The notes under the pieces are model-generated. The model did no database searches, was not told the DNA's origin, and saw nothing but the letters and a program-made list of their open reading frames with translations. 64,000 bases of DNA from Halosolutus halophilus. Its GTDB lineage: Archaea; Halobacteriota; Halobacteria; Halobacteriales; Natrialbaceae. The stretch is taken from positions 1,364,001 to 1,428,000 of the forward strand of contig NZ_CP094974.1 of assembly GCF_022869805.1 (NCBI RefSeq), given 5' to 3'. This document shows, in pieces, positions 1 through 64,000 of the stretch (position 1 is its first letter; each line of letters opens with the position of its first letter). A program made the translations under genes and the position numbers.

Positions 1-471
1 AATCGGAAACCGCCGGAACACCTCGTCGAGGCGCTCTTGGGGCAGATCGTCGAGGATGTACGCGCCCATCTCCAGGTTGTCGCGAACCGACAGCGTGGAG
101 AACACGTTGTCGCTCTGGGGAACGTAGCCGAGTCCGAGGTGGATGATGTCCTCGGGGTTCCGCCCGGTGATGTCCTCGCCGTCGAAGGCGACGGACCCGC
201 CCATCACGTTCGTCAACCCGAAGATGGACTTCATGACGGTCGACTTTCCGGCTCCGTTCGGACCGACGATCGTGACGTACTCGCCGGGGTCGACGTCGAG
301 GTCGACCCCGGTGAGGATCTGCAGATCGCCGTATCCGGCGTCCAGGTCGCGCACCGCCAGCAGGCTGTCCTCCCGGCGGTCGACCTCGGCGGCCGCGCTC
401 GTCGCTCCGGCACCGTCGGCCAGCGCGCGCCCGGCGGCGTCGTCCGCGGCGTCGATCGGTTCGTCGCTCAT
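1..471 (-). CDS. livF: Branched-chain amino acid ABC transporter ATP-binding protein LivF (partial)
   Basis: ATPase subunit of a branched-chain amino-acid-type (HAAT) importer; it hydrolyses ATP on the cytoplasmic face of the LivH/LivM channel. Only the first 157 codons are in the window and the C-terminal half runs off the left edge. After a roughly 35-residue acidic Ala-rich leader, the visible part has the ABC core beginning LLAVRDLDAGYG, a Walker A GPNGAGKST and a Q-loop region GYVPQSDNVFSTLSV that is typical of LivF. The ATG overlaps the livG stop by 4 bp (ATGA), so translation is probably coupled. It is the last gene of livH-livM-livG-livF. The substrate could also be urea or another amide, because the family is broad and no binding protein is visible. 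Confidence 0.9.
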   Translation of the reverse strand, partial: MSDEPIDAADDAAGRALADGAGATSAAAEVDRREDSLLAVRDLDAGYGDLQILTGVDLDVDPGEYVTIVGPNGAGKSTVMKSIFGLTNVMGGSVAFDGEDITGRNPEDIIHLGLGYVPQSDNVFSTLSVRDNLEMGAYILDDLPQERLDEVFRRFPI

Positions 472-1343
472 ACGTCACCTCCCAGGTAGGCCTCGATAAC
501 GTCTTCGTCGGTGCGCACCTCGTTCGGCGTCCCTTCGGTGAGAATTCGTCCCTGATGCATTACGATGACCGTCTTGCAGTTCTCCATGATGAGGTCCATG
601 TCGTGTTCGACGATGAGGAACGTGTAGCCATCCTGGCGCAGTTCGTGGATGTGCTCGAGGAGTCGCTCTTCCAGCGACGGGTTGACCCCCGCGAACGGCT
701 CGTCGAGCAACAGCATCTGCGGATCCGTCAACAGCGCGCGCGCGAGTTCGAGCAGTTTCCGCTGTCCGCCCGAGAGGTTCCCGGCGTACTCGTTGGCCAG
801 GTGGTCGATGTCGAAGAACTCGAGCGTTTCCCACGCTCGTTCGAGCAACTCGCGTTCCTGTTCCTTGACGTCCTCGCGGGCGTAGGGGAGAACCGATCGC
901 CAGAGCGCCTCCCCGCGCTGTTGTTTCGGGGCGACCATCATGTTTTCGAGGACGGTCATCTCCTCGAGTTCCCGCGCGATCTGGAACGTGCGCACCAGCC
1001 CGCGGTTCGCGATCTGGTACGGTTCCAGTCCGGTGATGTCGGCCCCTTCGAACCGAACGGTGCCGGCGTCCGGTTTGTGGACGCCGGTGATGCAGTTGAA
1101 GGTCGTCGACTTCCCGGCGCCGTTCGGCCCGATGAGACCGGTCATCGTTCCCCGTTCGATCTCGAAGCTCACCCCGTCGACGGCGGTGATGCCGCCGAAC
1201 TCCTTGCGGAGGTTCTCCACCCGCAGCGGCACGCCGCGCGCGGTCGTCGATCCGGCGTCGTCGGCAGCGGTCTCCCCCGATCGCTCCTCGGCGGCCGGAG
1301 GTTCGGTCGACGAAACCGACTCGGAGGAATCGGACTCACTCAT
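468..1343 (-). CDS. livG: Branched-chain amino acid ABC transporter ATP-binding protein LivG
   Basis: Second ATPase of the HAAT importer, 291 aa. An acidic Ser/Glu-rich leader of about 35 residues precedes the ABC domain. Walker A (GPNGAGKST), the signature LSGGQRKLLELARAL and Walker B LLLDEPFAG followed by a LivG-typical stretch are all intact. I chose the ATG at 1343 (MSESD) over an upstream in-frame ATG because the upstream residues are read from the end of livM and lack family character; this start overlaps the livM stop by 8 bp. It lies between livM and livF, each overlapping by a few bases, so one polycistronic mRNA is likely. Confidence 0.92.
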   Translation of the reverse strand: MSESDSSESVSSTEPPAAEERSGETAADDAGSTTARGVPLRVENLRKEFGGITAVDGVSFEIERGTMTGLIGPNGAGKSTTFNCITGVHKPDAGTVRFEGADITGLEPYQIANRGLVRTFQIARELEEMTVLENMMVAPKQQRGEALWRSVLPYAREDVKEQERELLERAWETLEFFDIDHLANEYAGNLSGGQRKLLELARALLTDPQMLLLDEPFAGVNPSLEERLLEHIHELRQDGYTFLIVEHDMDLIMENCKTVIVMHQGRILTEGTPNEVRTDEDVIEAYLGGDV

Positions 1344-2769
1344 CGCGCTCACCCCCGTCAGCGGCCACCGCACCGGAGGGACTGCGTTCCGGCCTGGATA
1401 GCGGGACGCTCGCCGCGATCTCCTTTCTGTGGCCCAACACTCCCTCGGTCCGGTTGTGCATGAGCCAGATGAGCACGAGTCCCATGATCACCAGCTGCAG
1501 CTGTCGGAGGCTGTCGAGCGTGTACAACAGGAATGGGACGACGTCCGGGAACTGCCCGACCGCCGGACCGAAGCTGGACGGTGCGCTGGGATCGCCGAGG
1601 GCGCTTTCGACGATGTTCTTGAAGTAGCGCGGCCCCTGGTAGAGGAACGCCGCGAAGATGGCGCCGCCGAGGACGCTCCCGGTGTTCGAACCGGAGCCCC
1701 CGATGATGAGGGCGATCCAGACGTAGAAGGTGATGCGCGGCCGGAACGTGTTCGGCGTGACCGACCCCTGGGTGCCGAACCAGAGGATACCCACGAGTCC
1801 CATCAGCGCGCAGCCGACCATGAACGACTTGATCTTGAACCGGTTCGTGTTCTTCCCCAGGGCGTTCGTGACGTCTTCGTCCTCGCGAATCGCCTTGAGG
1901 ACCCGACCGAACGGCGAGTTCCCCGTTCGAACGAGGAGGGCGTAGAATCCGCCCATTATGACGAGCAACAGGGCGGCGTAGACGAAGTTGTCCACGACCG
2001 GTTTCGGATTCGGGCTGATCACGAGGCCGATGCTGTCGACGATTACGCCGAGGTACACCTCCTCCCAGAGGACGTCGTCGGTGCCCAAGACGAGATCGAG
2101 CGGCCAACTGAGGGCGCTGATAAACCGCTCCAGCGGATCGCCGTAATCGAGGATGATCCCGTCGCCGCCGCCCAGGCCGATCCTGTAGCCGGCGATGTCA
2201 TTTTCCGGGTCCCCGCCGCTGAGCGTATCCGAGAGCAGGGAGAAGCGAACGATCTCCGACAGCGCGATGGTCACGATCGCGAGGTAGTCCGCACGCAGAC
2301 GCAACGCGGGAAGGGCTGCGATCAGGCCCAAAAGCGCCGCGGCGAGCATCCCCCCGAGGATGCCGATCCACAGGGGGAGACCCAGCCCGCCGACTTCGGC
2401 GGCGCTGGTGCCGGACCCGTAGACGGGCTTCGAGAGTATCGCGGTCACGTAGACGCCGGTCGCCATGAACGCGACGATCCCGATGTTGAACAGTCCCGTG
2501 TACCCCCACTGGAGGTTCAGGGCGAGCGCCGCCATGCCGAAGACGGCGATCCAGAACGTGAGCTGTCCGAGCTGGTTCATGAGTCCGCGGAAGGGGAATC
2601 CGATGATAAGACCGCCGATCAGGTACAGCGCGTAGATCCCGAGCAACAGCGCCAGTAGCATGGTCGCATCGTTCGGGAATTCGTAGCCGAACAGGCTGGC
2701 GGGATTCTGGGCGTCGCTCTGGCCGTAGCCGGGTTCTTCCGCGCCGGAATCGGTATCTGCGTCGGTCAT
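1336..2769 (-). CDS. livM: Branched-chain amino acid ABC transporter permease LivM
   Basis: Membrane permease of the HAAT importer, 477 aa. A soluble acidic N-terminus of about 45 residues is followed by multiple hydrophobic helices and the LivM-typical central segment LRLRADYLAIVTIALSEIVR (start of the EAA-like cytoplasmic loop region) and GRVLKAIREDE, which contacts the ATPase. The C-terminal 30 residues are hydrophilic. The chosen ATG at 2769 overlaps the livH stop by 4 bp; the open frame continues upstream but only as a shadow of livH. It pairs with LivH to form the transmembrane pore. Confidence 0.92.
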   Translation of the reverse strand: MTDADTDSGAEEPGYGQSDAQNPASLFGYEFPNDATMLLALLLGIYALYLIGGLIIGFPFRGLMNQLGQLTFWIAVFGMAALALNLQWGYTGLFNIGIVAFMATGVYVTAILSKPVYGSGTSAAEVGGLGLPLWIGILGGMLAAALLGLIAALPALRLRADYLAIVTIALSEIVRFSLLSDTLSGGDPENDIAGYRIGLGGGDGIILDYGDPLERFISALSWPLDLVLGTDDVLWEEVYLGVIVDSIGLVISPNPKPVVDNFVYAALLLVIMGGFYALLVRTGNSPFGRVLKAIREDEDVTNALGKNTNRFKIKSFMVGCALMGLVGILWFGTQGSVTPNTFRPRITFYVWIALIIGGSGSNTGSVLGGAIFAAFLYQGPRYFKNIVESALGDPSAPSSFGPAVGQFPDVVPFLLYTLDSLRQLQLVIMGLVLIWLMHNRTEGVLGHRKEIAASVPLSRPERSPSGAVAADGGERDE

Positions 2770-3884
2770 GCTGTCGTCCTCCCCGAGAAGAGCCCTTGCG
2801 GACGAACGACCAGAACCAGTATCATCACGGCGAAGGCCGCCGCGCGGGCGAATCCAGACGGAATCCAGATCACCGCGGTAGAGGCGGTCACCCCGATGAC
2901 CAGGCCGCCGAGGATGGAGCCGTAAATGGAGCCGATACCGCCCAGGATCACGGCCGCGAAGATGAGCAGCAACAGCAACCAGCCGTCGTTGAACGCGATC
3001 GTCCCCTTCCAGAGGACGAACATGTATCCCGCGACGCCGGAGAGCCCGCCGCCGATGATCCACGTCGAGCGGATGACTCGCTCGGTGGGGATCCCGGAGA
3101 TCCGCGCGAGCGACTCGTTATCGGCCATCGCCCGCATCGCCTTGCCGAGTTTCGTCCGCTGGAGCAGGAGGTGTACGCCGAGCATCAACCCTCCCGCCAC
3201 GATGATGAGGGCCAGGTCGTGCGCGGTGAACTGGACCGTTCCGCCGCCGATCTCCGGTCGAACGTTCGGTATCGAGCCGATCGCCGTCGTCCCTCGCGTA
3301 TCCGACCCGAAGACGAACAGCATGACGTATCTGAGCGCGAACGCGATGCCGATGCTCGTGATGAGCAGCGGAATGCCGCCGGCGTCTCGGATCGGCTTGA
3401 AGCCGTACCGATCGATCGCGAGCGCGAGCGCGATCGTGACCCCGCCAGCGACGAGTATGCCCGCGATCACGGCCACCGGAGTTTCGGCGACGTTGATTCC
3501 GAGCGCACCGCCGAACACGGAGCCGCCGGCGCCGACCATGGCGAGCGCGCCGATGTCGGTTTCCGAGCCGAAGCCGCCGGCGATGATGTAGGTCACCGCC
3601 CATCCGGAGAACGCGCCGGCGGTGATGTAGTCGCCGTGTGCGAAGTTAGCGAAGTTCAAGATGCTGTACGTCATCGAGAGACCGATCCCGGCGAGGCCGA
3701 TGACCAGCCCTCGCATGAGGCCGTCCCAGGTGAGCGTGATCAGGCGGGCGACGGTGAGGTCGCCGGTCGCGAGCTGGCGGACCAAGTCGACGAGTAACAG
3801 GACGCCGACGAAGATGAGGACGATCAGCAGCGGCTGTTCGACGGCTATCCGCCGCCCACGGTCGTACGTCTCTGCTACCCCCAT
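2766..3884 (-). CDS. livH: Branched-chain amino acid ABC transporter permease LivH
   Basis: First permease gene of the operon, 372 aa, almost entirely hydrophobic with about 8-10 predicted helices. The LivH hallmarks MTYSILNFANFAHGDYITAG and GKAMRAMADNESLARISGI (EAA loop) are present. The ATG at 3884 is preceded by GAGGT about 10 nt upstream, the only good Shine-Dalgarno near the candidate starts, so I prefer it to the start 61 codons further upstream. No periplasmic binding protein gene (livK) is adjacent in the window; it may lie beyond the left edge or elsewhere. It starts the livHMGF transcription unit. Confidence 0.92.
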   Translation of the reverse strand: MGVAETYDRGRRIAVEQPLLIVLIFVGVLLLVDLVRQLATGDLTVARLITLTWDGLMRGLVIGLAGIGLSMTYSILNFANFAHGDYITAGAFSGWAVTYIIAGGFGSETDIGALAMVGAGGSVFGGALGINVAETPVAVIAGILVAGGVTIALALAIDRYGFKPIRDAGGIPLLITSIGIAFALRYVMLFVFGSDTRGTTAIGSIPNVRPEIGGGTVQFTAHDLALIIVAGGLMLGVHLLLQRTKLGKAMRAMADNESLARISGIPTERVIRSTWIIGGGLSGVAGYMFVLWKGTIAFNDGWLLLLLIFAAVILGGIGSIYGSILGGLVIGVTASTAVIWIPSGFARAAAFAVMILVLVVRPQGLFSGRTTA

Positions 3885-4367
3885 CGGAATACCTCGTTCG
3901 TGGTCGCCGTTTTGCTCGTGCGTTCGTTCCGCCGGCTCGACCGGTCGGTCGAGCGCGCGAACGCGACTCGTGTTCCCCCGTATCTGTACCGATCGACAGC
4001 GTTCTCGATCGGTCTTTCCGGTCGTACGGTCATACGCCCCACCACCGCGGGCACTGACGCACGTCAACTGTGCACATATCCGGTTGGACTGTTACGCTGG
4101 GGGAAGATATAATTCACGCAATTCGGGGACACGGATGTTGTCGCACTGAGATGATTAGGGTCGACGCGAGTACGGTCGATTCGGCGGGTCGACGTGCACC
4201 TGCTCGAGACCGGATGGTCCGCCGCCCCGGCGCGACGGAGCAACAAGCGGTACCGACCGCCTCCGATCAGTTCACTCCCGCGATTTCGGAGCGGCGAGGG
4301 AACTCATACCCGGGAACGGAAGCGGACCGAGGAGCGCCGCCGTCCGTTCGAAGCCGCCGGAGGCGAT
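3885..4367. other. Intergenic region upstream of livH with a candidate TATA box
   Basis: No convincing gene lies in this 483-bp gap; open frames here are Arg/Pro-rich shadows. The only clear signal is AT-rich sequence around 4104-4121. Read on the minus strand, 4106-4113 contains a TATA-like element (AATTATATC). If used, transcription would start near 4080, leaving a leader of about 200 nt before livH. The distal end holds the 3' flank of the SDR gene. Confidence 0.35.
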
Positions 4368-5090
4368 TCACGCTTCGCCGTAGACCGGCACGGCCGCCCC
4401 GCTGGTTACCGCGGCGCCGTCGCTACAAAGAAACGCCACGACGTCGGCGATTTCGCGGGGTTCGACCCACGAGTCGTGGTCCGCGTCGGGCATCATTTCC
4501 CGGTTCATCGGGGTGTCGATCACGCTCGGCATGACGCAGTTGGCACGGACGCGTCCCCTGTTCTCCTCGGCCAGCGTCTCCGTCAACAGGCGAATCCCGG
4601 CCTTGGTGATCCGGTACGGCCCGTCGCCCTCGCCGCCCTCGAGCGACGATCGGGCGCTGACGCTGACGATCGAGCCGTCCGTCTCCTGTAGGTGTGGCAG
4701 TGCGTGTTTCGAGGCCAGAAACGCCGTCTTCAGGTTCACGTCGACGAGCAGATCGAACTCGTCGACGTCGGTCTCCTCGATCGGGGCGCCGCCGCGCCAG
4801 GTGCCAGCGATGTTCAACAGGTGGTCGATCCGATCGTGGTCGTCGACGACGTCCGAGACGAGTTCCGCGACGTCGTCCTCGTCGGTCAGGTCCGCCTCGT
4901 AGAAGTGACCCGCGTCGTCGGGTTCGAGCAGGCTGTCCTCCGCGTCGGGTTCGACGACGTCGACGGCACAGACCGTCGCGCCCGCCGCCCGGAATCGATC
5001 GACGGTCGCGCTGCCCAGTGCCCCGCTCGCACCGGTGATTACGGCGACGGTACCATCGAAGTCGACGTCGAACGCTGTCGTTGCTGCCAT
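4368..5090 (-). CDS. SDR family NAD(P)-dependent oxidoreductase
   Basis: Classical short-chain dehydrogenase/reductase, 240 aa, the usual length for the family. The Rossmann cofactor motif TGASGALG lies at residues 19-26, NIAG near 93-96, and the catalytic Ser (about 145) and YRITK (Tyr159, Lys163) are present. The C-terminus VIDTPMN followed by a substrate-loop region resembles 3-oxoacyl-ACP-reductase-like members. An acidic residue after beta-2 (CAVDVVEP) favours NAD over NADP, which is inference. The substrate cannot be told. It is monocistronic on the minus strand, between the liv operon and a response regulator gene. Confidence 0.88.
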   Translation of the reverse strand: MAATTAFDVDFDGTVAVITGASGALGSATVDRFRAAGATVCAVDVVEPDAEDSLLEPDDAGHFYEADLTDEDDVAELVSDVVDDHDRIDHLLNIAGTWRGGAPIEETDVDEFDLLVDVNLKTAFLASKHALPHLQETDGSIVSVSARSSLEGGEGDGPYRITKAGIRLLTETLAEENRGRVRANCVMPSVIDTPMNREMMPDADHDSWVEPREIADVVAFLCSDGAAVTSGAAVPVYGEA

Positions 5091-5170
5091 ACGTGACGGT
5101 GTCGTCGCCCCGGTAGATCAATGGCGGGGCTGAGTGGGGGAGTGCAGCCATCGGCGTTCGATCGGCGGAA

Positions 5171-5629
5171 TTACGGGGACGTCGGCGGGAGGGTGGCCCG
5201 TTCGAACCAGAATTTTTCGACGGCCCGCGCGATCGTGACGAACTCCTCTGGATCGGTCGGTTTGGTGAGGTAGGCGTTCGCACACTTCTGGTAGCTCTCC
5301 CGGACGTCCTCGGTCGCCTCGGAACTCGTCAACACGAGCACGGGGAGGTTCGAGAGTTCCGGGTCGTCCCGGATCGTGTCCAGGAACTCGAACCCGCCCA
5401 TCCGGGGCAGGTTCAGGTCCAGGAGAACGAGGTCGGGCAGCGGAGTCGGCGGGTCCTCGCGTCGCTGGGCGAGGGTTTCGAGCGCCTCGTCTCCGTCTAT
5501 CGTGACGGTGAGCGTGACCTCGGTCGAGACGGCGTCGAACGCCTCTTCGGTGAGTCGAACGTCGCCGGGATTGTCTTCGACGAGGAGGATGTCGATCGAG
5601 TCAACGGGCGTCGGAGACGCGGCGGTCAT
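5171..5629 (-). CDS. Response regulator receiver protein (RcpA-like, single REC domain)
   Basis: Stand-alone CheY-like receiver protein, 152 aa, with no output domain. The acidic pocket lies in ILLVEDNPGD (residues 14-23), the phosphoacceptor is Asp71 in VLLDLNLPRMGG, the switch Ser/Thr is in VLVLTSS and the conserved Lys is in YLTKP. The NPGDVRLTEEAF N-terminus and Trp-containing tail match the bacteriophytochrome-type RcpA regulators that are very common in haloarchaea. No histidine kinase is adjacent, so its partner is unknown. It would pass phosphate or act by protein-protein contact. Confidence 0.9.
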   Translation of the reverse strand: MTAASPTPVDSIDILLVEDNPGDVRLTEEAFDAVSTEVTLTVTIDGDEALETLAQRREDPPTPLPDLVLLDLNLPRMGGFEFLDTIRDDPELSNLPVLVLTSSEATEDVRESYQKCANAYLTKPTDPEEFVTIARAVEKFWFERATLPPTSP

Positions 5630-5808
5630 GGCTCGAATCGTCGGTGGAAGGAAACTCGGCGAACATGTTGCATAGATTCGTTGCGTTTCGGTAGGAATCC
5701 ATTCGGGTTAAGGCTACTTGCTAAGTGATTTGGACCGGCGACGGGTTCGAGGGGCGTCGCCCGTTGGGACGGGACACTGATACCGATCGCGACCGTTACC
5801 GCAACCGA

Positions 5809-6480
5809 ATGCGCCTGATCGCTCATCGCGGGTTCGCTGCGACGGCGCCCGAGAATACGATCGCTGCCGTCGAATTCGCTGCCGAGTACGCCGACGCCAT
5901 CGAGTTCGACGTTCGACGCTGTGGCTCGGGTGAACTCGTCGTCATCCACGACGAGACGATCGATCGGGTCACCGACGAGGTCGGTACCGTCGCGGACACC
6001 GACCTCGCGGATCTGCAGTCGGTGTCCGTTCTCGAATCGCCCGAACGAGTCCCCACGCTCGCGGAGATGCTCGCGGCGGTGCCGCCGAGCGTCGAGGTCA
6101 ATCTCGAAATCAAGGATCGAGGCGTCGCCGCGGACGTCCTCGACGCGATCGACGACGTCGACAACCGGGTCGTCACCACCTCCTTTCTGGAACCCGAACT
6201 GCGATCGATCCGGGACCTCGATTCGAGCCAGCCGATCGGCCTGCTGGTCAGCCGTCGACTCGGCGACCCCGTAACGACGGCCGTCGAACTAAACTGCGAC
6301 GTCATCGGGGCGAGCTATTGGCGCTGTCTGACGACTGGACTCGTCCCGCGGGCGAAGTCGGTCGGTCTCGAGATTCACGCGTGGTCGATCGAGCGCTGGC
6401 ACCTGGCCAAACTGCTCGACCTCCGGGGCGTCGACTGCGTCTCGGCCGATCGGCCGATCCGCGTACAGTCGTTCGAATAG
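5809..6480 (+). CDS. Glycerophosphodiester phosphodiesterase
   Basis: Hydrolyses glycerophosphodiesters to glycerol-3-phosphate and an alcohol (GDPD/UgpQ family, TIM barrel), 223 aa. The catalytic signature HRGF with downstream APENT lies at residues 6-18, EFDVR at about 42-46 and the second metal/catalytic block VVIHDETIDR follows; LEIKD is the third conserved strand. I start at the ATG at 5809 because MRLIAHRG is the usual family N-terminus; the in-frame extension upstream is Arg/Asp-rich and unlike the family. There is no signal peptide, so it is probably cytoplasmic. Divergent from the response regulator gene. Confidence 0.9.
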   Translation: MRLIAHRGFAATAPENTIAAVEFAAEYADAIEFDVRRCGSGELVVIHDETIDRVTDEVGTVADTDLADLQSVSVLESPERVPTLAEMLAAVPPSVEVNLEIKDRGVAADVLDAIDDVDNRVVTTSFLEPELRSIRDLDSSQPIGLLVSRRLGDPVTTAVELNCDVIGASYWRCLTTGLVPRAKSVGLEIHAWSIERWHLAKLLDLRGVDCVSADRPIRVQSFE

Positions 6481-6501
6481 TGGGACAGTCCGGCCCAGGA
6501 T

Positions 6502-7047
6502 TCAGTCGAAGAACAGCTCGGTACCCGGTGCCCGTTCAGCGTCGTCCGGTAGTTCGTCGAACCAGCCGACGTCCGCGGGGACGTCTTCCCCGGAGTCCGA
6601 CGTGGCGAGATCGGCCACGTCCGTCCCGTTCGCGGGCGTCGCACTGAACACGACGAAGTGTCGCGTCGCCGTGCGTTCGCCGCCCTCGAGACGGGCTTCG
6701 AATCGCCACACGCCTTCGATCGCGTCGAGTTCGACGTCGAGTCCGACGACCGTTTCGACCGCCCGTCGGGCGGCGTCGTCGTACGCGTCCCCGGGCTCGA
6801 CGTGGACGAGGGGCAGTTTCCAGGCACAGTCCGGCGTCAGTTTCCGAAGCAGCGCCGCTCCGCGTTCGTTCGTGACGCCAACGACGACAAGGTCTTCGAG
6901 GGCCGCCAGTTCGTCGAGCGCGGCGCGATCGACGGTATCGGTGTCCTCGTGAAACGGAACGTCGTCGCGGTCGCGAAGCGATGCGGGGTCGACGATCGGT
7001 TCGACGGTAGTGCTGTCTGACGTCGCGTCAGGTTGGTTCGATGTCAT
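6502..7047 (-). CDS. Nudix-domain-like protein with degenerate Nudix box
   Basis: Protein of 181 aa with a haloarchaeal Nudix-like layout: an acidic N-terminus, a strand VVVGVTNERGAALL, the position of the substrate loop (WKLPLVHVEPGD) and then the region where the Nudix box should be (DAARRAVETVVGLDVEL). That box keeps the helix and the terminal GL but lacks most of the glutamates that bind Mg2+ in active hydrolases. It may therefore be a non-hydrolytic or divergent member. The ATG at 7047 is chosen because the upstream extension is basic and low in acidic residues. It converges on the glycerophosphodiesterase gene. Confidence 0.65.
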   Translation of the reverse strand: MTSNQPDATSDSTTVEPIVDPASLRDRDDVPFHEDTDTVDRAALDELAALEDLVVVGVTNERGAALLRKLTPDCAWKLPLVHVEPGDAYDDAARRAVETVVGLDVELDAIEGVWRFEARLEGGERTATRHFVVFSATPANGTDVADLATSDSGEDVPADVGWFDELPDDAERAPGTELFFD

Positions 7048-7332
7048 CGGTAGGGTGTCGCAGTGGGGTGGGTCGTAACGCAGCCCCGGCTTTCGGCGGT
7101 AAGCGCGCCGTCTCAACGACTATCGGCGACACGCCAAAGAAGCTACCGATTTTATTTCCGACTTTTATTCGTCTAGAAATAGGTTGGCTATGGTAATAAC
7201 GGTTTTCCCAGGTCGATTTCGATCCGGCACCGATCCGACTGTCGCCGTCGTCGGAGTCGGTTCCGGAGACCAGTCCGGTGCGATCGGCGACTACCCGCTA
7301 TCTCCGACCGTCGTCAAGTATCCCGTCCCTCG

Positions 7333-7746
7333 TCACCGTCGCTTATCCTCGTCTTCGACCGTCGTTACCGATACCGTGCGCGTGCGCGGGCCGTCGCACT
7401 CGACGAACAGCACCGACTGCCACGTCCCGAGTGCGGGCCGGCCGTTCTCGATCAGAATCGTCACGTCCAGACCGACGAGCATCGCCCGGAGGTGGGAATC
7501 CGCGTTCCCGTCGAGTTCGTCGTGCGCGTGGCCTTCGTCCGGTACCAGGTCCCGGAGGAACGATTCGATGTCGCCGCGCAGTCGGGGTTCGTCTTCCTGG
7601 ACGACGAGCCCCGCCGTCGTGTGCCGGACGAACGCCGTACACGTCCCGGACCCGAGGTCGTCGGGGACGGCCGCGGCGATCCGATCGGTCACGTCGACGG
7701 TGGTGAGTCGATCGTCGGTCTCGACGGTGAACGTCGTCCGTGTCAT
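7333..7746 (-). CDS. YjbQ / UPF0047 family protein
   Basis: YjbQ-fold protein, 137 aa, the normal family length (about 130-140). The conserved core GTCTAFVRHTTAGLVVQEDE carries the His/Thr/Glu cluster of the family, followed by HAHDELDGNADSHLRAML, GTWQSVLFVECDGPR and the terminal strand. Bacterial relatives show a weak thiamin-phosphate-synthase-like activity, but the physiological role is unclear. Start at 7746 (MTRTTF) because the upstream in-frame sequence is the antisense of the neighbouring GNAT gene. It is 47 bp downstream of the GNAT gene and may be co-transcribed with it. Confidence 0.88.
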   Translation of the reverse strand: MTRTTFTVETDDRLTTVDVTDRIAAAVPDDLGSGTCTAFVRHTTAGLVVQEDEPRLRGDIESFLRDLVPDEGHAHDELDGNADSHLRAMLVGLDVTILIENGRPALGTWQSVLFVECDGPRTRTVSVTTVEDEDKRR

Positions 7747-7793
7747 GGTCGGGATATGGACGCGCAGAACGAAGCCCTTTGTGCGACCCGCGA

Positions 7794-8237
7794 CTACAGC
7801 GACTTCCGCATACAGGTGGCCGACGCGGGACAGAGTTCGTCGAACTCGGTCGTCCCCCGGATCGCGGCGGGCGCGTCGGTGCGATCGATCTCCACGTACC
7901 CGTGGGTCGCGAAGAACTCGGGGGCGGTCGTCGTGAGCAGGTACAGTGCGTCGATCCCGTCGCCCCTGGCAGTGGCCTCCAGCGCCTCGTAGAGCGCCGT
8001 TCCGAGTCCGTTTCCGCGGGCCGACCGTTCGACGACGAGCGATCGGAGCAGTCCGTCGATCCCGTACGGTTCGATGCCACCGACGCCGATCGGATCGTCG
8101 CCGTCGTACCCGACGTAGAAACACTCGGGTTTCGATCGCACGTCCGCCGACGGTAGGTCGTTCTCCGTCAGCAGGGTTTCGACGTACGGAAGCGTACTCT
8201 CGTCGGCCCGCTGGAGCGTAATCGGTCCGTCGCTCAT
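7794..8237 (-). CDS. GNAT family N-acetyltransferase (ArsN2-like)
   Basis: Acetyl-CoA-dependent N-acetyltransferase, 147 aa. The GNAT core is visible: beta4 LLRSLVVERSARGNGLGTAL contains the R/Q-x-x-G-x-G/A acetyl-CoA loop as ARGNGLG, and the C-terminal FFATHGYVEIDR is the usual beta5/alpha4 region. The overall layout, including the closing PAAIRGTTEF and CPASATCM, resembles the ArsN2 group associated with arsenic resistance, but no other ars gene is nearby, so the substrate is open. The ATG at 8237 (MSDGP) fits family length. Confidence 0.85.
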   Translation of the reverse strand: MSDGPITLQRADESTLPYVETLLTENDLPSADVRSKPECFYVGYDGDDPIGVGGIEPYGIDGLLRSLVVERSARGNGLGTALYEALEATARGDGIDALYLLTTTAPEFFATHGYVEIDRTDAPAAIRGTTEFDELCPASATCMRKSL

Positions 8238-8313
8238 GCCCGAGCTATCCACTGGCACGGTTATGACGTTTTTGACGGGCGAGTCGAACCCGACTCCGCC
8301 ACCGGAGAAGCCA

Positions 8314-9330
8314 CTATACCAGCCGATCGACGGCCCACGAGGCCCGCTCGCGGACGTTCGGGTCCGGATCGTCGCGTTCGACGGTCGCGAGTCGATCGGC
8401 CGCCTCGTCGACGCCGCCGTGGCCGAGCGCGAGACACGCGTTCGCCCGGACGTGTGCGTGGTCGTCGTCGAGCAACGCGAACAGTTGCTCTCGTGCTGGC
8501 TCGACGGCCGATTCGACTCCGGCGGCCACGCGGGCGATCGTGACGGCGGCGTTCGCGCGCGTGTTCGGATCGTCGCTCTCGAGTGCCGTCGCAATCTGCG
8601 GACACGCGTCCTCGACCGCCGACGGGTTGTGGTGGGCGACGTCGCCGAGACAGCCGATCGCGTTGTTCCTGAGCGTCCCGTCCTCGTGATCGATCAGCGC
8701 TACGGCGTCGTCGACGAACTCGAGTGACGGCGTGCCCGCATCCGATCGGGCGAGCCGTCCGAGGGCGGACAGGGCAGACACCCCGTTCGCCTCCGGCTCC
8801 GTCGCGAGTGCGTCCGTCAGGAGCGGGACTGCAGGTTCGACCGCCGCCGGGTGTTCGATCGACAGGGTCGCGAGTAGGCGCAGTCCCCAGCGATCGTACC
8901 CCTGACGCTCCTCGAGCACGTCGACGATCGCGTCAGCGTGATCGACGACGGCCTCCGGTCGCTCCGTCGCGACGGCCTCGAGACAGCGCAGCAACTCCCG
9001 CGTCGCCGGGTCCGTCCCGTTGTCGACGGCGAACGAGACGATTTCGTCGACCGACGGTGCGACGTCGGCGGCCGATTCTTCGGCGAGTTCGGCCAGGGTG
9101 AGTGCGATCGCGTCGTGGAACTCGATCGACGGCCGACCGAGTAACGCCCGGAGTTTCGGCACGGTCGGGAGACAGAGCGACGGCTCCTCGTCGATCGTCT
9201 CTCGAATCCGCCGGACGGCTCGCCGTTGACTGGTCGGGTCGCGGTCGTCGAGTTGTGCGAGCACCGACGGCAGGTCGAACGCGTCCGCGTCGCGACTCCC
9301 CTCGACGGCCTCGCCCCCATCTCCATCCAT
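8314..9330 (-). CDS. HEAT-repeat protein
   Basis: Alpha-helical repeat protein of 338 aa with at least 6-7 HEAT/PBS-lyase-like units of about 35-40 residues. Clear units are LRNNAIGCLGDVAHHNP, TRANAAVTIARVAAG, VRANACLALGHGG and VRERASWAVDRLV in the C-terminal half. Such solenoids act as scaffolds or protein-binding platforms; no catalytic motif is visible. The start at 9330 (MDGDGG) is chosen because the in-frame sequence upstream belongs to an unrelated degenerate CNNM gene fragment. Co-directional with the GNAT and YjbQ genes downstream. Confidence 0.8.
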   Translation of the reverse strand: MDGDGGEAVEGSRDADAFDLPSVLAQLDDRDPTSQRRAVRRIRETIDEEPSLCLPTVPKLRALLGRPSIEFHDAIALTLAELAEESAADVAPSVDEIVSFAVDNGTDPATRELLRCLEAVATERPEAVVDHADAIVDVLEERQGYDRWGLRLLATLSIEHPAAVEPAVPLLTDALATEPEANGVSALSALGRLARSDAGTPSLEFVDDAVALIDHEDGTLRNNAIGCLGDVAHHNPSAVEDACPQIATALESDDPNTRANAAVTIARVAAGVESAVEPAREQLFALLDDDHAHVRANACLALGHGGVDEAADRLATVERDDPDPNVRERASWAVDRLV

Positions 9331-9419
9331 TGCACTCGCTTCATGTTCGATAGGCAGTAAAAGTTCTCCGACAGTTTTGTTCGGACAGGCGCGATCGGAT
9401 TTTACGGTCTGAGCGGGCG

Positions 9420-9745
9420 AGTGCCCCGGACTCGACCCCGGGCGGTTCACCCCCGCCGACGGCGGCGAGAAACGAATTTCGAAAATCGGCTCGAAGATGG
9501 CCGCCAATCCCGGCTCGGCGACGATTCCCGGCGCGATGCTGGTCCCGGAGATCCAGATCTGGCAGGTCGTCAGGTACAGTTCGAGATCGTCGGTCATCTC
9601 CCACGCCCGTCGAAGCCCCGGCGTATCGAACTCCGATTTCTGGTACCGTCGGGCACGCGTCAGGCCGAGTTCGATGGCGACGAAGTAAGCGTTTATCGGG
9701 ATGACCAAGACGCCGGCAATCAGTCGCCCGGTGATTTCGAGCGAA
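9420..9745 (-). pseudogene. Remnant of a CNNM/DUF21 (CorC-HlyC-type) membrane transporter gene
   Basis: On the minus strand, codons from about 9738 down to 9480 read like the N-terminal DUF21 domain of the haloarchaeal CNNM family: LIAGVLVIPINAYFVAIELG, then WEMTDDLELYLTTCQ and TSIAPGIVAEPGLAAIFEP. At about 9480 the match jumps to another frame (FLAAVGGGEPPGVESGAL) and then stops; the remaining membrane helices, the CBS pair and the CorC domain are missing. No proper start codon precedes it. I call it a truncated, frameshifted relic. Family assignment is from remembered homologues, not a search. Confidence 0.6.
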
Positions 9746-9792
9746 TCCGTCGTCGAACTGTACCATCGACAGACGCAAATCAGTGGCTGCTC

Positions 9793-11808
9793 TCAGGCGA
9801 GCCACTCGTCGGGTTTCGTGTCGTAGTCGACGTCGTCGGCGGCGAGGTGTTCGACCTCCTCCCAGGGGACGTCCTCCATCGTGACCTCGTCGCCGTCGTA
9901 CCGGAGCAACTTGCCGCGCTCTTCCGGCTCCGGCTCGCGATTGCGACGCTTGGCGACCTCGATGTCGTGGTCGTCGACCTCCTTGACGATCGTCAGCAGG
10001 TTCACCGGCCGCCCCCACAGCTCGAAGATCCGTTTGAGCGTCTCCCGGGCCTGTCCCAGGTCGAGCATGACGCCGTTGTACTGGTGGCCCAGCAGGAGTT
10101 CGTTGGCGTTGTTGTAGTTGCCGTCGTAGACCGCGATCGTCGGCTTCCCGAAGTTGGTGAACTGGAGGAGGAGCTTCTTCTTCACGTCGTCGGCGGCGTC
10201 GCTGGCCACGTGGAACTGGCCGGTCGCCTCGGAGTGTTCGTACGTGAAGTAGTCGTTCTCCGTGATGAACTCCTCCGTGAGGAATTCGTCGAGGAAGGTG
10301 ACGTCGTTGTGACTCTCGCGCACGTCGAACATCCGGTCCCAGCCGGCGGCGAACTCCACATCGTCCAGCGCCTCCTGAACCGAGGAGTACCGCGCGTCGT
10401 CGAACAGGTACCGGCCGATCCGCTCGAGTTCGTTCTGGTTGATCCGCCCGAGGAAGCCCCGGTGCTGGCGCTTGACCAGCGAGTAGTGGCGGCGGGCCAG
10501 CCCCTCGTAGGTGAGCACCTTCCAGGGGTATTTCTCGACGTCGATCTCGCCCGCACGGGCACGCTCGAGCGCGTCGTGGTCGATCCACCGTTCCGGGACG
10601 TCCTCGAGTTCGTCGAGGGTCTCCGGACCGATCGTATCGAGCGCCTTCGGCGGTTCGAGCGTCTCGAGTACCTCGTCGAAGTCGACGACGTCCGTCAAAT
10701 TCCGCCACGAAATTCCCTCGACGCGGAGCAGTCGCTCCAGCACTTCCCGTCGGTTCGTCGTGTTCTCGACGTACTCCCAGAGTTCGAAGCCGAGGCTGTA
10801 GGGATTGAGTCCGGGCGAGGCGAGCACCTTCGCCATGTGATCGGCGTAGTTGAGGAACTCGTCGTCGCCGGCGAAGGCCTCGTCGGCCATCATCAGCGAC
10901 TCCCAGTAGGCCGCCCATCCCTCGTTCATGACCTTCGTCATCTTCTGGGCGGCGAAGTAGTACGCTTCCGCCCGCATCATGTCGAGGATGTCGCGCTGCC
11001 ACGGCTCCATCTCGACCCCGCGGCCGGCCTCCTCGTCGTACTGTTTGCCGTACTCGCGGACGAACGCGAGGACGTCCTTCTGGGGCTCTTCCGGGAAGTT
11101 CACCGGGCCGTCCTCGGCCTCGAGTTTCTCGACCCACTCGTCGTCGAACACTTCGCCCTTGATCTCGTCGGAGAGGTCGAGTTCGTCCAGTTTCTCCGCG
11201 AGGTCCTCGTCGATCTTCTCGACCGGCCCGTCGATGTCGAGTCGTCGCTCGAACACCCGGTGCTGGTCGATGTTGTCCTCCAGCGAGAGACAGTGATCGA
11301 CCCACTTCTCGACCTCGGCTCGATCGATCTCGGGATCGGACATGTACTCGTCGATCGCGCGGGCGTGGCGTTCGAGCATGGCCGCGGCGTTGACCTGCGC
11401 CTCGTCGGCCTGGCCGCGCGTGAACAGGCCGAACCACTCGTTGTTCGAGAAGAAGTCGGAGTGGGCCTCGACGTGGGTGATGACGGCCTTCTGGTCGGCT
11501 AGCGTGTTCGACTCCTGGAGGAAGGCGTGGGCCGGGTTGTCGTTGTTGACGATCTCGAAGGCCTTGCCGCCGCTGTACTGGCCCTGCTTTTGCTGTTTGT
11601 CGTACTGCATTCCCCACCGCCAGTGCGGGTACCGCGACTGGAACCCGCCGTAGGCGATGAGTTCGTTCATCTCGTCGTAGTCGACGATCCAGTACTTGAC
11701 CGGGTACGGTTCGAGGCCGAGCTTCTGGGCCAGGTTCCTGGCCTCCGTCACCGGTTCCTCGAGATCGGTCGCGATCGCCTGTTTGCGGAATCTATCCGAA
11801 TTACTCAT
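9793..11808 (-). CDS. SpoVR family protein
   Basis: SpoVR/YcgB family protein, 671 aa, longer than the E. coli YcgB (about 510). The family N-terminus [20 protein letters not shown], the His/Trp-rich block YPHWRWGM and the acidic [14 protein letters not shown] segment are present; the C-terminal region contains the long conserved block with [20 protein letters not shown]. The biochemical role is unknown; bacterial members are linked to spore cortex formation or starvation response. The ATG at 11808 (MSNSD) has GGAGG about 12 nt upstream and overlaps the DUF444 stop by 8 bp; a GTG three codons earlier is possible. It is the last gene of the prkA-prkA-DUF444-spoVR operon. Confidence 0.93.
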
Positions 11809-13129
11809 CTTCTTCACCCTCCGTCGAGAGGATCTCGTAGATCGCGTCGGTCACGTCCGCTTTGCCGTTGACGTAGGCCACTGCGACGTCGTCGGAGTCG
11901 GTGCCGAAGTACCGTTCCAGTTCCTCGGCGTGGGTGGCGTTGATCGCGTTGCCGCTCGGCTGGGTTTCCACGTAGGCGTGGAGGTTGGCCGGAATCTCCT
12001 CCATCAGCGGAATGACCCGTTCCTCGGTGTCGTTGCTCGAGTTCTCGGAGTCGCCCGCCGCGAAGACGTACCGGTTCCAGTCGTTCCAGGGGTACTCCTC
12101 CAGCAGTTGTTCGGCGAGTTCGTATGCGCTCGAAATCTTCGTCCCGCCACCGCTGCGGATGCCGAAGAACTCGTCGCGTTCGACCTGCCACGCGTCGGCG
12201 TCGTGGGCGATGTAGACGAACTCGGCGTTGTCGTACTTGCCCTGGAGGTACCAGTCCAGCGGCGTGAACGTCCGCTCGACGAGTTCGCGCTTCTTCTCGC
12301 GCATCGAACCCGAGACGTCGCGGATGTTGACGACGACGACGTTCTTCTCTTTCTCCTCGATGATCTCCGGGTAGCGGTAGCGTTCGTCCTCCCGGCGGAA
12401 GGGGACGTGTTTGATCCCCTCCCGGCGGATCTGCTGCTGGACGGTCTGGCGCTCGACGTTCTCCTCGAGTTCCTCGATCGAGGCCCACGCGTCGCGCTCG
12501 TCCTCGGGAACCTCGTCGTAGGCCTCCTCGATCCAGGCCATCGAGACCGGAATGTTCTCGCCGCGGGCCCACTCGAAGACGTCTCGGGGTCCGAATCCCT
12601 CGACCTTGCAGACCTCTTCCAGGAACTCCTCGTCGAAGTCCATCGCGAGTTTGCGTTTGAGCCCCTCCTTGAACATCCGCTCGAAGTCGAGCGTGCTGTC
12701 GGGGCCGGTTCGGGTGAGGTCCGTAAAGGGACCCTCCTTCTCCTCGATGACCTTCTTGCCCTTCGGGTCGAGGTCGAGGCCGAGTTCCTCGTCGAGTTCC
12801 TGGGCGAACTCTTCGGGGTCCATCTCGTAGTACTCGTGCTCGCCGCCGTCCTCGCCGGGTTCGTCGCCGTCGCCGTCGTCGTCGCCGGGCTGTGGCTGGG
12901 GCTGTCCGACCGGCTGGCCGACGTCGGGGGTGTCGCCGTCGCCCTGACCGACGCCACCCTGGTCGCGCTGATCGTACTCGAACTCCGGGAGCGAGACGAT
13001 CTTGACCGGGATGTTGATCTCGCCGGGTTTGCTGCGTCCGAGGTCGCCGTACTGGATGAAATCGGCGAGGTCCTCGCGGCGCTCCTCGCCGACTTCACGG
13101 AATCGTTCGAGGTCGTCTCTCAGTCCCAT
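11801..13129 (-). CDS. DUF444 (YeaH/YhbH) family protein
   Basis: DUF444 protein, 442 aa, close to E. coli YeaH. An acidic, Gly/Asp-rich linker (about residues 60-110) is followed by the C-terminal VWA-like domain. The metal-binding MIDAS-type motif DVSGSM is visible near residue 276, and later [13 protein letters not shown] and the AAGDSENSS segment supply the other metal-site residues. The function is not established; in bacteria the gene is next to prkA (yeaG-yeaH). The ATG at 13129 ([10 protein letters not shown]) is the family start; the upstream frame is antisense-like. Overlaps the upstream prkA stop by 10 bp and the spoVR start by 8 bp. Confidence 0.93.
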
Positions 13130-15405
13130 CTGTATGACACCTGTCCCATGACGTGTCTGCTGGTCAGTTCGGCCGACGCCTTCGAGTAATCGAAGAGGTC
13201 GACCATCGTCTCGATCGTGTCTTCCTTGACGGTCGCGGTCTGGGTCCCGCTCGGGGGGTCGTCCCACTGGCGCGGGTCGAAGTCCTCGAACGTGCGTTCG
13301 ACGTCGTCCCAGTCATGGCTCTCGAGGACGGTCTTGATGACCGGAATCGCCGTCAGGTCGACGTCCTGCACCGAGAAGTCCTCGTCGCGGTGTTCCCACG
13401 CGTGGCGATTCAGCGACGTGATCACCTTCTCGCGCCGGAAGTTCCGCACGCTCTCGCGCGGGAGGTTCCCGTCGTAGTCGTCCTCGGAGAACCGGCCGAG
13501 GTGTTCGATCTCGAACAGCTTCATCTTCAGCGGATCCGGCTCGACCCGTTCGCCGCGGTCGTTGTACAGCGGCTCGTCGGTCTCCCACGCGTAGGTGTGT
13601 TCGACGTACTCCTCGACGGTCTCCTCGTCGACCCGTTTCTCGTGCATGATCGCCTCGATGACGTCCGACTCCTGCTGGTCGAAGATGTAGTTCTTCACCG
13701 GCACCACGCGGTTCTCGAACTCCGTTCGCTCGCCGGTCGAGAAGACCGGGGCGTCGGCCATCCCTTCGGCCATCCCGTTCAGCACGTCGCGAGGCATGAC
13801 CACGTCCTCGACCGGCAGGTCGGGGTGGTGGCGGTCCTGGTCCGTCCGGAGCAGTTCCGCCAGGGTGTCCCGCGTGTAGGTGACGGGGACGCCGTGTTCG
13901 CCGTCGTGGCCGTCGTCGGCGAAGTCGAACTCGTCTTTCTCCCGGCGAGTGTCGCCTTCCTGGAGGAATCCCTGGTCGTAGATCAGGGCCTTGTCGACGA
14001 GGTCCAGCCCGTTCGGCAGGTCCTCCTCGTCGAGTCGAGTGGCGACGGCGTACAGTGCGGCCGCCTCGATCGCGTGGGGCGCGAACTCCTGGTCCCTGGC
14101 CTCGCCCTCCTGATCTTTCACCGTCACCGTCACCGGCTCGCGGATGCGATCGGCCAGTTCGTCGTAGCTCTCCGCGGTCCAGACCTCCGTCTCGTTCGTG
14201 AGTTCGCGCCGAATGAGTTCACACTCCAGCGAGAGGTTGGTCAGGTAGCCGAACTGGTGTTTGTCCAGCCGGCGCTTGAGCGCCTTCAGGGGATCCATAC
14301 CGTTGCGATCGGCGTGCTGGTTGAGTTGCGCCTCGAGGTCGGGGTTGGAGATGATCAGCAACTGACTGTCGACGTCCATCCCGATCCCCTTGTCCAGCTT
14401 GACGGACTGTTCGTCGGGGACGTTCAGCAGCTTCTGGAGGAGGTCGGCGTGCTGGGCGGCGTCCTCGACGATCGTGAGGACGCCGTTGCCCTGCGACAGC
14501 ACGCCGTCGTAGCTGAACGCCTGAGGGTTCTTCCGGCCCCGCGAGTCCAGTTCCTGGAGCATGCCGTGCATCCACGACCCGACGAGCCGTTCCTTGGGCG
14601 GGCCGTCGTCCTCCGAGTGGAGGACGCCGACGCCCTGACCGACGTCGACGACGTAGTTTTTCACCCGGAGGTGCTTGTCGTCGCTGATCGCCGAGAACAG
14701 TTCCTGCTTGCCCTCGCGACGGTATCGCTCCTCGAGGAAGTCGTAGGCTTCCCGCGAGAACGGGTCGAGGGCCGCGTCCACCTGGACCGGAACGTGGTCG
14801 TCGAGTTCGTCGTTGAGGTCGTCGAGGATCCGTTCGCGAACGCTCTCCGGGAACACCGACAGCGGGTGGGCCTGGACCGGACTCTCGTACCAGTGCTGTT
14901 CGTCCCCAGCCGTGGGGTCGCCGCCGTAGCTCAGTCCCCTGTCGTCGGCCTCGGCGGTCGTCACGTTCCACTCGACGGTGTAGCGCCGGCCGTCGGGCGT
15001 CTTCGAGTACTCCCGCAGGCCGTTGACGAGACAGCGCTTGAGTTCCGATTTGCCCGTCGCGGTCGGCCCCTCGAACCAGATGATCTTCTCGTCTTTCGCC
15101 CGACCCGCGGCGATCGATCGGAGGTCGTCGACGAACCCGTTCAACACCTCGGTGTTGCCGAGGATGGCGTGTTCGCCGTCGTTGTACGGATCGTCGAAGA
15201 ACCGGTAGCGCTCCTTCTCTTCGCCCTCCTCGACGACCGCGCGGGTGCCGGCGGCCTCGATCGCCTCCAGCAGGTACTTCGAGGCGTGGGAGGCGATCGT
15301 CGGGTTCTCGAAGATGCGATCGACGTACGCCGCGAGGCTCATCGGCTCCTCGTACGTCTCTTCTAACGTGCGATCGGCCTCGGTGACGTAGTCGTTGCCG
15401 GTCAT
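13120..15405 (-). CDS. PrkA family serine protein kinase (paralogue 1)
   Basis: AAA+-like PrkA protein, 761 aa, longer than bacterial PrkA/YeaG (about 630-645). N-terminal PrkA AAA region with Walker [19 protein letters not shown] near residue 100 and the typical [17 protein letters not shown]-type block; the extra length is in the C-terminal third, which lies where PrkA has its kinase-like domain. Bacterial PrkA phosphorylates proteins on Ser and has also been described as an AAA+ protease-like protein; which applies here is unknown. ATG at 15405 begins 1 bp after the stop of the second prkA, so the two are probably translationally coupled. Confidence 0.9.
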
Positions 15406-15406
15406 G

Positions 15407-17479
15407 TTAGTCTTCCATCTCGGCCTTGGCGACCTCGGCACCCGCGAACTCGAGGACCTCTTTCGCGCCCGCCTCGGAGTAGCCCTGTTCCATCAGGGCG
15501 TCGATCCACGAGGAGCGTTCGTCGTCGTCGAACTCGTTGGCCGAGACCAGCGCCGAGAAGTTGATGTTGTGCTTCTTGTCCTCCCAGAGTTTGCGCTCCA
15601 GGGCGCGGCGCAGGCGCTCGTTGTCCTGGGGGTTGAACGCCTCGCCCTCGCGTGCGCGCCGCGAGACCCAGTTCGAGACCTCCTGGCGGAACGATTCCTT
15701 GCGATCCTCGGGGATGTCGAGTTTCTCCTCGACGCTCCGCAGGAACGTCTCGTCGGGTTCCTGCTCGCGACCCGTGAGTTCGTCCTCGATCGTGTCGTCG
15801 TCGATGTAGGCCATGACGTGGTCCATGTACTTCTCGCCCTGGCGCTGGATCTCGTCGATGTCGTAGGCCAGCGCGTGGCGGACGTCCTCGATGGCGCGTT
15901 CCCTGTACTCCTCCCGGACCGTCTCGAGGTAACGGTAGTAGGTCTCGAAGTTGTCTTCGGGGATGGAGCCGTGGTGTTCGAGGTTCTCCTCGAAGAAGTT
16001 GAACACCGTCAGCGGCGAGAGGAACCCGCGCTGGCGGTGTTTCGAATCCATGATCGCCTCGGCGATCTCGTCGCCGATGAAGCGGGGCGAGATGCCGACC
16101 ATCCCTTCCCCGATCTCGGCCTTCGCGGCGGCCTCGTCGCGAAGCTTCTTGGGGTCGATGTCGTCGCCCTCGTCGATCTCGCCGTTGTAGGCCTTGGCCT
16201 TCGAGAGCAGGTCCACGGTTTCGGTGTCGGGTTCCTCGATCCGCGTGAGCACGCCGAACAGGCCCGCCATCTCGAGCGTGTGGGGCTCGACGTTGATGTC
16301 GGGGACGTCGGCGTTGTTGAGCATCTTCTGGTAGATGTTGGCCTCGTCCTCGTAGCTCAAGACGTAGGGGAAGTCGATCCGCTTGGTGCGGTCGTTGAAG
16401 GCCTCCATCTTCTCGTCGCCCTTCTTGTCCTTGTACTCGGGCATGTTGGTCCGGCCGACGATCACCTGGTCGATGTCGATGCGAGGGTTGTTCTTCGGCT
16501 TGATCGTCTGCTCCTGGGTCGCGTGCAGGAAGTCGTAGAGGAACTCCCGCTGGAGTTTGAGTAGCTCCTCGCCCGAGAAGATCCCGCGGTTGGCGTTACA
16601 GAAGGCACCCGAGTAGTCGAACGCGCGCGGGTCGGACTCCCCGTAGATGGCGATCTTCGAGTAGTTGACGTCGCCGGTGAGTTCGGTCTCGTCCTGGTTC
16701 TTCTTGTCCTTGGGTTCGAAGGTCTCCAGGCCCTGGCGCTTGTTCTCGTCGGCGACGAATCGAATGATCTCGACGTGGTTCTCGAGGACCTGCTGGAGGT
16801 CGTCGTCGTAGTGGGCCAGCAGCCTGTCCATGTAGAACTCGCTTTCGGGATCGAGCGCCTGCTCGTTCTGAATCGTGTACGGTGCGTCGAGGTTCTCGTT
16901 TAGGTCGTCGATGACCTGCTGGCGCTGTTCCAGCGGAAGCAGGACGAGCGGATCCTGGTTCATCGGCGATCGGACGGTGTCGTCGGCCGGATCCTGGTCC
17001 TTGATGACGTCACAGAGGTTGGTCCACTTGAACGTGTACATCCGCCCCTCGTCGCGGAGCGTGTAGTCCTCGAAGTAGCGCCGCACCTGTTTGTCGAAGT
17101 GGGACTTCCCCGATCCGACCGGGCCGAGCAGGAGTTTGATCCGCCGTTCGGGACCGAGCCTGCGGGCACCCGACTTGACCTTGTTGACGAACTCGTGGAT
17201 CGACTGGTGGATCACCTTCCCGTAGAAGGTGTTCTCACCGTCGTTCAGCGGATCCTCGCTGGCGAGTTGGTACTCGACCATTCCTTCCGTCTCGTCGTAG
17301 GTCGTCCCGTAGTAGTCGAACATGTCCGCGACGCGCTGGTGGGCGTTGCGGGCGATCTTCGGGTCCTCGTACACCGCTTCGAGGTACCAGTCGAACGACT
17401 TGGTCTCCCGCAGGTCCGCGGGCATCGATTCCTTGTAATCCGTACTAAGCTTCTCGAGCGTCTCGATGTCACCGGTCAT
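15407..17479 (-). CDS. prkA: PrkA family serine protein kinase (paralogue 2)
   Basis: First gene of the operon, 690 aa, and the more canonical PrkA of the two. Walker A GPVGSGKSHFDKQVRRYFED is followed by TFKWTNLCDVI, the conserved FDYSGAFCNANRGIF block and IDQVIVGRTNMPEY; the C-terminal kinase-like domain follows. The start at 17479 (MTGDIETLEKLS) fits the family; the upstream in-frame sequence is Arg/Thr-rich and non-coding in character. A TATA-like AT-rich segment lies about 320 bp upstream (17800-17820), suggesting a long leader. Paralogue 1 follows directly, so a heteromeric kinase complex is possible but unproven. Confidence 0.92.
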   Translation of the reverse strand: MTGDIETLEKLSTDYKESMPADLRETKSFDWYLEAVYEDPKIARNAHQRVADMFDYYGTTYDETEGMVEYQLASEDPLNDGENTFYGKVIHQSIHEFVNKVKSGARRLGPERRIKLLLGPVGSGKSHFDKQVRRYFEDYTLRDEGRMYTFKWTNLCDVIKDQDPADDTVRSPMNQDPLVLLPLEQRQQVIDDLNENLDAPYTIQNEQALDPESEFYMDRLLAHYDDDLQQVLENHVEIIRFVADENKRQGLETFEPKDKKNQDETELTGDVNYSKIAIYGESDPRAFDYSGAFCNANRGIFSGEELLKLQREFLYDFLHATQEQTIKPKNNPRIDIDQVIVGRTNMPEYKDKKGDEKMEAFNDRTKRIDFPYVLSYEDEANIYQKMLNNADVPDINVEPHTLEMAGLFGVLTRIEEPDTETVDLLSKAKAYNGEIDEGDDIDPKKLRDEAAAKAEIGEGMVGISPRFIGDEIAEAIMDSKHRQRGFLSPLTVFNFFEENLEHHGSIPEDNFETYYRYLETVREEYRERAIEDVRHALAYDIDEIQRQGEKYMDHVMAYIDDDTIEDELTGREQEPDETFLRSVEEKLDIPEDRKESFRQEVSNWVSRRAREGEAFNPQDNERLRRALERKLWEDKKHNINFSALVSANEFDDDERSSWIDALMEQGYSEAGAKEVLEFAGAEVAKAEMED

Positions 17480-18117
17480 GGTATCATTGCCAGTTTGGTG
17501 GTCCCCCGTCTTCGATCGGCACCTGCGTCGATGGGTCAGGTGTGGAGTAGACGTCGATCGACCGTCTACATCGTCGCGTGGCCGAACCGTCGGTCCACCA
17601 CGGCGCGTCACGACGCGTATACCACGCGCTCACTTGACTCCTTACGGCGGCTCTCGGAGAGCGCGAACCCGTTCGGGCGGCGATCTGTCGTGCCATATGT
17701 GAGCGCTTACCATTACGTCGTGTCGGCGTCGAACTGCCGGTCGTTCACGACGTGCGCCGGGGACGGGCGCGGAGTTGATCGGTCCGGCGGTCGGATACCG
17801 ATAGTATTTAATGAGTGAGTAATCCAAGTACTTAACCTTGGCCCCAAAAGGTATTTACCAGAACTTCATTCCAGGAAATTGTTGCCAGAACCATATATTG
17901 TCAATTGGTATCACGCCCCGCGTTAGGGGCGAAACTACAAAAACGATCGGCCTGCAGCGGCCGGGTCACCTCGCGCGCGCTCGACCGCAGTTTTCCTACG
18001 TCGCACGTCAGAGAGTCGGCACCGATCGTCGCGACGGGACGACCCAGACGATCGCCGGCCGGTCGCCACCGGCGATCGGACGACGGTGCTTTAGACCCGT
18101 CGCCCGTACCGACACCC
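17480..18117. other. Long intergenic region with an AT-rich island
   Basis: This 638-bp stretch separates the prkA operon from the DUF5820 gene. No open frame has coding character. From about 17800 to 17945 the sequence is much more AT-rich than its surroundings. On the minus strand ATTAAATAC near 17805-17815 looks like a TATA box for prkA. Toward the plus side TATATT near 17901 and a small hairpin CGCCCC-GCGTTA-GGGGCG (17923-17938) are visible. The island could hold divergent promoters or a non-coding RNA; I cannot decide from sequence. Confidence 0.35.
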
Positions 18118-18531
18118 ATGACGGCGTTCGACGCGCTTCCCGATAGCTGGACCATCTGGAGCGAGGAAGACGACGGTCGGGCGGTCCTCGCCTACCGGCC
18201 GGACGTCTTCGACGCCGAGGAGTTTCCCCCGGCCTGCCTGCCGACGCTGTACGTCACCCACGGTAAGCGAACCCGGAGACCCGGAACCAACCCCACCAGT
18301 CGGACGACGGCGAACGACTGGTTCGTCACCCTCTACCTGGAACCCGACGTTTCCCTCCCCGACCAGCACCGGTTCGACGACCGATCCGACGCCGTCGCCT
18401 GTGCGATCGACCTCGCACGGCAGTTCGACGCCGGCGAGATCGACTACCGCGACCTGTACCAGGTCCCGCGGGAACGGTACTTCGATCGGCTCGACGAGTT
18501 GACCGGGGGACCCGACGATCCCGATTCGTAG
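18118..18531 (+). CDS. DUF5820 family protein
   Basis: Small soluble haloarchaeal protein, 137 aa, of a family known only by a DUF number. It begins LPDSWTIWSEEDD, contains CLPTLYVTHGKRTRRPG and DWFVTLYLEPDV, and ends in an acidic tail. No catalytic motif is obvious. The ATG at 18118 matches the family N-terminus; the longer in-frame extension upstream is Arg-rich and not like the family. It stands alone on the plus strand, upstream of the UPF0179 gene. The DUF assignment is from memory of family members. Confidence 0.8.
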   Translation: MTAFDALPDSWTIWSEEDDGRAVLAYRPDVFDAEEFPPACLPTLYVTHGKRTRRPGTNPTSRTTANDWFVTLYLEPDVSLPDQHRFDDRSDAVACAIDLARQFDAGEIDYRDLYQVPRERYFDRLDELTGGPDDPDS

Positions 18532-18704
18532 GGCTCGGTCTCGACGGGACACGTCAGCAGATCCCGCTCGTCACCGTTGTCCCCGATTCCCGATCCGCGA
18601 TCGGTCCCGGAGCGTCGATCGGGGAGTAGTCGACTCGGCGCGGCGATCGAGCGGAGACGCGACTCGACGTGAGGCTTAACCGAACGCGGTGCGAATCGAT
18701 TCCT

Positions 18705-19151
18705 ATGTCGACCGTTACGCTCATCGGCTCCCGGCTGGCCGACCCGGGAACCGAGTTCGTCTATCACGGCGAGGCGGACGCCTGTGCCGGCTGTCCGTAC
18801 CGGAGCCAGTGTCTCAATCTGGATACCGGCACCAAGTACCGCGTCACCGCCGTCCGCGAGAACGCCCAGACCCTCGAGTGTGCCATGCACGACGGGGGCG
18901 TCCGGGCGGTCGAGGTCGAACCGGTCTCCGTGAAAGCGAACATCGCCTCGAAGGGGGCTTTCGCCGGCAGCAAGACGAGTCTCCCCGGCCCGTGTCCGTA
19001 CGTCGAGTGTCCCAGCCACGAGTACTGCGAACCCGACGGCCTCGCGTTCGACGAGGAGTACCGAATCCGGAAGAACCTCGGCGAACCCCCACACGACGTC
19101 TGCCACCTCGATCGCTCGCTCGAACTCGTCGAACTCGAGACCGAGGACTGA
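18705..19151 (+). CDS. UPF0179 family protein
   Basis: Archaeal UPF0179 protein, 148 aa. The conserved start VTLIGSRLADPGTEFVYHG is followed by a Cys-rich N-terminal block CAGCPYRSQCLNL, a further Cys in LECAMHDGGVRAVEV, and a second cluster CPYVECPSHEYC then C in DVCHLDRS. The eight or so cysteines suggest metal or Fe-S binding, although no function is established for the family. Starting ATG at 18705; the 12 codons upstream are not conserved in character. Confidence 0.9.
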   Translation: MSTVTLIGSRLADPGTEFVYHGEADACAGCPYRSQCLNLDTGTKYRVTAVRENAQTLECAMHDGGVRAVEVEPVSVKANIASKGAFAGSKTSLPGPCPYVECPSHEYCEPDGLAFDEEYRIRKNLGEPPHDVCHLDRSLELVELETED

Positions 19152-19235
19152 TCCCGCTCGCCGATCCGTCAGCTCCCTCGTCGATCCGTCGATTTTCGGT
19201 CACCACGTCCGTCCTCAGTCGTCGCATCGTCGGTG

Positions 19236-20519
19236 TCAGGCGTCCTGTCCCGCGATCGCGATCAGTCCGGCACCGACGACGCCGGCGACCCCGGCGCCCA
19301 CGAACGCGGGCGTGTACGTCCCCGCGAGGTCGTACGTGAGTCCGGCAGCCCAGGGCGCGATCAGTCCCGAGACGGCGAACGACAGCGAGACCAGGCCGAA
19401 GATCGCGTTCGCGTTCGCCGTGCCGAACAGGTCGGCCGTCAGCGGCGACAACAGCGCGCCGTTGCCCCCGTAGGCGACTCCGAAGACGATCGCGAAGGCG
19501 TACAGGCCCGCCGCCGAATCGACGAGCGGGAGGACCATCGTCGTCGCACCCATCCCGAGCGAACAGCCGACGAACGTGCGTATTCGGCCGACCCGGCCGG
19601 CGAGGCCGCCGACACCGATCCGGGCGGTGGCGGTCGCGACGCCGACGATGGCGAGCGCGAGCGCGCCCGTCCGTTCGCCGAGGCCGACGTCGTCGGCGTG
19701 GGGGACGACGTGGACGAGCACGACGTAGAGCGTCCCGAAGACGAACACCCAGCCCGCGAACACGAGCAGGAAGGTCCGGGACGTCGCGACGGCGGTCACG
19801 TCCCGACGGTAGGTCGCCCAGTCCGGCGGGTCGGGATCCGGGACGTTGCCGTAGAACTCGGACCCGGGATCGACGCCCGTCGAGGCCGGATCGTCGGCGA
19901 ACAGGGGCGTGACGAGGGCGACGAGGAGTGCGGCTCCACCGACGAGGACCAGGATGGCCGTGCGCCAGCCGACGGCCCCGACGAGGGTGCTGGCGGTGGG
20001 TGCCGTGGCGACCATTCCGATCCCGAGGCCGGCCGTGGCGAGGCCGGTCGCGAGGCCACGGCGCCGCTCGAACCACCGGGGTACCGTCGCGTAGGAGACG
20101 ACGTAAATCGAGCCGAGACCGATCGCCGTGACGATCCCGTAGGCGACCAGCAGTTCGGCGTAGCCGGCCGCCCGGCTGGTCCACGCGCCGCCGATCGCGA
20201 GCGCGACCGCGCCGACGAGCAGGAACCGCCGTACGCCGAACCGGTCCGCGAGTACGCCCAGCGCGGCCGCGGCGACGTAGATCACGACCGTCTGGAGTGA
20301 GAAGACGAACGACACGCTCGATCGGGACAACCCGAGTTCCCGCTGCATCGGACCCAGGAAGACGCCGAAGGCGTAGGAGAGCCCGAAGACGACGAACGCA
20401 CCGACGAAGCTCCCCGCGACGACGTACCAGCCGCGATAGACGCGGCCGGTCGATCCGTCCGCTCCGTCGGCCCGATCGGGCCGGCGTGGGGACGGCTCCC
20501 ACGCGTCGTCGTCGGGCAT
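19236..20519 (-). CDS. MFS transporter, oxalate/formate or monocarboxylate-like
   Basis: Twelve-helix major facilitator, 427 aa, with a hydrophilic N-terminus of about 27 residues. The first helix ends YRGWYVVAGSFVGAF, typical of the OFA/monocarboxylate group, and the MFS loop motif GVLADRFGVRR is present between helices 2 and 3. A large cytoplasmic loop (about residues 205-240) splits the halves. The substrate is probably an organic anion; divergent transcription from an AtoE-type fatty-acid transporter supports that but does not prove it. The two start codons are only 64 bp apart. Confidence 0.88.
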   Translation of the reverse strand: MPDDDAWEPSPRRPDRADGADGSTGRVYRGWYVVAGSFVGAFVVFGLSYAFGVFLGPMQRELGLSRSSVSFVFSLQTVVIYVAAAALGVLADRFGVRRFLLVGAVALAIGGAWTSRAAGYAELLVAYGIVTAIGLGSIYVVSYATVPRWFERRRGLATGLATAGLGIGMVATAPTASTLVGAVGWRTAILVLVGGAALLVALVTPLFADDPASTGVDPGSEFYGNVPDPDPPDWATYRRDVTAVATSRTFLLVFAGWVFVFGTLYVVLVHVVPHADDVGLGERTGALALAIVGVATATARIGVGGLAGRVGRIRTFVGCSLGMGATTMVLPLVDSAAGLYAFAIVFGVAYGGNGALLSPLTADLFGTANANAIFGLVSLSFAVSGLIAPWAAGLTYDLAGTYTPAFVGAGVAGVVGAGLIAIAGQDA

Positions 20520-20553
20520 TCTGTCCGATCGGACGTCACATTGTCACATAACC

Positions 20554-20562
20554 TTTAATATA
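20554..20562 (+). promoter_or_regulatory. TATA box of the short-chain fatty acid transporter gene
   Basis: TTTAATATA is centred about 26 bp before the ATG at 20584, so transcription would begin at or next to the start codon (leaderless mRNA, usual in haloarchaea). Just upstream, GTCACA occurs twice in direct repeat (20535-20548, 8-bp period), a possible binding site in the shared divergent promoter. Confidence 0.6.
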
Positions 20563-20583
20563 CCCATTGGTGGCGATTGGCAC

Positions 20584-22047
20584 ATGTCGTCGACAGAACC
20601 GGCGGCGGCAGGTGGCAACGTCATCGAACGCGCGGGGGAACGGATCGCGGACGTGGTGGAGCGGTGGATGCCGAGCCCGTTCCTGTTCGCGATCATCCTG
20701 ACGTACGCGGTGTTCGCGGTCGGGATGATCGTCGAGGGACAGGGACCGTCGGACATGGTACTCCACTGGTACGACGGCTTCTGGGCCTTCCTGACCTTCG
20801 CGATGCAGATGGTCCTGATCATCATGACGGGGTTCGTGATCGCGTACCATCCTCGCGTCAACGACGCCCTCCAGCGGCTGGCGGCGATCCCCAGCAGTCG
20901 CCACCAGGCGGTCGTGCTCGTCGGAGTCGTCTCGATGGTGCTGGCGTGGGTCCACTGGGGACTCAGCCTCGTCGTCGGGGCGATCTTCGCCCGAGAGATG
21001 GGCAAAGCGGCCTTCCGGAAAGGCGTCGACGTCCACTACCCGTTGCTCTGCGTGGCCGGCTACATGGGGCTGGGGTTGACCTGGCACTGGGGCCTGTCCG
21101 GGTCGGCGCCGCTGCTGCTCGCGACCCCCGAGAACGAGTTCGTCGAACTCGGCATCGTCGACGGGCCCGTCGGGACGTCCGCGACGATCTTCAGCACGTA
21201 CGCGCTCACGCTCACCGCACTGTCGATCGCCTTCGCCGCGATCGTGCTGTACCTGCTGACGCCCTCGCCGGAGCGATCGGCGGAGATCACCGAGTACGTC
21301 GCCGAGGAGGAACTGTTCGAGGCGACGCCGGACGGCGGCACCGACGAGGGGGCCAGCGACGAGGAGGTGATCGACGAACCGACGCCCGAACCCGAGGCCG
21401 ACCGCGACGAGGGGCCCGCTCCGGCCGATATGATCGACGACAGCCGAGTGCTCGGCGGGATCATCGCCCTGACGGGCGTCGCTGTGGTCGGCTGGCAGTT
21501 CTGGTCGCAGGGGCTCGACGCGCTGAACCTGAACGTGCTGAACTTCGCGTTCCTGTTCGTCGGCCTCGCGATCTACACCCAGCCGGCGGTCTACCGCGAG
21601 CGGTTCGGCGAAGCCGCGGAAGCCGCTGCGGGGATCGTTCTCCTCTTTCCCTTCTTCGCCGGGATCCAGGGGATGATGACCGGCTCCGGACTGGCGGAGA
21701 CGATGGCCGAAGGGCTGCTCGCGGTCTCGACGACGGGGACGTTTCCCGTGATCGCCTGGCTCACCGCGGCGGTCGTCAACCTCTTCGTCCCCTCCGGCGG
21801 AGGTGAGTGGATCGTCCTCGGGCCGTCGGTCCTCGAGGCCGCCCAGGATCTCGGGATCCCGATCGGCCACGCCACGATGGCCTACGCCGTCGGCGACGCG
21901 CACACGAACCTGCTGAACCCGTTCTGGGCGATCCCGCTGCTCGCGATCACGAACATCCGTGCCCGGGAAATGTTCGGCTACGCGATCACGATGTTGCTCG
22001 CGCTGATCCCGTTCCTGGCGGTGGCGCTGTACGTCGTGCCGTACTGA
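20584..22047 (+). CDS. atoE: Short-chain fatty acid transporter (AtoE family)
   Basis: Integral membrane permease of the AtoE/TIGR00366 family, 487 aa, that carries short-chain fatty acids such as acetoacetate or butyrate. N-terminal helices ERWMPSPFLFAIILTYAVF and the conserved WVHWGLSLVVGAIFAREMG and HWGLSGSAPL regions are present; the C-terminal FVPSGGGEWIVLGPSVLEAA and HTNLLNPFW motifs match the family. Residues about 229-285 form a long, very acidic insertion between two helices. Divergent from an MFS transporter with a short shared promoter. Substrate preference cannot be deduced. Confidence 0.9.
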   Translation: MSSTEPAAAGGNVIERAGERIADVVERWMPSPFLFAIILTYAVFAVGMIVEGQGPSDMVLHWYDGFWAFLTFAMQMVLIIMTGFVIAYHPRVNDALQRLAAIPSSRHQAVVLVGVVSMVLAWVHWGLSLVVGAIFAREMGKAAFRKGVDVHYPLLCVAGYMGLGLTWHWGLSGSAPLLLATPENEFVELGIVDGPVGTSATIFSTYALTLTALSIAFAAIVLYLLTPSPERSAEITEYVAEEELFEATPDGGTDEGASDEEVIDEPTPEPEADRDEGPAPADMIDDSRVLGGIIALTGVAVVGWQFWSQGLDALNLNVLNFAFLFVGLAIYTQPAVYRERFGEAAEAAAGIVLLFPFFAGIQGMMTGSGLAETMAEGLLAVSTTGTFPVIAWLTAAVVNLFVPSGGGEWIVLGPSVLEAAQDLGIPIGHATMAYAVGDAHTNLLNPFWAIPLLAITNIRAREMFGYAITMLLALIPFLAVALYVVPY

Positions 22048-22466
22048 GCGGCCAGGTCCCACGACTGCGCCATCGTCGCCGTTCGATCCGGAACGTCTGC
22101 GTACCCGTGCGGACGTCGCGGTCCACGAGGAGACACGGATCGCCGATAAAGCGGAGTTCGAAGCCGTGCGCGGTACCGTCGACAGCCACGTCGCCGTCGG
22201 CGTCGGCGTCGGCGTCGGCGTTACCAGCGACGAGAGGGAGGTCCCGCCCGTCACCGACAATCCTACCGAGGTCGTTCGAGACGTCGAGTGGTTCGATCAC
22301 GTACCCGTCGAACGGGACAGCGAACTCGCGGCCGACATTCGGCTGTTCGTAGAGCGATTGCCGATCGTCGGTTCCCCTGTACCGACCGAGCGCAGGAGCC
22401 GATCCACGACGACCAGCCCCACGCAGTCCGGGTGATCTGGATCCGCACCCGAAATCGCACGCCCAG
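22048..22466. other. Gap with no assigned gene, containing a hexamer repeat
   Basis: Between the AtoE gene and the HxlR gene there are open frames on both strands (minus 22100-22380 reads FELRFIGDPCLLVDRDV, plus 22166-22435 reads VRDVEWFDHVPVERDSEL) but neither has a family I recognise or a clean start. Positions 22194-22222 are a tandem repeat of CGTCGG (about five copies). A short hypothetical gene is possible on either strand. Confidence 0.3.
22194..22222. repeat. Tandem hexanucleotide repeat (CGTCGG)n
   Basis: About five exact consecutive copies of the hexamer. In translation it gives alternating Ala/Asp on the minus strand or Gly/Val on the plus strand. It can change length by slippage. 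Confidence 0.8.
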
Positions 22467-22832
22467 CTACTTCTCGGGGGCTGCAGTCTCCGTTTCGTCG
22501 AGCCACTCGGACGCCCAGCACTCGATCTCGCCGAAGACGGGTTCGAGCGATTCGCCCTTCTCGGTGAGACTGTAGTAGGTCGCGATCGGCGAGTCCTCCT
22601 CGATGCGGCGTTCGACGAACCCCATCTCGCCGAGATCGTCCAGCACGCGTGAGAGCGTGCGGGCGTTCGCACCGGTCGATCGTTTGAGTTCGTTGAACCG
22701 CTGTTCGCCCTCCAGCAGAGTGTGGAGGACGGCGAGTCGCCACTGGGAGCCGATCTGTTCGAGCGACTCGATCACCGGACAGGCCTCGGCGTTCCGCTCG
22801 CGAGTGTCGGCGTCGGTCTGGGCTGGAGGCAT
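22467..22832 (-). CDS. HxlR-family winged-helix transcriptional regulator
   Basis: DNA-binding protein of 121 aa in the HxlR branch of winged-helix regulators. The hallmark start CPVIESLEQIGSQWRLAVLH has the Cys that is redox-sensitive in several bacterial HxlR members, followed by RFNELKRSTGANARTLSRVL (recognition helix) and a wing TYYSLTEKGESLEPV. A minus-strand TATA (CTATAG, 22858-22866) centred about 27 bp upstream implies a leaderless mRNA. Short palindromes GGTT-TCG-AACC (22872-22882) and CTAAC-AGAAG-GTTAG (22885-22899) sit just upstream of the TATA and could be operators. Confidence 0.9.
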   Translation of the reverse strand: MPPAQTDADTRERNAEACPVIESLEQIGSQWRLAVLHTLLEGEQRFNELKRSTGANARTLSRVLDDLGEMGFVERRIEEDSPIATYYSLTEKGESLEPVFGEIECWASEWLDETETAAPEK

Positions 22833-22865
22833 CGGTGTCTCTCCGTTGGTCCTCGATCACTATAG

Positions 22866-23180
22866 CAGTTCGGTTTCGAACCAGCTAACAGAAGGTTAGT
22901 TCGTGCCGTCACCCGACGGCGAACGGCCGCCCTTCGTGGTGCGTTCTACTCCGTCGGCATCGTCGGGGTCGTCACTCATCACCGACTCCTGCCCGAACAC
23001 CCGGCGAGCACGATCGCCGAGTTCGCGATCGGCTACGCGATGCCGACGAACTGGCTGCTGCTCGGTCGCTACGGGCTGTTCGGGGTCGGGGCGTTCCGTG
23101 CGGTCGGAAAGAGCGTCGCGCCGGTCGAGTCGGAGTCGCTGCGAACCGGCCAGGGTCGGGCGTCGCCACGACGGTCGAAT
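22866..23180 (+). pseudogene. Possible remnant of a small membrane protein gene
   Basis: A frame open from 22866 reads FYSVGIVGVVTHHRLLPEHP and then AEFAIGYAMPTNWLLLGRYG, with two hydrophobic segments that look genuinely coding. No start codon precedes the first hydrophobic part, and the frame continues without a stop into the penicillin-acylase gene. It may be the decayed 3' part of a membrane protein gene or a very long 5' extension of the acylase. I know no function for it. Confidence 0.35.
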
Positions 23181-23249
23181 AAACCGCTCTCGCGCCGAAA
23201 ACCGTTGACAACGTGGCCATTAAGGGCGGCGCGCCGAATCGGTACTGTA

Positions 23250-25682
23250 GTGCCATCCGATACCACACGTCGCGGCGTGCTCGCGGGCGCGCTCGCCGCC
23301 GGCATCGGCGGACTCACCCTCTCCTCGGCGCGAGAGCTCCTCGCCCAGTTCGCACCGCTGTCGGGTCGCGCCTGGGACGCGGCCGATCGGTCCCTCTCGG
23401 AGACCGTCGAGAGTCCGTACGGTGAGGCGACCGTCCGCGTCGACGAGTACGGGGTCCCGCACGTCGCGGCCGACGACGAATCGGCGGCGTACTTCGCGGT
23501 CGGGTACGTGCAGGCGTTCGATCGACCCTTCCAGCTGGATCTCCAGCGGCGGGTCATGCGCGGCCAGCTCTCCGAAATCGTGGGTGAGGCCACGCTGTCC
23601 GACGACGAGTTCCACGTCGCGATGGACTTCGCGGGCGCGGCCGAGGCGACCTGGGGGACCGTCGCCGAGACGCCGGCGGGCCCGCTCGTCGAGGCCTACG
23701 CCGACGGCGTGAACGCGGCGATGGAGCGCGAACGGCTGTCACTCGAGTTCGAACTCCTCGACTACGAACCGCGCGAGTGGACGCCGGTCGACTCGATGCT
23801 AATGGCGAAACAGATCTCGTGGGACCTGACCGGGGACTTCGGCGAACTCCGGCGGGCGCTGGTCGCCGATCGACTCGGCGAAGACGTCGCCGACGACCTC
23901 TATCCCGATCGGCTGGACCACGAGACGCCGATCCTGCGAGAGGCAGTCGACGCGGATCGCCTCGAAAACGGGGGAGGGAGCGAGTCCGCGACGGAACGGG
24001 TATCCGGCGGGACCGAGACCGGGGACGACCGTCGATCGGTCGGCGCCGGCTTGACGGGCTACCTCTCCGGGTTCGAGTCCCCGATCGGCGTCGGCTCGAA
24101 CAGCTGGGTCGTCTCCGGCGAGCATACCGACGGCGGGACGCCGATCGTCGCGTACGACCCGCACCTGACGCTGATGACGCCGCCGCTGTGGTACGAACAG
24201 CACGTCGAGACGCCCGAGACGTCGATCCGCGGGGCGACGTTTCCGGGCGTTCCGTTCGTGATCACCGGGGCCAACGAGCGCGGAACGTGGTCGTTCACCA
24301 ACGTCGGCGCGGACGTACTCGACTGCTACCGCTACGAGATCGACGACGAGGGCGAGCGCTACCGCTACCGGGGCGAGTGGCGCGAGTTCGAGACCGAAGA
24401 CCGAGAGATCGCCGTCGCGGACGGCGAGAATCGGACGCTCACCGTCAGGAAGACGGTCCACGGCCCGGTGCTCGAACGCGAAGAGCGGACGGTCGGCGTC
24501 GCCTGGACCGGCCACACCGCTACCCGGACGACCGAGGCGATCTACGAGTTCGGGCGCAGCGGCGGCCTCGAGGACCTGCTCGAGTCGACGCGGAAGTTCG
24601 ACCTGCCGACCCAGAACCTCGTCTACGCGGACGCCGACGGGCGGACGCTGTACTACGCGACGGGCAAGCTCCCGATCCGGACGATCGACGGCGAGGCCGT
24701 CTCCGGGAACCGCATCTTCGACGGCTCCGCGGGCGAAGGCGAGTGGGAGGGGTTCACGCCGTTCGGCGAGTCCTCGTGGGAGGGATTCGTCCCCTTCGAG
24801 GAGAAACCCCACGCGATCGACCCGGACGTCCTCGCGACGGCCAACCAGCGCGTCGTCGACGATCCGGAACACTACGTCGGCGTCGCCTACGCCTCGCCCT
24901 ACCGCGGCGCGCGGATCTACGATCGGCTCGACGAGCGGATCGAGAACGGGGAGCCGACGGATCTCGCCTTCCACCGTGACGTCCAGTCCGACACCCGGGA
25001 CGGCCGAGCGGACCAGCTCGTGGCGGACCTCCTGGCGGCGATCGACGCACGCGAGGAAATCTCTGATAGGATCGACGACGCCGCCGAGGCCCTCGACGAC
25101 TGGGACCACCGGATGGACCGCGACTCCGAGGGGGCCCTCCTGTTCGCGCGATGGATCGACCGTTTTCGGGACTACGTTCTCGAACCCGTCTTCGAGGACG
25201 CCGAACTGGACGAGTCCTACTACCCGCGCGACTGGGTGCTCGCGACGCTCTCCGACGACAGCGCCGTCTTCGACGATCGGTCCCGGGCGGACGCGATGGT
25301 CGCGGCGCTCGAGGCGGCGATAGACGAGATCGACGACGAGGGCTGGGAGACCTACGGCGACTGGAACACGACGGGGCCCGTCCAGCACCCGTTCGGCGGC
25401 GAGGCACCCTTCCTCAACTACGAGGAGCGCCCGGCGGACGGCTCGTCGGCTACCGTCAAGAACTACCGCGTCGACGCCGCGGTCGGGTCGAGTTGGCGAA
25501 TGGTCGTCGAACCCGGCGGCGACGCCACGGCTATCCTCCCCGGCGGCAACTCCGGGGACTACTTCTCGACCCACTACGACGACCAGTTCGGACGGTGGCT
25601 CGACAACGACCAGAAACCGATGGACCGATCGATCGACGACGACGCGGACGTGGCGGTCGCCTTCGAGGAGGGATCGTCGTGA
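23250..25682 (+). CDS. Penicillin acylase family protein (Ntn hydrolase)
   Basis: Penicillin-amidase-family hydrolase, 810 aa, made as a precursor and cut into alpha and beta chains. The N-terminus TTRRGVLAGALAAGIGGL carries a twin-Arg-like pair followed by a hydrophobic stretch, so Tat export or a membrane anchor is likely. The alpha chain has VRVDEYGVPHVAADDESAAY. The autoprocessing site is at VGSNSW, giving Ser283 as the predicted beta-chain N-terminal nucleophile, followed by VAYDPHL. Near the C-terminus PGGNSGDYFSTHY is typical. It probably hydrolyses an amide; N-acyl-homoserine lactones or beta-lactams are acted on by relatives. The GTG at 23250 is preferred because the Tat-like signal starts there. 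Confidence 0.88.
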   Translation: MPSDTTRRGVLAGALAAGIGGLTLSSARELLAQFAPLSGRAWDAADRSLSETVESPYGEATVRVDEYGVPHVAADDESAAYFAVGYVQAFDRPFQLDLQRRVMRGQLSEIVGEATLSDDEFHVAMDFAGAAEATWGTVAETPAGPLVEAYADGVNAAMERERLSLEFELLDYEPREWTPVDSMLMAKQISWDLTGDFGELRRALVADRLGEDVADDLYPDRLDHETPILREAVDADRLENGGGSESATERVSGGTETGDDRRSVGAGLTGYLSGFESPIGVGSNSWVVSGEHTDGGTPIVAYDPHLTLMTPPLWYEQHVETPETSIRGATFPGVPFVITGANERGTWSFTNVGADVLDCYRYEIDDEGERYRYRGEWREFETEDREIAVADGENRTLTVRKTVHGPVLEREERTVGVAWTGHTATRTTEAIYEFGRSGGLEDLLESTRKFDLPTQNLVYADADGRTLYYATGKLPIRTIDGEAVSGNRIFDGSAGEGEWEGFTPFGESSWEGFVPFEEKPHAIDPDVLATANQRVVDDPEHYVGVAYASPYRGARIYDRLDERIENGEPTDLAFHRDVQSDTRDGRADQLVADLLAAIDAREEISDRIDDAAEALDDWDHRMDRDSEGALLFARWIDRFRDYVLEPVFEDAELDESYYPRDWVLATLSDDSAVFDDRSRADAMVAALEAAIDEIDDEGWETYGDWNTTGPVQHPFGGEAPFLNYEERPADGSSATVKNYRVDAAVGSSWRMVVEPGGDATAILPGGNSGDYFSTHYDDQFGRWLDNDQKPMDRSIDDDADVAVAFEEGSS

Positions 25683-26086
25683 GTACGTCCGCGTCCGATT
25701 CCGGGTCGGAATCGAACGGGGACGGCCGATCGGACGATCGCCCGCCGTCGGACGCCGCGCCCGCGAACGCGCTCGATCGCGTTCGGACGACGTCGCGGAC
25801 CCACGCCGTCGCACTCGTCGCCGCGGTCGGGATCGGACTGATCGCCTCGTGGCTCCACTGGTTCGGCCTGCTCCTCGGAGGGGCACTCGTCGGACTCGTC
25901 TCGCCGACCCTGCGGCGGGCGGTCCTCGGCGCGATCGGCTTCGGGATGCTCGTCCTCGTCGTCTTCACCGTCTCGCTCGGAGGCTCCGCGGGAGTCGTCC
26001 CGGGGATGACACCGGTCGTCTACCTGGTCGTCGCCGCCGCGTTCGGCCTGCCGCTGCTCGGTTCGCTTGTCAGGGGACTCGTTTGA
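25679..26086 (+). CDS. Small membrane protein downstream of the acylase
   Basis: Protein of 135 aa with a disordered acidic N-terminus of about 45 residues and three to four hydrophobic helices (VALVAAVGIGLIASWLHWFG, then LLLGGALVGLVS and later segments). The GTG start overlaps the acylase stop by 4 bp (GTGA), so it is translationally coupled and probably works with that enzyme at the membrane. No domain recognised. The C-terminus ends right after the last helix. Confidence 0.65.
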   Translation: MSTSASDSGSESNGDGRSDDRPPSDAAPANALDRVRTTSRTHAVALVAAVGIGLIASWLHWFGLLLGGALVGLVSPTLRRAVLGAIGFGMLVLVVFTVSLGGSAGVVPGMTPVVYLVVAAAFGLPLLGSLVRGLV

Positions 26087-26184
26087 ACGTCCGGGATCGA
26101 CCGGACCGATCGAGAGAGGCGCGGCTAGACGGGTTCGTTCGGCCGAAAAACGGGGGTGACTGAACCGGCCGATGACCGGCGCGT

Positions 26185-26274
26185 TCAGTCCCGGTCGAAC
26201 ACGCTCTTGATTCGCGAGACGATGCCACTGTCGTCGTTGCGGTTCGCGTCTCGATCGTTGTGTTCGTCCGTCAT
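26185..26274 (-). CDS. Predicted 29-residue small protein
   Basis: Very short acidic ORF starting MTDEHNDRDANRND and ending SRIKSVFDRD. A TATA-like run CAATTTTTAG on the minus strand at about 26305-26314 lies 26-30 bp before a likely start just upstream of the ATG, giving a 5-nt leader. The C-terminal SRIKSVF looks like a short amphipathic helix. Below usual gene-calling length, so conservation in other genomes would be decisive. Lies between the small membrane protein gene and the aldo/keto reductase gene. Confidence 0.45.
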   Translation of the reverse strand: MTDEHNDRDANRNDDSGIVSRIKSVFDRD

Positions 26275-26377
26275 ACGTCAGCAGGCAATACTGACCCGGC
26301 TCACTAAAAATTGTCGGGATCGCGGTTCGATTGCCGGGCCACGTACTGTTTTGCCGGTGTCGCGTGTACGCGCTGCT

Positions 26378-27352
26378 ATGGAGTACACGACACTCGGAGA
26401 GACCGGCATGGAAGTCAGCCGACTCTGTCTCGGCTGTATGAGTTTCGGCTCGAGCGACTGGCGGGAATGGGTCCTGGACGAGGAGGAGAGCGCAGAAATT
26501 ATCGATCGGGCGATCGACCTCGGGATCAATTTCTTCGACACCGCCAACATGTACTCGAAGGGGGAATCGGAGCGCATCCTGGGCGAGGCGCTGGAGGGCC
26601 ACCGCGAGGAGTCGGTCGTCGCCACGAAGGGCTACTTCCAGATGCGAGAGGACGACCCGAACTCGGGCGGACTCTCCCGGAAGGCGATCGAGCAGGAACT
26701 GGCGGCCAGCCGCGAACGGCTGGGAATGGACACGATCGACCTCTACCAGATCCACCGCTGGGACGACGACACGCCGATCGAGACGACCCTGCGAGCGCTC
26801 GACGACGCCGTTCGGCGGGGACACGTCCGCTATCTCGGCGCGTCGTCGATGTGGGCCCACCAGTTCGCCGACGCCTTGCACGCAAGCGATCGGCTGGGAC
26901 TCGATCGCTTCCAGACGATGCAGAACCACTACAACCTCGTCTATCGCGAAGAAGAGCGGGAGATGCTGCCGCTCTGTCAGAAGGAAGGCGTCGGGGTCCT
27001 CCCGTGGTCGCCGCTGGCGCGGGGGTATCTCACGCGCCCGCACGAGGAGATCGACGCGACGACCCGCGGCGAGACGGAGGAACGCATGTACGAGCACCCC
27101 TACCGGGAGGGCGGCGGTCGAGAGATCAACGAGCGCGTCGCGGCGATCGCCGCCGACAAGGGCGTCACGATGGCACAGATCGCGCTCGCCTGGCTGTTGC
27201 ACAAGGACTGGGTCGACGCGCCGATCGTCGGTACCACGAGCGTCGAACACCTAGAGCAGGCCGTCGAGGCGCTCGACATCTCGCTGTCGGCGTCGGACGT
27301 GGCCTACCTGGAAGAGCCGTACGAACCGGTGCCGGTGTCGGGCCACGACTGA
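26378..27352 (+). CDS. Aldo/keto reductase
   Basis: NADPH-dependent (alpha/beta)8 aldo/keto reductase, 324 aa. The catalytic tetrad is complete: Asp54 and Tyr59 in FFDTANMYSKGE, Lys84 in VVATKGYF and His126 in YQIHRWD. The cofactor-binding end IVGTTSVEHLEQAVEAL is normal. It resembles the AKR groups used for sugar aldehydes and general carbonyls; the natural substrate is unknown. Start MEYTTLGETG is the family N-terminus. Single gene on the plus strand. Confidence 0.92.
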   Translation: MEYTTLGETGMEVSRLCLGCMSFGSSDWREWVLDEEESAEIIDRAIDLGINFFDTANMYSKGESERILGEALEGHREESVVATKGYFQMREDDPNSGGLSRKAIEQELAASRERLGMDTIDLYQIHRWDDDTPIETTLRALDDAVRRGHVRYLGASSMWAHQFADALHASDRLGLDRFQTMQNHYNLVYREEEREMLPLCQKEGVGVLPWSPLARGYLTRPHEEIDATTRGETEERMYEHPYREGGGREINERVAAIAADKGVTMAQIALAWLLHKDWVDAPIVGTTSVEHLEQAVEALDISLSASDVAYLEEPYEPVPVSGHD

Positions 27353-27412
27353 CGCGAGCGGCAAATCGTCCCACCGTTTCGACTCGCGTTACACTCTCGA
27401 TCGGGGAGTGGA

Positions 27413-27505
27413 ATGTCAGTCGCATACGGGCTTATATTCGCCGTCCTCCTGCTCGACGTCCTGTTGATGCTGGGCGTCAAACTCTTTTCGAGAGGCGTCA
27501 ACTGA
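27413..27505 (+). CDS. Predicted 30-residue single-pass membrane peptide
   Basis: ORF starting MSVAYGLIFAVLLLDVLLML and ending KLFSRGVN: one 18-20 residue hydrophobic helix with a positive C-terminal tail, which would place the C-terminus in the cytoplasm. GGGAG lies about 8 nt upstream of the ATG, a good ribosome binding site. It sits directly before the methyltransferase gene. Too short for standard callers; support is only the start context and the membrane character. Confidence 0.45.
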   Translation: MSVAYGLIFAVLLLDVLLMLGVKLFSRGVN

Positions 27506-27552
27506 TCGAACCCTACCGAACGTTCGTATGGCTCCGTCTCGTACGATCGGTC

Positions 27553-28182
27553 ATGCCGAAGGCAGCACCGTTCGAGGAACACACCGATCGATACGAAGGC
27601 TGGTTCGAGGACCACGAAGACGCGTACCGGTCCGAACTGGAGGCGCTGCGTCGCCTGCTGCCGACGGCCGGGCGGGGGATCGAGATCGGCGTCGGAAGTG
27701 CACGGTTTGCCGCTCCTCTCGGAATGGACGTCGGGATCGATCCGGCCGGGGCGATGCTCGGGTACGCCCGCGAGCGGGGCGTCGACGTCGTCAGGGGCGT
27801 CGCCGAACACCTGCCGTTCGAGGACGACGCGTTCGACACCGCGCTGATCGTGACGACGATCTGCTTCGTCGACGACATTCCTCGAACGTTGTCCGAGGCC
27901 GATCGGATCCTCGACCCCTCCGGACGCCTCGTGATCGGCTACATCGACAAGAATAGCCCCGTCGGCCGAATCTACCAGGAGAACAAAGAACAGAACCCGT
28001 TCTACAGGGACGCGGTGTTCGTCTCGACGGAAGAGATCGTCGACGCCCTGGAGAAGGCGGGATTCACCGACTTCGAGTTCGTCCAGACGATCTTCCACTG
28101 GCTCGACGAGATCGACGGCCCCGAACCGATCGAAGACGGGTACGGCGACGGCTCGTTCGTCGGGATCAAGGCGACCCGATAG
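27553..28182 (+). CDS. Class I SAM-dependent methyltransferase
   Basis: Rossmann-fold methyltransferase of 209 aa, UbiE/type-11 like. Motif I is GIEIGVGSARFA, followed by DVGIDPAGAML with the acidic residue for the ribose of SAM, then EHLPFEDDAFDTALIVTTIC (motif II/III) and RILDPSGRLVIGYID. After the core there is a helical substrate region (YQENKEQNPFYRDAVF). The acceptor is unknown. ATG at 27553 chosen to fit the usual start of the family. Confidence 0.88.
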   Translation: MPKAAPFEEHTDRYEGWFEDHEDAYRSELEALRRLLPTAGRGIEIGVGSARFAAPLGMDVGIDPAGAMLGYARERGVDVVRGVAEHLPFEDDAFDTALIVTTICFVDDIPRTLSEADRILDPSGRLVIGYIDKNSPVGRIYQENKEQNPFYRDAVFVSTEEIVDALEKAGFTDFEFVQTIFHWLDEIDGPEPIEDGYGDGSFVGIKATR

Positions 28183-28263
28183 CGCCACGATCGTCTGTCC
28201 GATCTGGCGCGCATTCGAGTACTGTTGGGAACGTTTTTCACATCGTGCTGTTACGTTACATTC

Positions 28264-28686
28264 ATGCCGGCGTTCGACAGATCGCCCCTCCTGGCCGTCG
28301 AAACCGCATTCGCACTGGCCGTCCTTCTCGTCGCCGCAGTAATGGTGACTAACGTCCCGGTCGAGTATCCAACGGGACCGACGCTCGGCGGCGTGCCGGT
28401 CGGCCCGGAACTGGTCGTTCCTGGCGCCCTCGGTATCATCGTACTCGTCGACGCGGTCACGGATGGCCTCGATATCTGGTCGATCGTCGTCGGTGCTATG
28501 AGCGCCGTCACCGTCCTGCTGGCGAGCGTTAGCCTCCACACGCTCTATACCAGCAATCTTGGCATGTTCGCCGGTGGTCTCTTTACACTCGCCGCTGGGG
28601 TCCCGCTCGCGCTTCTCGTCCTCGGCCGGCGGGTCGTCGACACGGTGGCCCGCCAGAAACGAAACACCGCCAGTGGTGCCCGGTGA
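28264..28686 (+). CDS. Predicted four-helix membrane protein
   Basis: Protein of 140 aa with four hydrophobic segments (about residues 9-30, 48-68, 75-95 and 100-122) and a basic C-terminus GRRVVDTVARQKRN that probably faces the cytoplasm. No family recognised. ATG at 28264 (MPAFDRS) is preferred over the one 13 codons earlier because the sequence before it (SCCYVTF) lies where the promoter should be. Lies between the methyltransferase and a convergent hypothetical gene. Confidence 0.6.
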   Translation: MPAFDRSPLLAVETAFALAVLLVAAVMVTNVPVEYPTGPTLGGVPVGPELVVPGALGIIVLVDAVTDGLDIWSIVVGAMSAVTVLLASVSLHTLYTSNLGMFAGGLFTLAAGVPLALLVLGRRVVDTVARQKRNTASGAR

Positions 28687-28747
28687 CCGTCCGCGGTGGC
28701 TGGTGCTCCCAGCCCCCGATCGGGAGCCGATCCGAACGGACGAACCC

Positions 28748-29302
28748 TCACGGAATCTTCTCGACGGTCTCGACCAGCTCGTCCTCGGTCCGCCATTCGT
28801 GCAGTCGTCCCTCTGACTCGAGCAGGTCGAAGACAGCGTCCTCCATCCAGCCGTACGAGTATTCTTCGTCGGCGTCGGGATACTCCCGTTTGAGGACGTA
28901 GCTCTTCTCGAAGTACTCCTCCGTGCCCACGAGCATCCCCTGTTCGACGAGGAACCCGCTGGGTTCTTTCTCGGCGACGCCGACGATGTGCGTGACGAGG
29001 TCGGCGATCAGGCAGAACTTCTGGATGCCGTTGTCCCAGCCGCCGCGAACGTCCGACATCAGGAAGGCATAGGCGTCCGAACGCCGATTGAGTCGATCGA
29101 CGACGAGGTTCAGCCGTCGGATCGGCTCCCGATCGTAGTTTCCGAGCACGAAGTACGACCGATCGTGCTCGAAGACGGGAGTCAGTTCGGAAAGCGAGTG
29201 GAGGATCGCCTCGTTGTCCGCGAGCGAGAGTTCCTCCGCTTCGAGACGATCGCTGACACTGGTCAGGATCTCGTCGGGGACCGGCTCCTCGTCGGGTGGC
29301 AT
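28748..29302 (-). CDS. Hypothetical haloarchaeal protein, soluble, 184 aa
   Basis: Acidic soluble protein with no motif I recognise. Features: a helical N-terminus (VSDRLEAEELSLADNEAI), a central stretch DREPIRRLNLVVDRLNRR, and a C-terminal region with KREYPDADEEYSYGWMEDAV. Codon use and acidity are normal for the chromosome, so it is very likely a real gene. Divergent from the winged-helix regulator at 29486 with a 183-bp shared upstream region that contains three 15-bp repeats. Confidence 0.7.
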   Translation of the reverse strand: MPPDEEPVPDEILTSVSDRLEAEELSLADNEAILHSLSELTPVFEHDRSYFVLGNYDREPIRRLNLVVDRLNRRSDAYAFLMSDVRGGWDNGIQKFCLIADLVTHIVGVAEKEPSGFLVEQGMLVGTEEYFEKSYVLKREYPDADEEYSYGWMEDAVFDLLESEGRLHEWRTEDELVETVEKIP

Positions 29303-29415
29303 ACGCGATCATTCTCGCCAACCGGAAAAAGAAGTTACCGAGTCGATTCCGTTTCCGAATCCGATCGGCCCCGGACGAACGCCTCGATATCTCCGTCGAT
29401 CACAGCTGTTTACTT

Positions 29416-29460
29416 CAGGGTAAACTACTTCGGGGTAATTTACTCTGGGGTAAACTACTT
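29416..29460. promoter_or_regulatory. Three tandem 15-bp iterons upstream of a winged-helix regulator
   Basis: Units at 29416-29430, 29431-29445 and 29446-29460 are (C/T)(A/G)GGGTAAACTACTT, CGGGGTAATTTACTC and TGGGGTAAACTACTT; the first and third are nearly identical and are 30 bp apart. Each unit holds an imperfect palindrome of type GTAAANTAC. A weaker fourth copy may precede them (29401-29415). The array ends 25 bp before the regulator ATG, so it is positioned to control that gene, probably by autoregulation, and perhaps the divergent gene too. Confidence 0.7.
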
Positions 29461-29485
29461 GGTGGTGGACTCCATACGGGTTCGT

Positions 29486-29902
29486 ATGAGTACCGACGTG
29501 GGGTCTGCCCAGGGGGCGGCCAACCGCGAACTGCTGCACTTCGTGACCCAGGAGACGCGGTTCGCGCTGGTGAACAACATTCTCCAGCATCCCGAGCAAC
29601 TGCCGTCGATGTACGAACTCGAACAACTGAATCCGAGCGTGAGCGACGCGACAGTCTACAAGCACGTCCAGAAACTCGTCGACGCCGGCATCGTCGAGGA
29701 GGTTTCGCTCCCGGACGACCAACGCCAGCAGGGCTACCCGTGGAAGTTCTACGGGTTGACCGACGAGGGACGGCAGTTCCTCGAAAAGCACAACCTGCTC
29801 GCAACGGAGGAGACGCTCCAACGCATCTACGAGACGATTTCCGATAAACCCGAGAAGATGATCAAGTACGAGAACGCACCCCGCCCCGATCACGACCCCT
29901 GA
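29486..29902 (+). CDS. Winged-helix transcriptional regulator
   Basis: DNA-binding protein of 138 aa, of a type widely found in haloarchaea. HTH and wing: LPSMYELEQLNPSVSDATVY with KHVQKLVDAGIVEEV as the recognition region, then GYPWKFYGLTDEGRQFLE as the wing and following helix. The C-terminus is helical. It has no ligand domain. Preceded by three 15-bp iterons, so it may bind its own promoter. Regulated genes are unknown; the divergent gene at 28748 is the nearest candidate. Confidence 0.82.
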   Translation: MSTDVGSAQGAANRELLHFVTQETRFALVNNILQHPEQLPSMYELEQLNPSVSDATVYKHVQKLVDAGIVEEVSLPDDQRQQGYPWKFYGLTDEGRQFLEKHNLLATEETLQRIYETISDKPEKMIKYENAPRPDHDP

Positions 29903-30026
29903 TCGGTCTCCTCACCGCCGTCCGGCGCGGTCGTCGCGGATTTCGATCCACATCGCGAACGGTTCGATCGATCGGTGGCTAACCAGAGGCCAGTCTCCTG
30001 GCTGCGTGCAATCGGAGGGCGGTCGA

Positions 30027-30566
30027 CTACGAGAGTCGCGCTGCGATGTCGGCTTCGGTGATAATCCCGACGGTCTCGCCCGCTTCGGTGATCATGACGG
30101 CCTTGTAGTGTTCGAGCAGGTTGCTGATCTCGTCGAGCGTCGCGTCCTTCGAGACCGTGGGGAAGCTCTCGCTCATGTGTTCCTCGACGGATTCGTCTCG
30201 CGCCTCGGAGTCGAGGTGAACGAGGTCGCTCTGGCTGATCGAGCCGACGGGGATCCCGTCCTGGATGACCGCCAACTGGGAGTAAGCCTCCGCTTCCATC
30301 TTCTGGGCGGCCTCGCTGACCGGATCGGCCGGCGAGACGCTCACGACGGCCTCGTTCATCAGGTCGTCGGCGCGGATGACGTCGCTCTCTGCCTTTTCCA
30401 GGGCGTTGACGATCCGCCGGAGCGTCGAGAGCCGTGGATCCACGTCACCGCCCTCGATCCGGGCGATCAACGGCTGTGAGACGTCGGCCTTGTCGGCGAG
30501 TTCGCTCTGGGTCAGTCCGAGTTCGGTCCGGCGCTGGCGGAGGTCCGCGGGCGTGGGAAGTTCCAT
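30027..30566 (-). CDS. XRE-type HTH and CBS-domain transcriptional regulator
   Basis: Protein of 179 aa with an N-terminal XRE HTH (residues about 8-58: RRTELGLTQSELADKADVSQ, PLIARIEGGD) and a C-terminal pair of CBS motifs (about 65-175, MNEAVVSVSPADPVSEAAQ and SESFPTVSKDATLDEISNLL). CBS pairs bind adenine nucleotides, so this would tune DNA binding to energy or ligand state. A TATA (minus strand, 30586-30594) and the palindrome ATAACC-ACG-GGTTAT sit directly before the ATG, and the mRNA is probably leaderless. Stands upstream (3' side) of the UPF0212 gene, which is on the same strand. Confidence 0.92.
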   Translation of the reverse strand: MELPTPADLRQRRTELGLTQSELADKADVSQPLIARIEGGDVDPRLSTLRRIVNALEKAESDVIRADDLMNEAVVSVSPADPVSEAAQKMEAEAYSQLAVIQDGIPVGSISQSDLVHLDSEARDESVEEHMSESFPTVSKDATLDEISNLLEHYKAVMITEAGETVGIITEADIAARLS

Positions 30567-30574
30567 ACACCACA

Positions 30575-30589
30575 ATAACCACGGGTTAT
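30575..30589. promoter_or_regulatory. Palindrome overlapping the TATA box of the XRE-CBS regulator gene
   Basis: Perfect inverted repeat ATAACC-ACG-GGTTAT (6-bp arms, 3-bp spacer). Its downstream half is part of the TATA element of the leaderless gene ending at 30566. Position suggests repression by occlusion, most simply by the gene product itself. Confidence 0.6.
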
Positions 30590-30624
30590 AGAAAGTTGTT
30601 TGGGTGCCGGATTCCCCCTCGCCG

Positions 30625-30978
30625 TTACTCGTCGTCGGGAGCCTCGACGACCTCGACGACCGACAGCGGGACGTCCCGCAGCGCGCCGCCGACCTCGCTC
30701 TTGGCGATCCGGGAGGCGTGTTCCTCGCTGTCGGCGTTGAACACCTCCATCTCCAGCCCCAGTCCGACGAGCGCGGTGTCGGCGGCGATAAAGGCGGAGT
30801 CGAAGGGTTCGCCACAGGCGGGACAGCCCGTCGCACCGACTTCGACCTCCACGTAGTCCATGTCTTCACTGTTGAGCCGTTTGCCGGCCTCGCTGACGGC
30901 GACGCCGATCGCGTCGTCGATCTCCTCGACGTCACGGACCAGCCACGCAGCTTCCATCGCGACGAGATAGTTGCCCAT
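30625..30978 (-). CDS. UPF0212 (DUF555) family protein
   Basis: Archaeal UPF0212 protein, 117 aa. The family start MGNYLVAMEAAWLVRDVEEI is exact, and CPACGEPFDSAFIAADTALV contains a CxxC pair suggesting zinc. The rest, VGGALRDVPLSVVEV, is the conserved C-terminal part. The function is unknown. Start at 30978 rather than the in-frame ATG upstream because the family begins MGNYL. Ends 58 bp before the XRE-CBS gene on the same strand. Confidence 0.93.
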   Translation of the reverse strand: MGNYLVAMEAAWLVRDVEEIDDAIGVAVSEAGKRLNSEDMDYVEVEVGATGCPACGEPFDSAFIAADTALVGLGLEMEVFNADSEEHASRIAKSEVGGALRDVPLSVVEVVEAPDDE

Positions 30979-31248
30979 ACGTCGTGGTTGGTCCGAGGGG
31001 TTTCCTGCTTTGCGGTTCCGGTCGATGTACCGATCGTCCCAGGCTGCCGGCTGCGGGCGGAGTGCGCACGTGAATCGAATAATGCCCATAAGTTACGAGA
31101 CAGTAGCGGGTCGATTCGAGTCAGGATAACCGAATTCCGGTCCGAGTCCACCTGCAGTTTCCCGTTCACCAACTGGAGTTGAATCGCAAGCGGGCGTCGA
31201 CCCAATACTGTATTAACAATCATTATGTATCTCTGAACTCAGGAAGGC

Positions 31249-31256
31249 TTATATAT
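31249..31256 (+). promoter_or_regulatory. TATA box of the 59-residue membrane protein gene
   Basis: TTATATAT centred 34 bp before the ATG at 31287, giving a predicted start near 31280 and a leader of about 7 nt. One of the strongest TATA elements in the window. Confidence 0.65.
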
Positions 31257-31286
31257 TGCCCTCGTCTGAGCCACGGCTGAACGCTG

Positions 31287-31466
31287 ATGAAATCCCGCGT
31301 GTACCGCGCGACCCTGTTCGCACTGTACCAGCTGTGCATTGTGATCGGTATCGTCGCAATGCCACTCGCGATCGCCACCCGTCGGGTCGGGTTCACACTG
31401 CCACTCCACCGGCTCATCGAGAACGTCGGTGAGGCCTACGAAGCCGCACAGCCACAGATGGACTAG
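31287..31466 (+). CDS. Small membrane protein, 59 aa
   Basis: Short ORF starting MKSRVYRATLFALYQLCIVI with one strong hydrophobic helix (residues about 9-30, LFALYQLCIVIGIVAMPLAI) and an amphipathic C-terminus (HRLIENVGEAYEAA). A strong TATA sits 34 bp upstream and codon use fits. Located between the UPF0212 gene and the proteasome beta subunit gene; whether it is functionally tied to either is unknown. Confidence 0.7.
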   Translation: MKSRVYRATLFALYQLCIVIGIVAMPLAIATRRVGFTLPLHRLIENVGEAYEAAQPQMD

Positions 31467-31615
31467 GATCACACGCCCGTTCTGTCGTTTTCGAACCGCC
31501 CAGCGGCCGGTCTCGGCGACGCGCACGCAGACAACGCGTACGCGATAGACGACCCGTCGCGACCGCCGGCTACTCCCGCCGTGAGTAGCGATGCGATCGT
31601 CTCACGCGAAAGCGG

Positions 31616-31642
31616 AAACCCCGGCGGTGACCGCCGGGGTTT
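31616..31642. promoter_or_regulatory. 12-bp-arm hairpin at the psmB promoter
   Basis: AAACCCCGGCGG and CCGCCGGGGTTT are perfect inverted arms around TGA. The 3' arm runs into TTTATAT, the psmB TATA box. It could act as an operator in the BRE/TATA region or as a terminator of the upstream small gene, since it is GC-rich and followed by a short T run. Confidence 0.6.
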
Positions 31643-31647
31643 TATAT
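31641..31647 (+). promoter_or_regulatory. TATA box of psmB
   Basis: TTTATAT centred about 27 bp before the ATG at 31672, so transcription is predicted to start on the ATG. Confidence 0.6.
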
Positions 31648-31671
31648 CGTGCCGGCCGTACCTTTCGGTCA

Positions 31672-32403
31672 ATGCGTACACCTAGACACGACTCGGACTT
31701 CTCCCGGACGGTCGACCAGTTGGCCGACGATCCGAACCCGTACGAGCCCGAAGTTGGCTCGATGCCGCGGAACGACCTCACGCGTGCCGATCTCGACAAC
31801 GTCAACAAGACCGGTACGACGACGATCGGCATCTCGACCGCCGATGGCGTCGTCATCGCGACGGACATGCGCGCCAGCCTCGGCGGCCGGTTCGTCTCGA
31901 ACAAGAACGTCCAGAAGGTCGAACAGATCCACCCGACCGGCGCACTGACGATGGTCGGTAGCGTCGGCGGTGCGCAGTCGTTCATCTCCAGTCTCCGCGC
32001 CGAGGTCAACCTCTACGAGTCCCGACGCGGGGAGGACATGAGCATGGACGCGCTCGCGACGCTCGCCGGGAACTTCGCCCGCGGCGGTCCGTTCTTCGCC
32101 ATCCACCCGATCCTCGGCGGCGTCGACGCGGAGGGCAGTCACGTCTACAGTATCGACCCCGCCGGCGGCGTCATGGAAGACGACTACACCGTCACCGGGT
32201 CGGGGATGCAACTCGCCTACGGTCACCTCGAACAGGCCTACGAAGAGGACATGTCCAACGACGAGGCGACGACCGTCGCCGCCCGCGGCATCAAGTCCGC
32301 CGCCGAACGCGACACCGGCTCCGGGAACGGCGTCTTCCTCTGTGAGATCACCGACGAGGGCGTCGACATCCACGGCCACCACGACTTCGACGAAGTCATC
32401 TAA
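31672..32403 (+). CDS. psmB: Proteasome beta subunit
   Basis: Catalytic subunit of the 20S proteasome, 243 aa, an Ntn hydrolase. A propeptide of about 48 residues ends KTG; cleavage before TTTIGIST would expose Thr49 as the catalytic nucleophile. Further family blocks are DGVVIATDMRAS with the catalytic Asp, the NVQKVEQI block containing a conserved Lys (about residue 81), MVGSVGGAQSF and SGSGMQLAYGHLEQAY. Beta subunits stack in two heptamer rings between alpha rings; the alpha gene is not in the window. Leaderless start predicted from the TATA. Haloarchaea often carry a second beta; only one is visible here. Confidence 0.96.
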   Translation: MRTPRHDSDFSRTVDQLADDPNPYEPEVGSMPRNDLTRADLDNVNKTGTTTIGISTADGVVIATDMRASLGGRFVSNKNVQKVEQIHPTGALTMVGSVGGAQSFISSLRAEVNLYESRRGEDMSMDALATLAGNFARGGPFFAIHPILGGVDAEGSHVYSIDPAGGVMEDDYTVTGSGMQLAYGHLEQAYEEDMSNDEATTVAARGIKSAAERDTGSGNGVFLCEITDEGVDIHGHHDFDEVI

Positions 32404-32539
32404 TCGGCGTTTCCCTTCCCGCTCGTCGATCGATCCCACCAGCGACGACGTTCGATCGGTGGGGCGACGCGATCCGGTCGAACCACACCGTACCGACGGC
32501 TCCGCGTCGTCACGCGCCAGTCGAGATTCGCAAAAGGCG

Positions 32540-33652
32540 TTACTGTCTGACTCGAGTTCGGTCTTCCTGGCGCAGTTCCGAGAACGAGACCGATCGACCG
32601 GTTTCGCTCGATCGGTAGATCGCGTCGATCACGCGCTGAACGGTGAGGGCTTCTTCGATCGTGTTGGTCTCGGGGGCCACACCTGCGGCGACGGCCCGGA
32701 GGAACTGCTTGTCCTGCTCGGTGTACCCGGTCAGAGAGGGGTCACCGCTGAGCGAGACGTCGGCGTAGTGGTCACAGCCGGCGGTCCCGGTCTCGAATAT
32801 TCGCACGTCCGTGTCGCCGATGTCGAACTGCGCACCGCCCTCGGTGCCGCGGATCCGGAAGTCCATGCTCTCCTCGCGGTTGGTCGCCCACGCGGCCTCG
32901 AGCGAGATGGTCTGCCCGTCCGCCGTACGGATAAAGGCGCTGACGGAGTCGTCGACCTCGTAGGTCTCCGCTTCGGCGTTCCAGTTGTCGCCGAAACCGT
33001 CGGGATCGGCGTAGTCCTCGCGGGTGCCGAAGGTCGTCCGGGTGACGCCGGAGACCTCGGTGATCTCGGGAAAGTCGAGCGTGTAGAGTGCGAGGTCGAG
33101 CGCGTGGACGCCGATGTCCAGCAGCGCACCGCCGCCGGACAGGTCGGGATCCGTGAACCACGATCCCGGGCCTGGAACTCCACGCCGTCGAACGTAGTTC
33201 GCCTCGACGTGGGTGAGGTCGCCGAATCGTCCGCGCGCGTCCTGTTCCTCGAACATCGCCATCGACGCGGCGTGACGGTTGTGGAATCCGACCATGCAGA
33301 CGGCGTCGGTCCGCGCCGCCGTCGCTGCGATCCGCTCTGCACTCTCTAAGTTGTGCGCGAGTGGCTTCTCGACGAGCACGTGACGGCCCGCCTCGAGCGC
33401 GTCGACGGCGATCGGTTCGTGAAACCGGTTCGGCGTGGTGACGATGACCGCGTCGACGGCGTCGTCGACCACGAGTTTCTCGTGGGTCTCGTAGGTTTTC
33501 GCGCCGAACTCGTCGCCGAACCGATCGCGCTGTTCGCCGACGAGGTCGGCACCGGCGACGACGTCCGCGCCGAGGTCCGTAACGCTCCGTGCGTGGAGGT
33601 GTCCCATCCCGCCGAGTCCGACGACACCGACACCGATGCCCGCACCGATCAT
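32540..33652 (-). CDS. Gfo/Idh/MocA family oxidoreductase
   Basis: NAD(P)-dependent sugar/inositol-type dehydrogenase, 370 aa. The N-terminal Rossmann motif GVVGLGGMGHLHA (residues about 7-19) is followed by DAVIVTTPNRFH and the signature EKPLAHNLESA with its catalytic Lys. The C-terminal domain contains the GGALLDIGVHALDLALY motif whose Asp/His line the active site. The ATG at 33652 was chosen because the first 54 residues of the longer frame lie over the promoter region. Divergent from a ThuA gene, a common pairing for carbohydrate catabolism. Substrate unknown. Confidence 0.9.
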   Translation of the reverse strand: MIGAGIGVGVVGLGGMGHLHARSVTDLGADVVAGADLVGEQRDRFGDEFGAKTYETHEKLVVDDAVDAVIVTTPNRFHEPIAVDALEAGRHVLVEKPLAHNLESAERIAATAARTDAVCMVGFHNRHAASMAMFEEQDARGRFGDLTHVEANYVRRRGVPGPGSWFTDPDLSGGGALLDIGVHALDLALYTLDFPEITEVSGVTRTTFGTREDYADPDGFGDNWNAEAETYEVDDSVSAFIRTADGQTISLEAAWATNREESMDFRIRGTEGGAQFDIGDTDVRIFETGTAGCDHYADVSLSGDPSLTGYTEQDKQFLRAVAAGVAPETNTIEEALTVQRVIDAIYRSSETGRSVSFSELRQEDRTRVRQ

Positions 33653-33804
33653 CGCGAAACACCGGATTGAGAGAGAAGAACCGCGACTGAGTGGTGAGAA
33701 ACGAGCCGTTTCGGTGTCATTTGCGTGCGATTCCAGAAGTCCATACAGGTAGACAGCCGGCGATCGAAATAAGAGTTGTGACCGATTAATCTGTACAATC
33801 TTGT

Positions 33805-33825
33805 TATCATTCACCCAGAATGATA
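33805..33825. promoter_or_regulatory. 21-bp palindrome between the MocA-type and thuA genes
   Basis: TATCATTC-ACCCA-GAATGATA has perfect 8-bp arms. A further TATCAT copy occurs inside TTTATCATAC at 33871-33880, next to a TATA-like element for thuA. This is a good operator candidate for a sugar-responsive regulator encoded elsewhere. Confidence 0.55.
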
Positions 33826-33935
33826 CTATTTCTCAATCCAGTCGCGTGGTGAACATCATAATCGTTCATTTTTATCATACCAGTCGTGACGAGCAACCGG
33901 CCGACTGAAGCATCTCGGGCGCGGACGACACGGCG

Positions 33936-34634
33936 ATGGTCGCAGTCACGATCTGGAACGAGTTCCGACACGAACGCGAGGACGACGACGCCGCAGCCGT
34001 CTACCCCGACGGGATTCACGAGACGATCGCCGACGCACTCGGCGAACGGGGCCACGATGTTCGGACGGCGACGCTCGACGACCCGGAGCACGGACTCACC
34101 GAGGACGTGCTCTCCGACACCGACGTTCTCTGCTGGTGGGGTCACACGGCCCACGACGAGGTCCGCGACGAGATCGTCGATCGGGTCCACGAGCGGGTTC
34201 TCGAGGGAATGGGACTGCTCGTGCTCCACTCGGGCCACTACGCGAAGATTTTCAAGCGTCTCATGGGCACCTCCTGTAGCCTCCAGTGGCGCGAGGACGG
34301 CGGTACGGAACGGCTGTGGGTCGTCGATCCGGGCCACCCGATCGCCGACGGCGTAGACGAATCGATCGAACTCCCGCAAACGGAGATGTACGGCGAGCCG
34401 TTCGACGTCCCCGAGCCCGATCGGCTGGTCTTTACGAGCTGGTTCGAGGGCGGCGAGGTGTTCCGCAGCGGCTGCTGCTACCGGCGCGGAAAGGGCCGGA
34501 TCTTCTACTTCCGACCGGGCCACGAGACCTACCCGATCTACGACGACGAGGCGATCCAGCAGGTGCTCGACAACGCCGTCGAGTGGGCGAGTCCCGTCGA
34601 AGGCGCGCCGCGATCGTTCGGCGAACGGGAGTGA
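33936..34634 (+). CDS. thuA: ThuA domain-containing protein
   Basis: ThuA (trehalose utilization) family, 232 aa, a class I glutamine-amidotransferase-like fold. It has [37 protein letters not shown], the loop [16 protein letters not shown] and C-terminal [12 protein letters not shown]. In rhizobia ThuA acts on the trehalose pathway with ThuB, a Gfo/Idh/MocA-type dehydrogenase; the divergent oxidoreductase here is of the same type, so the two could form a ThuAB-like pair. Leader of about 36 nt from a TATA-like element at about 33871. Confidence 0.87.
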
Positions 34635-34649
34635 CCCGTCTTCCGATTC

Positions 34650-35936
34650 TCACCCGCTTCGCTGCGTGTCGACCAGTTCGACGGTGACCTCGAGGTCGAC
34701 GCCGGTCGCCGATTCCAGTCGCTCGCGCACGCGATCGGCGAAATCGTCGGGTTCTTGCTCGCCGGGCGGGCGTTCGACGACCAGAGTCACCGACGGTTGG
34801 CTGCCGGTAAAAACGTCCACGAGTTCGTAGTCGACGCCGACTTCCCGAAACCGAAGGTCATCGAAGGCGGGGTCGTCGTTCATCGCCTCGAGTTCGGTCT
34901 GGACGTCGTGTTCGACCGCCGCCGTCCGGTAGGTTCCGTAGGTGACGCCGCCGAGAACGACCGACAGCACCGCGATCGCGACGAGGAGCACGACGACTCG
35001 CGAGCGCAACCGGCCGTAGACGTGGTCGATTCGGTCCGATCGGTGCGGACGATAGCCAGAGAGCCACAGCAAGATCAGCGCGGTGAGGTTGATCGAGAGC
35101 AGGTTGACCAGCACGAGCGTACCGGCGGTGACGACGACAGTCGGGTGGCCCCAGGCGATACCGAGTCCGGCGGTGGCAGCGGGCGGCACGAGTGCCACCG
35201 CGATGGCGACGCCGACGAGGACCGATCCGACGTTACGGACGAGACTGACGACGCCGGCCACGCCGGAACCGAGAGCGAGAAATAGCGCGAGGACGCTCGG
35301 CGTGGTCCGCTCGGTGATCTGGGGGACCGTCGTGATGTCGAACCCCGGCGGGAGCAACACCGTCCCCCTGAGCACCCAGCCGATCCCTGCCGCGGTCGCG
35401 ACTGCGACCACGAGTCCGACCACCTGAAGGACGACACCCCGCGTCGCGAGTTCGTCGTCGTCCACGACGACGCCGACGCTCGCGGCGAGTGCGGGCCCCA
35501 TCAACGGGGCGACGACCATCGCACCGATGATCGTCGCCGCGGAGTCGAGCAACAGTCCGGCCGTCGCGATGGCAGTACTCACCACGAGCAGCACGAAGTA
35601 GGTCGACGCAGCGGGTGCGAGATCCGCCGCCCGCGCCTGAAGTTCCTCCCGGGAGATCCTGGTGCCAGTGAACTCGCCGGTCAGATCCGCCGTTCGGTCC
35701 GAGACGATCGTTTCCGCGGCCGTGACGACCGTATACGAGTCCTCGTGGAGGCCAGCGGCTCGAAGCTCCGAGAGAAACGGCTCGACGGCGGCCGGCGGGA
35801 CCGGGATCGAGACGAGCGCCTCGAACTCCCCGCGACTCGTTTGCTCGGAGACGGCGTAATCGACGCCCATCGCCGTTGCCGTCTCGAGAACGAGTTCCAG
35901 ATCGCCGTGTGGCACGAATACCTGTACCAGACGCAT
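34650..35936 (-). CDS. DUF389 / TIGR00341 family membrane protein
   Basis: Membrane protein of 428 aa with a soluble N-terminal domain (about 100 residues, MRLVQVFVPHGDLE onward) and a DUF389 membrane core. The typical block TIIGAMVVAPLMGPALAASVG is present, followed by several helices (LVGVAIAVALVPPAATAGLG, ILLWLSGYRPHRSDR). The C-terminus from about 340 is a soluble domain. Function is unknown; some relatives are considered transporters. Single gene between ThuA and the eIF-2B family gene. Confidence 0.9.
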   Translation of the reverse strand: MRLVQVFVPHGDLELVLETATAMGVDYAVSEQTSRGEFEALVSIPVPPAAVEPFLSELRAAGLHEDSYTVVTAAETIVSDRTADLTGEFTGTRISREELQARAADLAPAASTYFVLLVVSTAIATAGLLLDSAATIIGAMVVAPLMGPALAASVGVVVDDDELATRGVVLQVVGLVVAVATAAGIGWVLRGTVLLPPGFDITTVPQITERTTPSVLALFLALGSGVAGVVSLVRNVGSVLVGVAIAVALVPPAATAGLGIAWGHPTVVVTAGTLVLVNLLSINLTALILLWLSGYRPHRSDRIDHVYGRLRSRVVVLLVAIAVLSVVLGGVTYGTYRTAAVEHDVQTELEAMNDDPAFDDLRFREVGVDYELVDVFTGSQPSVTLVVERPPGEQEPDDFADRVRERLESATGVDLEVTVELVDTQRSG

Positions 35937-36095
35937 AGCACACCCTACGACGGAACGGGGGATAGGATGTCGTCACACGAAGGATGACTGTCAGGGCGTC
36001 GTGTACCTGTTAGGACGATCGCTCCACAGACGAACGCGGGGCGTCCGCTCTACCGGCGAACGCGAGGCGTCCGTTCTCGTGCGCAAGCCTCGGTT

Positions 36096-36947
36096 TCAGA
36101 ACTCCTGTCGTCCCTCGTCCGTGATGACGCTCTCGAGTAGCGAGACCGGCGTGGCGTCGTAGGCGGGATTCTCGACCGCGAACCCGTCCGCTGGCTCCGG
36201 CATGACCTCGCTGCCCGATCGGAACTCGTTCTCGAAGACGAACCCCTCGCTGACGAGTTTCGACGCCGCGCCGAGGACGGTGACGGGGACGTCTAGCTGG
36301 GCCGCGGTCGCCGCGATGGGGAACGTTCCGACGCGGTTGTACAGGGTGTCGTCGACGATACAGTCCATCCCGACGACGACCCGGTCACACTTCGCGAGGT
36401 AGAGCCCGTTCGCGCTGTCGGTGATCAGCGTCGGGTCGACGCCCTCGAGGTCGGCGAGCGATCGGGCGGTCTTGCGCCCGATGTACCGCGGTCGGGCCTC
36501 CGTGATGTAGACGTCGAAGGTCTTCCCTGCGTCGACCGCCTGTTCGAGCGCCTCGAGCACCGTCGAGGAGTAGTCGTGGGTCAGTAGCGTCGCTCCGTCC
36601 TCGAGATGGGGGACGGCGTTCTCGGCTGCCCGGCGCTTGCCCGACTCGACTTTCGAAACCACGGCATCGATCGACTCGCTGGTGAGTCGCTTGGCCTCCT
36701 CGACGGTGTCGGCCTCTGCCGCGGTGACCTCGTCGACGACCGCCCGGACGGCGTTCTGCAACGCCGCGTGGGAGGGGTTGGCTCGCCGGAGTACGGAGCC
36801 GTTGCGCTCGAGCGCCCGCTCGAACTCCTCGACGGTGGCGAACTCGCGGTCGACCAGTTCCTCGAGGGCGCGCGTCGCGTTGATCGCAACTACCGAGGAG
36901 CTGTGGGTCTGCATGTCCTGGATCTCCTCGACCGTCTCGTCGATCAT
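36096..36947 (-). CDS. eIF-2B alpha/ribose-1,5-bisphosphate isomerase family protein
   Basis: Member of the eIF-2B alpha/beta/delta - R15P isomerase - MTNA superfamily, 283 aa. In archaea one relative converts ribose-1,5-bisphosphate to ribulose-1,5-bisphosphate in AMP catabolism with AMP phosphorylase and type III RuBisCO. Seen: DMQTHSSSVVAINATRALEE, YITEARPRYIGRKTA, and the cluster VGMDCIVDDTLYNRVGTFPI with the Asp that acts in isomerases. Neither AMP phosphorylase nor RuBisCO is in the window, so a translation-related or unrelated role remains possible. Start MIDETVEEIQ at 36947. Confidence 0.78.
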   Translation of the reverse strand: MIDETVEEIQDMQTHSSSVVAINATRALEELVDREFATVEEFERALERNGSVLRRANPSHAALQNAVRAVVDEVTAAEADTVEEAKRLTSESIDAVVSKVESGKRRAAENAVPHLEDGATLLTHDYSSTVLEALEQAVDAGKTFDVYITEARPRYIGRKTARSLADLEGVDPTLITDSANGLYLAKCDRVVVGMDCIVDDTLYNRVGTFPIAATAAQLDVPVTVLGAASKLVSEGFVFENEFRSGSEVMPEPADGFAVENPAYDATPVSLLESVITDEGRQEF

Positions 36948-37013
36948 ACCTGCACGAATTCCCGTCAGCGGCAAAGGTGTTCCGGGTAGTGTCAGCCGAG
37001 GGGTGACGCGGTG

Positions 37014-37226
37014 CTACTGGCGCTGCTGGCGTTCCCACCGATCGGGTGCGACGCCGAGCCGGAGCACGATCGGACGATACGCGAACGCGACGACGACGAC
37101 GAGACCCAGTTCGATCCAGAAACTCGGGTCGGCAACGACCACGTCCAGGAGCGTGAGCGTGACCATCACGAGTATCAACACCACGAGGTAGTGACCGGCG
37201 AGTTCGAGAAGGCCGTCCGTATCCAT
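37014..37226 (-). CDS. Small membrane protein, 70 aa, two helices
   Basis: Starts MDTDGLLELAGHYLVVLILV and has two hydrophobic segments (about residues 9-32 and 34-52) followed by a basic tail RLGVAPDRWERQQRQ. No domain recognised. Codon use fits the genome. Lies between the R15P-isomerase-like gene and the DUF5783 gene, all on the minus strand. Confidence 0.55.
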   Translation of the reverse strand: MDTDGLLELAGHYLVVLILVMVTLTLLDVVVADPSFWIELGLVVVVAFAYRPIVLRLGVAPDRWERQQRQ

Positions 37227-37319
37227 ACGGACGTTCAGTGAGCGACGATCAAAACGATGTCGTCGGGAATCCGACTGGTAGCGTCGCTGGAATCCCGTCG
37301 CCAACGAACGGGCCGATCC

Positions 37320-37637
37320 TTACCGTTCGAACCCGAAGATCCGTTGCAACTCGCGTTCGATCCGATCGACGAACTCGTCCAGAACGACGTCGAACTGATC
37401 GTGATCGGCGATCGCCGGGACGCGATCGGCGGGGTCGTCGGGGAGTTCGACCCGGAACTCGCCGTCTCCCTCGTAATAGGGTTCGCTCTCGCTCAACACC
37501 CGTCGATCGATCGCGCGGAGCACCTCCGAGTCGTACCTGCCGTGTAGCTGGTCGTAGGCGTTCGAGTAGGCTTCTTCGAGTTCCTCGAAGTAATGGACGT
37601 ACTTCTCCTCGAACGTCTCGGGATCGAACTCGGTCAT
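37320..37637 (-). CDS. DUF5783 family protein
   Basis: Haloarchaeal soluble protein of 105 aa, starting MTEFDPETFEEKYVHYFEEL. Mostly helical, very acidic, with the conserved VLRAIDRRVLSESEPYYE and PADRVPAIADHDQFD blocks. Function unknown. ATG at 37637 is the family start; the longer frame upstream is antisense. The DUF number is from memory of members. Confidence 0.78.
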   Translation of the reverse strand: MTEFDPETFEEKYVHYFEELEEAYSNAYDQLHGRYDSEVLRAIDRRVLSESEPYYEGDGEFRVELPDDPADRVPAIADHDQFDVVLDEFVDRIERELQRIFGFER

Positions 37638-37818
37638 GAGGGTTCGTTGGTGCGCCGACGGGTAAACGGCTCGGCACGTCTCGCCGTGCACGCCGTGGCT
37701 TTTCGAGCGACGCGGCGGTTCGAGCGTCGCAGGGTTCCGATCGCCCGCGGCCTCGATTGACGAAGCCGAAGCAGCCGAAGCCCGCAGGCTTACATCCACG
37801 ACGACCCTAGAGCCGCCG

Positions 37819-38139
37819 ATGACCGTCACTGTCCGGTACACCTGTCCGCACTGCGGGGCCGTCGTCAGCGTCGAGCGCGCGCCAGACCTCGCGGACCGAT
37901 CGGTCACGAAGGTCTCCCAGCCGGGCTGGGAGTACGCGAGGCCGGACGACGCCGACCTCGAGTCGGCCGACGGAATCTCGTTCGTCTGCGGCGAGGATCC
38001 CGTCACCGATCTCGACGGGGAGCCGATCGAGGGCTGTGGGCGGCCGTTCTACCTGAACTTCGTCCGTTACGAGCAGGGGGTCGAACTCGATCCGAACCCG
38101 CCGACCTACGGCGGCCCGCGGTTCGACTTCGACGCGTAG
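37819..38139 (+). CDS. Small zinc-ribbon-like protein, 106 aa
   Basis: Starts MTVTVRYTCPHCGAVVSVER with one CxxC pair, and has two further cysteines in FVCGEDP and EGCGRPFY. The four cysteines suggest a zinc ribbon. No known domain recognised beyond that. Divergent from the DUF5783 gene and immediately upstream (52 bp) of the Mrp gene, with which it may be cotranscribed. Confidence 0.65.
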   Translation: MTVTVRYTCPHCGAVVSVERAPDLADRSVTKVSQPGWEYARPDDADLESADGISFVCGEDPVTDLDGEPIEGCGRPFYLNFVRYEQGVELDPNPPTYGGPRFDFDA

Positions 38140-38191
38140 TGCAACCCGGAGCGAACACAATCCTTTTCGATGGGGGGACGCTGCTATCGGT

Positions 38192-39268
38192 ATGGACGAA
38201 GCCGCCGTTCGCGACCGCCTCCGCTCGGTCGAGGATCCGGAACTCGGCGACGACATCGTTTCGCTCGGGCTGGTCAACGACGTTACCGTCGACGGCGACC
38301 GGGTCGACGTCGACCTCGCGCTCGGGGCACCCTACTCGCCCACGGAGACGAATCTCGCCGGCGAGGTCCGCGAAGTGCTCGCCGAAGAGGGCCTCGAGGT
38401 CGACCTCTCCGCGAGCATCCCCGATCGGGACGACCTCGCAAGCGAGGAACAGGTACTGCCGAACGTCAAGAACGTGATCGCCGTCGCCTCCGGGAAAGGG
38501 GGCGTCGGCAAGTCGACCGTCTCGGTGAACCTCGCGGCGGGCCTCTCGCAACTGGGCGCGCGCGTCGGGCTCTTCGACGCGGACGTCTACGGACCGAACG
38601 TCCCGCGGATGGTCGACGCCGACGAACCGCCGATGGCGACCGAGGACGAGACGCTCGTCCCGCCCGAGAAGTACGGCGTGAAGCTGATGAGCATGGCCTT
38701 CCTCACCGGCGAGGACGACCCGGTCATCTGGCGCGGCCCGATGGTCCACAAGGTCATCACGCAACTCACCGAGGACGTCGAGTGGGGCCACCTCGACTAC
38801 CTCGTCGTCGACCTCCCGCCGGGAACCGGCGACACACAGCTGACGATGCTCCAGACGATGCCCGTCACCGGCGCGGTGATCGTCACGACGCCACAGGACG
38901 TCGCGCTCGACGACGCCCGGAAGGGGCTGGAGATGTTCGCCAAACACGATACCGTCGTGCTCGGCATCGCCGAGAACATGTCGACGTTCGTCTGCCCCGA
39001 CTGCGGCGGCGAGCACGACATCTTCGGCTCCGGCGGCGGGGAGGCGTTCGCCGACGAGCACGAGTTGCCGTTCCTCGGCTCGATCCCGCTCGATCCGGTC
39101 GTTCGCGAGGGCGGCGACGGCGGGAAACCGACCGTCCTCGACGACGAGACCGCAACGGGTGACGCGTTCCGGACGATCACCGAGAACGTCGCCAACAACA
39201 CCGGGATCGTCCACCGGCGTGGCATCTCCCAGACCAGGCGCAGCGAAGCCGCCTCCCCCGATCGATGA
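38192..39268 (+). CDS. Mrp/NBP35 family iron-sulfur cluster carrier ATPase
   Basis: P-loop ATPase of the Mrp/Ind1 (ApbC) family that carries Fe-S clusters to apoproteins, 358 aa. N-terminal MIP18-type domain (residues about 1-85; LRSVEDPELGDDIVSLGLVN) followed by the deviant Walker A SGKGGVGKST with an extra Lys, VVDLPPGTGDTQLT (Walker B region) and a CxxC pair in CPDCGGEHDIFG that binds the cluster. Both domains are normally present in haloarchaeal Mrp. It overlaps the next gene by 4 bp (ATGA). Confidence 0.95.
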   Translation: MDEAAVRDRLRSVEDPELGDDIVSLGLVNDVTVDGDRVDVDLALGAPYSPTETNLAGEVREVLAEEGLEVDLSASIPDRDDLASEEQVLPNVKNVIAVASGKGGVGKSTVSVNLAAGLSQLGARVGLFDADVYGPNVPRMVDADEPPMATEDETLVPPEKYGVKLMSMAFLTGEDDPVIWRGPMVHKVITQLTEDVEWGHLDYLVVDLPPGTGDTQLTMLQTMPVTGAVIVTTPQDVALDDARKGLEMFAKHDTVVLGIAENMSTFVCPDCGGEHDIFGSGGGEAFADEHELPFLGSIPLDPVVREGGDGGKPTVLDDETATGDAFRTITENVANNTGIVHRRGISQTRRSEAASPDR

Positions 39269-39507
39269 CCGCCGCTGGCAATTCCGACCGCGAGGAGGCT
39301 TTCGAGCCGGATCCGGAACGAGTCGACCGCCTCCGAACGATCGCCGACGAGGTCCGCGGGGAGACCAGCGAGAGCAAACAGCTCGCGAATATTCTCTACC
39401 GGACGAGCGACCTCTACGACGCGGACGAGGAGACCACGCCCGAAGAGATCGTCCGCAACGTCAAACTCATCCTCGAGGTCAAAGAACGCGGCGGCCTCGA
39501 GCGCTGA
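39265..39507 (+). CDS. Conserved small haloarchaeal protein, 80 aa
   Basis: Acidic helical protein starting MTAAGNSDREEAFEPDP; the main part is ERVDRLRTIADEVRG and PEEIVRNVKLILEVKERGG. No recognised domain. The start overlaps the mrp stop by 4 bp, so it is translationally coupled; an Fe-S-related or Mrp-partner role is a guess. Codon use and acidity fit a real gene. Confidence 0.7.
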   Translation: MTAAGNSDREEAFEPDPERVDRLRTIADEVRGETSESKQLANILYRTSDLYDADEETTPEEIVRNVKLILEVKERGGLER

Positions 39508-39876
39508 GCGCTCGTACTGACTCGTTTTTCGACGATTCGTCGACGCCACTCGAAGCACCGGGAGTGTCGACTCCAGTTCGGTCGATTGGAGAGCGAGTCG
39601 AGCGACGACTCCGGCACGACCGCCCGACGGAGTGCGAGCGGACCCCGCCGGGTTTTCGCCGATCGGTCGGCGACTCGAACGGCTATCGCGGCGTCCGTTC
39701 GCGAACCGGCGTGGCGAATCGAATTCCCCGGCTCGGACTGCACACCCCATGACGGCTTCTAATGGCATTCAGTGTCTTTCAGTACCTTGCAAGGGTGTCA
39801 CTTATGTCTCTGTGTCCACTCCATCCGAACAGAAACGCAGCGAGGTACTCGCCTCGCACTGCATCCAACGATATCC
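39508..39876. other. Intergenic region upstream of the coiled-coil protein
   Basis: No gene. The frames that cover it are Arg/Pro/Ser-rich and without family character. The likely promoter area for the next gene is the AT-richer stretch 39755-39800 (TTCTAATGGCATTCAGTG), but no clean TATA box is visible. Confidence 0.25.
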
Positions 39877-40851
39877 ATGACCAACGCAACTACACCGATC
39901 GAAACGACGTTCGAAATGCAGCGCCAGTCGATCAAACAGAGCCAGCAACTCTTCGAGCAGAGCCTCCAGTTCCAGGAGAACATCGCCGAAACGTTCCTCC
40001 AGAACGGGTTCGCGGCCCAGCGAAGCGCACAGCGCCAGGGGACCGAACTCGCCCGAAAGGTCTTCGACGCGCACCTCGAGGCGGTCGAGTCGGCCCTCGA
40101 CGAAGATGCGCACGACGTCCGGTCGACCGTCGACAAACAGTTCGAGGACGGGGCGAAGCAAACCCAGCAACTGATGAACGAGGGGTTCGAGCAGTCCGTC
40201 GAACTGTTCCAGCACCTGCTGCACGCACAGTTCGACGCCCTCGAGTCGGCGCTCGACGGAGACGGATTCGACGTCCGATCGGCCGTCGACCAACAGTTCG
40301 ACGAGTTCGAACGGACCCACGAAGAGACCTGGGACGAGTTCGAGATCGGGATGCACGAAGCGGTCGACGAACTCACCGAACAGCAGAAAGAACTGCTCGC
40401 GGAGTCCACCGAGTCGCTCCTCGAAGCGCAACAGGAGACCGAACAGCAGACCGTCGAAGGCGTCCGGCAGGCCGAGGAGGCCGCCGAAACCGTCCAGCAG
40501 CAAACCGAAGAGATGGTCCAGACGACCCAGCAGGGGGCCGAGACGGTCACCGAAACGACCCAGGAAAGCGCCCAGGACCTCGTCGGCGAAGCGGCCGAGG
40601 CGACCGAAGACGTCACAGCCGAGACCGCTGACGCCATCGAAACCGCAGCCGAAGGCGGGACCGAAGCCGTCGAAGAGAACCTGCAGTCGATCGCAGGCGT
40701 CGGTCAGGTCTACGCGGATCGTCTCGCCGAGGCGGGCATCGAGACGATCAACGACCTCGCCGACGCGCAGGCGAGCATCGTCGCCGAGGCTGCGGAAATC
40801 TCGGAAGCGAACGCCACCCAGTGGATCGACGCGGCGCAGTCCCAGGAGTAA
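39877..40851 (+). CDS. Coiled-coil protein with C-terminal helix-hairpin-helix (phasin-like)
   Basis: Gln/Glu-rich, almost wholly helical protein of 324 aa. Residues 15-110 and 160-260 have strong coiled-coil character. A segment starting at residue 63 (FDAHLEAVESALDEDAHDVR) is echoed at 115 (LHAQFDALESALDGDGFDVR), an internal duplication with a period of 52 residues. The end (about 268-300, LQSIAGVGQVYADRLAEAGI) is an HhH DNA-binding or protein-protein motif. The amphipathic Gln-rich architecture resembles phasins of PHA granules, but no PHA gene is nearby. I chose the ATG at 39877; the longer frame upstream has cysteines and poor start context. Confidence 0.6.
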   Translation: MTNATTPIETTFEMQRQSIKQSQQLFEQSLQFQENIAETFLQNGFAAQRSAQRQGTELARKVFDAHLEAVESALDEDAHDVRSTVDKQFEDGAKQTQQLMNEGFEQSVELFQHLLHAQFDALESALDGDGFDVRSAVDQQFDEFERTHEETWDEFEIGMHEAVDELTEQQKELLAESTESLLEAQQETEQQTVEGVRQAEEAAETVQQQTEEMVQTTQQGAETVTETTQESAQDLVGEAAEATEDVTAETADAIETAAEGGTEAVEENLQSIAGVGQVYADRLAEAGIETINDLADAQASIVAEAAEISEANATQWIDAAQSQE

Positions 40852-40966
40852 TCGCAGCACCACGTCGGGATTCTCGAACCCCGATCGACGGCGGTATCTT
40901 TCGTGAGTCGTGTGAAAATCGCCAGTCAGTCGCGTCGTTTTTGGGTCTCTACCTCGAGAATCGACT

Positions 40967-41629
40967 GTGGACGCGAACCAGCAGACTCGGACGAACCCGT
41001 ACGGGATGGACGAGGCGTGCCGAAACTGTCCGGCGCTCTGTGAGACGCGCACGCAGGTCGTCCACGGCTACGGCGACGTCGGCGCGGACTTCCTGTTCGT
41101 CGGCGAGCGCCCCACGGCCCGCGCGGACGCGGTCGGCGTTCCCTTCCTTCGAGACGCCGGGGAGGCAGACGGCGACGGGGACCGACCCGGCGGAACGACC
41201 CTCCGCCGGATGCTCGAACGACTCGGGCTCTGTGACGCCACCTCGCCCGCCGATCGGCCCGCCGTCGAGAACGTCTACCTGACGAACTGCACCCGCTGTC
41301 GCGATCCCGATCGGCGACCGACCGACGAAGAAATCGCGAACTGCGAGCCGTACCTCAACGCCGAGATCCGCATGATCAACCCGGAGATCCTGGTCCCGGT
41401 CGGCGACCGCGCCCTCGAAGAGATCGGCACCGAGTACACGACGACGCCGGCCGACGACCTCTCCCTGCCGGACGTCCACGCGACGACGGTCCGCGGTCGC
41501 GGGTTCGAACTCGTCCCGATGGTCGAACCGCACGAACAGACCGACGCGCAGACCCAGGCGTGGCTCGAGCACTTCGTCGACCTGATGGCCGCGGACTACC
41601 GCCAGACGAAGGGGCGACGGGAGCGATAA
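40967..41629 (+). CDS. Uracil-DNA glycosylase family protein
   Basis: UDG-superfamily protein of 220 aa with iron-sulfur-type cysteines: CRNCPALCETRTQVVHGYGD (two close cysteines plus a third), and CTRCRDPDRR with a fourth set, consistent with the 4Fe-4S cluster of family 4/5 enzymes. The VGERPTARADAVGVPF region is the motif A area; it lacks the canonical GEAPG. The last motif VEPHEQ takes the place of the usual HPSP/HPAA. Probably a repair glycosylase removing uracil, but with divergent catalytic loops. GTG at 40967; an internal ATG at 41006 is the alternative. Confidence 0.82.
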   Translation: MDANQQTRTNPYGMDEACRNCPALCETRTQVVHGYGDVGADFLFVGERPTARADAVGVPFLRDAGEADGDGDRPGGTTLRRMLERLGLCDATSPADRPAVENVYLTNCTRCRDPDRRPTDEEIANCEPYLNAEIRMINPEILVPVGDRALEEIGTEYTTTPADDLSLPDVHATTVRGRGFELVPMVEPHEQTDAQTQAWLEHFVDLMAADYRQTKGRRER

Positions 41630-41674
41630 GGATCTCGCGGACGATCGGAAAAACGGAGCCGTCGGTCCGACTGC

Positions 41675-41893
41675 CTACCAGTACGGGTTCTCGCGCCACC
41701 GCTTCGATCGGGCACCGGTCACGGCCAGCGCGCCGACGAATACGGCAGTGATGAGGAGCGTCGCGACCGTCGGGACGAGCCACTGGCCGGGCGATCCGAG
41801 CAGGTAGTTACTGACGAATCCCCAGACGCCGACGATCGCGAGACAGGCGACCGTGAGCGTCGCGAGCAGTCCGGAACTGGTTTGGCGATCCAT
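41675..41893 (-). CDS. Small two-helix membrane protein, 72 aa
   Basis: Starts MDRQTSSGLLATLTVACLAI. Two hydrophobic helices (residues about 10-30 and 38-60) and a short basic C-terminal GARSKRWRENPYW. Converges on the glycosylase gene. A longer start 11 or more codons upstream is in frame but runs into the divergent gene. No domain recognised. Confidence 0.5.
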   Translation of the reverse strand: MDRQTSSGLLATLTVACLAIVGVWGFVSNYLLGSPGQWLVPTVATLLITAVFVGALAVTGARSKRWRENPYW

Positions 41894-42005
41894 ATCCGCC
41901 AGTGGAGACCCCACCATCATAATTCGTGCGCTTCCGGCGGGAATCGAACCGGCTGTGCCGTCCGGAAGCGCCGCGTTCAAGGCCTGCGCCGTCCGAGAGT
42001 GGAGT

Positions 42006-42746
42006 ATGCTCATCGTCGTCCCGGTCGATCCGCCCCGGGAAGGACTCGTCCTGTCCGCGCTCGTCGATCGGACGCCGCTCACGGCGTCCGAAGCGGTTAC
42101 CCTCTACGAAGCGGCGGTAACCGACGTGCTCCGCGCCGCAACCGGGAGCGGGGGCGATCTGCTGGTCAACTACCGCGACGCGGAGACGCTGCCCGACGAG
42201 GACGCCGCCGGCGATCCAGAGGGCGAGATCCGGGAACTGGCGGAGTTCGCTCTCGACGACACTGACGACGTCCGCTTCGAGCGCCAGATCGGTTCGACGC
42301 GCGCCGCCAGAATCGGCAACACGGTCACGCACCTGCTCGAACGCGAGGCGGTCCAGACCGTCGGCGTTCTGGAGCCGACCGTCCCGCTCGTCGCCCGCAC
42401 GGAACTCGACGGCGCGGCGATGTCGTTGCGACGCCACGACGTGGTCCTCGGTCCCTCCTCCGGCGGCCGGACGTACTTCGCCGGGTTCGCCGAACCGATC
42501 GACTTCTCGGACGCCTACGAACCGCCCGCGCTGTCGACGCTTGCCGATCGAACCGCCGACGCGGGACTCGGACTCGGCTTCGCGCCGATGCTTCCGACGA
42601 TCACGTCCGAGCCTGGCCTGTGTGCGACGGTCGCGATGCTCGACGCGCGGGCACGGGCCGATCGGCCGAGCGGCGCGGCCACGGCTGCAGTTCTCGAGGA
42701 TCTAGGACTTGTCGTCGGTCGTGAGGGTGGACTCGATCGGCAGTAG
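42006..42746 (+). CDS. GT-A fold protein, DUF2064-like
   Basis: Protein of 246 aa that begins MLIVVPVDPPREGLVLSALV, the start of a nucleotide-diphospho-sugar-transferase (GT-A) core of the DUF2064/CofC type. VQTVGVLEPTVPLVARTELD corresponds to the nucleotide-binding strands and RRHDVVLGPSSGGRTYFAGF holds the conserved GPSxGGxYF-like motif of DUF2064. Whether it binds GTP or another nucleotide is unknown. ATG at 42006 is the usual family start. Ends 41 bp before tRNA-Ser. Confidence 0.65.
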   Translation: MLIVVPVDPPREGLVLSALVDRTPLTASEAVTLYEAAVTDVLRAATGSGGDLLVNYRDAETLPDEDAAGDPEGEIRELAEFALDDTDDVRFERQIGSTRAARIGNTVTHLLEREAVQTVGVLEPTVPLVARTELDGAAMSLRRHDVVLGPSSGGRTYFAGFAEPIDFSDAYEPPALSTLADRTADAGLGLGFAPMLPTITSEPGLCATVAMLDARARADRPSGAATAAVLEDLGLVVGREGGLDRQ

Positions 42747-42787
42747 ACCGATAACCATTTTGGACCGCGAGGAAAAGGGAGACGTGA

Positions 42788-42871
42788 GGTGGGGTGGCAG
42801 AGCGGCCTAACGCGCCTGCCTTGAGAGCAGGTGGCTGTCAAGCCTCATGGGTTCAAATCCCATCCCCACCG
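42788..42871 (+). tRNA. tRNA-Ser (anticodon UGA)
   Basis: 84 nt with the long variable arm of a class II tRNA. Acceptor GGTGGGG pairs with CCCCACC and the discriminator is G. The anticodon stem CCTGC/GCAGG frames loop CTTGAGA (anticodon TGA). T arm ATGGG-TTCAAAT-CCCAT is regular. CCA is not encoded. The 16 3'-terminal bases recur at 42990-43005. Confidence 0.95.
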
Positions 42872-43296
42872 TTTTCCCGCGAACAACTGCGACGAGCGTA
42901 GCGAGGAGCACGTGAGCGGAAAACGACACGTTGGGATTTGAATCAGACCAGTCGCGCGTAGCGTAGTGAGCACGTCTGGGCGCGGGTCGAATCCCATCCC
43001 CACCGCCGCCGCACGATCGGCAACCGACGATCGATCGCGTACCCGCTACTCCTGGGCGTTCGTCGTCGGCGCAGCGGGGTATTCGCTCCTGTTGCTCACG
43101 TCTAACACCGGTCGGAGAAATGCGACCGCTCGCGCTATCTTTAGACAGCGAGAGAATCCCGTCCTGAAGCCGAGAGACACGAGGCTGAAGGGCGGGCGTG
43201 AATCGCGTCACTCGATTACGCAACTACCGACGAATGCTGACTGGATAGTCCACGCCAATCCACACCATCAAGTAGAAATATCTACATTGGCTATGT
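42872..43296. repeat. Decayed integration zone behind tRNA-Ser with duplicated tRNA 3' end
   Basis: The final 16 nt of the tRNA (42856-42871) reappear exactly at 42990-43005 (AATCCCATCCCCACCG), 134 bp downstream. In between, the T-arm core TTCAAATCCCA (42852-42862) reappears inverted as TGGGATTTGAA at 42932-42942. Such traces are expected from att-site-type integration or repeated partial duplication. No integrase gene is left. The rest up to 43296 leads into the tnpB pseudogene and has no gene. Confidence 0.6.
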
Positions 43297-44081
43297 ATGG
43301 CGATTCAGGTCACTCGCACCTACGTCGGTTCCATCCGGAACCAGCAACAGGTCTGCGATGCCCTTGACTCGCTCGGCGACTCCGCCTCGAAAATCTGGAA
43401 CGTCGCACGCTGGACAACCGCCCGCATCTGGGATGCGACCGGCGAGATTCCCGATGAAGGAACGCTGAAAGCGTACATGAAGAACCAAGCGTGCTAGAAA
43501 GACCTGAACGCACAATCCAGTCAGAAAGTCATCGAAGAACTTTCCGACGCTTTCCAGTCGTGGTTCGACCTGCGACACGAGGACGACGAGGCGAATCCGC
43601 CCGGCTACCGCAAAACACTGGCGATGAGTTGGCCTGAAAACGTCCGTGAGTCCGACTGGGGCAAGACCGGAAACAAGAAGTTACACACGTGGGCGTTCGA
43701 CCGCATCTACCAGTACCTCGCGTACAAAGGCGAGATACGTGGCGTTGAGGTGCTGAAGAAAACGAGTGGGATACGTCGAAGACGTGTTCGGCGTGTGGCG
43801 ACGACACGAAGTCAAACCGCGTGGAACGGGGCTTGTACGTCTGCTCGTCGTGTGGGTTGGTCGGGAACCCGGACTGTGACGGGACGGAGAATATGCGCCA
43901 GAAGATAACTTCGAGTCCTCACGGCGAGGATAGGAGTAACGGCTGTGTGGTGGTTCGAGAGACCGAAGGTCTCTCGTCATCACGAAAGGCGCTTCGCGCC
44001 TTTCGAACGACACAGCCCTCGACACACCTGTTCGACCGCGAGAGCGGGACGTTCAAGACGAGAGAACAAGTCGTGTCGTAG
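43297..44081 (+). pseudogene. tnpB: IS1341-type tnpB (IS200/IS605 family accessory protein) pseudogene
   Basis: N-terminal part reads AIQVTRTYVGSIRNQQQV and matches haloarchaeal IS1341-type TnpB. A TAG at 43495-43497 interrupts it where most members have Trp. The frame then runs through DLNAQSSQKVIEELSDAFQ to GYRK at about 43615 and jumps in frame to MSWPENVRESDWGKTGNKK, so the whole central region, including the first RuvC Asp block, is deleted. A frameshift near 43770 breaks the end; the zinc finger CSxCG...CSSCG is in the other frame, and two hairpins are inserted inside it. It cannot make an active TnpB. The IS200-type tnpA is absent. Confidence 0.85.
43956..44005. repeat. Two perfect hairpins inserted in the tnpB pseudogene
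   Basis: CGAGAGACC-GAA-GGTCTCTCG (43956-43976) and CGAAAGGCGC-TTC-GCGCCTTTCG (43983-44005). They lie 6 bp apart between the codons for the zinc-finger region and the final THLFDRESGTF motif, adding about 21 codons not present in family members. Looks like a small mobile palindromic repeat. Confidence 0.7.
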
Positions 44082-44141
44082 ACCAGCAAATATCCCACCT
44101 GCGGTACGGGAAGCCTCGCCGTTTACGGCGAGGAGGATGTC
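44082..44141 (+). mobile_element. Right end of the IS1341-type element (omega-RNA-like hairpin)
   Basis: After the tnpB stop the sequence ends in the hairpin CCTCGCC-GTTTAC-GGCGAGG (44114-44133) followed by AGGATGTCA, the typical right end of haloarchaeal IS1341 elements; in functional elements this part is the omega RNA scaffold whose guide is the flanking DNA. The last bases (44140-44142) double as the stop codon of the mcl gene on the other strand. Confidence 0.6.
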
Positions 44142-45183
44142 ACGTATAGGACAGTTCGAGATCGCGAGTGCGATCGAGCAAGTCCTCGTCGTAGTAGTCT
44201 TCGGTCTGTTCGGGTCGAGTCTCGTCGATCGCGCGGACCTGCTGGACCGTGTTGCGGAAGACCTTGAACGTGGCCTCGTCGACCATCTGGCCGTCGAGGG
44301 TGACCGCGCCGGTACCCTCCGCCTTGGCCTCGTTGAACCGTTCGATCTTGCCCACGTCACGTTCGAGTTCCTCGTGGCTCGGCATGTGGATCGTGTTAGC
44401 CTGGATCGTCTGCTTGGGGTACAGCGACCAGGAGCCGTCGAGTCCGAGGTGAGCCTCGTGTTCGACCTGATCCGCGTAGGCGTCGGCGTTGTAGTAGGTC
44501 AGGCCGGCGCGCTCTTTGAACAGGTCGTCGAACGGACCGCCGATCGCGAGCAGGTCGGCGGCGCTGGCCTCGTTCGAGAGTTCTTCGAGGAGGGCGTCCC
44601 AGCGGGGGCGACCGTCGCCGAGGTCGCGCGCGCCGAGTTCCGCGGCGTAGTCGACGGGGCCGAAGACGAGCGCGGTGAGCCGTGAGTTCTCGCCGAATTT
44701 CGAGATTTCGCGGAGGTCCGATCGAGCGCGGCCGGTCTCGACGATGATCGAGAGGCGGATCGAGCCGTCGGCGTAGCCGTGTTCGGCCTCGGCCTCGGCG
44801 ACCGCTTCGGCGGCGCGTTTCACGTCCTCGACGCGGCCGACCTTCGGGACGACGACGCCCTCGATGTCGTCGCCGATCTCGGCGACGAGCCGGTCGATCT
44901 GTTCGCGGCCGCGATCGCGGAAGGAGTCGTCCTCGTAGCTCCACTCGACACGAGGCCAGATCTCGCCGGGGAACTCGTACTCGGGAACGAGGTCGATCGT
45001 GTTCTCCAGGCCCTCGGCCTTCATGTTCGGGGCGGTGCCGTCCTCCATGTCGGGGACGAGCCAGTCGGGTGCCTGGAACCCCTCGGCCTCGAGGCCGGAG
45101 CGGAGGTACTTCGCCGAGTCGTCTTTCGGAACGGCGGCCGGTGCGGTCTGGAAGGTTCGGCAGAGTCGGATGTCTTCGGTCAT
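44140..45183 (-). CDS. mcl: Beta-methylmalyl-CoA lyase / malyl-CoA lyase (CitE-like)
   Basis: HpcH/HpaI-CitE family enzyme, 347 aa. In the methylaspartate cycle it cleaves beta-methylmalyl-CoA to glyoxylate and propionyl-CoA. The barrel has DWLVPDMEDGTAPNMKAEG (Mg2+-binding acid), DIEGVVVPKVGRVEDV, IRLSIIVETGRARSD (Glu for metal), TALVFGPVDYAAELG and GLDGSWSLYPKQTIQANT, all in family order. It is the last of the cluster glmS-glmE-mal-mch-mcl. The stop codon coincides with the right end of an IS element, so the native C-terminus could have been altered. A malyl-CoA thioesterase relative exists, so the exact reaction is inferred from context. Confidence 0.85.
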   Translation of the reverse strand: MTEDIRLCRTFQTAPAAVPKDDSAKYLRSGLEAEGFQAPDWLVPDMEDGTAPNMKAEGLENTIDLVPEYEFPGEIWPRVEWSYEDDSFRDRGREQIDRLVAEIGDDIEGVVVPKVGRVEDVKRAAEAVAEAEAEHGYADGSIRLSIIVETGRARSDLREISKFGENSRLTALVFGPVDYAAELGARDLGDGRPRWDALLEELSNEASAADLLAIGGPFDDLFKERAGLTYYNADAYADQVEHEAHLGLDGSWSLYPKQTIQANTIHMPSHEELERDVGKIERFNEAKAEGTGAVTLDGQMVDEATFKVFRNTVQQVRAIDETRPEQTEDYYDEDLLDRTRDLELSYT

Positions 45184-45238
45184 GTCTGGAGTGTCTGGAT
45201 CGGTAGTTGTCGACAGTCGTTCATAACGTTCGATAGTG

Positions 45239-46303
45239 TTAGTTAGAACGCTTTCGAATCTCCGCGGTTCGCGTGCCCGAATAGACGGGTTCGTCGTCCT
45301 GGTTGAACGCGATGTGCTCGAACCTGACGGTGCCCGCCTGGTCGCTCTCGGCGTCTTCTTCGGCGGAGAGGACGCGCGTGAACGCGTAGACGGTGTCGCC
45401 GACGGCGACGAACGTGTGGAACGACTCGTCGTCGAAGCCGACCTCGCGCCACGTCCGCTCGTCCGATCGGGCGTGGCCGAGCGCGGTCGATCGGGTGACG
45501 TCGCCGTAGGTGACGATGTCGCCCGACGGCGAGTCGGCCATCACGTCGACGTTGTGGTGCTGTTTGGCCGTGTTGAGCGTCGCCAGCGGCAGGGAGGCGA
45601 CGGTCACGTCGTCCTGGGTGCGGCCGCGCTCGTGACGGTAGGCGACGGCGGCGTCGCGATCCGCCGCCTGGTCGAGCGCGTCGACGAAATCCTCGAAGTA
45701 GCCGCCGTTGGGGGTGACGAACTCGTCGGGGAGGTTTGGACCGTCACCGTCCCCTTCGGCAGCCGTCGCGCCGCTGCCGTCCGTCGCGACCGGTTCGCGA
45801 CGCGGGATCATGTTGGTGCGCTCGTAGGAACAGAGTACCTCGCCGGTCTCGGCGTCCGTCCCGCGGGTGCGCCAGGAGACGATGCCGTACTCCGGCCGGG
45901 AACTCGAGGTGGCCGTGTCGACGACCTCGCTCTCGACGTGGAGTTCGGTGCCCGCGTAGACCGGCGTCCCGGGGAACCGGACGCCGGTGCGGCCGAGGAA
46001 GTAACCCCCCTTCTCGCTTAAGTCCTCGACGGTGATGCCCAGCGTCGCGGCGGTGAGGTAGTCGGGGTGGATCGGCGGTTCTTCGAAGCCGCGGTCCTCG
46101 GCGGCGTCGGTGCGCCAGTAGGCGGGGTCGTGGTTCAGGGTCTGGCTCATCCACGACTCGTTACCCCAGCGGGTGAGCGTGAGGCCGGGGTCGTGTTCGA
46201 TGAGGTCGCCCTCTTCGAAGTCCTCGAAGCAGTTACCCTTCTCCTTCGTCTCGACCTGTTCGAGCGCCTGTGCGAACGTGTCGGGATCTGTCCAATCAGT
46301 CAT
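45239..46303 (-). CDS. mch: Mesaconyl-CoA hydratase (MaoC-like)
   Basis: Double-hotdog MaoC-type hydratase, 354 aa, converting mesaconyl-C1-CoA to beta-methylmalyl-CoA. The first hotdog domain has NCFEDFEEGDLIEHDPGLTL and DPAYWRTDAAEDR; the hydratase motif region is YLTAATLGITVEDLSEKGG. The second half repeats the fold after an acidic Gly/Asp linker near residues 190-205 (GSGATAAEGDGDGP). Length and layout match haloarchaeal Mch. It overlaps the mal stop by 8 bp and lies 55 bp before mcl, so it is in the same operon. Confidence 0.88.
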   Translation of the reverse strand: MTDWTDPDTFAQALEQVETKEKGNCFEDFEEGDLIEHDPGLTLTRWGNESWMSQTLNHDPAYWRTDAAEDRGFEEPPIHPDYLTAATLGITVEDLSEKGGYFLGRTGVRFPGTPVYAGTELHVESEVVDTATSSSRPEYGIVSWRTRGTDAETGEVLCSYERTNMIPRREPVATDGSGATAAEGDGDGPNLPDEFVTPNGGYFEDFVDALDQAADRDAAVAYRHERGRTQDDVTVASLPLATLNTAKQHHNVDVMADSPSGDIVTYGDVTRSTALGHARSDERTWREVGFDDESFHTFVAVGDTVYAFTRVLSAEEDAESDQAGTVRFEHIAFNQDDEPVYSGTRTAEIRKRSN

Positions 46304-47624
46304 CTGCGGTAATTTCGTCGGTCTCGGTCGTCTGTTCCCGCTCGCGGCGGGCGATCGTCCGTCGCATCTCGTTTTCGACGATCATGTAGCCCTCGTCGAA
46401 GCCCATGCCGGGCTTTGCGAGCACCTGCGCGGCGTCCGTCGCGAGCGCGACGTGGGCGCAGGCGCGTGCGGAGGTTTCCGTCTCGTTGCAGGTGCCGCCG
46501 AGGTAGGCCCGGGTGTCGGTCCCCTCGCAGTAGCGGACGGCCTGTCCGCTACGGTGGATGCCGCCCAGATCGGGCGTCTTGACCTGCACGAGGTCGGCCG
46601 CGCCAGCGTCGACGAACGCCTGCACGTCCTCGAAGGTGTTACACCACTCGTCGGCGACGATGTCGACGCCGACGCCCGCCTCGGCGAGTCCCTCGCGGAG
46701 TTCGACCATCGCATCGACCTGGTCGTCGCGGTTGCCGACGTCCATCGGCCCCTCGATCTGGATCGGATACGGGGCGGCCGCCGCCTCCAGCGCGGCAAAG
46801 TAGTCGACGACCTCGTCGCGATCGTACGGTGCGCCGAAGATCTCGCCGACCATCCCGTAGACGTCGATGTGGAATCGCGGCTCGTACCCCTCGGGACCGA
46901 GTTCCCGGGAGCGGTCGACTAGCCACTCCACGTACTCCAGCAGGGTCTCGCCGTTCTCGCCGATCTTCTCGACGCTGTTGATCAGCGCGTGGGGCAGGAC
47001 GGGCACGCCCTTGACGAACATCTTCTCGGCGTTGGTGTACCGATCGTCGCCGGACTGGCCGAAGACCGGCACCGGTTCCGTCGCGGGGTCGGTTCCGAGC
47101 GCGTCGACCACGACGTCCGTGCGCGTGGTGTTCTGGGCTTCCGCGGCCGCGGCCAGCAACGCCTGCGAGACGCCGTACCGGATCGCGGTGTGGAGTCGAT
47201 CACCAGCACCAGAAGCATCCGCTTCTGGTTGACTCGAGGAAACTTCGCTTCCTCGAACGTCGACCTCGAGGTCCTCGAGCAGTTCGGCGTTCTCGAGAAA
47301 CTCGGTCGCGTCGCGACCGACGAGTGCCTCGGCGACCGGCCCCTCGACGACGGGTTCGTACTCCTCGGCCTGGAAGAGCGGGTCGCGCCCGCCGGCACCG
47401 GAGTACTGGACCGCCGCGCAGTCGCCCCGCGCCACGGTGCCGTCGGCGAGTTCGACGTCCACGATGAGCGTCTCGCCGGCCTGGCGTATTTCGTCGAAGC
47501 CGTCGGTGACGGGATCGCCCTCGTAGGTGAACCCGTCCTGCTCGGCTCCCCGCTTGATCGCGCGCTGGTCGTCGAAGAAGAACCCGGAGTAGCCGGGCGT
47601 CGCGTGAACTGAGTCGATCTTCAT
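46296..47624 (-). CDS. mal: Methylaspartate ammonia-lyase
   Basis: Enolase-superfamily lyase of 442 aa that removes ammonia from L-threo-3-methylaspartate to give mesaconate. N-terminal capping domain (TPGYSGFFFDDQRAIKRG), then a TIM barrel with the general base/acid region VQVKTPDLGGIHRSGQAV holding the catalytic Lys, and the metal-binding acids in FHIDVYGMVGEIFG, IQIEGPMDVGNRDDQ and IVADEWCNTFEDVQ. Family-typical length. It shares its start A with the glmE stop (TAATG) and overlaps mch, so the operon is tight. Confidence 0.93.
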   Translation of the reverse strand: MKIDSVHATPGYSGFFFDDQRAIKRGAEQDGFTYEGDPVTDGFDEIRQAGETLIVDVELADGTVARGDCAAVQYSGAGGRDPLFQAEEYEPVVEGPVAEALVGRDATEFLENAELLEDLEVDVRGSEVSSSQPEADASGAGDRLHTAIRYGVSQALLAAAAEAQNTTRTDVVVDALGTDPATEPVPVFGQSGDDRYTNAEKMFVKGVPVLPHALINSVEKIGENGETLLEYVEWLVDRSRELGPEGYEPRFHIDVYGMVGEIFGAPYDRDEVVDYFAALEAAAAPYPIQIEGPMDVGNRDDQVDAMVELREGLAEAGVGVDIVADEWCNTFEDVQAFVDAGAADLVQVKTPDLGGIHRSGQAVRYCEGTDTRAYLGGTCNETETSARACAHVALATDAAQVLAKPGMGFDEGYMIVENEMRRTIARREREQTTETDEITADD

Positions 47625-49057
47625 TAGACGTCACCCTGTGGTCGACCGATGAGTTTTCCGTCGCTGATCGCGTCGACGTCGTCAGCCACCATCCGGAACG
47701 ACTGTTCGCGGCCCTCCGTGTCCGCACGCCGGGAGAGGCGCGCCTTGTGGATCTCCTTGATGTCGTCGTCCATCTCGAGGTCGGCCCACTCGAAGATGCG
47801 GACGCGACCGTCGTCGTCGCGGGCCGGCAGGACGGCCCCCTTCGCGCTGTCGCTGGGGGCGAAGGGCACGTCGAGCGCGCCCGAGTCGAACGCCTCGATC
47901 GTCCCCCGGACGACGTCGCCGTCGCCGTGCTCGAAGATGGTGTCCATCAGACACCGCGTCTCGCGCTCGATGAGGTCCTGTTCCTCCGCGATGCCGTCGA
48001 TGTCGATCTCCTGCTCGATCGCCATGTCGATGACCTGCCGCGTCGTGCGCAGGCCGGCGGCGTTGGCCTCCTTGGTCGGCACTCCCTGGAACTCCTGTGG
48101 CGATTTGGTGATGACCTTGTCCGGTCGGGCGATCGCGGCGGTCATGCCGCCGAGGCTGATGACGCCGTTGGCGCGGGCCTCGTCCGGCGGGAAGCCCCCC
48201 ATCCACTCGTGGAAGACGGTCGTGACGACGACCTCGTCGGGGAGGTACTCGGTGCCCAGTTTCTTCAGGGCGTTCAGCGCGGCGACGTCCTGGACGACGT
48301 TGCCGACCTGCCCGTACCCGAGCGTGATCGATCGCACGCCCTGGGTCGCAGCGAGCTGGCCCTCGACGATCATGATCGCGATCGCGATCGAGGGCGGGAC
48401 GAGCGTCCCGGTCAGCGGGCCGAACGGCTCGCGGTTGATCCGCACGCCGCGTTCGGTGTACGCCCCCGCGAGCCGATCGACGAACTGCCACTTTTCGATC
48501 GTCTCCTCGAGCCCGTGGCGCTTCGTGTAGGGAATGTTGTAGGAGATCGGCCCGCCCTCGAAGCTCTGGAAGCCGCCGGCGAACGTGATCGCCGCGAGCA
48601 GTCGAGCGTCCGGCGTCCCGTGTCGAACCTCGATCGGAGCGTCGATCGCGTCGATCAGTTCTCGACAGCCGTCGACGCCGTGGTTGACGGCGGGGAAGCC
48701 GTTCAGCGTATCCTCGCCCGTCTCGCGGGCCTTCTCGAGGCCCGCCTGGGCTTTCCCGTACTCGTTGTCACGCGTGTAGGAGTCGATCGTGGTCGGCAGG
48801 AGATCCGCCTGTCCCTCCCGGTGGAGGTACTCGAGGAGTTCGACCTGGTCGTCGAGCCGGGGAACGCCGGCCCGGGGCTGCAGGAGCGGCTTGTCGGCCG
48901 ACTCGAGGACGTCCGCGAATCGCTTGCGGTCGGGCAGCGATTCGTGGTACTCGATCGCCTCCTCGAAGTCGACGTCCGCTCCCGACGGCCAGTTCGATCG
49001 GATCTTCTCGTCGATACGCCGTAGCTCGTCGGATGGAATCCGTTCGTCTCGTATCAT
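47624..49057 (-). CDS. glmE: Glutamate mutase epsilon subunit
   Basis: Large subunit of adenosylcobalamin-dependent glutamate mutase, 477 aa, which rearranges L-glutamate to L-threo-3-methylaspartate. A TIM barrel with the substrate-binding region GGPISYNIPYTKRHGLEE (Arg and Tyr typical), and the QVGNVVQDVAALNALKKLG and FHEWMGGFPPDEARA motifs. Length matches clostridial MutE (about 480). Its start is 1 bp from the stop of glmS, the smaller B12-binding subunit. The heterotetramer epsilon2sigma2 is expected. Confidence 0.94.
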   Translation of the reverse strand: MIRDERIPSDELRRIDEKIRSNWPSGADVDFEEAIEYHESLPDRKRFADVLESADKPLLQPRAGVPRLDDQVELLEYLHREGQADLLPTTIDSYTRDNEYGKAQAGLEKARETGEDTLNGFPAVNHGVDGCRELIDAIDAPIEVRHGTPDARLLAAITFAGGFQSFEGGPISYNIPYTKRHGLEETIEKWQFVDRLAGAYTERGVRINREPFGPLTGTLVPPSIAIAIMIVEGQLAATQGVRSITLGYGQVGNVVQDVAALNALKKLGTEYLPDEVVVTTVFHEWMGGFPPDEARANGVISLGGMTAAIARPDKVITKSPQEFQGVPTKEANAAGLRTTRQVIDMAIEQEIDIDGIAEEQDLIERETRCLMDTIFEHGDGDVVRGTIEAFDSGALDVPFAPSDSAKGAVLPARDDDGRVRIFEWADLEMDDDIKEIHKARLSRRADTEGREQSFRMVADDVDAISDGKLIGRPQGDV

Positions 49058-49498
49058 TTAGGAGTTGATAGTAGCACGTTCCGACTCCGTCGGACTGATC
49101 TGGAGGTCCTGCCGGAGTGCAGCGATCGCGTCCTCCGGATCGGTCTCGGAGTCGAAGACGCGGTCGAATCCGAGTTCGCGGAAGGTCCGTCGGGTCTGTT
49201 CGAAGTCGTCCTGACCGACGGCGAGGTTGCCGCCGATGAACGTGACCGCGTCGACGCCGTGATCCTCGAGAACCTCGTGGAATCCCTGACAGTCCTGCTC
49301 GGCGTGGCCGTACAGCGACGAGACGAGTACGGCCTCGGCGTCGTGTGCTACCGCTGCCTCGGCGAACTCTTCCTGGGAGGTCTGGACGCCGAGGTTGACG
49401 ACGTCGAAGCCGGCTGCGCTGAAGGCCTGCTCTAGGATTGTGATTCCAACGACGTGGGCGTCGGAGCCGATCACGCCGAGGACGACCGTTTGGGACAT
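49058..49498 (-). CDS. glmS: Glutamate mutase sigma (cobalamin-binding) subunit
   Basis: Small subunit of glutamate mutase, 146 aa, that binds adenosylcobalamin base-off/His-on. The DxHxxG motif is DAHVVG (residues about 13-18) with the axial His, followed by VSSLYGHAEQD and the GGNL motif. Length normal for the family (about 137-150). First gene of the methylaspartate operon; the minus-strand TATA at about 49525-49532 predicts a short leader. Divergent from mct. Confidence 0.94.
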   Translation of the reverse strand: MSQTVVLGVIGSDAHVVGITILEQAFSAAGFDVVNLGVQTSQEEFAEAAVAHDAEAVLVSSLYGHAEQDCQGFHEVLEDHGVDAVTFIGGNLAVGQDDFEQTRRTFRELGFDRVFDSETDPEDAIAALRQDLQISPTESERATINS

Positions 49499-49524
49499 CG
49501 TACCCGTACCGATGAGTGACCACC

Positions 49525-49532
49525 GTATAAAC
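49525..49532 (-). promoter_or_regulatory. TATA box of the glmS operon
   Basis: Read on the minus strand the sequence is GGTTTATACG, centred about 30 bp before the ATG at 49498. In the 153-bp divergent region mct lies on the other side; the mct TATA may be the CATTATC at about 49603-49609. Confidence 0.55.
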
Positions 49533-49651
49533 CTAATGATCTTCCATGATAATACTCCTTAAACATCCTAACACCGTCTCTATGGCACGAGGTCACAAAC
49601 TACATTATCGATGGTAAAGGTTTTGGGACCGCTGCGAAAAGTGGGCGGTAC

Positions 49652-50830
49652 ATGGGAGCACTGTCGAACCTTCGCGTGCTGGACCTGACCCAGGTCCTCG
49701 CCGGGCCGTACTGTACGATGTTACTCGCGGACATGGGCGCGGACGTCGTGAAGATCGAACGTCCGGGCGGCGACCTGATTCGATCGAACCCCCCGTTCGT
49801 CGACGACCCAGACGAGGAAGCCTACGGCGGGTACTTCCAGAGCGTCAACCGCGGCAAGCGAAGTATCGAACTGGACTTCGGCGACGAGTCGGACCGGGAG
49901 GACTTCCTCTCGCTCGTCGAAGAGGCGGACGTCGTCGTCGAGAACTACCGCTCGGGGACGATGGAGAAGTACGACCTCGGCTACGAGACGCTGAAGGAGT
50001 ACAACCCGCAACTGATCTACTCCTCGATCCGCGGCTTCGGCGACCCGCGCACGGGCGAGACGCACCGGCAGGGTCAGCCGTCGTTCGACCTCATCGCGCA
50101 GGCGCTGGGCGGCGTAATGGAGATCACCGGACAGGAGGACGGCCCGCCGACGAAGGTCGGTCCCGGCATCGGCGACCTCTTCACCGCGACGCTGAACTGC
50201 ATCGGCATCCTCGCGGCGGTCAATCACCGTGCACAGACCGGTGACGGCCAGTACGTCGACACGGGGATGTACGATTCGATGATCAGCATGACCGAGCGGG
50301 CGATCTACCAGCAGTCCTACACCGGCGAGCCGCCGACCCGCCGCGGCAACTCCCACCCGACGCTGTTCCCCTACGACGCCTTCGAGACCGCCGACGGTCA
50401 CGCCGTCATCGCCGCGTTCGGAAACAACCACTGGCAGGAGGTCTGCGAGGCGATGGATCGGCCGGAGCTCGCGGCGGAGTATTCCGACCCGGCGTCGCGG
50501 CTCAAGAACCGCGACCGACTGCGCGAGGAGATCGCCGCGTGGGCCGCCGAACTGGAGAACGACGACCTCGTCGACACCCTCGAGGGCCGCGTGCCGGTCG
50601 CACCCGTTCAGAACACCGAGGACATCTTCGAGGACCCGCACGTCCACGATCGGGACATGCTCGTGCCGGTCGAACAGCCCGGCGCCGACGCGGAGGTCGA
50701 AATCGCGGGCACGCCGATAAAGATGACCGAAACCAATCCCGAGCCCCGCGGCCGGGCCCCGCTGCTCGACGAGCACCGCGAGGAGATCCTCGGCGAGGCA
50801 GCCGACGCGGAGACGACGGCTGACGACTGA
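49652..50830 (+). CDS. mct: Succinyl-CoA:mesaconate CoA-transferase (CaiB/BaiF family)
   Basis: Class III CoA-transferase of 392 aa that moves CoA from succinyl-CoA to mesaconate. Family motifs: LDLTQVLAGPYCTMLLADMG at the N-terminus, VVKIERPGGDLIRSN, NRGKRSIELDFGDE, and the catalytic Asp region RQGQPSFDLIAQALGG. Length is normal (about 390-400). Lies divergent to glmS with a 153-bp spacer, next to the other methylaspartate-cycle genes. Another acyl-CoA transfer is possible by family alone; the context supports Mct. Confidence 0.88.
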   Translation: MGALSNLRVLDLTQVLAGPYCTMLLADMGADVVKIERPGGDLIRSNPPFVDDPDEEAYGGYFQSVNRGKRSIELDFGDESDREDFLSLVEEADVVVENYRSGTMEKYDLGYETLKEYNPQLIYSSIRGFGDPRTGETHRQGQPSFDLIAQALGGVMEITGQEDGPPTKVGPGIGDLFTATLNCIGILAAVNHRAQTGDGQYVDTGMYDSMISMTERAIYQQSYTGEPPTRRGNSHPTLFPYDAFETADGHAVIAAFGNNHWQEVCEAMDRPELAAEYSDPASRLKNRDRLREEIAAWAAELENDDLVDTLEGRVPVAPVQNTEDIFEDPHVHDRDMLVPVEQPGADAEVEIAGTPIKMTETNPEPRGRAPLLDEHREEILGEAADAETTADD

Positions 50831-50960
50831 AAGGGGGTTCAGGCGTTCGCAGATTTTCAGTCTCCACGGCTACCAGTAGCGTCCTGTGAGGGCACTGTTC
50901 GAGCAGTACCGTTGCGGAACGTCAGCGGGCAACGGACGGGCGATCGTGGAGCCGAACTGA

Positions 50961-51098
50961 TCAAGTTTGCCAGGCGATTTCGATCGGCATATCGGAGCGA
51001 ATCCAGGCGTCTTCGTTCTCCGTGTCGTAGATACGAACGGATCCGTCATCCAGACTGTCTGCAGCGTACTGTCCCGTCGGTGCGTCAGCGTCGTGCAT
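50961..51098 (-). CDS. DUF7331-like small protein, 45 aa
   Basis: Acidic peptide starting MHDADAPTGQYAADSLDDGS and ending IEIAWQT, with the core SVRIYDTENEDAWIRSD typical of a small haloarchaeal family. A TATA (TATATCC, minus strand, about 51128-51135) lies 30-36 bp before the ATG, and the palindrome AGAACTAT...ATAGTTCT spans it. Function unknown. Gene-callers may miss it because of its size. Confidence 0.6.
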   Translation of the reverse strand: MHDADAPTGQYAADSLDDGSVRIYDTENEDAWIRSDMPIEIAWQT

Positions 51099-51112
51099 TG
51101 GTGTGTGCCTGG

Positions 51113-51139
51113 AGAACTATCCACAGGGGATATAGTTCT
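51113..51139. promoter_or_regulatory. Palindrome over the TATA box of the small DUF7331-like gene
   Basis: AGAACTAT and ATAGTTCT are perfect 8-bp arms separated by 11 bp; the TATA box of the minus-strand gene lies inside. A good operator candidate for repression. Confidence 0.5.
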
Positions 51140-51317
51140 TCTGCAAGCGGGGATTACCGATCGAGGGACGATCTGACGGGATCGGGAGTCGAGACGCGAA
51201 AAAATAACAGTTCGGTCTCGAAGCGGCGGCGATCGCAGCCCTGTACGGCGGGCTCCCGGTCAGTCCAGGTCGATCGCAGCGTCAGTTCGCGACCGACGAT
51301 CGCGGGAGCCGACCGTC

Positions 51318-52283
51318 TCACTCGGCGGGTTTCTCTCTGGCGGGGCCGGGCGGATGGTACTCGATGCCGACGTCGTCCGGCGTGATCACGTCCGGCAGCG
51401 CCTCGTCACGTTCCCCGGTGATGACGTCGAGTATCTCGCGAACGTAGGCGTTGAACAGTTCCGGGTGTTCGCTCATCGGGAAGTGACCGATCTCGGCCAT
51501 CTCGATCGCGACTGCACCGTCGCCGACCCCCTCCGCGGTCTGGCGGCCGTCCTCGGGCGTCGTCAGGTAATCGTATTCGCCGTTGACGATGTACAGCGGG
51601 CACTCGTCGGCGTTGACCTGGTCGAGTTTGTCCCGGTAGTCGTGATCGACGGAGTAGTAGTACAGGTCACCTTTGAACACGCCCGTCGCACCCTGTTCGT
51701 AGAGATACATCGTCTCTCGGCGGAACTGTTCGGGGCTCTGGGGTGCCATCAGTCCCCAGCACGCGTAGGCGTTGACCTCCGTCGTGTTGACCTGCGGGTG
51801 ATCGAGCCAGTCGATGTAGAAGCCGGGACTGTGGGCACCGCACTCGAGGCCGATCAGCGCCCGGAACCGATCCGGGTACCAGTCAGCCAGCTCGAGGGTG
51901 ATGTTTCCGCCCATGCTCGATCCCATGTAGATGGGATCCTCGAGATCGAGGGCGTCGGCGATGGCGACCAGCGTCTCGGTGAACTTCTTCGCGGTCATCG
52001 TGTAGTCCTCCGTCCACCACTCCTGGGTCGTCGGCGGAACCGACTTGCCGTGGTAGGGGAGGTCGTGTGCGATGACGCGGAACTCGTCGGTGATATCCTC
52101 GTCGGTCAGCAGGTGCCGCCACTCCTGGCAGTTGTTCCCCGCTGTGTGTTGACAGAGCAGCGGCGTCCCGTCTTCCGGTCCAGCCTCCTCGAAGTAGATT
52201 CGGTGGTCGACGCCTTCGACCTCCGCGTGAACGTACTTGCCGGTGATCGGTTCGACGTCGCCGGGTTGGTAGCTGGTACTCAT
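51318..52283 (-). CDS. Alpha/beta hydrolase
   Basis: Alpha/beta-hydrolase-fold protein of 321 aa. Oxyanion loop region QHTAGNNCQEWRH, then VIAHDLPYHGKS, nucleophile elbow GSSMGGNITLELADWYPDRF (Ser in the motif), acid in IVNGEYDYLTTPED and His in AEIGHFPMSEHPELF. It resembles esterases or C-C bond hydrolases that act on ring-cleavage products, but the substrate is unknown. Its start abuts the stop of the SCP2-like gene, so the two are cotranscribed; the SCP2 protein may deliver a hydrophobic substrate. Confidence 0.87.
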   Translation of the reverse strand: MSTSYQPGDVEPITGKYVHAEVEGVDHRIYFEEAGPEDGTPLLCQHTAGNNCQEWRHLLTDEDITDEFRVIAHDLPYHGKSVPPTTQEWWTEDYTMTAKKFTETLVAIADALDLEDPIYMGSSMGGNITLELADWYPDRFRALIGLECGAHSPGFYIDWLDHPQVNTTEVNAYACWGLMAPQSPEQFRRETMYLYEQGATGVFKGDLYYYSVDHDYRDKLDQVNADECPLYIVNGEYDYLTTPEDGRQTAEGVGDGAVAIEMAEIGHFPMSEHPELFNAYVREILDVITGERDEALPDVITPDDVGIEYHPPGPAREKPAE

Positions 52284-52715
52284 CTAGGTCCCTCCGTCGT
52301 TGTGTGTAACTCGCATCAGGTCGAGCGTCCGCTGGAACGCACGCAGGTTCTGGAAGATTTTCTTGTTGTCGCCGGTCAGTTGCAGGTGGCCGTCCTCGTT
52401 TCGAACGGCGGACCGGTAGTGCGAAGCGATGATCTCGTGGTTGAACGCAGGCGGCGTCTCCTGGACGAACTCCTCCCAGGCCTCGCGATCGCCCTCGACG
52501 CCGAACGACCACCGGTGGTTCATCGTCGGATTCGGCACGATCTCCGAAATCTGCCCGCCGTGCATCTCGATCAGGACCCGTTCGTCGCCGATTTCGACGT
52601 AGAAATTCTCGTCGAACTTGTCGTGGCCCCGGACCTGCATCTCCGGGTCGTCGTTGACTGTTTCCTTGAACGACTCCCACCATTCGTGACTTGCGAATTC
52701 TGTTTCGGTTGCCAT
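52284..52715 (-). CDS. SCP2-like sterol/lipid-binding protein
   Basis: Protein of 143 aa with an SCP2-fold layout: a helical N-terminus (SHEWWESFKETVNDD), sheet strands with DERVLIEMHGGQISEI, and the hydrophobic end HLQLTGDNKKIFQNLRAFQ which forms the ligand cavity. Such proteins bind acyl chains or sterols. Translation is coupled to the alpha/beta hydrolase gene that follows. A TATA-like TTCATTATCC lies about 31 bp before the ATG at 52715. Confidence 0.72.
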   Translation of the reverse strand: MATETEFASHEWWESFKETVNDDPEMQVRGHDKFDENFYVEIGDERVLIEMHGGQISEIVPNPTMNHRWSFGVEGDREAWEEFVQETPPAFNHEIIASHYRSAVRNEDGHLQLTGDNKKIFQNLRAFQRTLDLMRVTHNDGGT

Positions 52716-52957
52716 ATCGCAGGAGGACCTGCACCGATGTGGATAATGAATCTTACACGGTAGCATCCAATACGAAAGTAATTGGAAAGCATACAGGTGG
52801 GTCCCTGGAGACAGGACGAAACCTACGAGTGCGACTCGTCGTCCCGATCTGCGACTCGCAGGAGGACCCGTTTCACACCGGCAGGGCCGATGGCGCGTAG
52901 TGAGTGGTTCGACGACGGAGAGTAACCCTTTTGCGGGACCCCTGCACACGTCTCCGT

Positions 52958-53284
52958 ATGAGCACGGACTGGCCGTTCGATCCCGACGGGGAGAAAGGCA
53001 GCGAGGGGATGCGCAAGTTCGACATGCGGATCATCGCCGACAAGGTCGACGAAGAGGAGGACTTCCCGATGAACCGCGACGAGTTCGTTGAGGAGCACGG
53101 CGACGATCCAATCCGGATCAACCACGAACGCGTCGTCGCGCTTCGCGACATCTTCGAGTACGTCGAACCCGAGGAGTTCGAGACGATGGTCGACATGCAC
53201 AAGGCCGTCGGCGACGCGATGCGGGCGGGCGACTTCTGGGAGTACCACCCGAAGGGGAAAGATCCCGAGAAGAAACACGCGTAG
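52958..53284 (+). CDS. DUF5785 family protein
   Basis: Haloarchaeal soluble protein of 108 aa, DUF5785. Starts MSTDWPFDPDGEKGSEGMRK, with the conserved NRDEFVEEHGDDPIRINHER and a central VVALRDIFEYVEPEEF and end GDFWEYHPKGKDPEKKHA. Function unknown. Divergent from the SCP2-like gene, and upstream of gch3. Confidence 0.85.
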   Translation: MSTDWPFDPDGEKGSEGMRKFDMRIIADKVDEEEDFPMNRDEFVEEHGDDPIRINHERVVALRDIFEYVEPEEFETMVDMHKAVGDAMRAGDFWEYHPKGKDPEKKHA

Positions 53285-53388
53285 GGCATTAGGCGGGCCA
53301 CAGTCGACTCGAACAGGTGCGAACCGGATTCGATCGGATCCGCGATCCGTTTTCGCCGACCCCATCACGAATCTGGATTACGTATCAC

Positions 53389-53394
53389 TTATAC
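53389..53394 (+). promoter_or_regulatory. TATA box of the GTP cyclohydrolase III gene
   Basis: TTATAC lies about 27-30 bp before the GTG at 53421, so transcription would start within a few bases of the GTG. This supports the GTG as the true start. Confidence 0.6.
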
Positions 53395-53420
53395 GAGGGC
53401 GTTCGAAAATTTCCCCCACC

Positions 53421-54182
53421 GTGACTAACACGCAGGTAACGCTGGTCCAGATCGACAACTACGGGCCGTGGACGGTGACCCCGGAGCCACGCCGCGAGGC
53501 TGACCTCCAGACGCTCCAGTCGCGACTCTACGCCGACATCTCCCAGTTCGTCGGCAACCGTGACGGCTACGTCTTCTTCACGCGCTTCGACAACATGATC
53601 GCGGTCACGAACGGACTCTCGATGGCCGATCACGAACTCCTCCAGGAATCGATCGGAAACCGGTATCCGGTGACGCTCAGCCTGGGCGTCGCGACCGGGA
53701 CGAATCCCGTGCAGGCGCTCGCCGACGCCACCGTGCGGATCCAGGAGGCCGGCAGCGCACAGGACAGGAACCGCCGCGAGATCCTCGAAGGGAGAGTCAT
53801 CGAGGACGCCCACCGGTCCGACGCGGACGTCCAGATCGCGCACTTCGACGTGATCGACGCGACCGGCAACTACACGGACGAACTCAACGCCTTCGATAGC
53901 TTCATCGAGATCGAACAGGGGTACGCGGAACTGATGCGCCACATGCGCTACTCCCACGACAGCCTCTCGTTCTTCGTCGGCGGGGACAACGTCATCGTCG
54001 TCTGTCCCGACCTCGAGAAAGGCGACTACGAGGACGCGATCTACCACGTCGAGGAGACCGTCGACGTCGAACTGCAGGTCGGCGTCGGTCGCGGCGCGAG
54101 TGCTCACGACGCCGGGTTCGCCGCAAAACACGCCCTCGAAACCTGCCGGGCCGACGGGACCAGGGTCGAACTCGACCGGTAG
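53421..54182 (+). CDS. gch3: GTP cyclohydrolase III
   Basis: Archaeal GTP cyclohydrolase III (ArfA), 253 aa, which converts GTP to the formamidopyrimidine FAPy nucleotide for riboflavin and F420 synthesis. The start VTNTQVTLVQIDNYGPWTVT is the family N-terminus; it has two GGDEF-like halves with SLGVATGTNPVQALADA and FFVGGDNVIVVCPD. The two GGDN-type sites bind GTP and metals. GTG start supported by the TATA box at 53389. Confidence 0.92.
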   Translation: MTNTQVTLVQIDNYGPWTVTPEPRREADLQTLQSRLYADISQFVGNRDGYVFFTRFDNMIAVTNGLSMADHELLQESIGNRYPVTLSLGVATGTNPVQALADATVRIQEAGSAQDRNRREILEGRVIEDAHRSDADVQIAHFDVIDATGNYTDELNAFDSFIEIEQGYAELMRHMRYSHDSLSFFVGGDNVIVVCPDLEKGDYEDAIYHVEETVDVELQVGVGRGASAHDAGFAAKHALETCRADGTRVELDR

Positions 54183-54274
54183 ACGGCTCGATACCCGAGA
54201 CGCGGAACTTCACCACGCACCGGCTTAAGCGTGCCGGGGGTAGCTTTTAGCCCATCTGTAGGCATTGTTCACAC

Positions 54275-54880
54275 ATGGAATCGGAACTGTCGGTCAGGGA
54301 CGTCTTGACGACCGAATACGTCGGCGTCAGCGAGTCCGATAGCGTTCTCGGCGCCGTCCGCCTCATGCGCGACGAACGGGCGAGTTGCGTGCTGGTCGTT
54401 CGCGGCACCGACCCGGTCGGAATCATGACCGAGTGGGACGTTCTCGGGATCGTCGCCGACGAACGCGAGCCAGGCGAAACGACCATCGGCGAGGTCATGA
54501 CCACGCCGGTCATCACCGTCACGCCCGATCGATCGCTCTCCGACGTGGCGACCATGATGAGTCGCCAGGACGTGCGCAACATCGTCGTCGAGGAGGACGA
54601 CGACCTCCTCGGCGTGGTCACCCAGCGCGACGTCATCGCCGCCGCGGGGTCGTTCCAGGGAACGGTCGCACCGAGTCGATCGACCGAGGCCACGCTCGAT
54701 CGGGACCGACCGGTCGACGACACCGCGCCGCTCGCCGTCGAAAGCACCGACGAGCAGTTGCTCCCCAACGGCGGCGACGAGTACTCGACGCAAGGGGTCT
54801 GTGAGGCCTGTGGCTCGCTCGCCGATTCGCTGTGGGACGCGAACGGGCAACTGGTCTGTTCGGACTGCCGGTCGATGTGA
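54275..54880 (+). CDS. CBS-domain protein with C-terminal zinc ribbon
   Basis: Protein of 201 aa. Two CBS repeats (residues about 3-60, LSVRDVLTTEYVGVSESDSV, and about 70-130, IGEVMTTPVITVTPDRSLSD) followed by a disordered Thr/Asp linker and a C-terminal zinc ribbon CEACGSLADSLW...CSDC. The CBS pair probably binds adenylates; the ribbon suggests binding a partner or nucleic acid. Such CBS-ribbon proteins are common in haloarchaea without known function. Single gene between gch3 and pgk. Confidence 0.88.
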   Translation: MESELSVRDVLTTEYVGVSESDSVLGAVRLMRDERASCVLVVRGTDPVGIMTEWDVLGIVADEREPGETTIGEVMTTPVITVTPDRSLSDVATMMSRQDVRNIVVEEDDDLLGVVTQRDVIAAAGSFQGTVAPSRSTEATLDRDRPVDDTAPLAVESTDEQLLPNGGDEYSTQGVCEACGSLADSLWDANGQLVCSDCRSM

Positions 54881-54981
54881 TCGCCGCCGGAATCGGCCGT
54901 CCCGTCTCTCCTGGTACCGTTCGCCGACGCGTATCACTGCGATAGTAAGACCTTTCGGGTGCCGCAATGGACTGGTCGGTA

Positions 54982-56196
54982 ATGATCGCTACCCTCGACG
55001 ACCTCGACGTCGAAGGGACTACCGTCGGCGTCCGCGTCGACGTCAACAGCCCCATCGACGACGACGGTGGGCTCGCCGACGACGCCCGACTGCGTGCCCA
55101 CGTCGACACCCTCTCGGAACTGCTCGATCGTGGCGGTCGGGTCGCCGTCCTCGCTCACCAGGGCCGACCCGGCAGCGACGATTTCGTTTCCCTCGCATCT
55201 CACGCCGATCGGCTCTCGAAACTGCTCGATCGCCCGGTCGACTACGTCGACGCGACGTTTAGCAGCGCCGCCCGCGAGGCCGTCGGGGACCTCGGAAACG
55301 GCGACTGCGTCGTGCTCGAGAACACGCGCTTCTACAGCGAGGAGTACATGGAGTTCGAACCCGAACGCGCCGCCCGGACCCACCTCGTCGAGGGGCTCGA
55401 ACCGGTGCTCGACGCCTACGTCAACGACGCCTTCGCGGCCGCTCACCGCTCGCAGCCCTCACTCGTCGGCTTTCCCTCGGTGCTGCCCGGCTACGCCGGC
55501 CGGGTCATGGAGACCGAACTCGACGTACTGGGCTCGATCGAGGAGACGCCGGAACCCCGGGTCTACGTCCTCGGCGGTACGAAAGTGCCCGACTCGATCG
55601 ACGTCGCCTGGAGCGTCCTGGAGAAGGGACTGGCAGATCACGTCCTGACGGCCGGCGTGGTCGGCAACGTCTTCCTCATCGCCGACGGCGTCGATCTCGG
55701 CGACGCGAGCTCGGATTTTATCTACGACCAGGGCTACTGGGACGAGATCGATCGCGCGAGCGACCTGCTGGACGCGTACGGGAACCGGATCGCGATCCCG
55801 CGAGACGTCGCCGTCTCCCGTGACGGTGACCGTCACGAACTCGGCATCAATGCGCTCCCGCCCGAGGAGGGCGAGGCAGCGATGGACGTCGGGAGCTCGA
55901 CGCTCGAGTACTACCGTCGGATCCTCGACGACGCCGCGACGGTCATCCTCAACGGCCCGGCCGGCGTCTTCGAGGAGGCGGCCTTCGAACACGGCACGCG
56001 GGACCTCTACGACGCCGCGACGGGGGTCCCGACCAGCATCGTCGGCGGCGGCGACACCGCGTCCGCGCTCCGCCAGCTCGGGGTCGAGGGGTTCTCCCAC
56101 GTCAGTACCGGTGGCGGTGCAGCCCTCCGGATGCTCACTGCCGAACCGTTGCCGGCCGTGACGGCGCTCGAGGATGACGGACGAACCACTGATTGA
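54982..56196 (+). CDS. pgk: Phosphoglycerate kinase
   Basis: Glycolytic/gluconeogenic enzyme converting 1,3-bisphosphoglycerate and ADP to 3-phosphoglycerate and ATP, 404 aa from this start. Conserved substrate loops VRVDVNSPIDDDGG, the HQGRPGSDDF region, the NTRFYSEEYME and ATP-side GGTKVPDSIDVAWSVL, and the C-terminal GGGDTASAL. An in-frame ATG at 54967 precedes; I prefer 54982 because a TATA-like GATAGTAAG at 54941 predicts a start near 54970. Overlaps the next gene by 23 bp. In haloarchaea it works in gluconeogenesis as well as the semi-phosphorylative pathway. Confidence 0.95.
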   Translation: MIATLDDLDVEGTTVGVRVDVNSPIDDDGGLADDARLRAHVDTLSELLDRGGRVAVLAHQGRPGSDDFVSLASHADRLSKLLDRPVDYVDATFSSAAREAVGDLGNGDCVVLENTRFYSEEYMEFEPERAARTHLVEGLEPVLDAYVNDAFAAAHRSQPSLVGFPSVLPGYAGRVMETELDVLGSIEETPEPRVYVLGGTKVPDSIDVAWSVLEKGLADHVLTAGVVGNVFLIADGVDLGDASSDFIYDQGYWDEIDRASDLLDAYGNRIAIPRDVAVSRDGDRHELGINALPPEEGEAAMDVGSSTLEYYRRILDDAATVILNGPAGVFEEAAFEHGTRDLYDAATGVPTSIVGGGDTASALRQLGVEGFSHVSTGGGAALRMLTAEPLPAVTALEDDGRTTD

Positions 56197-56680
56197 ACCG
56201 GCGACCCCGGACGACCTCGAGACGATCACGGAGCTGTGGGTCCGTCTCGCTCGCGGCCAGCGCGAGTACGGGTCGGCCGTTCGCGCCGCCCCGAACCGGG
56301 AGGCGATGCGGGAGACCCTCGCGGCCCACCTGCACGCGGACGGGCTCCTCGTCGCGCGCGTCGACGGGGCCATCGTCGGGTTCGCCTCGTTCTCGATCGA
56401 ACGCGGCTCGCTGGAACTCGACGCGACGAGGGGCGTGCTCTCGAACCTCTACGTCGAACCGGCCCATCGCGATCGGGGGATCGGGACGGCGCTGCTCGCG
56501 GCCGCCGAAGAATCACTCGCGGCTCGAGGTGCCGAGGAACTGCTCCTCGAGGTGATGGCCGACAACGAGGCCGCTCGGCGGTTCTACCGGTCACAGGGGT
56601 ACGACTCGTTCCGGATCGGCATGTCGCGATCGATCGCCGATCGGTCGGAAAACGATACACACTCAAAGGAGGACGGCTAA
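56174..56680 (+). CDS. GNAT family N-acetyltransferase
   Basis: N-acetyltransferase of 168 aa. Acetyl-CoA loop: LSNLYVEPAHRDRGIGTALL (R-x-x-G-I-G), followed by LAARGAEELLLEVMADNEAA and RFYRSQGYDSFRIGM as usual. The C-terminal 20 residues are Arg/Ser/Asp-rich. The ATG is 23 bp inside the pgk gene and supplies translation coupling. Substrate unknown. Confidence 0.85.
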   Translation: MTDEPLIEPATPDDLETITELWVRLARGQREYGSAVRAAPNREAMRETLAAHLHADGLLVARVDGAIVGFASFSIERGSLELDATRGVLSNLYVEPAHRDRGIGTALLAAAEESLAARGAEELLLEVMADNEAARRFYRSQGYDSFRIGMSRSIADRSENDTHSKEDG

Positions 56681-56692
56681 CTCGTACCCAGC

Positions 56693-56766
56693 GCCAGGGG
56701 AGCATGGGCGGTTCATGCACTCGACTTGTAATCGAGACTTCGTGGGTTCGAATCCCACCCCTGGCT
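56693..56766 (+). tRNA. tRNA-Thr (anticodon UGU)
   Basis: 74 nt. Acceptor GCCAGGG pairs with CCCTGGC, discriminator U as expected for Thr. Anticodon stem CTCGA/TCGAG frames loop CTTGTAA (anticodon TGT). T arm GTGGG-TTCGAAT-CCCAC is regular. Marks the start of a decayed integrated region downstream. Confidence 0.95.
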
Positions 56767-56892
56767 TAAATCCCTGGTTTCGAAGCCTCTACTGACTGGT
56801 ATCGGCTGTTCCGGGTGTTTCGAGAAAGCCAGTAATTCGGACCTTAGATTCAAAGCCCCTTCTACCACCGGCCCGAACGATGGTGTCAGCGC

Positions 56893-57042
56893 TTGAGCTC
56901 CGCGACTGACGGGTTCGGCCCGTTCTGCGGAGCACTCGGCTGTACCGAAGGGGCCGACGTCATCATCCGACATCCAGAGCACGGCAAGCGGACGGTCTGT
57001 GGAGACTGTGCCGAGGGCTCCGAGGTGATCTGGGACGTCTGA
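56893..57042 (+). CDS. Small zinc-finger protein, provirus-type, 49 aa
   Basis: Frame starting with TTG (MSSATDGFGPFCGALGCTEG) and ending EGSEVIWDV. Four cysteines in GPFCGALGC and VCGDC give two zinc pairs. Such tiny Cys proteins occur in haloarchaeal proviruses near DUF5131 genes. The TTG start is unusual and this may be a remnant. It lies just behind tRNA-Thr. Confidence 0.4.
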   Translation: MSSATDGFGPFCGALGCTEGADVIIRHPEHGKRTVCGDCAEGSEVIWDV

Positions 57043-57246
57043 GGAAGAGCCGGACGTCCGACCCGAGGACGCCCACCAGGTCGCCCAGCGGGCGCTCGCG
57101 AAGGTAAACGACCTCGAAGGCCGAGTCCAGAAGTTCGAAGAGGAGATCGTCGACCTCGAGAAGATCGAGTCGCCGGTCGAAGGGAAGATCCTTCAGAAGT
57201 GGATCGCGTTCGCGAACATCCCCAGCACGTCTGGATCTTCCTGACG
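57043..57246 (+). pseudogene. Coiled-coil gene remnant of an integrated element
   Basis: A frame reads EEPDVRPEDAHQVAQRALAK then LEGRVQKFEEEIVDLEKIES, typical of a short coiled-coil provirus protein, but no start codon exists in front. It ends at a stop near 57242 after switching into the DUF5131 frame, so the two genes were probably joined by a deletion. Confidence 0.45.
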
Positions 57247-57500
57247 AAACGGCCACATCATGCTTCGGAATGGGGACTCGACTGGCCAGAAAACGTCTGG
57301 CTCGGGACAGCCGTCGGCTCGGGCCCCGGAGGTGAGCTCCCGTCGACGACTCACCGAATCGAGCAACTGCGCGACGTCGACGTCGCGACGAAGTGGGTCA
57401 GCTTCGAGCCACTGATCGAGCCGATCGGCGAGGTCGCACTGGACCACATCGACTGGGCGGTCGTCGGCGGCGAGAGTGGGCGGCCGACGATCGGCGGGAA
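57199..57500 (+). pseudogene. Truncated DUF5131 (phage Gp37/Gp68-like) gene
   Basis: From the GTG at 57199 the frame reads HPQHVWIFLTKRPHHASEWG, LPENVWLG-type block as WPENVWLGTAVGSG, WVSFEPLIEPIGEV and DHIDWAVVGGESG, which are the DUF5131 signatures. The N-terminal third with the CGYCYA-like cluster of the family is missing and the frame breaks at about 57490; the next DUF5131-like residues (RREMDHAWAREI) are in another frame. So it is a broken internal fragment. Confidence 0.65.
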
Positions 57501-58235
57501 ATGGACCATGCGTGGGCCCGCGAGATCCTCGAACTCCGGTTCTTCGAGCCGCAGTTGGCCGGGCTTTCGGACGACTGTCGGGCGATCGCATTCGATTTTA
57601 GGGGACACGGTCGGTCGGAGAAAACCGAACTCGGCCACACGGTCCCTCAGTATGCCCGAGATCTCCACGCGTTCGTCGAACAGCAAGACCTCGAGGACGT
57701 CATCGTCGTCGGTTGGTCGATGGGCGCATTCGTCTCCTGGGACTACGTGGATCAGTTCGGCACCAACCGGATTCGCGGGCTGGTTGATGTCGACATCGAA
57801 GCAACCCGGTTCCAGTGGGACGACTACAACTATGGACTCGCTTGGCTCGGGGACATCCAGAGCCTGCTCGAACTGGCCCAGTCCGACCAGCTCGGCCTCG
57901 TCGATCGGTTCACGGAACAGGTCTTCGCCAATCCCACGGCCGAAACGAGATCCTTACAGTACGACGAAATCAGCCGGACACCACCCCCAATCCAGAGCGC
58001 CATCCTGTTCGACACACACCCGAGACTATCGAGCCGTCCCCCCGAGATCGATGTCCCGATGCTGGTCTGTGCCGGCACTGCCGAGACGAGAGGCTCGATC
58101 GACGCCGTTCGAAATGTCGCGGAACTCGTGCCCGACGCGAGAGTAGAACTCTTCGAGGCGAGTGGCCACTGTCCGCCGTTCGAGGAGCCTGAACGGTTCA
58201 ATCGGGTCTTGAGCCAGTTCGTAGACTCGCTGTGA
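57501..58235 (+). pseudogene. N-terminally truncated alpha/beta hydrolase fused to a DUF5131 fragment
   Basis: 244 codons from the ATG at 57501. The first nine (MDHAWAREI) belong to DUF5131; from about residue 14 the sequence is an alpha/beta hydrolase: FEPQLAGLSDDCRAIAFDFR, GHGRS, and nucleophile elbow VVGWSMGAFVSWDYVDQF with Ser73, plus catalytic His in EASGHCPPFEEPERF. The family start with the HGG oxyanion loop is missing, so it is unlikely to be active although the reading frame is intact. I would treat it as a chimeric relic. Confidence 0.6.
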
Positions 58236-58245
58236 GCGACACGCG

Positions 58246-58312
58246 CTCTCTATTCAGCAGACGAGACCAGAACTAACGAGTCGTTGGCAAGAGCGGCGTG
58301 CTGAATAGAGAG
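58246..58312. repeat. Inverted repeat with 14-bp perfect arms downstream of the hydrolase
   Basis: CTCTCTATTCAGCA (58246-58259) and TGCTGAATAGAGAG (58299-58312) flank 39 bp. A variant arm CTATCTATTCAGCAG occurs again at about 58672-58686 before the second small gene. Could be a palindromic mobile repeat (MITE-like) or a bidirectional terminator. Confidence 0.55.
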
Positions 58313-58473
58313 GGTGTATCCAGCACAATAGAGCGATTTGGTTCTACTCGCATTAACCGGGGAGACGTGGAAGAGGAGCCTGTGAAGACGAATGTCTCAG
58401 ACGTTGTGAAACGGAGGCGCCCAATTCTTTGCATGCCGTGAGATTTTCCGTCTCTATACCCTCAGCATCATCT

Positions 58474-58644
58474 ATGGCTGGATTGATCCACCGAACGGCA
58501 CAGGCGATCGATGATCTGTGGCAGTCGATATGGCATGAGTCGAGTCGCGCCGAGAAAGTCGTGATCGCAATCGTGCTCCTGGTCACCGGATTGGCCATCC
58601 CGGTGATCCCGATCGTCTGGATCGCCCGAATTATTGCCAACTAA
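58474..58644 (+). CDS. Small single-pass membrane protein, 56 aa
   Basis: Starts MAGLIHRTAQAIDDLWQSIW with an amphipathic N-terminus, then one helix VVIAIVLLVTGLAIPVIPIV and a short basic end. No domain recognised. In the decayed region behind tRNA-Thr but with normal codon use; it may belong to the integrated element. Start ATG at 58474; a longer start at 58429 is possible. Confidence 0.5.
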   Translation: MAGLIHRTAQAIDDLWQSIWHESSRAEKVVIAIVLLVTGLAIPVIPIVWIARIIAN

Positions 58645-58740
58645 TCAATGGAGTTGCGGGGTGAGATACGCGCTATCTATTCAGCAGCGCCTGCACTAAC
58701 TATCCGGAAGCTGTCAGAAACTGTGTGCTGACTACAGAGA

Positions 58741-58929
58741 ATGACTCCGTCATGGACACTCATCATCTCGTGGTCCGCCGTGATCGATTCAGCACAGTCC
58801 CCCGGTGCAGGTCTCACGCCAACCCTGTTCGAACTCGTGATTCCATTTTGGTTTCTCCCGCTGATTGTCGCCTTCATCGTCGGCGGAATTGAATACGGCA
58901 CTCGACGCCTGCTCGGTTCGCACCGATAG
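58741..58929 (+). CDS. Small membrane protein, 62 aa
   Basis: Starts MTPSWTLIISWSAVIDSAQS and has a strong hydrophobic stretch LVIPFWFLPLIVAFIVGGIE ending in a basic GTRRLLGSHR. Codon use unremarkable. No domain recognised; orphan gene in the region following tRNA-Thr. Confidence 0.45.
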   Translation: MTPSWTLIISWSAVIDSAQSPGAGLTPTLFELVIPFWFLPLIVAFIVGGIEYGTRRLLGSHR

Positions 58930-59199
58930 CGTTCAGTTCGCGCTGTAGCGAACGGCCGTTTCACATCGGAATCTATCTACCGGCTTGCTGACGCTCTCGT
59001 ATTTGCTCGCGTCGGCAACGTTTTGTGGAATTCGAACCACGGCCGCTCCGGTTCGCTTCACCCCTGTTCAAATCCCACTCGCCGCGTCTCTGCGAACCGG
59101 ATGGATTCCGCCGTCACTCAGTTAATCAAAACAACACGTCATTGTGAAAATGTTGCAGGGTTAAGCAGTTGGCGGACGAATAGCCGTCAAGATTCTACG
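58930..59199. other. Region with a tRNA T-arm-like fragment
   Basis: No gene. At about 59068-59080 GTTCAAATCCCAC resembles the T arm of tRNA-Thr (GTTCGAATCCCAC) with one mismatch. It might be a right attachment site of the decayed element at 56767-59000, but homology ends after 13 bp, so this is weak. Confidence 0.3.
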
Positions 59200-59502
59200 A
59201 TGGCCGACAAGGTATTCGATGCGCTCGCAGATGTCCACCGTCGTCGGTTGTTAGTCGCCTTGTTGGACCACAATCCGCAAGACATCTCCGACCTGTCCGG
59301 CGTCCCGTGGAACATAGAGGAGACCGAGGTGGAGATGGCCCAGAAATACCACGTCCACTTGCCCAAGTTGGCCGACTACGGCTTTATCGACTGGCATCCG
59401 GACGACGAGGTCGCGGTGAAAGGCCCGCAGTTCGACGAGATCAAACCGGTTCTGGAACTGCTGGACGAGCATCGAGACGAACTCCCCGACGGCTGGTTGT
59501 GA
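59200..59502 (+). CDS. Winged-helix-like ArsR-type regulator (DUF7344-like)
   Basis: Protein of 100 aa. It starts MADKVFDALADVHRRRLLVA, the signature of haloarchaeal ArsR-type/DUF7344 domains (LADVHRRRLL), then QKYHVHLPKLADYGFIDWHP as recognition helix and wing. No sensor domain. Function likely transcriptional regulation. ATG at 59200; upstream in-frame residues are not alike to the family. Behind the integrated zone on the plus strand. Confidence 0.72.
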   Translation: MADKVFDALADVHRRRLLVALLDHNPQDISDLSGVPWNIEETEVEMAQKYHVHLPKLADYGFIDWHPDDEVAVKGPQFDEIKPVLELLDEHRDELPDGWL

Positions 59503-59858
59503 CGGCGTCAGAGACGGATTCTCTCTCCGGGCGTACGATCGGGCCACCGTCTATTTAGCGGAGAACTACCCCCTATCGGTCCGACGATGACGAGCGGATG
59601 CGCTCGCTATGGAGTGGAAAACTAGCGAGTCCCGTCGTGGTTGGGCCGTAACGGGACTCGCCGTTTACTCATACCGACCGTAGCGTCAAGTACCTTGTGT
59701 GATTATCTGAGTGAACGGAAATCGTGTGACAGGCCGGGTGACGTAAAACCCGTTCGGAGACGACGGAACCGTCAGATGACAGGAATAAGATACACGAATC
59801 CTTTTCCATCCTCAGGCTCTAATCCGCGTGTTCGGATATCCGAATTCGTGGTTGGGCC
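59503..59858. other. Gap with an 11-bp-arm inverted repeat
   Basis: No gene. GCGAGTCCCGT (59625-59635) and ACGGGACTCGC (59651-59661) form a perfect stem with a 15-nt loop; no T tract follows, so it could be a terminator for the upstream gene or a structured RNA. A TATA-like element for the TrmB gene is not clear. Confidence 0.35.
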
Positions 59859-60674
59859 ATGACACAGGACGAAATTACATCAGAGGCGATTAGTCTGTTA
59901 CAGGAACTCGGGCTCCAGGAGTACGAAGCACGCTGTTTTATGGCGTTGAACAAGCTTCCGAGCGGGACGGCAAAGGAGATCCACGAACTCTCGGGCGTTC
60001 CACGTACCCGGGTGTACGATGCCATCCGCGTTCTCGAGTCACAGGGGCTGGTCGAGGTCCAGCACTCGAGTCCCCAGGTGTACCGCGCCGTCAACGTCAC
60101 CGAGGCGACGCAGATGCTCCGCCAGAAGTACAACGATCGGATCGAGACGCTCGAGACGCATCTCGAAAATACGGACGTCAAGGACACGGCGACGGACGAC
60201 GATCAGGTTCAGGAAGTCTGGTCGTTGATCGGCCACGAGGCGATCGAAGCCCGAACGCTCGAACTCATCGAGAACGCGGAGTCCGAAATCGCGCTGCTCG
60301 TCGTCGACAAATCGATCCTCTCAGGCATGATATTCGACGGTCTGCAGGACGCGGCGGACCGTGACCTCTCGATTCTGCTCGGCGGGCAGACGGAAGCGAT
60401 CACCGAGACGCTCGGGGGCGAACTTCCCAATTTTCGGATCTTCGAAACGGGCCTCGACTGGCTCACTAGCGGCCACGGTGACGACGTCGCGATCAGTCGG
60501 ATCCTGCTCGTCGATCGCGAAACGCTGCTCGTCGGCTCGTACTATCCGGACGCTGACGATGCCAGGGCACAAGAGCAGGCGATCTTCGCCAGCGGCCTCG
60601 AAAACGGGTTCGTGGTACTGCTTCGGCGATTGGTGACGTCGGGGCTGGCCGCGACGAAAGATCCCGGAAAGTGA
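59859..60674 (+). CDS. TrmB family transcriptional regulator
   Basis: Sugar- or stress-type TrmB regulator of 271 aa. N-terminal wHTH: LQELGLQEYEARCFMALNKL then GTAKEIHELSGVPRTRVYDA and IRVLESQGLVEVQHSSPQVY. A coiled-coil linker near residues 85-105, and a C-terminal effector domain (PLD-like) LIGHEAIEARTLELIENAES to the end. Such proteins often bind sugars. Single gene, plus strand. Confidence 0.9.
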   Translation: MTQDEITSEAISLLQELGLQEYEARCFMALNKLPSGTAKEIHELSGVPRTRVYDAIRVLESQGLVEVQHSSPQVYRAVNVTEATQMLRQKYNDRIETLETHLENTDVKDTATDDDQVQEVWSLIGHEAIEARTLELIENAESEIALLVVDKSILSGMIFDGLQDAADRDLSILLGGQTEAITETLGGELPNFRIFETGLDWLTSGHGDDVAISRILLVDRETLLVGSYYPDADDARAQEQAIFASGLENGFVVLLRRLVTSGLAATKDPGK

Positions 60675-61133
60675 CGCCGTGAGCGGACGATCGACAGTGG
60701 TCCGACGACCCTCTCACCATCGAGACTGCTGACGAGAGGCACGGATCGGTTATCTCGCGACTCCGTCGGCGACGAACGCGTCGTCGAGGGCCGCTTCACG
60801 ACTCGGGACGTTCGTTCCGCCGGATGAACACGCTGTCGAGGGTGGAGATAGCACTCGAGACCGGACGCGGCCGGGCCGCTGCGCCCCGCGGTGAACCGTC
60901 CCTTGCATCAGATTCCCCACACGTCGGGCGATCGATCGCGTACAACCCCTGCCTGCGACTCGAATATTTCCGCTTGAACTGTTCCATAATGAGATACAGT
61001 AACAATATTAGAATTGATCTCGTACCCAAAATAGTCGCTATCGAAGTATAGTACCCATTGATGTTCAAATATGTACTACAAGCTCGGATTGGGGCCAGAG
61101 GATTTATATCGGGCGACGGAAAGAGTCCGATCA
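60675..61133. other. Intergenic region upstream of the HalOD1 gene
   Basis: No gene; the frames are shadow-like. The last 130 bp are AT-rich (60980-61075). The clear promoter is TTTATAT at 61103-61109, described with the next gene. Confidence 0.4.
61103..61109 (+). promoter_or_regulatory. TATA box of the HalOD1 gene
   Basis: TTTATAT centred about 28 bp before the ATG at 61134, predicting a start within a few bases of it. It favours the ATG at 61134 over one at 61071. Confidence 0.6.
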
Positions 61134-61427
61134 ATGCTGCTCTCACTAGACCGTTCGGACGCGAACGAGGCCGCGTCGCTCAGTTTCGAAGTTATTGCTG
61201 CTGTCGCTGAACGGGAAGGTATCGATCCAGTAGAACTCGAACCGCCGGAGTACGAGGCACTCTACGACGTCGTCAACCCCGAAGCTCTCGATTCGCTGTT
61301 TGCTCCCCGCCAGAACGGATCGGATCGGTCCACCGGACGCGTCGAATTCCCCTTCTGTGGCTACGACGTGGTCGTCACGAGCGACGGCGAGGTCGAACTC
61401 TCGGAACAGACACGCACACAACAGTAG
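61134..61427 (+). CDS. HalOD1 output-domain protein
   Basis: 97-aa protein that is essentially one HalOD1 domain: ASLSFEVIAAVAEREGIDPV, ELEPPEYEALYDVVNPEALD, then GRVEFPFCGYDVVVTSDGEV. HalOD1 is a small haloarchaeal domain proposed as an output of two-component systems; its partner is unknown. Start at 61134 chosen from the TATA box; the 21 codons upstream would place transcription start inside the gene. Confidence 0.85.
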   Translation: MLLSLDRSDANEAASLSFEVIAAVAEREGIDPVELEPPEYEALYDVVNPEALDSLFAPRQNGSDRSTGRVEFPFCGYDVVVTSDGEVELSEQTRTQQ

Positions 61428-61479
61428 ATTCGATCGGGTGCGCTGCTCGATCCGGACGTCGACGAATCCGCGGTGACTC

Positions 61480-61878
61480 TCAGTTGCGGTCCGTCTCGAT
61501 CCGGGCCCGCCACGCCGTCGGAATCGGCGCCGATCGACCCGTCTCCCGATCGACGACGACCTGAACGGTCCGGGCCGTCGCCGCGCGCTCGCCGTCGGCG
61601 CGGATCTCGTATTCCATCGGAAGACTCGAGTTCCCGAGTTCGGGAATCCGCAGGGCGACGGTGACGTCCTCTTCTGCCTCGATCGGGCTGACGTAGTCGA
61701 TTTCCAGGGTCGCCAGCACAGTATCGGCCTCGGTCAGCGAGACCCCGAGGACGTCCACGAAGTACGCCTGTCGTGCCTGCTCGAGGTACGACGCGTAGAC
61801 GGCGTTGTTGACGTGACCCATGAAGTCGATGTCGCGAAGTCGGACGTCGACGTCCGTCTCGTAGGAGTAGTCGGTCAT
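61480..61878 (-). CDS. Acyl-CoA thioesterase (4HBT hotdog family)
   Basis: Single hotdog protein of 132 aa. The 4HBT signature VRLRDIDFMGHVNNAVYASY (Asp region with HVNN) is complete, followed by YLEQARQAYFVDVLG and LATLEIDYVSPIEAEEDVTV. Cleaves acyl-CoA; the acyl group is unknown. Short spacing to the RNase H-like gene (128 bp) on the same strand. Confidence 0.9.
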   Translation of the reverse strand: MTDYSYETDVDVRLRDIDFMGHVNNAVYASYLEQARQAYFVDVLGVSLTEADTVLATLEIDYVSPIEAEEDVTVALRIPELGNSSLPMEYEIRADGERAATARTVQVVVDRETGRSAPIPTAWRARIETDRN

Positions 61879-62006
61879 GCTCGCGGGGATAGGAAGTCGA
61901 CCACCGTATATGTGGTGTCACGATCGTTCCGAGCGCCGATCGCACCGGTCGCCGTCGCGTCGGTTCGGGCCCGCCACCGGCCACGACGCGGCACCGAGTC
62001 CCCGAA

Positions 62007-62759
62007 TCAGGCGTCGGGCTGTGCCGCTTCGAAGACGGCCTCGTGGAGTCGGTCCGAGACGATCTCCATCAGCGGCTTCATGTTTACCGTGTCGGCCCGG
62101 TTGTACTCGACGAGCGTCTCGAGTGCCGCATCGTCGCCCCGCTCGTACTCGTGCCAGAGCCGAACGGCGTCGCGGCCGCTCAGGTCCGGCACGTCCCGAT
62201 CGATACCCAGGTCCCGCTCGATCGCCTTGAGGCCGCCGTCCAGTCCCAGCTTCTTGCACGGGTACATGAGATCGAGGTGAGGCACCGAGACGTCGACGTC
62301 GAAACAGGTCTCGAGGAAGGGGACGTCGAACCGCTGGCCGTTGAAAGTGACCAGAAGCGACGCCGAATCGAGTTCGCTGGCGAGTCGGCGGCCCGTGAGA
62401 TCGCGGTCCTTCACGAAGGTGGTCGTCTCGCCGTCGCGGTGGCACGTGACCGTCGTGACGTCCTCGCAACTGGCATCCAGTCCGGTCGTCTCGATGTCCA
62501 GGAAGCAGGTGTCGTCCCTGACGTTCTCGTAGAGTCGCCATCGGCTCGCTGCCGGCAGTGCCTCCGCAAAGGGGGCGACGTCACCGCGCGCGAGGTGGTC
62601 CCGGCCCTCGTCGATGAAGGCATCGATCCGATCGGCGATCGTCGGTCCGACGACGCTGCCGTCGAACTCGTCCCAGTGCGTAACCCCGTGTTCCCACAGT
62701 CGCCGTTCGGTAACCTCGCCGACGCCCCGTACGGGAATGAAACTGTTCTCGATTCGCAC
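62007..62759 (-). CDS. RNase H-like domain exonuclease (YprB-like)
   Basis: Exonuclease-type RNase H fold of 250 aa. N-terminal HhH-like segment ENSFIPVRGVGEVTERRLWE, then DEDDh-type motifs: FLDIETTGLD (Asp, Glu), VTFNGQRFDVPFLE (Asp) and YNRADTVNMKPL (final Asp). The metal-binding acids are intact, so it is probably active on DNA or RNA. It starts with GTG at 62759; a TATA (minus strand 62784-62791) centred about 27 bp upstream supports a leaderless GTG start. Confidence 0.87.
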   Translation of the reverse strand: MRIENSFIPVRGVGEVTERRLWEHGVTHWDEFDGSVVGPTIADRIDAFIDEGRDHLARGDVAPFAEALPAASRWRLYENVRDDTCFLDIETTGLDASCEDVTTVTCHRDGETTTFVKDRDLTGRRLASELDSASLLVTFNGQRFDVPFLETCFDVDVSVPHLDLMYPCKKLGLDGGLKAIERDLGIDRDVPDLSGRDAVRLWHEYERGDDAALETLVEYNRADTVNMKPLMEIVSDRLHEAVFEAAQPDA

Positions 62760-62783
62760 ACCAGTTCGGGGGTGCGGCGTCGA

Positions 62784-62791
62784 TAAAAAAC
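62784..62791 (-). promoter_or_regulatory. TATA box of the RNase H-like gene
   Basis: On the minus strand this is TTTTTTATCG, centred about 27 bp before the GTG at 62759, so the mRNA is predicted to be leaderless. Confidence 0.6.
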
Positions 62792-63016
62792 GATTGGATC
62801 GTCGCCGCCGTGGCTGCCGGCCAGCGAGCACGACGACGCCGAGTACGAGGATCTCCCTCCGCACCCGTCGTTCGTTCCTCCCGTCGACGGGGACACGGCG
62901 ACGATCGATATCGACTGATCCAGAGAAGCGATCCGGTCTCGACAACCCAGTTATCGCACCAACCGAAACGGATTACACGCCGATCGCACAGCCGTCGTTC
63001 GGGTGTGCGCTGGCTG

Positions 63017-63682
63017 TCAGCGGCGGCCCTCGAGCGAGATCCAGTCCGTCGTCGTGTCCTGATCGCGCAGGTGCCAGCGCTGTTCGTATCCCTCGCTGCG
63101 CGATCGAACCTCGACGACCGCGTCGAACAGCGGTTCGAACAGATTGACGGCGTCGTGGTCACGATCGAGCGGCAAGTGATAGTGACCCATGCCGTTGACG
63201 TGATCGACGCGCGAGGTCGTCAGGTGCAGCAACCGGAACACGTGCTCGGTGGTGTGCTCCTGCAGGAGCGGCACGAGGGAATCGATACAGACCCGAAGTT
63301 CGGACGGATCGAGGCCGTCGGCGGTGTCGTCCAGTTCGTCGACCGTTTCGATAATCTCGATACCGAGCGTGTCGATGGGCGACGTCCTCGTGGTCGCCGG
63401 GTCGACCGCCGGCAGATCCAGCCTCGAGTAGTCGATCGTCCGGGCAGACTCGATGCTCCCGTCGCTCCCGTGAGACGTGCTGCGGATGTCGCTGTTCGTG
63501 ACGAACAACCGGTAGCGGGAATCGGAGTCGGTTTCGCCCAGTAGCCGGTGACAGACGGCGTCGTGAGCGTCCGCAGTATCGGCTCCGACGAGCAGCACGT
63601 TACTCCCCTCCCGCTTGAGCGTGGCAAGTGCTTGCACAAACGTCGCCCACTCCGGCGCGACGCCCCCTGGCTCGCGTTCCAT
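63017..63682 (-). CDS. DUF7504 (RecA-fold HTR-like) family protein
   Basis: Protein of 221 aa. It starts MEREPGGVAPEWATFVQALA then SNVLLVGADTADAHDAVCHR, where a Walker A-like site is expected but the P-loop Lys is missing. Later segments (ELRVCIDSLVPLLQEHTTEH, VFRLLHLTTSRVDHVNGMGH) match the haloarchaeal DUF7504/HTR-like proteins, a RecA-fold group often linked with signalling genes. ATP binding is doubtful. The role is unknown. Confidence 0.82.
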   Translation of the reverse strand: MEREPGGVAPEWATFVQALATLKREGSNVLLVGADTADAHDAVCHRLLGETDSDSRYRLFVTNSDIRSTSHGSDGSIESARTIDYSRLDLPAVDPATTRTSPIDTLGIEIIETVDELDDTADGLDPSELRVCIDSLVPLLQEHTTEHVFRLLHLTTSRVDHVNGMGHYHLPLDRDHDAVNLFEPLFDAVVEVRSRSEGYEQRWHLRDQDTTTDWISLEGRR

Positions 63683-63821
63683 CCTTTAAAGGAAAACAGG
63701 CGGAACCGAAATAAATATTGTGGCCCTAGGGCGCTCTAACAAGGCGACCAGCCCGTGATATCAGGTGTCGATCGAGCATCCCGATCGGCCGGCTTTTGGC
63801 ACCGGGGGCCGTACGTGAGAT

Positions 63822-64000
63822 ATGGTCGACCAGGACGAGGACGAACTCGCCGAGGCGATTCGCGAGCTCGCGCGGACGATCGACGAACTCCGATCGGAGC
63901 TCGACGACTCGCGTCGGCGGTCGCCGATCCGGCCGCCGGCGCCCCGACTCCCGACGCCGGGGGACCTCCTGCGGCTGACGGACGAGGTCGCGGTGCCGGC
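63822..64000 (+). CDS. Hypothetical protein, partial at the right edge
   Basis: From the ATG at 63822 the frame is open to the window end (59 codons visible). It reads VDQDEDELAEAIRELARTID and ELRSELDDSRRR, a short coiled coil, then a Pro-rich linker and LLRLTDEVAVP. The coiled-coil start suggests a haloarchaeal membrane-associated small protein, but the rest is outside the window. Divergent from the DUF7504 gene. Confidence 0.55.
   Translation, partial: MVDQDEDELAEAIRELARTIDELRSELDDSRRRSPIRPPAPRLPTPGDLLRLTDEVAVP

Follow-up and report, generated by a model that had tools for sequence, protein, structure and literature searches.

The intergenic region between two divergent genes of Halosolutus halophilus contains three 15-bp units that end at position 29460, 25 bp before the ATG of a gene for a 138-aa winged-helix protein (positions are those of the window, the whole 64,000-nucleotide stretch of DNA analyzed). 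This arrangement raises the question of what the array is, which protein reads it and with what effect. An earlier note, made from the sequence alone, had described the units as iterons most likely bound by the downstream regulator. The answer developed here is that the array is likely an autoregulatory operator, built of inverted rather than direct repeats and inherited together with the regulator.

Dyad structure and conservation of the array

The exact 15-bp period and its 25-bp distance to the winged-helix gene, both claimed in the earlier note, were confirmed by the sequence. Within the 183-bp intergenic region, identity at a lag of 15 reaches 23/30, a value matched by none of 500 dinucleotide shuffles, and the result is the same (0/500) if the lag may take any value between 8 and 30. 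Repeat finding returned the same 15, 15, 15 spacing together with a fourth weak copy. The dyad TTTACTTCAGGGTAAA, from 29409, marks the true start of the array; its end and spacing had been given correctly, but the start at 29416 was too late. The sequence GTAAAYTACTY occurs at two places in the 5.06-Mb genome, both inside the array, and the 24-mer GTRRTTTACYYNNRRGTAAAYTAC, allowing up to three mismatches, occurs in the same genome at six places on the two strands, which represent the three array registers only (control, one). The palindrome is not significant when the window is considered alone, as 125 of 500 shuffles are equally good.

The nature of the unit emerges from comparison among relatives. 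Scanning the 138-aa protein against the genomes of 84,980 species yielded 61 relatives, all of them haloarchaea or unassigned archaea according to their record titles, five of which say plasmid. The upstream regions of the window and of the 58 relatives in which the regulator start is present (the fragments L096, L098 and L099 being dropped) were aligned on the promoter-proximal core, giving 59 regions compared entirely by descent, with some loci near copies of one another. In this set the consensus GTRRTTTACYCNNRRGTAAACTACTT is nearly invariant and the flanks are near random. The 9-mers GTAGTTTAC and GTAAACTAC are mutual inverted repeats, and the TTTAC columns, conserved in 59, 57, 55, 59 and 59 of the 59 regions, are as strict as GTAAA. 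The 15-bp direct repeat thus arises from a chain of TTTAC-N6-GTAAA dyads, in which half-sites are spaced 11 bp and centres 15 bp apart. The repetition implied by the word iterons is therefore real, but across the 59 regions its units are dyads rather than plain direct repeats.

The core dyad carries at most one mismatch in ten positions in 58 of the 59 regions and two in the other (L092), and lies 25 bp from the ATG in 48 regions, 26 bp in 10 and 39 bp in one. A second dyad upstream has up to three mismatches in 39 regions. Few regions (6/59 at the same threshold) have a third dyad as the window does, which places the window, with its three dyads (Table 1), at the long end of the range; these upstream sites keep to the dyad pattern and to the 15-bp spacing. 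For comparison, approximately 99% of 4283 far-upstream background positions show five or more mismatches to the dyad. The 15-bp motif expected before orthologues of the regulator is thus present, with the promoter-proximal dyad as its strict unit, whereas an array of three equal units is not general.

Table 1. Features of the array, its flanking genes and the putative overlapping promoter in the window.
Feature	Position	Strand	Centre	Remarks
Unit 1, GTAAACTACTTCGGG	29420-29434			
Unit 2, GTAATTTACTCTGGG	29435-29449			
Unit 3, GTAAACTACTT	29450-29460			
Outer dyad, TTTAC-N6-GTAAA	29409-29424		29416.5	0/10 mismatches; equivalent rare in orthologues
Middle, weaker dyad	29424-29439		29431.5	3/10 mismatches
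Core dyad, TTTAC-TCTGGG-GTAAA	29439-29454		29446.5	0/10 mismatches; candidate conserved operator; inside the 24-mer at 29435-29458
GTAAA-CTACTTGG, operator right arm	29450-29462	+		-36 to -24 from ATG; putative BRE/TATA
TA, proposed haloarchaeal WW -10 element	29475-29476	+		-11/-10 before ATG
Winged-helix regulator, 138 aa	29486-29902	+		Start ATG at 29486; presumed binder of the array
Divergent partner, 184 aa	28748-29302	-		Predicted NDT/DNPH1/TIR-like alpha/beta fold; invariant G54, E111, E120

Co-inheritance of the motif and the regulator

The motif TTTACYCNNRRGTAAAYTACTT, with up to two mismatches, and the regulator were both sought in 146 genomes of the order. Of the 81 motif places found, 72 are located no more than 150 bp ahead of a close regulator orthologue (42 orthologues in all), and all 25 exact matches are found just upstream of an orthologue. 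The motif is present in 38 of 40 genomes with the regulator versus 7 of 106 without it, the remaining 99 being free of the motif (Fisher 1.8e-25, in which independence is overstated because the sequences share descent). The two orthologues that lack the motif at two mismatches (in G039 and G074) both keep a remnant. Nine places lie away from any orthologue, against a total of six for a reversed-pattern control, and these were set aside as chance matches at two mismatches plus one orphan. Two of the nine overlap at a single site in G140, near which neither regulator nor partner is detectable; the orphan operator copy there (L172, G140:C2, approximately 1469-1496) has one mismatch and is followed by a short reading frame.

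The search for an orthologous divergent partner found none at 17 of 58 loci (one of which lies at a contig edge). Of these 17, 16 keep the operator 25-26 bp ahead of the ATG; the array is therefore linked with the regulator and not with the partner. Whether on a chromosome or on a plasmid, the array occupies the regulator promoter, mostly as one strict dyad. The dyads thus show the sequence features that characterize an autoregulatory operator: they lie at the promoter of the regulator itself, are conserved along with its orthologues and were not found elsewhere. Binding of the array by the downstream regulator, as the earlier note had presumed, is strongly supported at the level of sequence comparison, since the motif precedes nearly all orthologues and tracks the regulator through the 146 genomes.

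Across different genera, orthologues without a partner have flanks that closely resemble each other (L063, L069, L074, L078, L084, L085, L088 and L095, approximately 2100-3900). The start is ATGGAC or similar; in the loci examined, L063, L069, L074, L078 and L095 have a similar upstream gene, and a similar 121-aa gene lies downstream of several partner-less orthologues. The shared flanks suggest a mobile unit carrying the regulator together with its operator.

The predicted structure of the regulator (mean pLDDT 77.6) shares its fold, over nearly the whole chain, with PDB 3u1d from Halomicrobium mukohataei, an entry titled GntR-superfamily wHTH (TM 0.81/0.79; 31% identity; structure match E 2.7e-7; phmmer 6.6e-13), whose title names neither an operator nor a function. 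PadR and MarR proteins are also among the fold neighbours, 3u1d being far closer. In Pfam, the match to PadR (PF03551) covers residues 50-101 only and, at 26.9 bits, falls below the family cut-off of 27.0. The helix S-x-ATVYKH is invariant in 29 aligned orthologues, whereas paralogues carry other residues at that helix (TIRQHL and the like), and TTTAC-N6-GTAAA was not seen by eye upstream of ten paralogues. A general rule by which every paralogous pair would possess a palindrome of its own at the corresponding position was rejected: of 37 intergenic regions, no more than 7 outscored all 40 simple shuffles. A dyad approximately 30 bp before the ATG is present in a few paralogous pairs (L135 and L154, for example), which is a hint only.

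Expected promoter overlap, proposed mechanism and competing explanations

The BRE and TATA elements were placed by their distances from a leaderless start. If the transcript is leaderless, we infer that they fall on GTAAA and CTACTT, in the right arm of the core dyad. In H. volcanii, 72% of protein-coding transcripts are leaderless, and the haloarchaeal promoter motifs quoted in the same source are TTWT (TATA), CGAAA (BRE) and WW (the -10 element, cited there from Brenneis 2007) (PMC4983044). The dinucleotide at -11/-10 before the ATG has T in 45 and A in 58 of the 59 regions. CTACTT, which departs from TTWT, is a poor TATA box; it is stricter than its left-arm mirror across these regions, presumably because the right arm also serves as promoter.

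On comparative sequence evidence, the array is likely the operator through which the 138-aa winged-helix protein regulates itself. A regulator dimer would read TTTAC-N6-GTAAA, whose half-sites, 11 bp apart, are separated by one helical turn. The promoter-proximal dyad would cover the putative BRE and TATA elements of the leaderless promoter that drives the regulator gene, and binding there would block TBP/TFB; negative autoregulation is accordingly put forward as the most likely function of the array. Further dimers stacked on the dyads 15 bp upstream may strengthen occupancy and extend it toward the divergent partner gene, and, since the dyad centres are 15 bp (approximately 1.4 turns) apart, neighbouring dimers would by geometry lie on roughly opposite faces of the DNA. 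The regulator would thus probably switch off itself and perhaps its neighbour too.

PadR/MarR-type autorepressors are small wHTH proteins that act on a dyad operator in their own promoter region, with half-sites one turn apart and a divergent target. The present system is similar in its small wHTH protein, its own-promoter dyad one turn apart and its divergent gene, but differs in that a chain of dyads at 15 bp lies over the expected archaeal BRE/TATA. A further likeness is to CsmR of Haloferax volcanii, likewise a wHTH-type regulator from a haloarchaeon, whose dyad adjoins the core promoter: a semi-palindrome, TATCA-N4-TGATA, next to the TATA box (PMC13286277). CsmR has 65 ChIP peaks, whereas the motif of the window is confined to its own locus, and sequence and spacing differ.

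Several other explanations of the array were weighed. Binding by some other host-encoded factor, with the repeats merely located before the regulator gene, could draw on the seven genomes that have the motif without an orthologue, and on the fact that binding by the regulator is itself deduced; it is nevertheless improbable given that every exact motif lies upstream of an orthologue, that nearly all genomes without the regulator are motif-free and that the motif moves with the regulator gene into partner-less loci. The units might also be repeated core-promoter elements, GTAAA-CTACTT serving as BRE/TATA with no operator role, which would account for the exact repetition of GTAAACTACTT with one copy at the promoter position. 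Such a reading is very improbable, however, in view of a TTTAC half that is as strict as GTAAA yet lies outside the promoter, and of upstream sites that keep both the dyad and the 15-bp step. Replication or partition iterons share the short tandem units and fixed period, and some orthologues do reside on plasmids, but the position of the array on the regulator promoter irrespective of replicon, mostly as one strict dyad, and the finding that none of five neighbouring window proteins belongs to an initiator family when compared with Pfam make this idea extremely improbable.

The alternative closest to negative autoregulation retains the same protein and sites and reverses the sign. The strict dyad overlaps the putative BRE/TATA instead of lying upstream of them, and such overlap is the position typical of steric repression. 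Activation by the regulator of its own, and perhaps the partner's, promoter through recruitment of TBP/TFB to a poor TATA box is thus unlikely. In its favour, the departure of CTACTT from the TTWT quoted in PMC4983044 fits a promoter needing an activator, and a positive role is possible for regulators positioned immediately upstream of BRE/TATA, an argument made for CsmR (PMC13286277).

These results provide an uncharacterized haloarchaeal regulator family with a sequence-defined candidate operator, strictly inherited together with the regulator and restricted to a single locus; the two could serve halophile genetics as an orthogonal repressor/operator pair. The interest of the locus lies mainly in the conserved pairing of this regulator with a divergent protein family that has the predicted fold of nucleotide-cleaving immune effectors.

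The divergent partner and the paired family

The model of the partner (mean pLDDT 79.1) matches best the retron-Ec86/Eco1 effector (7xjg, 8qbl; Foldseek E 1.7e-4), with weaker E-values for DNPH1, nucleoside deoxyribosyltransferases (NDTs) and TIR-containing proteins; among the matches listed, VIA-align gives DNPH1 a Z of 11.4 over 122 residues with an rmsd of 2.6. The likeness to all of these is one of predicted fold. G54, E111 and E120 are invariant in 56 of 56 partner relatives, the fold matches themselves being at whole-fold level, and the invariant E...E-x-G motif presumably resembles that of DNPH1. By sequence, the partner has no match in Pfam, NCBIfam, PADLOC, PHROGs or PDB; the window protein matches no Pfam family at E up to 10, and none of 32 members of the partner family matches PF05014 (nucleoside deoxyribosyltransferase). 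Alignment to a DNPH1-like haloarchaeal protein (hhalign, E 0.51) does not support a family link, and sequence-level membership in NDT, TIR or defence families was considered and none was found.

Regulator and partner are tightly linked, which is the one feature of a toxin-antitoxin module that the two genes show. Among 39 partner loci chosen for diversity, some of which were already known to adjoin a regulator, 38 have a head-to-head regulator homologue and one (L158) has none. Ten loci picked by divergent regulators (L029-L038) comprise seven with a head-to-head partner, two with none and one (L036) with a same-strand partner, and the H. halophilus genome itself contains two more such pairs (L130 and L131) plus a lone regulator (L132). 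From these pairings it follows that the locus belongs to a large paired family, in which the operator is specific to one regulator clade. A literature search found no printed description of this pairing, which is seen across the order, and it apparently constitutes a widespread, undescribed haloarchaeal two-gene module. A viral origin was also considered; scans of viral_contigs with both protein alignments returned no relative.

In 18 of 41 partner-bearing loci, GTRATTTACTYCATAA forms a half-array 31-32 bp before the partner ATG, and the same regulator therefore probably also controls the partner there. A 19th match, in L070, lies elsewhere, and the partner promoter of the window is without this half-array.

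The Ec86 effector unites NDT-like and winged-helix domains, whereas here a separate, divergent gene encodes the DNA-binding protein. Domains of retron genes named in PMC12548924 include NDT-like and winged-helix ones. Speculatively, and on balance doubtfully, the partner could be an NDT/TIR-fold effector cleaving nucleotides or NAD that is held down by a private wHTH repressor and released, for example, on infection; the array would then be the switch of a large undescribed family of haloarchaeal divergent cassettes, corresponding to the retron NDT-wHTH effector split into two genes.

Some further features of these loci were observed. At L081 (1489-3408), a longer partner relative of 266 aa and a different divergent winged-helix-like gene lie directly upstream of the orthologous regulator, possibly as two modules side by side. 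In L067 (2576-2872) the partner frame is interrupted by a stop codon, and the regulator and operator look intact. The window neighbours at 30625-31089 and 30027-30566, a DUF555 protein and an HTH-CBS protein (paired in the order given), are both convergent with the regulator. Finally, CGGAAA boxes are repeated (as in TCGGAAACGGAAACGACTCGGAAAC) before the partner gene in Natrialbaceae-type loci, namely in the window (29330-29375) and in the partner promoters of L041, L053, L086, L089 and others, representing a second candidate cis element.
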